Below, in pieces: positions 1-34,621 of a stretch of DNA of 34,621 bases. The stretch's first letter is position 1. Each line of letters begins with the position of its first letter. Source of the DNA: Bacillota bacterium (lineage in GTDB: Bacteria; Bacillota; Dethiobacteria; DTU022). Where the stretch lies: contig VGTO01000011.1 in the NCBI GenBank assembly GCA_016874655.1, forward strand, positions 1 to 34,621. The letters are read 5' to 3'. The position numbers and the translations under genes were made by a program. The notes under the pieces were generated by a model. It searched no databases, was not told where the DNA came from, and saw only the letters and a program-made list of their open reading frames with translations.

Positions 1-1
1 C

Positions 2-283
2 TGGAGCCAGATTGTTGAATTCAGGACAGATGCCGGTGGCAAGGATATCTACCGGCTGAAAGACGGAAAAACGAGCGACTATGTCACTATTTCGCTGCCG
101 GAGGGTATAAGCATTCAGGCCAATAATTTCCCTCTTTCCGGCTCGGTAAAAACCCTGATTTTTACGCGAAACGGGGCGGCAATTCCCGGAGGGACAGTAA
201 CCCTGCAGAATAAATCGGGTAAAAAGATGAGCGTAATTGTTACCCCGGGCACCGGCCGGGTACGAGTGTCAGCAGTGCAATAG
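2..283 (+). CDS. Type II secretion/type IV pilus pseudopilin (GspH/FimT-like), C-terminal fragment, truncated by window start
   Basis: Frame 2 is open from the window edge to TAG at 281-283: WSQIVEFRTDAGGKDIYRLKDGKTSDYVTISLPEGISIQANNFPLSGSVKTLIFTRNGAAIPGGTVTLQNKSGKKMSVIVTPGTGRVRVSAVQ. The 'G.AIPGGTVTLQN..GK...VIV.P.TGRVRV' pattern resembles the C-terminus of GspH-type pseudopilins. Confidence 0.7.
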   Translation, partial: WSQIVEFRTDAGGKDIYRLKDGKTSDYVTISLPEGISIQANNFPLSGSVKTLIFTRNGAAIPGGTVTLQNKSGKKMSVIVTPGTGRVRVSAVQ

Positions 284-304
284 TCAGGTATTGTTACCTT
301 AAAG

Positions 305-841
305 GTGGACATGCATTTGAAAGATCGGCATCAACAGCTAATCATTTGTGGCTTTATGGGCACCGGCAAGACAGCGGTCGGTAAATTGCTGGCTGCCAGG
401 CTGGGCCGCAGTTTTGTCGATACCGACCAACTAATCGAGCAGCAGGCTGGTTGCACAATTGCCGCGATCTTTGAAAAACAGGGCGAAAGCTATTTTCGTG
501 ATCTGGAGACAGCAGTAATCAGAGGGCTTTTATCAGCTCGGCTCGGTTCGCTGGTTGTCGCAACCGGTGGTGGAGCGCTGATCAAGGCCGAAAATATTAA
601 GCTACTGCATCAGATGGGTCCGCTGCTCCTCTTAACGGCCTCCAGCAGGGCGATTTTAAGGCGGATTAAGGCTCAGGGAGGTCGGCCGCTGCTGGATGGC
701 GTTAAAAATCCTAAAAAGACTATTGAAGTTTTGCTGGCCGAGCGGGCTGATTTTTACGATGCCCGTGATTACCGTTTTGATACAACCGGTAAAACCGCAA
801 AACAGGTGGCCGGTGAGATCATCAAGGCGCTGGATCTCTGA
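305..841 (+). CDS. aroK: Shikimate kinase
   Basis: P-loop GFMGTGKTAVGKLLA, DTDQLIE, FR..E...I, GGGAL, GRPLL motifs. Start could be GTG 305 or ATG 311. Confidence 0.93.
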   Translation: MDMHLKDRHQQLIICGFMGTGKTAVGKLLAARLGRSFVDTDQLIEQQAGCTIAAIFEKQGESYFRDLETAVIRGLLSARLGSLVVATGGGALIKAENIKLLHQMGPLLLLTASSRAILRRIKAQGGRPLLDGVKNPKKTIEVLLAERADFYDARDYRFDTTGKTAKQVAGEIIKALDL

Positions 842-882
842 AATAAAGTGAAGATGTGAGTACTAAATCACCCCCACCCCAA

Positions 883-905
883 CCCTCCCCCCTCAAGGGG
901 GAGGG
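883..905. repeat. Perfect 9-bp inverted repeat (CCCTCCCCC-CTCAA-GGGGGAGGG) in an intergenic, possibly dispersed, element
   Basis: Stem 883-891 pairs with 897-905, loop 892-896. Lies in the non-coding gap between aroK and aroQ, preceded by 'caccccaac'. Confidence 0.6.
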
Positions 906-1079
906 AGTATCAGAGCTTCGTCCCATCCCGGGGTAGAGAGGTTGAGTTTCACTCAAGTAATAGAATGATCTTAGGAATTGCTATTTTAGTAAAAAACTAA
1001 TTTAAAAACACTACGGCAGGAATCAGGGCTCCGGGTGAATAATTTAAGTTCAAGCTTACAGCAGAAGGAGGAATCACTG

Positions 1080-1532
1080 ATGACCCCGCTGAAAATACTG
1101 GTGCTGCATGGTCCGAATTTAAACCTGTTGGGCCGGCGTGAGCCGGAGATATACGGCAGCATAACTTTAGATCAGGTAAATGCAGCCCTGGAGGCGAGGG
1201 CTGCCAAACTGGGTGCGGTGATTGATTCATTTCAGTCCAATCACGAAGGTGAACTAATCGACTGTATCCAAACTGCGTCGGCTTTATATCAGGGCATTTT
1301 AATTAACCCTGCAGCTTTCACCCACTACAGCTATGCCCTGCGCGAAGCGCTTGCGGCCGCCGGATTATCGCTGGTGGAGGTGCATTTAAGCAACATCTTT
1401 GCCCGTGAAGCTTTTCGATCCCACTCTGTTGTTTCCCCCGTGGCTGCAGGGGTGATCTGCGGTTTCGGGATCAACAGCTACTTGCTTGGGTTGGAAGCGC
1501 TGGTTCAGGTTATCGGCGTTGGCGGTAAATGA
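1080..1532 (+). CDS. aroQ: 3-dehydroquinate dehydratase, type II
   Basis: [59 protein letters not shown]. Start at ATG 1080 preceded by AGGAGGA. Confidence 0.96.
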
Positions 1533-2599
1533 TGAGCTTTGAGCGCCTGGAGGCAATCAGAAAGTCAATCAGTGAGTCTGAAGTTGATGCCCTGCTGGTT
1601 ACGCACCCGGTGAACCGCCGTTATTTAAGCGGTTTTGATGGTAGCAGTGGTCTGTTGCTGATCAGTTGCAACCAGTCCTATCTGATCACCGATTTTCGTT
1701 ACCTGGAGCAGGCAGAAAAACAGGCTGAGGCTTTTACGATTATCCGTCGGCACGATGAACTTTATCCCGGACTTGCTGAAATCATCAATCAAAATGGCTG
1801 GAAAAAAATTGGTTTCGAGGCAAAGCAGTTGATTTATGACAGCTACCGCGAGATGACCGAAAAAGTTAAGAGCCAGTGGGTACCCCTGACTGATACCGTT
1901 GAAAAGTTGCGAATGGTAAAAAATGCTGCTGAACTGACTGTTATGAGCAAAGGAGCTGCCCAACTTGATCGGGCTTTTTCTCACCTGCTGACGTTGATCA
2001 GGCCGGGGGTGAGTGAACGGCAGCTGGCGCTGGAGCTTGAGATCTTTTTACTGAGGGCCGGGGCAGAGGAAAAGTCTTTTAAATTTATCGTTGCATCTGG
2101 TCCACGCGGGGCTCTGCCGCATGGCGTGGCTACAGAAAAAACAATGATGGTTGGAGAAATGGTGACCCTCGATTTTGGCGCGGTTTTTGATGGTTATGCC
2201 ACCGACATGACCCGCACCGTCTGTCTTGGCAAACCTGACCAACTGCAGTTGAGTATTTATGAATTGGTCAGGAAAGCTCAGGCTGAAGCTGCCAAAGCGG
2301 TCGGCCCTCAGAAAAACACGAAGGAGATCGATTCTGTCGCACGTGATATAATAGAACAAAGAGGGTATGGTGACAATTTTGGACACGGCCTCGGACACGG
2401 CATCGGATTGGAAACACACGAGGCCCCTACCCTGAGCCAGCTAAGCGATACAATATTGGAACCCGGCATGGTGGTAACGATTGAACCGGGAGTATATCTG
2501 CCGGGGCTGGGCGGTGTGCGGATTGAAGATATGGTTTATGTTACCGAGACCGGTGCCCACAGCATGACCACCAGTACGCGTGAGCTGATCATAATTTAA
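1529..2599 (+). CDS. Xaa-Pro aminopeptidase / M24 family peptidase
   Basis: Metal-binding motifs [50 protein letters not shown]. Overlaps the aroQ stop. Confidence 0.93.
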
Positions 2600-2626
2600 T
2601 ATGCAGACGAAAGGCGGGGGTAGAAG

Positions 2627-3184
2627 TTGATATCCACCAACGAATTCCACACCGGTATTACCATCGAGTATGAAGGCGATATCTATAATGTTCTCGAGTT
2701 TCAGCATGTCAAACCGGGAAAAGGAGCGGCCTTTGTTCGCTCCAAGCTGAAAAATATGCGTACCGGTGCCATCACTGATAAAACTTTCCGTGCCGGTGAA
2801 AAGGTGGGGCGCGCCCACCTGGAGCGCAAAGAGATGGAATACCTTTACCGGGATGGCGATTTTTTTCACGTCATGGATATGGAGAGCTACGAGCAGATCA
2901 CTCTCAGTGAAAAGCAGCTTGGAGATAGTATAAAGTATTTGAAAGAAAACGACCGGCTTAACGTGGTCCTTTACAAAGAGGAAATTGTCGGGGTTGATAT
3001 CCCGCTTACCGTTACCCTGGCAGTGGCTGAAACCGAGCCAGGGGTAAAGGGCGATACCGCTTCCGGTGCTTCAAAACCGGCAAAAATGGAGACCGGACTG
3101 GTGGTGCAGGTCCCGCTTTTTATTAATGAAGGCGATCTGCTGAGGATTGATACCAGAACCGGAAACTATATTGAAAGAGCATGA
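2627..3184 (+). CDS. efp: Elongation factor P
   Basis: [49 protein letters not shown]...; C-terminal [18 protein letters not shown]-like end. Length 185 aa. Confidence 0.97.
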
Positions 3185-3214
3185 TCAATATTACTAAACT
3201 GAGGAGGGAAAGAG

Positions 3215-3652
3215 ATGACTGAAGAGCTTAAAGCACGGGTATCGTATCTAAGGGGTTTGTCCGATGGACTGGAGCTTGGCGAGGAAACCAAGGAACAGAA
3301 GGTCCTGCAGAAGATGCTCGATCTGCTGGAAGGAATTACTGAAGAACTGGAACAGGTGCGTGTTGATTATGAAGAACTATTCGAATATACCGAAGCGATC
3401 GACGATGACCTGACTGAACTCGAAGATGATTTTTACGAGGATGAAGATGAAGATGATGATCAGTATGATTTTGATGATGATCAGTTCGAAGGCGGATTTT
3501 CAATCGAATGCCCAAACTGCCGGGAAATTGTCGTAGTTGATGAAGATCTTCTGGACCAGGAAGAAGCAATAGAGGTCATCTGCCCCGGCTGTGGCGAAGC
3601 GGTGCTGGTTGACGATGAAGAATGGGAAGATGCTCCGGAGGATAAAGAATAG
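3215..3652 (+). CDS. CD1247-type N-terminal domain protein with acidic linker and C-terminal zinc-ribbon-like CxxC pairs
   Basis: N-term MTEELKARVSYLRGLSDGLELGEETKEQKVLQKMLDLLE, Asp/Glu-rich middle, CPNC...CPGC at the C-terminus. Often located between efp and asp23 in Clostridia. Confidence 0.8.
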   Translation: MTEELKARVSYLRGLSDGLELGEETKEQKVLQKMLDLLEGITEELEQVRVDYEELFEYTEAIDDDLTELEDDFYEDEDEDDDQYDFDDDQFEGGFSIECPNCREIVVVDEDLLDQEEAIEVICPGCGEAVLVDDEEWEDAPEDKE

Positions 3653-3667
3653 CAGCATTGCTGCAAA

Positions 3668-3696
3668 TTGAAGCAAGATCGGCGGTTTGTTATAAT
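3668..3696 (+). promoter_or_regulatory. Putative sigma-A promoter for the asp23 cluster
   Basis: TTGAAG (3668-3673), 17-nt spacer, TATAAT (3691-3696), upstream of the Asp23 gene. Confidence 0.65.
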
Positions 3697-3745
3697 GATG
3701 TTAAGCGTTATGGATCATAAAAACAGCTAGTGAGGAGGCTTCAAA

Positions 3746-4174
3746 ATGGCTAAAACAGAAGGCCGGACCCTGCCGCTAGAACTGGGCACGGTAAAAATTG
3801 CCGATGAAGTAGTTTCGATTATTGCCGGTTTAGCCGCTACCGAAGTGAAAGGTGTAGCATCAATGAGTGGTGGTATTACTGGTGGTATTTCCGAAGTGCT
3901 TGGACGCAAGAATTTTTCCAAAGGGGTTAAAGTTGAAGTAGGTACCGAAGAAGCGAAGGTCGATATTTTTATCAGCGTGAAATACGGAGAGCGGATTCCC
4001 GACGTTGCCTGGGCTATTCAGGAGAGCGTAAAAAAAGCAATTGAGTCAATGACCGGCTTAAAAGTAAGCAGTGTCAACGTCCATGTTCAGGGAGTTCAGT
4101 TCCCGCAGCAAGAAAATAGTGAGGCAGAAAAAGCTGAAAGCGACGATCAGGTTGCCGCTGAAAATGAACAATAA
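3746..4174 (+). CDS. Asp23/Gls24 family envelope stress response protein
   Basis: LGTVKIADEVVSIIAGLAATEVKGVASMSGG...VKVEVGTEEAKVDIFISVKYGERIPDVAWAIQESVKKAIESMTGLKVSSVNVHVQGV. Confidence 0.95.
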   Translation: MAKTEGRTLPLELGTVKIADEVVSIIAGLAATEVKGVASMSGGITGGISEVLGRKNFSKGVKVEVGTEEAKVDIFISVKYGERIPDVAWAIQESVKKAIESMTGLKVSSVNVHVQGVQFPQQENSEAEKAESDDQVAAENEQ

Positions 4175-4252
4175 ACCTGCCGTATTGTTAGTTATTATTT
4201 AGGCCTGCCTTAAAAGCAAGCTTAAATCGGATCCATTGGAAGGGGATTGCAA

Positions 4253-4783
4253 ATGAGAACTGTACTAAAGGTAATCTTAGTATTCCTGGGATTGCTCTTA
4301 ATCGGGGCTGCCCTCTTTCTGGCTGCGCTTAACTTTAATCTTCTACCTGGTCTGGCGGTACCGCTGCCAGCCTGGGTCGACGAAACGGTGCTGCTGGCTT
4401 CCGGCTCGGTGCTCTTGCTGTTGGCCCTGATTTTTCTTTCGTTTGGCTTGCGCTCGGGTAAAAAGAAAGTTAAAAATGCTGTGCTTAAAGGGAGCGAATA
4501 CGGAGCGGTAATGATCTCAATTCCGGCCATTGAAAATATGGTGCTCAGGGTAATCCAGCAAACTCAGGGCATCAAAGATGTCAGCCGGAACGTCTCTTAT
4601 ACGACCGACGGCCTGCTGGTTAAAATCAGAGTCAAGGCTATGCCTGACCTGACCCTGCCGGATTTAATCAATGCTTTGCAGTCAAAAACCAAGGAATACC
4701 TGGAATCGACAACCGGGATTACAGTCAGCGAAGTAGAGGTTACCGTGGACAATATCATTATGGACCAGGCTGTTTCCAGGTGA
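4253..4783 (+). CDS. amaP: Alkaline shock response membrane anchor protein AmaP
   Basis: Two N-terminal hydrophobic helices followed by an Asp23-like domain. Sits between Asp23 and DUF2273 genes. Start is ATG 4247 (MQMRTV) or 4253 (MRTV). Confidence 0.85.
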   Translation: MRTVLKVILVFLGLLLIGAALFLAALNFNLLPGLAVPLPAWVDETVLLASGSVLLLLALIFLSFGLRSGKKKVKNAVLKGSEYGAVMISIPAIENMVLRVIQQTQGIKDVSRNVSYTTDGLLVKIRVKAMPDLTLPDLINALQSKTKEYLESTTGITVSEVEVTVDNIIMDQAVSR

Positions 4784-4795
4784 CTATAGATATGT

Positions 4796-5035
4796 TTGAA
4801 AAGGGGTGTGATTAAATTGACCGACCTTAACTGGTGGACATTACTCAGCAAAAACTGGGGAAAAATACTGGGTGCTTTGCTCGGCCTGATCTTTGCCCTG
4901 CTGGTAATCAGCTACGGATTCTGGGTGGGTGTATTTGTATTTCTCTGCATCGGAATCGGTTTAGTACTTGGCTGGAGACTGGATGTAGGACCAGGGCTTG
5001 GTCGTCTCCTGGATCGGCTCTTTAAATCGGAATAA
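4796..5035 (+). CDS. DUF2273 small membrane protein
   Basis: Two hydrophobic helices; WWTLLSKNWGKILGALLGLIFALLVISYGFWVGVFVFLCIGIGLVLGWRLD. Typical third member of Asp23/AmaP clusters. Confidence 0.85.
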   Translation: MKRGVIKLTDLNWWTLLSKNWGKILGALLGLIFALLVISYGFWVGVFVFLCIGIGLVLGWRLDVGPGLGRLLDRLFKSE

Positions 5036-5052
5036 CAGCAGGATTAAGCAGG

Positions 5053-5071
5053 TTTTTCCACGACGGAAAAA
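5053..5071. repeat. Inverted repeat TTTTTCC-ACGAC-GGAAAAA between DUF2273 and nusB
   Basis: 7-bp perfect stem (5053-5059/5065-5071), extended by CAG/CTG after one G-G mismatch. No downstream U-tract. Confidence 0.4.
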
Positions 5072-5115
5072 GCTGTAATGCTGATCATATCCGTTAAAGC
5101 GGAGGTTGTGGACTA

Positions 5116-5532
5116 GTGTCCCGTCGTTTGGCAAGAGAATTAGCTTTTATAGCTCTTTTTCAGGTTGATATCGGTAAATGCCGGGCCGAACAGGCTCTTC
5201 GTCGCTCAAAAGAAGGTTACAGCATTGGAGACGTCGAGGAGCATTTTATCGGTGAGCTGGTTAACGGTACCCTGGAAAACCTTGATCAGCTTGACAGCAT
5301 CATTGCGAAACACTTAGTAAAATGGGAACTAAACCGTTTATCAGCGATTGATCGCAATCTATTAAGGCTTGGTCTGTATGAGATCCTTTATCGGCCTGAT
5401 ATTCCCCATGCTGTTTCGATTAACGAAGCGCTAGAACTGGCTAAAAAATATGGCAGCAGCGGGGAGGCGGTCGGCTTTATTAACGGAGTCTTGGATCGGT
5501 CGGCAGGTGAGCTGCTTGAACAGAAGCAGTAA
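5116..5532 (+). CDS. nusB: Transcription antitermination factor NusB
   Basis: SRRLARELAFIALFQVDIG...; LSAIDRNLLRLGLYEILYRPDIPHAVSINEALELAKKYGSSGEAVGFINGVLD. Confidence 0.96.
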   Translation: MSRRLARELAFIALFQVDIGKCRAEQALRRSKEGYSIGDVEEHFIGELVNGTLENLDQLDSIIAKHLVKWELNRLSAIDRNLLRLGLYEILYRPDIPHAVSINEALELAKKYGSSGEAVGFINGVLDRSAGELLEQKQ

Positions 5533-6487
5533 GCAAACCCTCTGTCTCGGCCTCGATACCTCGGCTTATATAACTTCATTGGCTCTTGTTGATCAAGCTG
5601 AAAATTTGATTTACGAACGGCGAATTGCTCTACCGGTTAAAGAGGGTGAGCTTGGGCTGAGGCAGTCGGAGGCGGTCTTTGCACAGATCAGAAATATGCC
5701 CCTGCTCTGGTCTGAGTGCCGGGCTGAATTTCAGCCGGATAGCATTAAAGCGATCTCCGTCTCCGATCGTCCCCGTCCCCGCGATCAATCATACATGCCT
5801 GTTTTTAAAGTTGGAGAGGCCTTTGGTCGGTTTTTAGCTCAGACTATGGGCCTTGATTATTTTAACAGTTCGCACCAGGAGGGTCATATCATGACCGGGC
5901 TCTGGTCGGCTGCTCTCGACGGTGGCCTGTATTTAGTATTGCAGATCTCGGGAGGCACCACAGAAATCGTGACGGCTGAAGAGCAGATCCCTGGTCGCCT
6001 GAGCATTGAATTGGTTGGCGGTACAGCCGATCTGAATGCCGGACAGTTTGTCGATCGCATTGGTCGCAAGCTGAAGCTGCCTTTCCCAGCCGGACCACAC
6101 TTAGAAAAGCTTGCCCTGCGCGCAGACTTAGATCAGCCAAATCTGCCATTAGCCGTTAAAGGAGCGATGATTAGTTTCTCGGGCCCGGCCAGCGAGGCCG
6201 AACGCCTGCTGGAACGCAACTGCCGTCCGGAAAATCTGGCCAGAGCTGTTGAGATCTGTATTGCTGATTCACTTAATGCCGCGGTCGCCAGCGCCTGGCA
6301 AGAAGAAAAAAACTATGCCGGCCTGCTGGTTGTTGGTGGGGTCAGCGCTAACTTATTTATTCGCAACAGCATTAGCAATTATTTCAACGGAAAGAATGTT
6401 TATTTTGCCGAACCGCACTATGGAGGCGATAATGCTGTTGGTCAGGCCATCACTGCTGGTCGTCGTCTGCAGCAAAAAATGCGCTAG
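5507..6487 (+). CDS. TsaD/Kae1-like (O-sialoglycoprotein endopeptidase family) paralog
   Basis: LGLDTSAYITSLAL, metal motif HQEGH, LQISGGTTEIV, LLVVGGVSANLFIR, GGDNAVGQA. Start uncertain: GTG 5507 or TTG 5516, overlapping the nusB end. Confidence 0.85.
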   Translation: MSCLNRSSKQTLCLGLDTSAYITSLALVDQAENLIYERRIALPVKEGELGLRQSEAVFAQIRNMPLLWSECRAEFQPDSIKAISVSDRPRPRDQSYMPVFKVGEAFGRFLAQTMGLDYFNSSHQEGHIMTGLWSAALDGGLYLVLQISGGTTEIVTAEEQIPGRLSIELVGGTADLNAGQFVDRIGRKLKLPFPAGPHLEKLALRADLDQPNLPLAVKGAMISFSGPASEAERLLERNCRPENLARAVEICIADSLNAAVASAWQEEKNYAGLLVVGGVSANLFIRNSISNYFNGKNVYFAEPHYGGDNAVGQAITAGRRLQQKMR

Positions 6488-6640
6488 GTTCTAGCGGCTC
6501 TTTTATCTGAAACTTAAAAGGAATTACTGAGTGTAATGCAGAAGTTTCCTTACCGGTGTTAAGTTGATAGCTGCGACACCGGCAGAACTGATCAAGCAAA
6601 AGCTAATAACCGTGGATCAAGGCGGAAAAGAGAGGTATAA

Positions 6641-8635
6641 ATGGCCAAGGTTTTTTTCAGCAGCTGGAACGGAAAAATTATTGATGAGCGAAAGAAGGTC
6701 GCAGCAGAACGAAAAGATCTACAGGAGCTCAAGTTTCCCGGGCAGTTGGGTGACAGAGCTCTGCGGGCTTTTATCGGGTGGGCGGGGTTGGTGGTATCCG
6801 ATCCCGATCTTGATTTAGTCACCGCGCTAGCCGTTTTTTACGGCAAGATGCAAAAAGAATCCTGCGGTCGTTGCGTACCCTGTCGGGCCGGCAGCAAGAT
6901 CATCAGCGACCGGCTTGCAGCAATTCTCAGTGGTGAGGGAAAAGAAAGCGATCTAGAATTCCTGGTAGAAATTGCCGACCTGGTCGCTTCCGGTTCGTTG
7001 TGCGAACTGGGTATATCATCGCCAAAGCCACTAAAAGATGCCTTACTATATTTCCGGGATCATTTTTTAACCCATATCAGTGCTCATCAATCATCACTTA
7101 CAAAACCTCTTTCAACCGATCATTATGAGACGATCTTGACGGCACCCTGCCGTAACGGTTGCCCGGCTCATATCAACATCCCCGGGTATCTCGAATCGAT
7201 CAGGGAAGGCGACTACGAAGAAGCTCTGGCAATAAACAGAGAGAAGACGCCATTTGTTGGAACCCTGGGGCGGGTTTGTGTTCACCCCTGCGAATCAAAC
7301 TGTAATCGTCAGCCTGTTGATCAGGCTCTTTCCATCCGGCTTTCTAAAAGATTCGTTGCTGATTTTGGTTTGCGCAACGGCTACGATCAGCAGCTTAAAA
7401 AACAGGTGGTAAAAAGCGCCGGCGAAAGGGTGGCAATCATCGGCGCCGGTCCGGCCGGGATTAATGCCGCTTACCAGCTGTCCCGTAAGGGTTACGGTGT
7501 GACGGTTTACGAAGCTCTTCCCGTAGCCGGCGGCATGCTGGCTGTGGGGATTCCCAGCTACCGCCTGCCACGCGATATCTTAAACTATGAAATTGACCTC
7601 GTCTGCAGGATGGGGGTTGAAATTATCTGTAACACCAGGGTGGGCAGCGATATAACGATCGATCAGATTTGGCAGGAAGGTTTTAAGGCAATCTTTATCG
7701 CCAATGGATTGCATGAAAGCGCCACGATGGGCTGTGAAGGCGAGGATGCTTGTTATTTGGGTTATATGCCCGGTGTTGAATTTTTAAGGCGGATCAATTT
7801 AGGCCAAAAAGTTGAGCTTGGCGATACAATTTCGGTGATTGGCGGCGGCAATGTGGCGATGGATTGTGCCCGTTCGGCGGTGCGACTGGGGGTAAAAGAG
7901 GTTAATTTAATTTATCGTCGCACCAGGAACGAAATGCCCGCCAATGCGGCTGAAATAAGGGCGGCGGAGGAAGAAGGCATTAATTTCCACCTGTTGGCTA
8001 ACCCTGTCTGCATCCTTGAAGACGGCGGGGTCGTCAGCGGGATGGAGTGTATCAAAATGGAACTTGGTGATCCAGATGTTAGTGGCAGAAGAAGGCCTGT
8101 TCCCGTTGACGGCTCGGAATTTATACTAAAAGCTGAGTCAGTGATACCGGCTATCGGACAGGTTGCCAATTTTGACTTTTTAGGCGAAAACAGCGCAGTT
8201 AAGCTATCCAGGTGGGGAACGCTGGAAGTTGACGATAACACGATGGAAACAGCAGCTGCCGGGATATTCGCCGGCGGCGACGCCGTCCTGGGAGCGAGAA
8301 CGGTAATTGAGGCCATTGCCACTGCTAACCGGGCAGCAGTGGCGATCGATGCTTATATCCGCAAAGCGAGGGCAGCAGTCGGCCCGGCATTTTATTTTGA
8401 ACGGTTCCTGGAAACTGCAGGTGTCTATAATCCGGATGGTGTGCCGGAGATGGTTGGTGCCAGAAAGCGCCGCGAAGAAGAGGTTTTACCTGTTAGTGAG
8501 CGAATTTCCGGTTTTGCCGAAGCCGATTTAGGCTTTAAAGGTCCGGGTACGGCTATCGCTGAGTCAGAACGTTGTGTTAAGTGCCTGCGGCTGGGTCTGG
8601 CTGTTCTTGACGCGGGGAGGGCTGAAAATGACTAA
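6641..8635 (+). CDS. Fusion: NuoF-type C-terminal 4Fe-4S domain + GltD-like FAD/NAD(P)-dependent oxidoreductase
   Basis: N-term NuoF-like SCGRCVPCRAGSK...GSLCELG; then CRNGCPAHINIPGYLESI...GRVCVHPCESNCNR, GAGPAGINAAYQLSRKGYGVTVYEA, IGGGNVAMDCARSAVRLG, GIFAGGDAVLGARTVIEAIATANRAA. Confidence 0.9.
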   Translation: MAKVFFSSWNGKIIDERKKVAAERKDLQELKFPGQLGDRALRAFIGWAGLVVSDPDLDLVTALAVFYGKMQKESCGRCVPCRAGSKIISDRLAAILSGEGKESDLEFLVEIADLVASGSLCELGISSPKPLKDALLYFRDHFLTHISAHQSSLTKPLSTDHYETILTAPCRNGCPAHINIPGYLESIREGDYEEALAINREKTPFVGTLGRVCVHPCESNCNRQPVDQALSIRLSKRFVADFGLRNGYDQQLKKQVVKSAGERVAIIGAGPAGINAAYQLSRKGYGVTVYEALPVAGGMLAVGIPSYRLPRDILNYEIDLVCRMGVEIICNTRVGSDITIDQIWQEGFKAIFIANGLHESATMGCEGEDACYLGYMPGVEFLRRINLGQKVELGDTISVIGGGNVAMDCARSAVRLGVKEVNLIYRRTRNEMPANAAEIRAAEEEGINFHLLANPVCILEDGGVVSGMECIKMELGDPDVSGRRRPVPVDGSEFILKAESVIPAIGQVANFDFLGENSAVKLSRWGTLEVDDNTMETAAAGIFAGGDAVLGARTVIEAIATANRAAVAIDAYIRKARAAVGPAFYFERFLETAGVYNPDGVPEMVGARKRREEEVLPVSERISGFAEADLGFKGPGTAIAESERCVKCLRLGLAVLDAGRAEND

Positions 8636-10661
8636 AATGGTAGCGTTACAAATAGATGGAATGCGAATATTTGCCACCCCGGAAACGACAATCCTTGAAG
8701 CTGCCCGGTCAAACGGGATTGAAATCCCTACTCTTTGCTATCACCCCAGGCTTTCTGCGTTTGGCCATTGCCGGGTTTGCCTGGTCGAAATAGAAGGGCA
8801 TAAACAACCGGTGACCTCCTGTGATAATCCGGTAGCCGAAGGGATGAATGTCACTACAACTACACCTAAACTGCAGAAGATGCGCGGCCAAATGATTGAG
8901 CTGGCGCTGGCGACCCACCCCTACAAGGATTGTCTGACCTGTGTCCGTACCGGAAGCTGCGAACTGCAGGAAAAAGCATACCACTACCAGGTAAAGCTAC
9001 CAGCACAGCTGGAGCGACGTATTGTGAAAGGTGACCTGGATCAGAAATTTGACCTGGTGCGTGATGACGAAAAATGTATTTTATGCGGCCGCTGTATCGC
9101 GGTTTGTCGCAGTGGACCGGGGCGTTTTGTGTACAGTATGATTGGCCGCGGCGTCAACACCAGGATCGTGCCCTGGCGAGATGGACGCGAAGTAACTCTG
9201 CACGAAGCCGGTTGTATTTTTTGCGGGCAGTGTGTTGATGTCTGTCCGGTAGCGGCTCTAACCGAAGAATCGCGGCCCTCCGGCGGGCGAGAGTGGGTGT
9301 TGGAGACGAAGCCTGGTATCTGTTTGGGTTGTTCTCTCGGCTGCTATCTTGAACGTCAGGTTGATGGAAACAGGCTGATCAAAAATACGGTACCCCGCGA
9401 AGGTGACCGGGTGAGCTGGTTATGCGCTACAGGAAAGTTTGAAGATGTGGCTGCTGCCGCCAAAATTAACTCCTCGATCAGGCAGAAAGGCGCGAAAGAA
9501 GGAACCTCTGAGGTAATTGGCTATGAGACAGCAATCAGCAAAGCTGCTGCTGAATTTGCTAAGATCATGAAAGATAACCCCGATCGGCAGGTCATTGCGG
9601 TTCTTGCTGATGGATCGGTCAGCTGTGAAGAAGCTTACCTTTTGCAAAAGTTGGCCCGCTCGGTATTAAAAACTGCAAATTTGGATCTTGGTCTTGAACC
9701 AGCCTGGGCTGAAGCATACCTGAAAGCAGCTGATCTGACCGGCTTTGGCTTAACCGGTCCGACGATGGCCCGTTTGAGCAGGGCTGATGCGTTATTAGTT
9801 ATCGGTTCAGGGCTGACTGAAAGCCATCCGGTAGCAGAGATGGCCTTACGGCAGGCAGGCCGCTACAGCGAAACAACCCTGATTGGCATTAATCGCAAGG
9901 GCGATTCTTTTAAAGCCTGGCAGGAAATCAGTTTGGATGGCCATAATACTTCATCTATTGAGCTGTTACAGGACATCAAGGCGGCAATAGATGACCCTGA
10001 ACAACTGAACAATAATTTAAAAAGCGGGCTGGATCCGCTTTTGATTCATAAAGTGGCCCGCTTAATGCAGTTACCGGAGAGTTATACCGTGGTTTGCCCC
10101 AGCTATTTTAAGGAAGCTGATCCAAAACTGGTCGATGCCTTAATCGATCTGGCGGCAGCTGCGGGACAGTTAGTCAGCGGCGAGCAACGCCTGTTGCTAC
10201 TTTCTGCTTATCAGAATGCCACCGGAATCCTCAGCTTTGGCGGTTCCGCTCAATATGGGCCCGGCCTTAAACCCTTAAACGGCGACGCCGGCATGAACCG
10301 GGCAAATATTATCAGGGCACTGCAAAAAGAGCAACTGAAAGGTTTGATCTACTTCGGAAAACCTAAAGAACCTTTATATTTTGGTTCGGCCTACACAGTA
10401 TCAGCATCAAGCGCCGAACCGGAAGGCTCGTTTTTATTTGATCTGTTTTTTCCCACGCCTCCGGCTGCGGCCCTGGAAGGTCTCTACATCAATGCTGCCA
10501 ACCAGATTCGCCTTAATGAAAAGGCTATCGAATCTGCCCCGGATGTGAAGGAAGGATGGATCCTGATCTGCGATCTGGCCCGTGCACTCGGCGCAAAATG
10601 GAAGTATAGCAGTCTTGATGATATCCGTGAGGAGATGAGGAGCCTGGTGCCCGGCTGCTAA
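8628..10661 (+). CDS. NuoG-like iron-sulfur protein (2Fe-2S, His-Cys 4Fe-4S, 2x4Fe-4S, Mo/W-bisMGD-type 4Fe-4S domain, partial MopB-like region)
   Basis: 2Fe-2S CYHPRLSAFGHCRVCLVE; HPYKDCLTCVRTGSCELQ; CILCGRCIAVC; CIFCGQCVDVCP; CLGCSLGCYLE...LCATGKF. Internal ATG 8628 chosen over the 8574 ORF start. Confidence 0.85.
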   Translation: MTKMVALQIDGMRIFATPETTILEAARSNGIEIPTLCYHPRLSAFGHCRVCLVEIEGHKQPVTSCDNPVAEGMNVTTTTPKLQKMRGQMIELALATHPYKDCLTCVRTGSCELQEKAYHYQVKLPAQLERRIVKGDLDQKFDLVRDDEKCILCGRCIAVCRSGPGRFVYSMIGRGVNTRIVPWRDGREVTLHEAGCIFCGQCVDVCPVAALTEESRPSGGREWVLETKPGICLGCSLGCYLERQVDGNRLIKNTVPREGDRVSWLCATGKFEDVAAAAKINSSIRQKGAKEGTSEVIGYETAISKAAAEFAKIMKDNPDRQVIAVLADGSVSCEEAYLLQKLARSVLKTANLDLGLEPAWAEAYLKAADLTGFGLTGPTMARLSRADALLVIGSGLTESHPVAEMALRQAGRYSETTLIGINRKGDSFKAWQEISLDGHNTSSIELLQDIKAAIDDPEQLNNNLKSGLDPLLIHKVARLMQLPESYTVVCPSYFKEADPKLVDALIDLAAAAGQLVSGEQRLLLLSAYQNATGILSFGGSAQYGPGLKPLNGDAGMNRANIIRALQKEQLKGLIYFGKPKEPLYFGSAYTVSASSAEPEGSFLFDLFFPTPPAAALEGLYINAANQIRLNEKAIESAPDVKEGWILICDLARALGAKWKYSSLDDIREEMRSLVPGC

Positions 10662-10691
10662 AAAAGCTTTGGGCAGGCTTACTAAATCTAA

Positions 10692-11918
10692 ATGGCAAAA
10701 AAGAACCACATCATTAGAGTTTCTGAGCTAAACCGCTACCTGAAAAACCTGATCACGGGCGATCCAAACCTACAGGACATCTGGGTTAGCGGTGAGCTGT
10801 CCAATTTTAAACATCACCGCTCGGGACATATGTATTTTACAGTCAAAGACGGCGCGTCTTCGCTGCGCTGTGTTTTTTTTAGCCGCGATAATGTCCGCTG
10901 TCTTTTTGAACCGACAGATGGTATGGAAGTTTTGATTAACGGTAACATCTCCGTTTATGAACCCGATGGGGTCTATCAGTTTTATGTCCGGGAGATGGAA
11001 TCAGCCGGGGTCGGATCACTCTATTTAGCCTATGAACAACTGAAAAGCAAACTCGAAGCTGAGGGGCTCTTTTGCCCCGCAAAGAAAAAGGCTCTGCCTC
11101 TACTACCCCGTAAGATTGCTTTGCTCACCTCCCCAACCGGCGCGGCACTACAGGATATGCTGACTGTTTTCCGGAAAAGGTTCCCCGCCCTGGAGTTGCT
11201 GGTGGTGGAGTGTTTGGTCCAGGGGGCCGGCGCAGCCCGGGATCTGGTCAAGGCGCTTGATCTGATGAATGGTAGAAGTGACATTGATTTAATAATTATG
11301 GCTCGCGGGGGCGGTTCACTGGAAGACCTCTGGCCTTTCAACGATGAAGCTCTGGCCCGGGCGATCGAACGTTCAGCGATCCCAGTAATTTCTGCTGTCG
11401 GTCATGAAACAGATTTTACCATTGCTGATTTCGTTGCCGATCTGCGGGCGCCTACCCCAACGGCGGCAGCGCAAATTGCTGTTCCCGTTTTAGATGATCA
11501 GCTGCAGATGGTGGCGCAGCAACGCCGGCGGGTTGCGGTGGCCCTGCGTGGCAGGATCCTCAGTGAAAAACAGAATCTTGACCAGATCACCGGTGAACGC
11601 TTTTTTCAGGCACCTTTGAAAAGAATTGCGCAGCAGCGCGAAACCCTGCTGCGCAGTGACAGCGCATTGAAAAAAAACATCGTCAGGGTGCTCCGTTTAA
11701 AAGGGCTTGAGCTTGCCTCCAGGACAGAAAAACTTGAAAGTTTCAGCCCTCTGAAAGTAATGAGCCGTGGTTACAGCTATTGCCGTGATCAAGATGGCCA
11801 GATTGTCCGCTCGGTTAAAGATATTACCGTTGGCAACAGGCTGCAGCTAAATTTTGCTGATGGCCGGGCATTCTGCCGTACTGAAGCGGTTGAGGAGGAA
11901 GTTGCTGTTGAAGGATAA
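10692..11918 (+). CDS. xseA: Exodeoxyribonuclease VII large subunit
   Basis: VSELNRYLKNLITGDPNLQDIWVSGELSNFKHHRSGHMYFTVKD; LPLLPRKIALLTSPTGAALQDM; IMARGGGSLEDLWPFNDEALARAI; SAVGHETDFTIADFVADLRAPTPTAAAQ. Confidence 0.97.
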   Translation: MAKKNHIIRVSELNRYLKNLITGDPNLQDIWVSGELSNFKHHRSGHMYFTVKDGASSLRCVFFSRDNVRCLFEPTDGMEVLINGNISVYEPDGVYQFYVREMESAGVGSLYLAYEQLKSKLEAEGLFCPAKKKALPLLPRKIALLTSPTGAALQDMLTVFRKRFPALELLVVECLVQGAGAARDLVKALDLMNGRSDIDLIIMARGGGSLEDLWPFNDEALARAIERSAIPVISAVGHETDFTIADFVADLRAPTPTAAAQIAVPVLDDQLQMVAQQRRRVAVALRGRILSEKQNLDQITGERFFQAPLKRIAQQRETLLRSDSALKKNIVRVLRLKGLELASRTEKLESFSPLKVMSRGYSYCRDQDGQIVRSVKDITVGNRLQLNFADGRAFCRTEAVEEEVAVEG

Positions 11919-12183
11919 GAAGAGCGCAGAAAAGTTTGATAAGCTGAGTTATGAAGAAGCATTAAAGAAACTCGAGGTGATTGTGAGCAAGCTTGAAGAT
12001 GCGGAAATATCTCTGGAAGATTCGATCGAAGCTTTTCAGGAAGGGATAGCACTGTCAGGCTACTGCAGGGAAAAACTGGCAGAAATTGAATTCAAGGTTG
12101 AGCATCTGCTTAAAGAGGAACAGCAGGTATCGGCAGGCGAGGATAGTGTTGTTGCTGATGAAGCGGAGGATTCGCTCTTCTGA
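11908..12183 (+). CDS. xseB: Exodeoxyribonuclease VII small subunit
   Basis: LSYEEALKKLEVIVSKLEDAEISLEDSIEAFQEGIALSGYCREKLAEIE. Likely TTG start at 11908 after GAGGAGG, overlapping the xseA end. Confidence 0.93.
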   Translation: MKDKKSAEKFDKLSYEEALKKLEVIVSKLEDAEISLEDSIEAFQEGIALSGYCREKLAEIEFKVEHLLKEEQQVSAGEDSVVADEAEDSLF

Positions 12184-13067
12184 TGCCTGATCTTGACCAA
12201 TATATACAGGATTCAAAAGCAGCAATCGATCAGGCCCTGATGGAGAGCTTGCCCCCTGCTGGCAGCTCCAGAGTCGCGGATGCCATGCGCTACAGCGTTG
12301 AAGCCGGTGGCAAAAGATTAAGGCCGCTGCTTTGCCTCGCTACAGCCCAGGTGCTCGGAGCGGAGCAGAAAACAGTTATTGATGTGGCCTGTGCTCTGGA
12401 GATGGTCCATACTTACTCGCTCATGCATGATGATTTACCGGCGATGGACGACAGTGATCTGCGCAGGGGTAAGGCTTCCTGCCATGCTGTGTTCGGCGAA
12501 GCAATGGCCATCCTGGCCGGTGACGCCCTGCTGACCCTGGCTTTTGAAATAATTTCTGTCTACGGTCAGGAAGAACAGCAGGCTACCAAGGCAGTCCGGA
12601 TCGCTTACGAACTGGCAGCTGCTGCCGGTGTCAAGGGCATGATCGGCGGGCAGGAGCTAGACCTTTTGGCCGAAGGCAAAAACCTGACCCTGGTGGAAGT
12701 TGAAGAGATTGCCGCCCGCAAAACCGGGGCGCTCTTTAGCGCAGCGGTCAGGTGCGGGGCGCTGGCCGCCGGGGCAGGTCAGTCTGAGCTTGAGGTGCTG
12801 AGCAATTTTGCCCACTTAACCGGCAAAGCCTATCAGATCGTTGATGACCTGTTGGACAGTAAAGCAACAGCCGCAGAACTTGGTAAGCCGGTATCCGCCG
12901 ATCTGAAAAAAGCCAAGGCGACACTACCTGCTCTGCTCGGAGCAGAAGCAGCACAGGCCAGGGCTGATCAGCTTTACCGTCAGGCTACCAAGGAACTGCA
13001 AAAGCTTATAACTGATGCGGGACTACTGCAGCTGCTGGCTCACAGGTTGATTTATAGAGATAAATAG
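12183..13067 (+). CDS. ispA: Polyprenyl (farnesyl/geranylgeranyl) diphosphate synthase
   Basis: GGKRLRPLL, first Asp-rich motif LMHDDLPAMDDSDLRRG, second Asp-rich motif YQIVDDLLD. Confidence 0.95.
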   Translation: MPDLDQYIQDSKAAIDQALMESLPPAGSSRVADAMRYSVEAGGKRLRPLLCLATAQVLGAEQKTVIDVACALEMVHTYSLMHDDLPAMDDSDLRRGKASCHAVFGEAMAILAGDALLTLAFEIISVYGQEEQQATKAVRIAYELAAAAGVKGMIGGQELDLLAEGKNLTLVEVEEIAARKTGALFSAAVRCGALAAGAGQSELEVLSNFAHLTGKAYQIVDDLLDSKATAAELGKPVSADLKKAKATLPALLGAEAAQARADQLYRQATKELQKLITDAGLLQLLAHRLIYRDK

Positions 13068-13087
13068 AAACAAAGGAGGCAGGTACG

Positions 13088-13717
13088 ATGAAAATGGCAG
13101 AAAAAAGCAGTGCGCACTTTATAGAGGTTCTGGCCTCGAAAGCCCCGGTTCCCGGAGGAGGCGGTGCAGCGGCAATGGGTGGGGCGATCGGCATGGCCCT
13201 CTCCAACATGGTTGGCAACCTGACGGTTGGAAAAAAGAAATATGCCGATGTTGAAGATGAGGTTAAGCAATTATTGGCAGAAGGCAGTGCTATTATCGAG
13301 GCCTTAAAAGACCTGGTCGATCGGGATGCTCAAGTCTTTGAACCGCTGTCCAAGGCTTACGGGTTACCGAAGGATACCCCGGAGCAGGCGGCGCACAAGG
13401 AAAAAGTGATGGAAGAATGCTCAATAGAAGCCTGCTCAGTCCCGCTCGAAATAATGCGCAAAGCGTACGCGGGGATTAAAATACACGAGCGAATGGGGCA
13501 GATTGGTTCCCGCCTGGCTATATCCGATGTCGGCTGCGGGGTAGTTTTCTTAAAAGCGGCCTTGATTAGCGGGCAGTTGAATGTGATGATTAACTTGGGC
13601 GCGATTAAGAATGAAAAATTCTTAAAGGAAACGACAGCCGAGATGAAGCAACTGGTTGAAGAAGGCAGTCGTCTGGCCGACCAAACTTTATCTGATGTGA
13701 TGAAGAAGCTTTCGTAA
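13088..13717 (+). CDS. fchA: Cyclodeaminase/cyclohydrolase family protein (methenyl-THF cyclohydrolase FchA-like)
   Basis: VLASKAPVPGGGGAAAMGGAIGMALSNMVGNLTVGKKKY...; GSRLAISDVGCGVVFLKAALISGQLNVMINLGAIKNEKF. Confidence 0.9.
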   Translation: MKMAEKSSAHFIEVLASKAPVPGGGGAAAMGGAIGMALSNMVGNLTVGKKKYADVEDEVKQLLAEGSAIIEALKDLVDRDAQVFEPLSKAYGLPKDTPEQAAHKEKVMEECSIEACSVPLEIMRKAYAGIKIHERMGQIGSRLAISDVGCGVVFLKAALISGQLNVMINLGAIKNEKFLKETTAEMKQLVEEGSRLADQTLSDVMKKLS

Positions 13718-13759
13718 AGGTATTTTTAAGTGCAAGCAGCAATCAGGGGATGCTGTAAA

Positions 13760-13788
13760 TTGACGCAAAAAGACCAATTTGCTATAAT
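13760..13788 (+). promoter_or_regulatory. Putative sigma-A promoter upstream of folD
   Basis: TTGACG (13760-13765), 17-nt spacer, TATAAT (13783-13788). Confidence 0.7.
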
Positions 13789-13847
13789 TACCGCGGATTA
13801 ACTGTTATTGCTGAATTATTAATACAAAGCTGAAAGGGGCAAGTAAA

Positions 13848-14783
13848 GTGACAAAAGTGATCGATTGTGTAGCTATTGGCGAAGAGCTGATGAAAGAGAT
13901 TGTTAAAGAAACGGAGGCTTTAAAAGCCAAAGGGATCACCCCTGGGATCGCTACCCTGCTGGTTGGCGACGATTTCGGGGCGAACATGTACAGGGGACAA
14001 GTAGAAAAATTCTGCGAGGAAGCCGGTTTCAATTATATCAATGAAAACCCTGCCGCCGATGTCAGTGAAGCAGAAGTGATCGAGATTGTCAAAAAGCTCA
14101 ACGCCAATCCGACCGTCAGTGGCATTCTGCCGCTGCGTCCTTTTCCGGAGCAGATTTCCGACAGCGCAGTAATCAATTCGATTGATGTGAATAAAGATAT
14201 CGACTGCTTCCATCCCTTTAACATGGGTAAACTGGCCATGGGCGAAGTTACCTTCCCTCCGGCCACACCGGCGGCAGTGATCGAAATTCTTGAGCGTTAC
14301 GCTACTGAAGAAGGGATAGACCCGAAAGATTTCTTTGAAGGGGCAGAGATAGTTGTGGTCGGCCATTCCAACATTGTCGGCAAGCCGGCAGCTTATCTTG
14401 CGGTCAACCGCAATGCCACAACCTCAATTACCCACGTATTTACCAGTATGAAAGGCAACCTGGCCAAGCATACAACCGGCGCCGATATTTTGATTGTGGC
14501 CGCCGGCAAAGCAGACCTGATTGGACCGGACCTGGTTAAAGCAGGTGCTATTGTGATTGATGTGGGGATCAACCGGGTTAAAGTTCTTGATGAAAAAGGT
14601 GAACCGGTCCTTAATGATAAGGGCAAACCGAAAACAAAAACAGTTGGCGATGTCTCCTTTGATGCAGTGAAAGATAAAACCAAGGCGATCACCCCGGTTC
14701 CGGGCGGCGTTGGTTCGGTTACTAACCGGATGCTGATGAAGAACGCGCTAAAAGCCTGCAAAATAGCAAACGGCTTGCTCTAA
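13848..14783 (+). CDS. folD: Bifunctional methylene-THF dehydrogenase / methenyl-THF cyclohydrolase family (FolD)
   Basis: PGIATLLVGDDFGANMYRGQVEKFCEEAGF; PVSGILPLRPFPEQ; DIDCFHPFNMGKLAMG; VVVGHSNIVGKPAAYLAVNRNATTSITHVFT; TPVPGGVGSVTNRML. Confidence 0.94.
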   Translation: MTKVIDCVAIGEELMKEIVKETEALKAKGITPGIATLLVGDDFGANMYRGQVEKFCEEAGFNYINENPAADVSEAEVIEIVKKLNANPTVSGILPLRPFPEQISDSAVINSIDVNKDIDCFHPFNMGKLAMGEVTFPPATPAAVIEILERYATEEGIDPKDFFEGAEIVVVGHSNIVGKPAAYLAVNRNATTSITHVFTSMKGNLAKHTTGADILIVAAGKADLIGPDLVKAGAIVIDVGINRVKVLDEKGEPVLNDKGKPKTKTVGDVSFDAVKDKTKAITPVPGGVGSVTNRMLMKNALKACKIANGLL

Positions 14784-14810
14784 GCTTAACTGTCTTTTAG
14801 AGGGGCCAAA

Positions 14811-14839
14811 TTGAGATTGAAAGCGGATTATGTTATAAT
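14811..14839 (+). promoter_or_regulatory. Putative sigma-A promoter driving the OLE RNA
   Basis: TTGAGA (14811-14816), 17-nt spacer, perfect TATAAT (14834-14839). Predicted start near 14846, about 9 nt upstream of the terminal helix. Confidence 0.8.
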
Positions 14840-14845
14840 CTTGTT

Positions 14846-15425
14846 TGAACCTGGACATAAGTGGTGCAGTATTCTAGTTGGTGTCCCTCTCCGAAAACGG
14901 GCCTAAAAATCCGTTAAGGGCACATCGATGAAGTTCCTGGTGGTGGCTGCCGACGCCCAGTCGGGAGCTGTTGCTGGGAGTTAAGAAGGACGGGGCGATC
15001 TACAATGGCATGTGGGCGTTGACCCTGCCTTCGCGGAGACCCTGTGTCGGTGGCTAAAGCTGAAAAGTAATAGTTACTGCCTGGGTAAGAACCTGTATGC
15101 GGTTAATAGCTGTGTGCAGCGTAGCCTGCCTTGAGTGGAATGGGTGGAGGGAGGAGCAGGTGCTCTTTAAACCCTTTCTGCAAAAGTGGCTAGGGGAGAA
15201 CAGGCACCAGGGAGGAAATCTTCTAGACTGCTCTCGCAAGAGAAGTAATTCAGGGATTAAAGTGTGAGCTAAGTGGTAATCCAGCTCTGATGATGGTGAC
15301 ACTACAGGGATAGTCTTAAAAGGGAACTGCCTGCTTGGCAACGACAGGTGATTATCCGGGAAATCCTGCTGGACCTAAGCCGCAAAGTTTACCTGAGTTA
15401 CTACCACTTATGTTTTAATGTACAG
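14846..15425 (+). ncRNA. ole: OLE RNA (Ornate, Large, Extremophilic RNA)
   Basis: ~580-nt gap with no plausible + strand CDS in an otherwise tightly packed + strand cluster. Own promoter; perfect 11-bp pairing between 5' ACATAAGTGGT (14855-14865) and 3' ACCACTTATGT (15403-15413). Immediately followed by an OapA-like membrane protein gene and dxs, in the nusB-xseAB-ispA-folD-dxs-tlyA-recN neighbourhood characteristic of OLE loci. Boundaries approximate. Confidence 0.87.
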
Positions 15426-15441
15426 AACAAGGTGATGTGGC

Positions 15442-16029
15442 TTGTCTTTCAATTATAAAAAACGCCGTAAAACGCGGTGGGTGCTTGCTACAATAATCTG
15501 GACTTTTTTTCTTGCCGTTATTTTTGGTTTTATCACTCAATATTTACTAAATGAAGTTAAATCTTTGCCAGTTTCATTTTTAATTTTGCTACTTGTTGTA
15601 CTGATCGGCATTATCTTTGATCTGGTTGGCACCGCCGCTGCTGCCGCCAAAATTGCTCCGCTTAATGCCAAGGCAGCCCGCCGGGTTACGGGGGCCAGAA
15701 AAGCAGTCTTACTGGTAAAAAATGCTGAGCAGGTGGCCAATTTCTGCAACGATGTAGTCGGAGATATCAGTGGCATTATCAGCGGAACTATTGCTGCCAT
15801 GATTGTGTTTAGGCTAATTTCTTTTTTCCCAACTCAACTGGCCGAGTTCTATCTCGGCATTTTACTGACCGCTGTAGTAGCCGCGATAACCGTCGGGGGA
15901 AAAGCCCGAGGCAAATCAATTGCCATTAAATATTCCACTGAAGTGATTCTGCTGGCCGGTCTGATCATTACTAAATTAGAGAATCCTTTTGGCCGGCAGA
16001 AAAAGCAGAACACAACCAACGAGGGTTGA
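15442..16029 (+). CDS. oapA: OLE-associated membrane protein A (OapA)
   Basis: 195-aa multi-helix membrane protein with TTG start directly after the OLE RNA. Conserved-looking core LVVLIGIIFDLVGTAAAAAKIAPLNAKAARRVTGARKAVLLVKNAEQVANFCNDVVGDISGIISG between the helices. Call rests on position plus family recognition. Confidence 0.85.
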   Translation: MSFNYKKRRKTRWVLATIIWTFFLAVIFGFITQYLLNEVKSLPVSFLILLLVVLIGIIFDLVGTAAAAAKIAPLNAKAARRVTGARKAVLLVKNAEQVANFCNDVVGDISGIISGTIAAMIVFRLISFFPTQLAEFYLGILLTAVVAAITVGGKARGKSIAIKYSTEVILLAGLIITKLENPFGRQKKQNTTNEG

Positions 16030-16034
16030 TCGCC

Positions 16035-17927
16035 ATGAGTATAAATATAGAAAACTTAAATTTACCCGCCGATCTAAAAAAACTTACCCGGCAACAATTG
16101 GAAGAGGTATCAGCTGCCATCCGGGAATATATGATTAAAACCGTTGCCGATATCGGTGGCCATCTGGCAGCCAGCCTTGGGGTGGTGGAACTTGCCGTAG
16201 CCTTGCACAGTTATTACGAAAGCCCACGTGACAAAATTATCTGGGATGTTGGTCACCAGAGTTATCCCCACAAACTGCTTACCGGCCGCTGGGAAAGCTT
16301 TCCGACCCTGCGTCGACAGGGTGGTTTATGCGGTTTTCCAAAACCGGCCGAAAGTGAACATGATCCCTTTCTGACCGGGCACAGCAGTACGTCCATCTCC
16401 GCTGCAGTGGGGCTGGCCCTGGCCCGTGATCACTTAGCTGATGATTACCGGGTTGTGGCCGTTATCGGTGACGGGGCGCTTACCGGTGGCATGGCCTTTG
16501 AGGCGCTAAACCATGCCGGTCACATCAAGGCGAAGGTAACGGTAATCTTAAACGACAACAAGATGTCGATCGGCTCGAACGTGGGCAGCATGTCTGCTTA
16601 TTTGGGACGGATTCGATCCGATCCCAAGTACTCACGTCTAAAAGAGGATTTTGAAAACTTTGTAACCCGGGTGCCCCATATCGGCAGGCGGCTGGTTGAA
16701 ACAGCGGAGCGGCTTAAAGGTGGTCTGAAATACCTGATCATGCCTGGAATGCTGTTCGAAGAGCTGGGCTTTACTTATTTTGGTCCGGTAGATGGCCACG
16801 ATCTGGCAGCGCTCAGGAACGTATTAAAACAAGCTGATAAGATGAACGGGCCTGTTTTGGTCCACGTAGTGACCGAAAAGGGCAAGGGGTACCGTTTTGC
16901 TGAAATTGAACCGGAGATGTTTCACGGTATTGGTCCATTTGATCTGCATAACGGAACCCTGCGGAAGCAGAAAAAGGCACCCACCTATACGGACTGTTTT
17001 GGAAAAACATTACTGGAAATTGCCGCTGCTGATCCAAAGGTGGTGGCGATCACCGCAGCAATGACGACAGGAACCGGGCTGAAGGAGTTCAGCGAAAAAT
17101 ACCCGGAAAGATTTTATGATGTCGGGATCGCCGAGCAGCATGCGGTAACGATGGCCTCCGCTTTGGCTATGGGTGGGATGCGCCCTGTTTTTGCTGTCTA
17201 TAGCACTTTTCTACAGCGAGCCTATGATCAAATTCTTCATGACACCTGCATCCAAAACTTACCGGTCTTGTTTGCCGTCGACCGGGCCGGTATTGTCGGT
17301 GAAGACGGCGAGACTCACCAGGGGCTATTTGACCTGACTTACCTGCGCAGCATCCCTAATATGAATATCATGGCCCCGGCCAATGAAATAGAACTGCAGA
17401 ATATGCTTTTTACTGCTTTAAACAGTGATCATGGCCCAGTTGCTATCCGCTACCCTCGCGACAAGAGTAGCGGTCTAGATCGCAAACCACTTGGACTGCT
17501 GCCATGGGGACGGGGAGAGCTGATGCGTGAAGGCGACAGCCTCTTGATTGTTGCCGCCGGCACAGTACTGGCGGCTGCTCTCGAGGCAGCGGAAAACCTT
17601 TATTGGCAAGGGATTAAAGTGGCAGTGATTAATGCCCGTTTTGTAAAACCCCTTGACGAAGAATTGATTTTACAATGGGCAAAACATTGCGGCCACGTAC
17701 TGACCGTAGAGGAAAATATTTTAAACGGCGGTTTCGGCAGTGGCGTTGTTGAACTGATGGAGAAAAACGATCTGTTCATCCCGGTTAGGCGCCTTGGTAT
17801 TGACGATCAGTTTGTAGCTCACGGCAGCCGAGCCCAGATGCTGGCCTGCCACGGTTTAGACGCTACCGGTATTTTTAACACTGCCCTTGTGCTTAGCGGG
17901 AAGCAAGCAGTAAAAGGTGTCAATTGA
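16035..17927 (+). CDS. dxs: 1-deoxy-D-xylulose-5-phosphate synthase
   Basis: GGHLAASLGVVELAVALH, DVGHQSYPHKLLTGR, AVIGDGALTGGMAFEALNHAG, FEELGFTYFGPVDGHD, YDVGIAEQHAVTMASALA, DRAGIVGEDGETHQGLFDLTYLR. Start 16026 or 16035. Confidence 0.97.
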   Translation: MSINIENLNLPADLKKLTRQQLEEVSAAIREYMIKTVADIGGHLAASLGVVELAVALHSYYESPRDKIIWDVGHQSYPHKLLTGRWESFPTLRRQGGLCGFPKPAESEHDPFLTGHSSTSISAAVGLALARDHLADDYRVVAVIGDGALTGGMAFEALNHAGHIKAKVTVILNDNKMSIGSNVGSMSAYLGRIRSDPKYSRLKEDFENFVTRVPHIGRRLVETAERLKGGLKYLIMPGMLFEELGFTYFGPVDGHDLAALRNVLKQADKMNGPVLVHVVTEKGKGYRFAEIEPEMFHGIGPFDLHNGTLRKQKKAPTYTDCFGKTLLEIAAADPKVVAITAAMTTGTGLKEFSEKYPERFYDVGIAEQHAVTMASALAMGGMRPVFAVYSTFLQRAYDQILHDTCIQNLPVLFAVDRAGIVGEDGETHQGLFDLTYLRSIPNMNIMAPANEIELQNMLFTALNSDHGPVAIRYPRDKSSGLDRKPLGLLPWGRGELMREGDSLLIVAAGTVLAAALEAAENLYWQGIKVAVINARFVKPLDEELILQWAKHCGHVLTVEENILNGGFGSGVVELMEKNDLFIPVRRLGIDDQFVAHGSRAQMLACHGLDATGIFNTALVLSGKQAVKGVN

Positions 17928-18748
17928 AAAGCCGGTCAAAAATAAGATTTGACCAGCTGCTGCAGGAAAAACACCCCACTTATAGCCGCAGTAGGCTCCA
18001 GGCGCTGATCATGGCCGGTAAAGTGACCGTTAACGGGATTCCCTTCGATAAGCCTGGAATGCCGGTGGAAAGCGACTCTGAGCTGGTTATTATCGAACCG
18101 GATAACCCTTACGTCAGCCGGGGAGGGCTGAAGCTTAAAGGCGCGATAGCGGATATGCGACTTGACTTTACAGGTCTGAGAGTTCTTGATGCAGGCGCTT
18201 CCACCGGAGGTTTTACTGACTGTCTCTTGCAGCATGGCGCCGTCAAAGTGATCGCCCTTGATGTCGGCTACGGGCAGCTTGATCACAAGCTGCGTAAAGA
18301 TCCGCGTGTGGTTGTTTTGGAACGCTTCAATGTTCGCAATCTGCGGCCGGAGGATATCAGCGATAGTGTTGATTTTGCCACAGTAGATCTCTCATTTATT
18401 TCTCTGAAACTGGTACTGCCAGTTTTCTTCCGCTTACCTGTTCCCGCATTGCTTGCGCTGGTAAAACCTCAGTTTGAAGCGGGGAGAGCTGATGCCGGAA
18501 AAGGCCGGGGGGTAATTAGGGATCCGGTCCTGCATCGTGCTGTTTTGGAAGAAGTGATCTTTGCGGCAGTTGATACCGGCTACAGTTTTCGGAATCTGAC
18601 CTATTCCAGGTTACCTGGACCAAAGGGAAACCTGGAATATTTCCTGTTGCTTGCAGCTGATCCGGTTACTGATCAACAGCTTTTAGAAGCGCCAGCTGAA
18701 GCAGTCAGCCGAGTTGTTACTGAAGCACATGCGCTGCTTTTACGGTAA
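17924..18748 (+). CDS. tlyA: TlyA family rRNA methyltransferase / hemolysin (S4 + FtsJ-like)
   Basis: RFDQLLQEKHPTYSRSRLQALIMAGKVTVNG; YVSRGGLKLKGA; VLDAGASTGGFTDCLLQHGA; KPQFEAGR. Confidence 0.95.
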   Translation: MKSRSKIRFDQLLQEKHPTYSRSRLQALIMAGKVTVNGIPFDKPGMPVESDSELVIIEPDNPYVSRGGLKLKGAIADMRLDFTGLRVLDAGASTGGFTDCLLQHGAVKVIALDVGYGQLDHKLRKDPRVVVLERFNVRNLRPEDISDSVDFATVDLSFISLKLVLPVFFRLPVPALLALVKPQFEAGRADAGKGRGVIRDPVLHRAVLEEVIFAAVDTGYSFRNLTYSRLPGPKGNLEYFLLLAADPVTDQQLLEAPAEAVSRVVTEAHALLLR

Positions 18749-18823
18749 AAGTCAGGATTTTTAAGCAGGATAAAACAGCCCGGCGCAGAATAGATGCTAT
18801 GCTGGAAGGCACAGGAGGTTGTT

Positions 18824-19675
18824 GTGAAAAATATCGGACTTATTCCCAACTGGCGAAAGAAAAATGCCAACCTGGTGGTAGCTAAAATAGATCATTTTTT
18901 CTCCCAGCGCAGTATCGAACTGACCACTGCCGACGCTGCCCGGGTTGATTTTTATAGCGAAACATCACTGGCCGATCAACTACCCGAATGGCACGAAAGC
19001 ATGGATCTGATTATTGTCGTCGGTGGGGACGGAACAATTTTAAGGGTAGCCAGGGATTTGGCCTGTTGGAACCTGCCAGTGCTGGGCATTAACTTAGGAC
19101 ACAAAGGTTTCTTAGCTGAGATTGAAGTTGAGCAGATGGAGCGATTTTTACAGTATATTGCTACCGACCAGTACACCTGTAACGAGCGAATGATGCTTGA
19201 CACCAGGTTGCGCCGCGCTAACCAGGAGCTGGTGGCCTACCTTGCTTTAAATGACATTGTTGTTTCTCGCGGGCCTTTTTCGCGAATTATTGAAGTTGAA
19301 TCATACATCAACGATGATTTTATGGAAAGCTATTTCGGGGATGGCTTGATTGTTGCCACCCCGACCGGATCAACCGGCTATTCACTTTCGGCGGGCGGCC
19401 CAATTGTCAACCCCACCATGCAGCTTTTTGTGGTCACTCCGATCTGCCCTCATAGCCTCTATAACCGCTCGGTTATTATCAGTGGTAGCGATTTGATCCG
19501 GCTGCAGGTCGATTCCCGTCAGGTAGAGGTTATGCTCACCGTAGACGGTCAGGTTCGCCATAACCTTGAGGATGGTGACCAGATTATTGTCAAACGTTCA
19601 GAACAAACTGTCAAGCTTGTCTCGTTCCAGGATTATACATTCTACCGGATGTTACACAAGAAACTGAAAGCATAG
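18824..19675 (+). CDS. nadK: NAD kinase
   Basis: LIIVVGGDGTILRVARDLA, LPVLGINLGHKGFLAEIE, VATPTGSTGYSLSAGGPIVNP, TPICPHSLYNRSVII. GTG 18824 preceded by AGGAGG. Confidence 0.95.
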   Translation: MKNIGLIPNWRKKNANLVVAKIDHFFSQRSIELTTADAARVDFYSETSLADQLPEWHESMDLIIVVGGDGTILRVARDLACWNLPVLGINLGHKGFLAEIEVEQMERFLQYIATDQYTCNERMMLDTRLRRANQELVAYLALNDIVVSRGPFSRIIEVESYINDDFMESYFGDGLIVATPTGSTGYSLSAGGPIVNPTMQLFVVTPICPHSLYNRSVIISGSDLIRLQVDSRQVEVMLTVDGQVRHNLEDGDQIIVKRSEQTVKLVSFQDYTFYRMLHKKLKA

Positions 19676-19693
19676 CTTCAGGGAGGCCGATCG

Positions 19694-21421
19694 ATGTTAC
19701 TTGAGCTTAATGTCTCAAATTTCGCACTAATCGAAGATCTAAAAATCTCCTTCAGTCCCGGCCTCAATGTTTTAAGCGGTGAAACCGGGGCCGGTAAATC
19801 GATTATTATCGGAGCGATCAATTTACTTTTAGGCGAGCGAGCGGCGGTTGAACAGATCCGCCAGGGTAGTGAACAAACCCTGATTGAAGGCGCTGTGAGA
19901 GTAGAGCCACAGCTGGAGGCAGAGCTGGGTTCCCTGCTGGAGGGTGCCGGAATCAGCATTGAAGATGAGCTCTTACTGGCCAGGGAGGTTTCGCGCAATG
20001 GGAGAAGCGTGGCCAGGGTTAACGGTCGGGCGGTACCGGTTGCATTCCTGAAAGAAATTGGCCAGCTCTTAGTCGATCTGCACGGACAGCACCAGCATCA
20101 GTCGCTGTTGCGCCAGGATCAGCACATTGAGCTGCTTGACTCTTTCGGGGGGGAGGCGTTACTAAGAACGCGAAAAAAGTTAAGTGAACTATGGCGCCGG
20201 AAGCTGGACTTGAAGAAAGAGCTATCCGCTTTTGGTGAAGATAACGCCGAACGGGAAAGGCGCATAGATCTTTATGCCTACCAGGTAAAAGAGATTAGCG
20301 AAGCCTCTCTCCGGCCGGATGAAGATGAAGAACTGGCCGAGAGAGAGAAGCTTTTATCAAATGCAGAGAAAATATGCAACATCGTAGCCCGACTCTACGG
20401 AGAACTTTTTAGCGGCGAAGAAGAGGGAATGGAACAGTCTGTTGTAGATCGCCTGGGCCGCTTGTCTGTACTTATATCCGAAGCGGTAGCTATAGATCGT
20501 AATCTCGAACCGCTGGTTGACCTTTTTTCTGCCGCCACTGCTCAGCTAAGCGAGGTAGCGCATGAACTGCGTGATTATCAAACTAAATTTGACTTTGAAC
20601 CCTCTGAGCTGTTTGCTATCCAGGAACGGCTGAACCTGATCAATGCACTGAAGCGCAAATACGGGGGCACAACTGAAGCAGCGCTTGATTTTTGCAGTGA
20701 AGCTCAACGTGAAATGGAGCGGTTACAGAACAGCGAGGCCATGGTGGCGAAGATCGAAACTGATCTGGACGAACTGGCGGATCAGTTGGTCAAAGAGAGC
20801 ACTGAGCTAAGTCGTTTAAGAAAAGAGAGTGCCACCGAGCTTGAAAGATTAATTGAAGAGTGCTTGCTGGAGCTGGCCCTGCCCAACGCTCGCTTTGCCG
20901 TTAAATTAGATCGGAAACAGGAAGTTTCGGTGTTGGGGATCGATACTGTAGAGTTTCAATTTTCGGCTAACCGCGGCGAGGAAGTTAAACCGCTGGCCAA
21001 GATTATTTCCGGGGGGGAAGTGGCCAGGGTGATGCTGGCTCTGAAAACAGCATTGGCACGCCAGGATCTGATTCCCACGCTTATTTTTGATGAGGTCGAT
21101 TCGGGGATTGGGGGCGCTACCATTCAGTCTGTCGCCGAAAAGCTCTCCGAACTGGCCCGGCACCACCAGGTGATGTGTGTTACACACAGCCCCCAGATAG
21201 CATCAATGGCTGATTCCCATATCCGGTTATATAAAGAAGTACGCGGAGAAAGAACCCTAACCCGGGCGAACCTGCTTGCTGATGAAGAAAGGCGCCAGGA
21301 ACTGGCCCGCATGCTGGATGGGGCAGGCATTGATCAGGTCAGCCTTCAGCATGTCGATAACATGCTGACACGGGCAGCAAATTTTAAAAGAACTAAATTA
21401 GAAGGGGGTTTTAATGATTAG
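19694..21421 (+). CDS. recN: DNA repair protein RecN
   Basis: LLELNVSNFALIEDLKISFSPGLNVLSGETGAGKSIIIGAINLLLGERA; HGQHQHQSLL; ISGGEVARVMLALKTALA; TLIFDEVDSGIGGATIQSVAEKL; CVTHSPQIASMAD. Confidence 0.97.
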   Translation: MLLELNVSNFALIEDLKISFSPGLNVLSGETGAGKSIIIGAINLLLGERAAVEQIRQGSEQTLIEGAVRVEPQLEAELGSLLEGAGISIEDELLLAREVSRNGRSVARVNGRAVPVAFLKEIGQLLVDLHGQHQHQSLLRQDQHIELLDSFGGEALLRTRKKLSELWRRKLDLKKELSAFGEDNAERERRIDLYAYQVKEISEASLRPDEDEELAEREKLLSNAEKICNIVARLYGELFSGEEEGMEQSVVDRLGRLSVLISEAVAIDRNLEPLVDLFSAATAQLSEVAHELRDYQTKFDFEPSELFAIQERLNLINALKRKYGGTTEAALDFCSEAQREMERLQNSEAMVAKIETDLDELADQLVKESTELSRLRKESATELERLIEECLLELALPNARFAVKLDRKQEVSVLGIDTVEFQFSANRGEEVKPLAKIISGGEVARVMLALKTALARQDLIPTLIFDEVDSGIGGATIQSVAEKLSELARHHQVMCVTHSPQIASMADSHIRLYKEVRGERTLTRANLLADEERRQELARMLDGAGIDQVSLQHVDNMLTRAANFKRTKLEGGFND

Positions 21422-21965
21422 CTCTCACCTTGAGGAGATAACCTTAGCCTCAAACTATATCTACAGGGGAAGAATGATCAATGTCAGGCAGGACCGGGTG
21501 AAAGTAAAAAATGATCGGGAAGCCTTGCGTGAAATAGTTGAACACCCTGGTGCCGTGGCGATCCTGGTTTTGAACGAGCAGGAAGAAGCAATTTTGGTCA
21601 GACAGCATCGCCAGCCCTTAAAAGAGTTGCTATTGGAAATCCCGGCCGGCAAACTGGAGCCGGGCGAAGAACCCCTGGAGTGCGCCAGAAGGGAGCTGCT
21701 TGAAGAGACAGGTTTTACAGCAGCTGAGTGGAACGAACACGGCTTTTTTTATCCTTCTCCTGGTTTCTGTGATGAAAAAATCTATTTATTTTCGGCATCC
21801 GGATTAACTGCTCAAGAGTCAGTTACTATTGACCCCGATGAAAATATTGAGGTAGTTTATATACCGCTTGCCGAGATCGCCAACCTGATTGACAGCGGCT
21901 CCATAAAAGACGGTAAGACAATTATTGCCCTTCAAAAAATGCTGCTTCGAAGATGTGCAAAATAA
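21414..21965 (+). CDS. NUDIX hydrolase (ADP-ribose pyrophosphatase-like)
   Basis: Nudix box GKLEPGEEPLECARRELLEETGFTA. Placed between recN and xerD. Confidence 0.93.
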   Translation: MISSHLEEITLASNYIYRGRMINVRQDRVKVKNDREALREIVEHPGAVAILVLNEQEEAILVRQHRQPLKELLLEIPAGKLEPGEEPLECARRELLEETGFTAAEWNEHGFFYPSPGFCDEKIYLFSASGLTAQESVTIDPDENIEVVYIPLAEIANLIDSGSIKDGKTIIALQKMLLRRCAK

Positions 21966-22071
21966 AATAAATTGCCAATAATTTTTTGAAAATCTTTACC
22001 CCTTCAGCAGGTATTTTGAAAACTGCCGTTGAATACTTGTACTACTGATCACTGTGAGGTTCTCATTCTTA

Positions 22072-22959
22072 ATGGAAAAACAAATTAATAATTACATGCA
22101 CTATCTAGCCGTTGAAAAAGGCCTGTCAAAAAATACCCTCGAATCATATCGGCGCGATCTGCTTAAGTTTATTGCTTTTATGAACCAAATCCAAATTAGC
22201 AAGCCTGAAGAGGTTGACCGCGAAGCGCTAAATATCTTCATTGCCGATCTTAAAAAAAAGGGGCGGGCAACCTCTACGATTTCCCGTTGCATTGCCTCAA
22301 CTCGCTCTTTTTTTAATTACCTGCTAGGGGAAGGGCTGATTGCTAAAAATTCCACCCTGGAACTGGAATCTCCAAAACTGGAGAAGAAACTGCCCAGGGT
22401 TATGACTACCGGGGAAGTAGATCGACTATTGGCCCAACCGGTAATCGGAGAAAATAATGGTTTACGGGATAAGGCTATGCTGGAGCTCTTATATGCTTCG
22501 GGAATTAGGGTCTCCGAGTTAGTATCATTAAATATCAGTGATTTTGATCCCCGGGTCGGTTTTCTGCGCTGTAGCGGCAAAGGAATGAAGGAGAGAATTG
22601 TGCCGATCGGCTCGTTGGCGATTAATTCAGTTAAAAATTATCTGGCCGAATCAAGGCCGCGTTTTTTAAAATCGAATGGCGAAACATCACTTTTTCTTAA
22701 CCAGCACGGAAACAGAATGACCCGTCAGGGTTTCTGGAAAATATTAAAGAAATACGCCCGTAAATCAAACATTAACGGCGAAATTACACCGCACACTCTG
22801 CGTCACTCTTTTGCTACTCACCTGCTTGAAAATGGGGCAGACCTGCGTTCAGTGCAGGAAATGCTGGGCCACTCCGATATCTCCACCACTCAGATTTACA
22901 CCCAAATCACCAGGAGAAAGATACGAGAGATTTATGACCAATCCCACCCCCGGGCCTAA
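22072..22959 (+). CDS. xerD: Site-specific tyrosine recombinase XerD
   Basis: LEKQINNYMHYLAVEKGLSKNTLESYRRDL-like N-term; LYASGIRVSELVSLN; TPHTLRHSFATHLLENGADLRSVQEMLGHSDISTTQIYTQ (R..H.LRH..A..L...G.....VQ..LGH....T..Y). Start 22054 or 22072. Confidence 0.93.
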   Translation: MEKQINNYMHYLAVEKGLSKNTLESYRRDLLKFIAFMNQIQISKPEEVDREALNIFIADLKKKGRATSTISRCIASTRSFFNYLLGEGLIAKNSTLELESPKLEKKLPRVMTTGEVDRLLAQPVIGENNGLRDKAMLELLYASGIRVSELVSLNISDFDPRVGFLRCSGKGMKERIVPIGSLAINSVKNYLAESRPRFLKSNGETSLFLNQHGNRMTRQGFWKILKKYARKSNINGEITPHTLRHSFATHLLENGADLRSVQEMLGHSDISTTQIYTQITRRKIREIYDQSHPRA

Positions 22960-24148
22960 CCTTTCTGCACGTAGAGTTATCTTTGTCGTCCTGGACGGTG
23001 CCGGAGTCGGTGCGTTACCTGATGCCGGCCAATATGGCGATCTGGGTTCCAACACTATTAAACATGTGCTGGAAAAGCATCAGGGCCTGAAACTAGATAA
23101 CCTCTACAGTCTGGGGTTGGCATCGATCTTAGGAACGGGAGAGGAACATCGCGACCTGCTTTTAGAGGGCAGTTCTTACGGGAAGATGAAACCTCAGTCT
23201 CCCGGAAAAGATACCACCAGCGGCCACTGGGAGCTTGCCGGTTTGGTGATTGAAAAACCTTTTCCCGTTTACCCTAACGGTTTCCCAGAATCGGTCATCA
23301 AGGCAGTAGAAGAAGCCTTCGGTCGCTCTGTGCTGGGTAATTTCTCTGCCTCAGGCACGGAGATCATCAAGGACCTTGGCGCGGAACATTTAAAAACCGG
23401 GTTTCCAATAGTCTATACTTCTGCTGATTCAGTTTTTCAAATTGCCGCCCACGAAAAGGTTGTCCCGCTAGAAACCCTTTATCGGTGGTGTGAACTGGCG
23501 AGGATTATTTTAGACGGCGAACACGCCGTTGGCCGCGTTATTGCCAGGCCTTTTAAAGGAGAGCAGGGAGCTTTTGTGCGCATACCCAAACGACGTGATT
23601 TTTCGCTTGCCCCCCCGGGGGATACACTGTTGGATTTAGTTGAAAAAGCCGGAAAATCTGTCGCAGTGATTGGCAAGGTTTCCGATATTTTTGCCCACCG
23701 TGGTGTAACCAAAAAACTTCCGGGCGGCAACAACGAAGCTATAGCCGCTGATTTAATGTACCTGATTGAGAACCGGGAAGGCGACCTGGTGTGGGCCACC
23801 TTCGGGGATTTCGATACTGTCTATGGACACCGTAATGATAGCTCCGGTTTCGCCGCTGCTCTTGAAAGATTTGATCTAAAACTGGCAGAGCTGTTATCTG
23901 CCCTGTCTGCCGGAGATCTCCTATTTATAACGGCCGACCATGGTTGTGATCCCACTTTTCCTACTACAGATCACACCCGCGAATATGTCCCACTGATGCT
24001 CTATCGACCCGATTTCAATTTTCAGGCAGCCGATCAGGATTTGGGTATCCTGAATAGCTACGCCGATCTCGCTGCTACCGCCGCAAACTGGCTTCAAGTC
24101 GATACGCCGCTTCATGGTACACCTTTATCCTGGAGCATCAATAACTAG
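22934..24148 (+). CDS. deoB: Phosphopentomutase
   Basis: RVIFVVLDGAGVGALPDAGQYGDLGSNTIKH; GKDTTSGHWELAGL; ASGTEIIKDLGAEH; PIVYTSADSVFQIAAHE; ITADHGCDPTFPTTDHTREYVPLMLY. ATG 22934 overlaps the xerD end. Confidence 0.96.
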   Translation: MTNPTPGPNLSARRVIFVVLDGAGVGALPDAGQYGDLGSNTIKHVLEKHQGLKLDNLYSLGLASILGTGEEHRDLLLEGSSYGKMKPQSPGKDTTSGHWELAGLVIEKPFPVYPNGFPESVIKAVEEAFGRSVLGNFSASGTEIIKDLGAEHLKTGFPIVYTSADSVFQIAAHEKVVPLETLYRWCELARIILDGEHAVGRVIARPFKGEQGAFVRIPKRRDFSLAPPGDTLLDLVEKAGKSVAVIGKVSDIFAHRGVTKKLPGGNNEAIAADLMYLIENREGDLVWATFGDFDTVYGHRNDSSGFAAALERFDLKLAELLSALSAGDLLFITADHGCDPTFPTTDHTREYVPLMLYRPDFNFQAADQDLGILNSYADLAATAANWLQVDTPLHGTPLSWSINN

Positions 24149-24892
24149 ATGAGTGGTAGAATCTGGGTACAGGGTTTATTGCAGAAAAAACTTTCACCCC
24201 TGATCATTAAACTTCTGCAACAGGCCGGAATTTTAGCGGCAAACAACTGCTTACAACTATACCTGGTTGGTGGGCTGGTCAGAGATCTACTGCTTGACAG
24301 CTCCCTGCAATATGATTATGACCTGGTTGTGACCGGCGATGCCGGTCAATTTGCTGCGCTGCTACAAACGCAGGTTGGCGGACGTCTCACCCTTTATCCA
24401 CGGTATTTAACAGCGACTATCACGCTTGATGCCGATACAAAGTTTGATCTGGTCACGGCCAGGAAGGAAAGCTACAGCAAGCCTGCCGCCTTGCCTTACG
24501 TGGAGGCATCTGATTTAAAAGATGATCTTTACCGGCGCGATTTTTCGGTTAACGCATTGGCCTCTTCTTTACTACCCGGTGAATGGGGTTTACTTTACGA
24601 TTATTATCACGGTTACGACGATTTGCAAAATAAACTGATCAGGGTCTTTCATCCCAACAGCTTTATCGATGATCCACTGCGGATCATCAGGGCAATCCGC
24701 TTCGAACAACGCTATGCCTTTACGATTGAAAAACAGACCCTTTCCTACCTGATCGGGGCGATTAGGGCAAAAAACCTGGCCCTTGTTGATCAGCAGCGTC
24801 TGGCTCGCGAAGTGAAAAATATTTACCTTGAGCCTCAGCCGAAGATAGTATTGGAGCGGTTACAGGAACTGGGCGTTGGAATTTTGCGCTGA
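24149..24892 (+). CDS. CCA tRNA nucleotidyltransferase/poly(A) polymerase head-domain protein (short, 247 aa)
   Basis: YLVGGLVRDLLL...YDYDLVVTGDA; RKESYSKPAALPYVEASDLKDDLYRRDFSVNALA; DPLRIIRAIRFEQRYAF. Ends shortly after the head and neck domains. Confidence 0.85.
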   Translation: MSGRIWVQGLLQKKLSPLIIKLLQQAGILAANNCLQLYLVGGLVRDLLLDSSLQYDYDLVVTGDAGQFAALLQTQVGGRLTLYPRYLTATITLDADTKFDLVTARKESYSKPAALPYVEASDLKDDLYRRDFSVNALASSLLPGEWGLLYDYYHGYDDLQNKLIRVFHPNSFIDDPLRIIRAIRFEQRYAFTIEKQTLSYLIGAIRAKNLALVDQQRLAREVKNIYLEPQPKIVLERLQELGVGILR

Positions 24893-24941
24893 TCAGACAG
24901 TGCCGGTAATGGTGCTCGTTGCGTAGATGCAGCTGTACGGT

Positions 24942-24970
24942 TTGGAAACTTGAGGTTAGTTTGATATAAT
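24942..24970 (+). promoter_or_regulatory. Putative sigma-A promoter upstream of the site-2 protease/trpS/scpAB operon
   Basis: TTGGAA (24942-24947), 17-nt spacer, TATAAT (24965-24970). Confidence 0.55.
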
Positions 24971-25058
24971 TAAAAAGCTATTTTTTTTGAGCCTTAGGAA
25001 TTGCTATTTAACCCGACAACAGAGAAGGTTCAAGTTCGACCTTGAAGGAGGTATATTT

Positions 25059-25688
25059 ATGCTGGGATTAGATCCCATTGTTATAGCGTTGCGCATACCG
25101 GCCTTGCTGATTGCCATCACCTTTCACGAATTTGCTCATGCCCGCATGGCTTATTACTTTGGCGATACCACTGCCCACCGACAGGGTAGGATGAATTTAA
25201 ACCCACTCAGCCATCTCGACCCGATCGGCACAATCATGATTTTGCTGGTTGGCTTTGGCTGGGCAAAGCCTGTACCGATCAACCCTTACAATTTTAACCA
25301 GTACCGAAAAGGGTTACGCTGGGTCTCCTTTGCCGGACCGCTGGTCAACTTTATTCTTGGATTTTTAAGTCTACTCTTTTTTTCCGTTCTGATCAGCAGG
25401 GGTATTACGGACGGCCTATTTCTGCAGTTTGTAATGGTATTGACTCAACTAAACATATTGCTGGGCATCTTTAATTTAATTCCCATTCCGCCCCTGGACG
25501 GCTCAAAAATACTGATGTCTCTTTTGCCCGATGCTTATTTAGGCCACTACCGGACCATAGAACAGTACGCGCCGCTGATTCTCTTACTTTTAATTATTAC
25601 CAGGGCTCTTGGGGTGATAATCTTTCCACTTTTTAACCTGGTGCTTACTCTTTTTTCAACCATTATCGGTTTCATTCCCGGGTTATAA
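25059..25688 (+). CDS. Site-2 protease family (M50) membrane metalloprotease
   Basis: HEFAH motif in IAITFHEFAHARMAYYFGD; GRMNLNPLSHLDPIGT; NLIPIPPLDGSKIL. ATG 25059 preceded by AAGGAGG. Confidence 0.93.
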   Translation: MLGLDPIVIALRIPALLIAITFHEFAHARMAYYFGDTTAHRQGRMNLNPLSHLDPIGTIMILLVGFGWAKPVPINPYNFNQYRKGLRWVSFAGPLVNFILGFLSLLFFSVLISRGITDGLFLQFVMVLTQLNILLGIFNLIPIPPLDGSKILMSLLPDAYLGHYRTIEQYAPLILLLLIITRALGVIIFPLFNLVLTLFSTIIGFIPGL

Positions 25689-25733
25689 AATCCGAAGCTG
25701 ATCTAGATCATGTTAATGTTTTGAGGAGGAATA

Positions 25734-26726
25734 GTGGCAGTGCATAAAAAAACGGTCTTTTCCGGCATTCAGGCCTCGGGTCATCTGCACCTGGGTAACT
25801 ATTTAGGGGCGATTCGAAACTGGAAAGCAATGCAGGAAGAATACAGCAATTATTTTTGTGTCGTGGACCTGCATACCATTACGGTGCCCCAGGATCCCAT
25901 CGAACTGAAAACGAACATTCGTGAAGTGGCAGGGCTGCTGATTGCTGCCGGCCTCGATGAAGCGCATTCTGTGGTTTTTGTCCAGTCAAAGGTCAGGGCT
26001 CACTCTGAGCTGGCCTGGATTTTAAATTGTGTTACCCCAATGGGGTGGCTGCACCGTATGACCCAGTTTAAGGAGAAGTCGGAAAAACAAAAAGAGGAAG
26101 TAAGTGTAGGCCTCTTTGCTTATCCGGTTTTGCAGGCTGCCGATATACTTCTCTACGATGCTCATCTTGTTCCGGTTGGTGCAGATCAGAAGCAGCATGT
26201 CGAGCTCTGTCGCGATATCGCGCAGCGTTTTAACCATCGCTACGGTGAAGTATTTGTTTTGCCTGATGCCTTAATCCCTCCCGTTGGTGGACGGGTGATG
26301 GGTTTAATCAACCCCGAGAAAAAGATGAGCAAAAGCGAAGAGAAACAGGAAGATTCGATTTTTCTACTTGATACCCCCGATCAGATCCGCTCCAAGATCA
26401 AGCGGGCAACCACTGATTCAAGCAAAGAAATTGTTTTTGATCAGCAGAGACCGGGTATTAATAATCTGCTTACCATTTACCAGCTTCTAACGGGTGATAA
26501 CCGCGAGCAGATTGAAGCTCATTTTGAAGGAAAGAACTATAAAGTCTTGAAAGAAGATCTGGCCGAAGTAGTAATCGAAAGCTTGCGTCCACTCCAGGAG
26601 AAATATGCCTTACTAACCGGCGACAATAATTATCTCGATCAACTCCTCAGTCGCGGTGCTGAGCGAGCTGAGGCCCAGGCTGAAGCCAAGATCCACCAGG
26701 TTACCGTGTCGATGGGCTTACGATAG
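25734..26726 (+). CDS. trpS: Tryptophanyl-tRNA synthetase
   Basis: FSGIQASGHLHLGNYLGAIRNW, PVLQAADILLYDAHLVPVGADQKQHVELCRDIAQRFN, KKMSKSEE (KMSKS motif). Confidence 0.97.
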   Translation: MAVHKKTVFSGIQASGHLHLGNYLGAIRNWKAMQEEYSNYFCVVDLHTITVPQDPIELKTNIREVAGLLIAAGLDEAHSVVFVQSKVRAHSELAWILNCVTPMGWLHRMTQFKEKSEKQKEEVSVGLFAYPVLQAADILLYDAHLVPVGADQKQHVELCRDIAQRFNHRYGEVFVLPDALIPPVGGRVMGLINPEKKMSKSEEKQEDSIFLLDTPDQIRSKIKRATTDSSKEIVFDQQRPGINNLLTIYQLLTGDNREQIEAHFEGKNYKVLKEDLAEVVIESLRPLQEKYALLTGDNNYLDQLLSRGAERAEAQAEAKIHQVTVSMGLR

Positions 26727-26751
26727 CTTTTAAGAGTGGCAGGAGAAATTT

Positions 26752-27546
26752 ATGGCAATAGAGCAGGCTGAGTACAGAATAAAACTGCCTACCTTTGAAG
26801 GGCCTTTTGACCTTCTCTTTCATCTGATCAAGAAAGCAGAGGTAGATATCTGGTCGATTTCAATTGCCGCTATTACTGATCAGTATTTAGCCTATCTGCA
26901 GTCAATGCAAGAACTTAACTTAGATATTGCCAGTGAATTCCTGGTCATGGCGGCGACCCTGCTGCGCCTGAAATCAAAATTACTGCTGCCGAAACCGGTT
27001 ACGGAGGCAGAACAGGAAGAAGAGGAAGATCTCTTTGAGATTCACAGCGCCGAAGAGCTCTTTCAAAGACTCGAGGAATATCGGTTCTTCAAGGAAGTAG
27101 CTAAGAACCTGGAGAGCCGGGAGGACGAGCAGCGGAAAATTTACCTCCGCTCCACTGGCGGGCAAAAAGTTATGGTTTTTACCCAACAGGATTCAGTTTA
27201 TACAATCTGGGAAGGCGCTGATCATCTTAGTGACATTATGAATCGTTTTGCTGTGGTGAACACTGCTGATCAGTACATGCCATTTTTTAATGCAGTTGAA
27301 GACTTTATTGTTACCGAAAAGGCAGCATCTATAGCAGAGATTCTCAACAGCAGCAAAAAACCGCAGCCGATGGAGAAATTTATCGACGGCAGTGGTATCT
27401 GGGAGATGATCATCACCTTTATTGCCCTGCTGGAAATGGCCCGGCAGAAGAAAATAATTTTACTGCAGGAGAAGCTCTTTGGGCCGATCTTTGTGGTTTT
27501 ACGGGAAGAAAACCGGGAGAAGGACACAGAAGATGGACAGAGCTGA
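26752..27546 (+). CDS. scpA: Segregation and condensation protein A
   Basis: YRIKLPTFEGPFDLLFHLIKKAEVDIWSISIAAITDQYLAYL; ASEFLVMAATLLRLKSKLLLP. Confidence 0.96.
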   Translation: MAIEQAEYRIKLPTFEGPFDLLFHLIKKAEVDIWSISIAAITDQYLAYLQSMQELNLDIASEFLVMAATLLRLKSKLLLPKPVTEAEQEEEEDLFEIHSAEELFQRLEEYRFFKEVAKNLESREDEQRKIYLRSTGGQKVMVFTQQDSVYTIWEGADHLSDIMNRFAVVNTADQYMPFFNAVEDFIVTEKAASIAEILNSSKKPQPMEKFIDGSGIWEMIITFIALLEMARQKKIILLQEKLFGPIFVVLREENREKDTEDGQS

Positions 27547-28156
27547 ACAAAAAAGGGTAATTGAAGCAGTGCTTTTTTTAACAGAAGAACCCTTAAAAGC
27601 TGATCGAGTCGCCGTTGTTCTTGATACTTCGCCGGGAGAAGCCGAATACTTATTGCAAGAGCTAAAAAATGATCTCGCAGCCGCCAACCGCGGTATTCAA
27701 ATTGTTGAGACTGCTACTGGTTTTCAGATGGGAACAGTCCCTGAGCTTGCTCCATATTTAGAAATGGCTTTCAGTGAAGATGTGTCCAGCAACCTCTCGA
27801 CCGCAGCCCTGGAAGCTTTGGCGATCATCGCTTATAAACAGCCGGTAACCAGGATTGAAATTGAGTCGATTCGTGGAGTCCGAAGCGAACATGTTCTTGA
27901 GAATTTACTGAAAAGAAAATTAATCAAAATAAGCGGCCGTAAAGATGGACCGGGCCGGCCGCTTCTCTATGGCACCACAGCCGACTTTCTTAAATATTTT
28001 GGTCTGAAAGAACTAGCCGATTTGCCGCCGCTTGAAGTTGAATATGAAACGCGGGTGGAAAGTGATGTTGAAGCTGATGGGGATCAACAATCCAGTGCCG
28101 AAGAAGATCACTCGGCTACGATAACTGCAGAAGAAATTTCAGCAGACGGGAGTTAA
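27533..28156 (+). CDS. scpB: Segregation and condensation protein B
   Basis: VIEAVLFLTEEPLKADRVA; LSTAALEALAIIAYKQPVTRIEIESIRGVRSEHVLENLLKRKLIKISGRKDGPGRPLLYGTTADFLKYFGLKELADLPPL. Confidence 0.96.
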   Translation: MDRAEQKRVIEAVLFLTEEPLKADRVAVVLDTSPGEAEYLLQELKNDLAAANRGIQIVETATGFQMGTVPELAPYLEMAFSEDVSSNLSTAALEALAIIAYKQPVTRIEIESIRGVRSEHVLENLLKRKLIKISGRKDGPGRPLLYGTTADFLKYFGLKELADLPPLEVEYETRVESDVEADGDQQSSAEEDHSATITAEEISADGS

Positions 28157-28161
28157 GAACG

Positions 28162-28881
28162 ATGCGTTTGGCGAAATACCTGGCGCAGTCGGGAGTTGCT
28201 GCAAGAAGAGCAGCAGAAGTTATGATTAAAGAGGGTCGGGTAACTGTGAACGGGCTAATCGAGCTAAGGCCGCAAACCCTGGTAACCGATGAAGATGTCA
28301 TTACAGTTGACGGCGAGAGAATCAGGCAGCAGGAGGTTAAATTGTATTTTTTGCTGAACAAGCCTTCAGGCTATCTCTCTACCGTTCGCGATACGCATAA
28401 CCGGGCAACAGTATTAGATCTGCTAAAAGATAAACAAGATCGGCTCTACCCGGTAGGTAGACTGGACTTAAATACCAGCGGAGTACTGCTCTTAACCAAT
28501 GATGGAGAACTCGCTCACCGGCTCACCCATCCCCGGTATGGGATTAAAAAGATTTACCGGGCCGGGATAAAAGGAATTCCCGGGAAAAAGGCTCTTGATC
28601 AGCTCCTTAACGGGGTAGAGATCGATGGTGATAGATGTATTCCTGATGATGTAATACTTTTAAAGACCGACCAGGAGAAGATGCATTCACAACTGCAGAT
28701 CACCTTAACAGAAGGAAGGAAGCGGCAGGTTAGGAAGATACTTGCTGCGATTAATCATCCAGTTTACAATCTGGAGCGAATCAGTTTTGCCGGATTGACA
28801 GCTGATTCACTGTCTAAAGGTGCCTACCGTTCCCTTTCAGAAATAGAGGTGAAACGATTATACAGTCTGGTTAACCTTTAG
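28162..28881 (+). CDS. rluB: 23S rRNA pseudouridine synthase B (RluB/RsuA family)
   Basis: S4 domain MRLAKYLAQSGVAARRAAEVMIKEGRVTVNG; LLNKPSGYLSTVRD; YPVGRLDLNTSGVLLLTNDGELAHRLTHP; LTEGRKRQVRKI. Confidence 0.95.
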   Translation: MRLAKYLAQSGVAARRAAEVMIKEGRVTVNGLIELRPQTLVTDEDVITVDGERIRQQEVKLYFLLNKPSGYLSTVRDTHNRATVLDLLKDKQDRLYPVGRLDLNTSGVLLLTNDGELAHRLTHPRYGIKKIYRAGIKGIPGKKALDQLLNGVEIDGDRCIPDDVILLKTDQEKMHSQLQITLTEGRKRQVRKILAAINHPVYNLERISFAGLTADSLSKGAYRSLSEIEVKRLYSLVNL

Positions 28882-29013
28882 GGATTATCTTGTTATTCTG
28901 CTGTTTAGCTTGCAAATTAACCCTTCTAATGAGACAATAAGAAAGCTGCTTCAGAAAAACTTCACGAAAATTTCGTACCGGATATTAGGAGATTGACCTA
29001 TAAAGTGAACAGT

Positions 29014-29685
29014 ATGCAAAAAAAACCGAACGTTGCGATTGATGGACCGGCAGGAGCCGGAAAAAGCACAGTCGCCCGGGAAATTGGCAAGCGCCTGGGC
29101 TTAAAGTATTTAGATACAGGGGCTATGTATAGGGCGATTACCCTGAAACTGATCCGTAACAATATTGATTTAGATGACATTAATGCCCTCAGGTCAACCT
29201 TAAACCGGACCGTTATTCGCTTAGGGGATCAGCAAGAGGTTTATTTGGACGATGAAGATGTAACAGAGGAAATTCGCAAACCTTTCGTCAACGAGATGGT
29301 TTCACCGGTAGCAGCCCAGTCGGTCGTTCGACGACATCTGGTAGCCCTGCAGCAGCAGATAGCTTCCGAAACAAACGGGATTATCATGGAGGGCAGAGAT
29401 ACCACCTCGGTGGTGCTGCCCGATGCTGATTATAAGTTTTATCTTGATGCTTCTTTAGAGGAAAGGACGAGAAGGCGTAACCGGGAACAGCAGGAAAAAG
29501 GCATTTCGCTCAGTGCTGAAGAGGTAGCAATACAGATTTTAAAACGGGATAATATCGATTCGCAGCGTGCAGATTCACCGCTGACCATTGTACCGGATGC
29601 GACTATAATTGATACTACAAATATGGATTTCGAAGGAGTCGTTAATGAGATAATCCAAATCATTAACACGGGAAAGCAGCCCTAA
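29014..29685 (+). CDS. cmk: Cytidylate kinase
   Basis: NVAIDGPAGAGKSTVAREIGKRLGLKYLDTGAMYRA; EGRDTTSVVLPDADYKFYLDAS; KRDNIDSQRADSPL. Start uncertain (28993/29005/29014). Confidence 0.95.
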   Translation: MQKKPNVAIDGPAGAGKSTVAREIGKRLGLKYLDTGAMYRAITLKLIRNNIDLDDINALRSTLNRTVIRLGDQQEVYLDDEDVTEEIRKPFVNEMVSPVAAQSVVRRHLVALQQQIASETNGIIMEGRDTTSVVLPDADYKFYLDASLEERTRRRNREQQEKGISLSAEEVAIQILKRDNIDSQRADSPLTIVPDATIIDTTNMDFEGVVNEIIQIINTGKQP

Positions 29686-29701
29686 AGAAACAGGTGAAAA
29701 T

Positions 29702-30307
29702 TTGCTCTATTATTTTGCGCGGTTTATTTTTTTAATCTATCTTAAAGTTTTCTACCGCATAACCATCTTCGGCAGGACCAATATCCCCGGCCGCAAGCCT
29801 TTTATAGTCTGCGCCAATCATATCAGCTGGCATGACCCTCTTTCTGTTGGAGTAGCGCTAGCGGCCCGGTACAGAATTAATTACATGGCCAAAAAAGAGC
29901 TTTTTAGTAATTTCATCTTACGCTTTTTATTAATCCGCGCCGGGGCATTTCCGGTTAACCGCCAGGAGGCGGATCTGATCGCCGTTAAGAAGGCGTATCT
30001 GATCCTAAAAGAAGGTAACGTATTAGGATTATTCCCGGAAGGAACCCGTAGTGCGAGCGGCGTTATGCAGAAAGCATATAATGGTGCCGCGCTGATCGCT
30101 GTCCGCAGTGGTGTTCCGATCCTGCCGGTGGCGATAGAAGGTCCGTATCGCCTGTTTAAGCCGGTTAAAGTCCATATTGGCAAACCATTTGTTTTGCCTC
30201 CACTTATTTATGAGCAAAAAAATAAAAAAAGAGAGCAACTGGAAGAAATGAGCGATCTGATTATGAATACTATCAGCCGGTTGCTGACGGAGCAGAAAAA
30301 TAAGTGA
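29702..30307 (+). CDS. plsC: 1-acyl-sn-glycerol-3-phosphate acyltransferase
   Basis: CANHISWHDPLSVGVAL (HxxxxD), AGAFPVNRQEADL, GLFPEGTRSASG. Confidence 0.94.
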   Translation: MLYYFARFIFLIYLKVFYRITIFGRTNIPGRKPFIVCANHISWHDPLSVGVALAARYRINYMAKKELFSNFILRFLLIRAGAFPVNRQEADLIAVKKAYLILKEGNVLGLFPEGTRSASGVMQKAYNGAALIAVRSGVPILPVAIEGPYRLFKPVKVHIGKPFVLPPLIYEQKNKKREQLEEMSDLIMNTISRLLTEQKNK

Positions 30308-32541
30308 AGGTACTTAAGGCAAAAAATGCAGGTTTTTGTTCTGGAGTAAATAAGGCTTTCAATCGCTTACTCGAGAAAGCAGCTCAGGAGGGTGAAGGTT
30401 CTGTATTAGGTGACCTGGTCCACAACGAACAGGTTGTGCAGTATCTGGCCCAGCAGGCCATAAAAAAAATTGATCAGCCGCAGGAAGCCTACGGTTCTTT
30501 TCTGGCGATCAGAACCCATGGTGCTACCCCTCAACTTCTGGCCACCCTCAAAGAAATGAAAAACATAGAATTAATTGACTTGACATGTCCCCGGGTGAAA
30601 AGGGTTCAGGAGATCGCCCGTGAGCTGGCTGAGCGCAATATTAAGGTCGTCATTTTTGGCAATTGCAATCATCCCGAAGTTGAAGGTTTGGTAGGTTGGG
30701 CCGGTGCAGATGCAGCGGTTGTGGCAACCCTCAGGGAACTCGAAGAGCTGATCGTCGAAAATCCTGCTGCCTTGATTGCCCAGACCACCTGCGATCCTGA
30801 ACTTTATGAAAAAGCCCAAAATATATTCCGGAATGCGCATCTTGACGGTATGGTTTATAATACAATTTGTCCGGAAACACGGTTACGGCAGGATGAAGTA
30901 TTAACGATGGCAGAGAGGGTTGACGCTTTTGTAGTTGTAGGCAGTGCGAGCAGTGCTAATACAATGACCCTTTATGATAGATGCCGGCAGCTGAAACCGG
31001 CTTGCCGGGTAAATAGTGCAAGGGAGTTGGATTGGTCTTTTTTAGGTCAGTTTGAGGTGATCGGCGTTACTGCCGGAGCGTCAACTCCCCCATGGATGAT
31101 CAAGGAGGTTGTGGAGAGTATGGAGAACGAGAATGTAGAAGTAAAGAACGAGGAGCAATTTCAGTTTGACCAAGAAATCAAGGTAGCCCAGGTTGGTGAG
31201 CAGGTTACCGGAAAGGTAGCAAGAGTTACCGATGAAGAAGTGTTTGTCGATATCGGCAGCAAATCAGAGGCTATTCTCCCTTTCGGCGAAGTGCACCTGG
31301 AAACAGGTAAAACCTTGTCCGATCTTTTTGCTCCTGAGGATGAAATTGAAGTCACCGTTATAGAAGATGAGGAGCAGGAAGGGAAAGTGGTCGTTTCACA
31401 TAAAAGGCTGGCCCGTGATAAAAAGATCAACGAGCTGCTTGATGCTTACGAAAACGGAACGGTTACCGCAGGTGTGGTAAAACAGGTAGTTAATGCCGGG
31501 TTGGTTCTGGATCTCGGGGCCGGGGTGGAAGGGTTCATGCCGGGATCACTGGTCGACACCAGTTATATCCAGGACTTCGCTGTTTTTAAAGATCAGCCGC
31601 TGGAATGCAAAATCATCGAATTCGACCGTGACAAAACAAAGCTGATTCTTAACCGCAAGACAATCCTGGCCGATGTAGAAGCTAAAAAGAAAGAGGAAAC
31701 CCTGAAAGCGATTAAAGTGGGATCCGTAATTAGCGGTACTGTTAAGCGGCTGACTACTTTTGGCGCTTTTGTCGATATCGGTGGAATTGACGGCCTGGTC
31801 CATGTATCGGAAATATCCTGGGAGCGTGTCAATCACCCCGGTGAAGTCCTGAAAGTTGGGGAGCAGTTGGAGGTTGAAGTCCTCGAAGTAATCCCGGAAA
31901 AAGAACGGATTAGCCTCAGTATTCGTAAAACCTTACCCGATCCGTGGCTGAAATTGGTCGGTGATCTGGAAAGTGGCCAGATAGTTACCGGCAAGGTGAC
32001 CCGATTAACCAATTTTGGTGCGTTCATCGAAATCAAGCCGGGTTTGGAGGGTTTGGCACATATATCACAGCTGGCAGAATTTCATGTCAAGCATCCTTCC
32101 GAAGTGTTGCAGGAAAAAGATGAGGTTGAGGTTAAGATTATCGAGATTAAACCTAAGAATAAAAGGATCAGCCTCAGTGTTACCGAAGCCGGAGGTGCTC
32201 TCTATAACGTCAATACTGCCGTTGCAAATGGCTCAGACAACGGAAATGTTACACTGGGCGATCTTTTCGGCGACCTTTTTGAGAACAATGCGCTTGCCTC
32301 CGACGCAGTAAAAACTGAAACTAAAGCTAAAGCTGAAGAAGTAGAAGCTAAGCCTAAGAAAGCTAAAGCTAAAGCTAAAGCTGAAGAAGTGGAAGCTAAG
32401 CCTAAGAAAGCTAAAGCTAAAGCTGAAGAAGTGGAAGCTAAGCCTAAGAAAGTTAAAGCTAAAGCTGGAGAAGTAGAAGCTAAGCCCAAGAAAGTTAAAG
32501 CTAAAGCTGAAGAAGTGGAAGCTGAAGGCGGCCAGGAATAA
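30304..32541 (+). CDS. ispH: Fusion: 4-hydroxy-3-methylbut-2-enyl diphosphate reductase (IspH) + ribosomal protein S1-like (four S1 repeats), with a Lys/Ala/Glu repeat tail
   Basis: IspH half: AKNAGFCSGVNKAFNRL, VLGDLVHNEQVV, IRTHGATPQLL, DLTCPRVKRVQEIA, QTTC, VVGSASSANTMTL, GVTAGASTPPWMI. S1 half: GTVKRLTTFGAFVDIGGIDGLVHVSEISWERV and three further S1 copies. Confidence 0.95.
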   Translation: MKVLKAKNAGFCSGVNKAFNRLLEKAAQEGEGSVLGDLVHNEQVVQYLAQQAIKKIDQPQEAYGSFLAIRTHGATPQLLATLKEMKNIELIDLTCPRVKRVQEIARELAERNIKVVIFGNCNHPEVEGLVGWAGADAAVVATLRELEELIVENPAALIAQTTCDPELYEKAQNIFRNAHLDGMVYNTICPETRLRQDEVLTMAERVDAFVVVGSASSANTMTLYDRCRQLKPACRVNSARELDWSFLGQFEVIGVTAGASTPPWMIKEVVESMENENVEVKNEEQFQFDQEIKVAQVGEQVTGKVARVTDEEVFVDIGSKSEAILPFGEVHLETGKTLSDLFAPEDEIEVTVIEDEEQEGKVVVSHKRLARDKKINELLDAYENGTVTAGVVKQVVNAGLVLDLGAGVEGFMPGSLVDTSYIQDFAVFKDQPLECKIIEFDRDKTKLILNRKTILADVEAKKKEETLKAIKVGSVISGTVKRLTTFGAFVDIGGIDGLVHVSEISWERVNHPGEVLKVGEQLEVEVLEVIPEKERISLSIRKTLPDPWLKLVGDLESGQIVTGKVTRLTNFGAFIEIKPGLEGLAHISQLAEFHVKHPSEVLQEKDEVEVKIIEIKPKNKRISLSVTEAGGALYNVNTAVANGSDNGNVTLGDLFGDLFENNALASDAVKTETKAKAEEVEAKPKKAKAKAKAEEVEAKPKKAKAKAEEVEAKPKKVKAKAGEVEAKPKKVKAKAEEVEAEGGQE
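32322..32526 (+). repeat. ~42-nt in-frame tandem repeat encoding (A/V)KAKAEEVEAKPKK-type units, about 5 copies
   Basis: Repeated gctaaagctaaagctgaagaagtrgaagctaagcctaagaaa; protein KAKAEEVEAKPKK/AKAKAKAEEVEAKPKK/AKAKAEEVEAKPKK/VKAKAGEVEAKPKK/VKAKAEEVEAEGGQE. Confidence 0.9.
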
Positions 32542-33630
32542 ATGTCCAGGTCTAAAAGAAAGGATGAGCATCTGCTGATTGCCTCAAGGGCAAAACCGGA
32601 GCGTGCAGATTTCACTGAGATCAGTCTTGTTCATGATTGCCTGCCTGAAATTGACCTGGGACAGATTAGTTTAGAAACAAATTATTTGGGGCGAACTCAC
32701 CGTTCGCCTCTTTTCATTAACGCGATCACTGGCGGTACAGTTTTGGCCCGGGCCATTAATGCAAGCCTGGCTGTAGTTGCCAGGCAGCTATCTCTGCCAA
32801 TGGCCGTAGGGTCTCAACTGGTGGCTCTCAAAAACCCGGCCTGCCGGGAGAGCTTTACCGTTGTCAGGGAATTTAACCCTCATGGTCAGATCTGGGCCAA
32901 TATTGGTTCGTACGCTACAGTAGAGATGGCCTTGCAGGCAATTGAGATGGTCAGGGCAGATGCCCTGCAGATTCATTTAAATGTTGCCCAGGAACTGGCC
33001 ATGAACGATGGCGAATGTACTTTTTCCGGCGCTCTTGAGCGGATCAAAGAAATTGTCCAAAAAGTAGACGTGCCAGTAATTGTCAAGGAGGTAGGCTTTG
33101 GAATGGCAGCGGAAGCAGTTGCCAAACTAACTGCAACCGGAGTAAAGGCTCTCGACTGCGGTGGGCGGGGTGGTACTGATTTTTTAAAGATCGAAGCTAT
33201 CCGCCATGGTCAAGTGCGGCCCAATCAACTAAAAACCTGGGGAATTCCCAGTGCAATCAGCCTCATTGAAACACTGAAAACTGCTGATTCCGGCAGTACA
33301 GAGGTTTTTGCCGGAGGAGGAGTTTGGGAAGCTACGGATCTGGCTAAAGCGCTTGTTCTGGGCGCCAGGGCTGTTGGTCTAGCCGGGATGCCGCTGTACT
33401 ATTTGATGCGCAAAGGGCATGGCGCCCTGGTGCGTAAGCTTGAGTCTGTTGAGAAAGAATTAAAAGCAATAATGCTGAGTATTGGCGCCGGAAGCGTCAG
33501 GCAGCTGTCAGAGAAGCCGCTGGTGATTAGCGGCTACACGGCCGAGTGGTTGGAAAGGCGGGGCTTCGATCCGAATCATTATGCCCGTCGTTCATTAACA
33601 GTGTCGGGAGAGAAGCATAACGATGCCTGA
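32542..33630 (+). CDS. fni: Isopentenyl-diphosphate delta-isomerase, type 2
   Basis: SLVHDCLPEIDLGQISLETNYLGRTHRSPLFINAITGGT; MAVGSQ; ANIGSYA; ALQIHLNVAQELAMNDGE; VIVKEVGFGM; DCGGRGGTDFLKIEAIR; FAGGGVWEATDLAKALVLGARAVGLAG. Confidence 0.95.
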   Translation: MSRSKRKDEHLLIASRAKPERADFTEISLVHDCLPEIDLGQISLETNYLGRTHRSPLFINAITGGTVLARAINASLAVVARQLSLPMAVGSQLVALKNPACRESFTVVREFNPHGQIWANIGSYATVEMALQAIEMVRADALQIHLNVAQELAMNDGECTFSGALERIKEIVQKVDVPVIVKEVGFGMAAEAVAKLTATGVKALDCGGRGGTDFLKIEAIRHGQVRPNQLKTWGIPSAISLIETLKTADSGSTEVFAGGGVWEATDLAKALVLGARAVGLAGMPLYYLMRKGHGALVRKLESVEKELKAIMLSIGAGSVRQLSEKPLVISGYTAEWLERRGFDPNHYARRSLTVSGEKHNDA

Positions 33631-34621
33631 TCAACAGCCGGAAAAAGGACATCTGATTGATTACGTAATACCTGGTTCACCGGCTGACAAAGCCGGCATT
33701 AAGGCTGGCTGGAAACTGCTTCGTATTGACAATCAAAAAATTGGCGATCTGATCGATTACCGAATTCTCGAAGCTGATGAGCTGCTCTCCCTATTGTTAC
33801 TGCAGGATGAAGGAAAGCTAAAAAGAATTAAGATTACCAAATCTATCGGCAGCAGCTTGGGCTTGCGTTTCAATCCGCTGACTATCGATCGGTTGCAACG
33901 CTGCCCAAACAAATGCCTCTTTTGTTTTGTAGATCAAAACCCGCAGGGGCTGCGCAGCGCTTTATACGTCAAGGACGATGATTACCGGCTTTCATTCTTA
34001 TATGGAAATTTTATAACCCTAAACAGAGTCGGGGAAGACGATCTTAGGCGCATCATCAGATTGCAGATGAGCCCGCTTTATGTTTCTGTCCATACCACTA
34101 ACCCCGAACTGAGAATGCAGATGATGGGTTCAAAACTGGCAAAAATAGGGCTTGCTAACTTAGAAAAGCTTGTCCGGGCCGGAATAAAAATTCATTGCCA
34201 GTTGGTACTTTGCCCCGATTTTAATACAGGCGCTGAACTGGAAAGTTCCATCGCTCATCTGGCTGCTCTGGGTGGAAATATTTTAAGTGTGGCCCTGGTG
34301 CCAGTCGGACTGACCGGGCACCGCAGCGAAGTCTACACACTTAGAGGTTTTACACCAGAGGAAGCACTTCGCCTGATTGAGCAAGTTAAAGTTTTACAGC
34401 AAAAATATATTGGCGATCGCGCTAGCCGCTTTGTATTTTTGGCCGACGAATTTTATAACCTTGCTGCCCTGTCTTATCCACCAGTAATTGATTATGAGGG
34501 ATACCCACAGCTCGAAAACGGGGTGGGTCTGGCAAGGCAGTTTTTGGAAGAGCTGGAACAGCTGGAAAAAAGACTCCCACCGTTTGATCTCTCCGGCCGA
34601 GAGCTGAGCATAACTATTGTC
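33623..34621 (+). CDS. DUF512 family protein with N-terminal PDZ and radical SAM-like Cys motif (partial, runs off window end)
   Basis: ATG 33623 overlaps the fni stop and is open to the window end: MPDQQPEKGHLIDYVIPGSPADKAGIKAGWKLLRIDNQKIGDLIDYRI...RCPNKCLFCFVDQNPQGLRSALYVKDDDYRLSFLYGNFITL... Confidence 0.9.
   Translation, partial: MPDQQPEKGHLIDYVIPGSPADKAGIKAGWKLLRIDNQKIGDLIDYRILEADELLSLLLLQDEGKLKRIKITKSIGSSLGLRFNPLTIDRLQRCPNKCLFCFVDQNPQGLRSALYVKDDDYRLSFLYGNFITLNRVGEDDLRRIIRLQMSPLYVSVHTTNPELRMQMMGSKLAKIGLANLEKLVRAGIKIHCQLVLCPDFNTGAELESSIAHLAALGGNILSVALVPVGLTGHRSEVYTLRGFTPEEALRLIEQVKVLQQKYIGDRASRFVFLADEFYNLAALSYPPVIDYEGYPQLENGVGLARQFLEELEQLEKRLPPFDLSGRELSITIV

Follow-up and report, generated by a model that had tools for sequence, protein, structure and literature searches.

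A full-length OLE RNA with a shortened P9 arm in the Dethiobacteria

Background

OLE RNAs are among the largest structured RNAs of bacteria, and their biochemical role is not known. About 2,800 of them are known. The dimer formed by OLE has been suggested to cross the membrane, and dimerisation has been demonstrated only for RNAs with a long P9 arm.

In the OLE dimers solved by cryo-EM, the tip of the long P9 arm carries a self-complementary loop, and the two copies of this loop form a kissing contact termed bridge B3 (PMC12286853, PMC12265935). A stress-adaptation OLE ribonucleoprotein (RNP) is established in Halalkalibacterium halodurans, in which the RNA works in trans and is abundant, processed and bound by OapA at the membrane (PMC12265935). 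Reduced forms have also been described: variants 1 and 2 have lost the stems P7 and P8 and often lack the OapB site, OapB and OapC as well, and in variant 1 the P7, P8 and P9 stems are shorter together (Fernando and Breaker 2024, PMC11332333). In that study RNAs were binned by bit score, with full length set at 390 bits or more under the authors' own model.

Here we examine a stretch of 34,621 nt from a bacterium of the class Dethiobacteria (hereafter the window), in which a segment between folD and a membrane-protein gene had been predicted to be an OLE RNA locus. The features of the locus are collected in Table 1.

Table 1. Features of the ole-oapA locus, in window coordinates
Feature	Position	Strand	Basis
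ole promoter: TTGAGA, 17 nt, TATAAT, extended -10 TG	14811..14839	+	11 of 12 consensus positions; conserved in relatives
OLE RNA, full length, 579 nt	14845..15423	+	RF01071, 464.3 bits, model 1-616; covariation
P4 hairpin, A-rich loop CCUAAAAA, dimer bridge B1 in cryo-EM structures	14896..14915	+	covariation, loop conservation; bridge assignment from PMC12286853
P5 hairpin; loop GCCCA (14955-14959), one half of dimer bridge B2	14934..14980	+	PMC12286853, PMC12265935
P6 hairpin; loop AAUGGC (15005-15010), second half of dimer bridge B2	14985..15032	+	PMC12286853, PMC12265935
Full-length P7 hairpin (shortened or missing in published variants)	15040..15085	+	cmscan, length comparison, covariation
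Full-length P8 hairpin (shortened or missing in published variants)	15093..15119	+	cmscan, length comparison, covariation
P9 arm, shortened; base and conserved internal loop retained, distal kissing-loop arm gone	15128..15190	+	cmscan, arm lengths
Short P9 cap hairpin GAGGAGC-AGGU-GCUCUUU replacing the palindromic kissing loop	15151..15168	+	arm comparison
3' domain (domain 2), P13 and GGCAAC loop, predicted OapB-binding region	15241..15419	+	cmscan, covariation, loop conservation
oapA, 195-aa membrane protein, predicted OLE anchor, TTG start	15442..16029	+	position, homology, fold
dxs, downstream cluster gene	16026..17927	+	gene annotation of window

An OLE RNA in its known gene neighbourhood

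The original prediction took the segment to be a genuine OLE RNA and proposed a search with the Rfam OLE model. That search (cmscan) gave a match to RF01071 which covers the model from end to end, with 464.3 bits (E = 2.2e-133) where the gathering score is 50 bits; the predicted ends, 14846 and 15425, lie no more than 2 nt from those of the model. This is the sole Rfam match across the window and the single OLE copy of the 2.13-Mb assembly. The strand folds with a z-score of -4.6, and none of 100 shuffles was equally stable. Among 26 relatives, 92.3% of cells are paired under the OLE structure, a share that drops to 39-48% on sliding the partners, and 53 pairs have changed on both sides, compared with 26 in shuffles and 15-25 with slid partners (none of 500 shuffles scored as high). 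A conserved long-range helix (helix 12) connects distant parts of the RNA, and the 3' domain is closed. The full-length match and the covariation together confirm that the window RNA is one more member of the known OLE class. The identification was thus correct; what it overlooked is that P9 is shortened and that the distal arm, the site of one dimer contact in the solved structures, is missing.

The surroundings also agree with what had been predicted. The stretch between folD (13848-14783) and oapA holds no credible reading frame: the plus strand of this gap contains no ORF as long as 60 aa, and its sole minus-strand ORF, of 95 aa, begins with TTG. The gene order of the cluster is xseA, xseB, ispA, fchA, folD, OLE, oapA, dxs, tlyA, nadK, recN, so that the neighbours named in advance (xseAB, ispA, dxs, tlyA and recN) were all recovered, and the cluster is the known OLE neighbourhood. 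Farther upstream sit nusB and, near it, an Asp23-family (YqhY) gene at 3746-4174; published ole neighbourhoods include yqhY. Some further features of the neighbouring genes may be recorded here. The fchA gene, encoding methenyl-THF cyclohydrolase, lies immediately 5' of folD (13088-14783 for the two together), and FolD itself has 311 aa as against about 285 aa in most of the models listed, the added residues being in the NAD(P)-binding domain. A single ORF at 30304-32541 combines LytB/IspH with four S1 RNA-binding domains and is another isoprenoid gene near ole.

Promoter and transcription

That the RNA has its own promoter, as had been claimed, is supported by the near-consensus element listed in Table 1. 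It ends 5 nt before the RNA, the predicted transcription start (about 14846) falls about where the RNA model begins, and 39 of 41 relatives have, at the equivalent position, an element with at least nine of 12 consensus matches. The interval between the OLE RNA and oapA showed no terminator, and the RNA would therefore be co-transcribed with oapA and dxs. The same arrangement could be read as a long structured cis-regulatory leader of an oapA-dxs mRNA, with no independent non-coding RNA, as the one promoter would serve the RNA and the two genes alike. We consider this reading extremely improbable: the H. halodurans RNA, as described above, is a trans-acting, processed membrane RNA (PMC12265935), and conservation runs through the closed 3' domain with its long-range helix, as would be expected for a free-standing RNA.

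In a metatranscriptome of Cock Soda Lake sediment, OLE RNA accounts for approximately 1% of ncRNA reads (PMC6704655). Judging from their CSSed names, the metagenome-assembled genomes (MAGs) from this sediment appear to include close relatives of the window genome, and the reads lend indirect support to expression, at a remove from the window organism.

Partner proteins

The genome encodes counterparts of all the known OLE partners, namely OapA, OapB, bS21 and, as candidate OapC, one YbxF/OapC-type protein. The membrane-protein gene downstream of the RNA is oapA, as predicted, on the basis of position, homology and fold. We recovered the OapA family from 41 loci, and OLE lies upstream in nearly all of those that extend far enough. 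A Pfam CNNM match was obtained for 20 of 32 OapA relatives (best 1.6e-7); for the window OapA alone, no Pfam match was significant at 1e-3. Searches of PDB sequences with OapA, as a single sequence or as a profile, likewise yielded no match; the one entry returned for the profile, an amyloid-beta precursor chain at E = 0.25, was dismissed as not meaningful. The AlphaFold model built from the alignment has a pLDDT of 80, and its best five PDB matches are all transmembrane domains of CNNM/CorC proteins (TM 0.46-0.54), with weak Foldseek E-values (best 0.05). The genome also encodes one separate full CNNM (MpfA-type) protein and no second; this fits the report that MpfA is scarce among OLE carriers (PMC11332333).

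OapB was not detected with the KOW Pfam model and was located instead by its place between map and infA; the homologue found there matches PDB entry 7k9b, 'OLE-associated protein B', at E = 1.5e-5. A single L7Ae-type (YbxF/OapC-type) protein is encoded after rpoC. Its family and position make it a candidate OapC, a designation to be read with the occurrence of other L7Ae paralogues in Bacillota in mind. Homologues of OapB and of the L7Ae-type protein are present in 57 and 56 of 60 relatives, respectively.

The core of the RNA is complete

The dimer-contact loops of the window RNA were compared with those of 60 short-arm RNAs. The loop motif of bridge B1, CUAAAAAUCC, is present in the window RNA and in 57 of the 60, and the loop sequences of bridge B2 (GCCCA and AAUGGC in the window) are retained in 58 for L5 and 59 for L6. 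The domain-2 GGNRAC loops, two per RNA, occur in 67 of 67 short-arm RNAs. The stretch comprising P7 and P8 measures 96 nt in the window RNA, and its median is 97 nt among short-arm and 101 nt among long-arm RNAs. It is in P9 that the window RNA departs from this picture: in the cmscan alignment 9 nt, placed in a local end, stand for 44 model positions, and in the arm-length survey the arm is 44 nt long with the non-palindromic loop AGGU. The window RNA therefore has nothing equivalent to the long P9 arm whose self-complementary L9.3 loop makes bridge B3.

A short P9 could mean that this RNA belongs to variant 1 or 2, the reduced forms already published, as an OLE that is degenerating or has become minimal in a reduced genome; variant 1 does include a shorter P9 along with shorter P7 and P8 (PMC11332333). 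The results above largely refute this explanation, which we regard as very unlikely. P7 and P8 are of full length in the window RNA, the P13/OapB loop is found in every short-arm RNA, and OapB and the candidate OapC are encoded by nearly all relatives; short-arm RNAs are therefore not the published reduced variants. The score of 464 bits under the Rfam model also exceeds the 390-bit cut-off for full length, which was set with a different model, and in the bins of Fernando and Breaker the window RNA would probably be counted as full length. Those bins would appear to count short-arm RNAs in general as full length, so that the difference may have stayed hidden in the consensus.

P9 arms fall into two length classes

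We measured the P9 arm in 198 distinct OLE RNAs and found a bimodal distribution, with arms of 16-52 nt or 68-104 nt and none of the 198 at 53-67 nt. One RNA (L166) with an apparent 16-nt arm reflects an anchor mistake: its true arm is long and has a palindrome, and although it is still counted in the length, palindrome and parsimony figures, the short class really has 67 members. Among long arms, 113 of 131 have a palindromic 4-mer in the apical loop, compared with a mean of 54 and a maximum of 69 when the loops are shuffled; most of these palindromes are GGCC, and the others include GCGC, AGCU and GAUC. This agrees with the published covariation. Among short arms the corresponding figure is four of 68 (with L166 included), which is the level expected by chance (mean of 5.5 in shuffles).

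An alternative is that B3 has been replaced and not lost, with short-arm RNAs dimerising at P9 by a contact that is non-palindromic or specific to a lineage, for example between the cap hairpin and a different part of the partner RNA or a protein. The cap is indeed retained as a hairpin in most short-arm RNAs, with a stem of at least 4 bp in 50 of 67. However, the cap loops differ freely in length and sequence between close relatives, and where they are tetraloops, 12 of 25 in the short class are of the GNRA or UNCG type, as against one of 44 in the long class, an excess that is as expected for plain caps. Together these observations make a sequence-specific contact of the cap look unlikely, and we give this alternative only a small chance. 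The cap hairpin (helix 9) was 56% paired in the covariation test; this weak scoring is explained by the differing lengths of the arms.

History of the P9 arm

Of 60 relatives, 50 carry OLE, and across the phylum it is present in 289 of the 399 genomes sampled. The closest relatives that bear names are MAGs under the labels Firmicutes UBA993, Syntrophomonadaceae and Dethiobacter, and the names of several suggest soda-lake sediment. In a tree of OLE RNAs built without the P9 columns, the short-arm RNAs of the window's class form one clade of 56 (support 95), and the other short arms represent about ten scattered single lineages. Parsimony on this tree requires 12 changes of arm class, a number that falls by about one once L166 is reassigned. 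In true Syntrophomonas (two RNAs) the arms are long. A genome from the window's own order (G036) carries a long-arm OLE (L048, G036:C128:1879-2507) that is distant from the short-arm clade in the RNA tree, and for this reason its contig may be misbinned or horizontally transferred.

Two observations on the assemblies should be added. In three related genomes of family f5, OLE matches lie at contig ends (G045:C73:1-486, G046:C91:8306-8792 and G057:C285:17-439), where the assemblies break inside ole. Two contigs labelled Desulfovibrio sp. (DeMMO6; L016 and L035) carry OLE and OapA that group with those of Bacillota, and probably come from mislabelled or misbinned MAGs.

Although OLE itself is already known, the loss of the P9 kissing arm across a class, with the rest of OLE complete, appears to be new. 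We found no description of it in the OLE literature searched; the original OLE paper, the OapB papers, the second cryo-EM paper or the 2023 review may mention it.

Proposed mechanism and implications

The locus is, very probably, a vertically inherited and functional ole-oapA unit, that is, an ordinary OLE RNP in which a short plain hairpin has taken the place of the distal P9 arm. Transcription from the ole promoter would yield the 579-nt RNA as part of a transcript with oapA and dxs, and the RNA would presumably be cut at its 3' end. Once folded, it would bind OapB at P13, the L7Ae-type OapC at the k-turn, and bS21. By homology with H. halodurans, OapA, with its predicted fold of CNNM magnesium transporters, would hold the RNA at the membrane, and the RNP would act in stress adaptation. 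In the window's class the self-complementary loop has gone with the distal arm, and because B3 is missing, dimerisation, if it occurs, would rest on the L4-L4 (B1) and L5-L6 (B2) contacts alone, as the loop sequences of short-arm RNAs suggest.

We lean towards the broader view that complete OLE RNPs without the P9 kissing-loop arm are in use throughout a bacterial class and in about ten lineages besides, with every other known contact kept in the window's class, and that the P9 arch and B3 form an optional module which has been gained or lost in evolution. As the kissing arm has been lost while the other contacts are kept, bridge B3 would be dispensable in nature. If this is true, OLE dimers in short-arm organisms rely solely on B1 and B2 or else are more dynamic, and the essential OLE core can be separated from a lineage-specific function of the P9 arch. 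A natural and otherwise complete OLE without the arch indicates which dimer contact can be dispensed with, offers a smaller RNA for structural work, and makes the need for dimerisation and for the arch in stress resistance simply testable.

Comparison with known systems

The closest described system is the ole-oapA unit of H. halodurans (RF01071), which the window RNA resembles in sequence and structure over its whole length, with oapA directly downstream. The two also have in common the ispA/xse/dxs/tlyA/recN cluster, and the window genome likewise encodes OapB, bS21 and a candidate OapC. They differ in that the distal P9 arm and kissing loop are replaced by a short hairpin in the window RNA, which has 579 nt as against 616 in the RF01071 model, and in that the window RNA is served by a strong promoter of its own, in contrast to the polycistronic cluster described for H. 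halodurans (PMC12265935). The window OapA model resembles the transmembrane domain of the MpfA/CorC (CNNM) magnesium transporters, but the protein is without their CBS and CorC domains.

Compared with the OLE dimer of Clostridium acetobutylicum (PDB 9MCW; Kretsch et al. 2025, PMC12286853), the window RNA keeps the loop sequences of B1 (L4) and B2 (L5 and L6), but bridge B3, formed by the self-complementary L9.3 loop, is impossible, because the loop is AGGU and the arm is too short. With OLE variant 1 (PMC11332333) the window RNA shares a shortened P9; unlike variants 1 and 2, it retains P7, P8 and the P13/OapB site, and its genome retains OapB and a candidate OapC.
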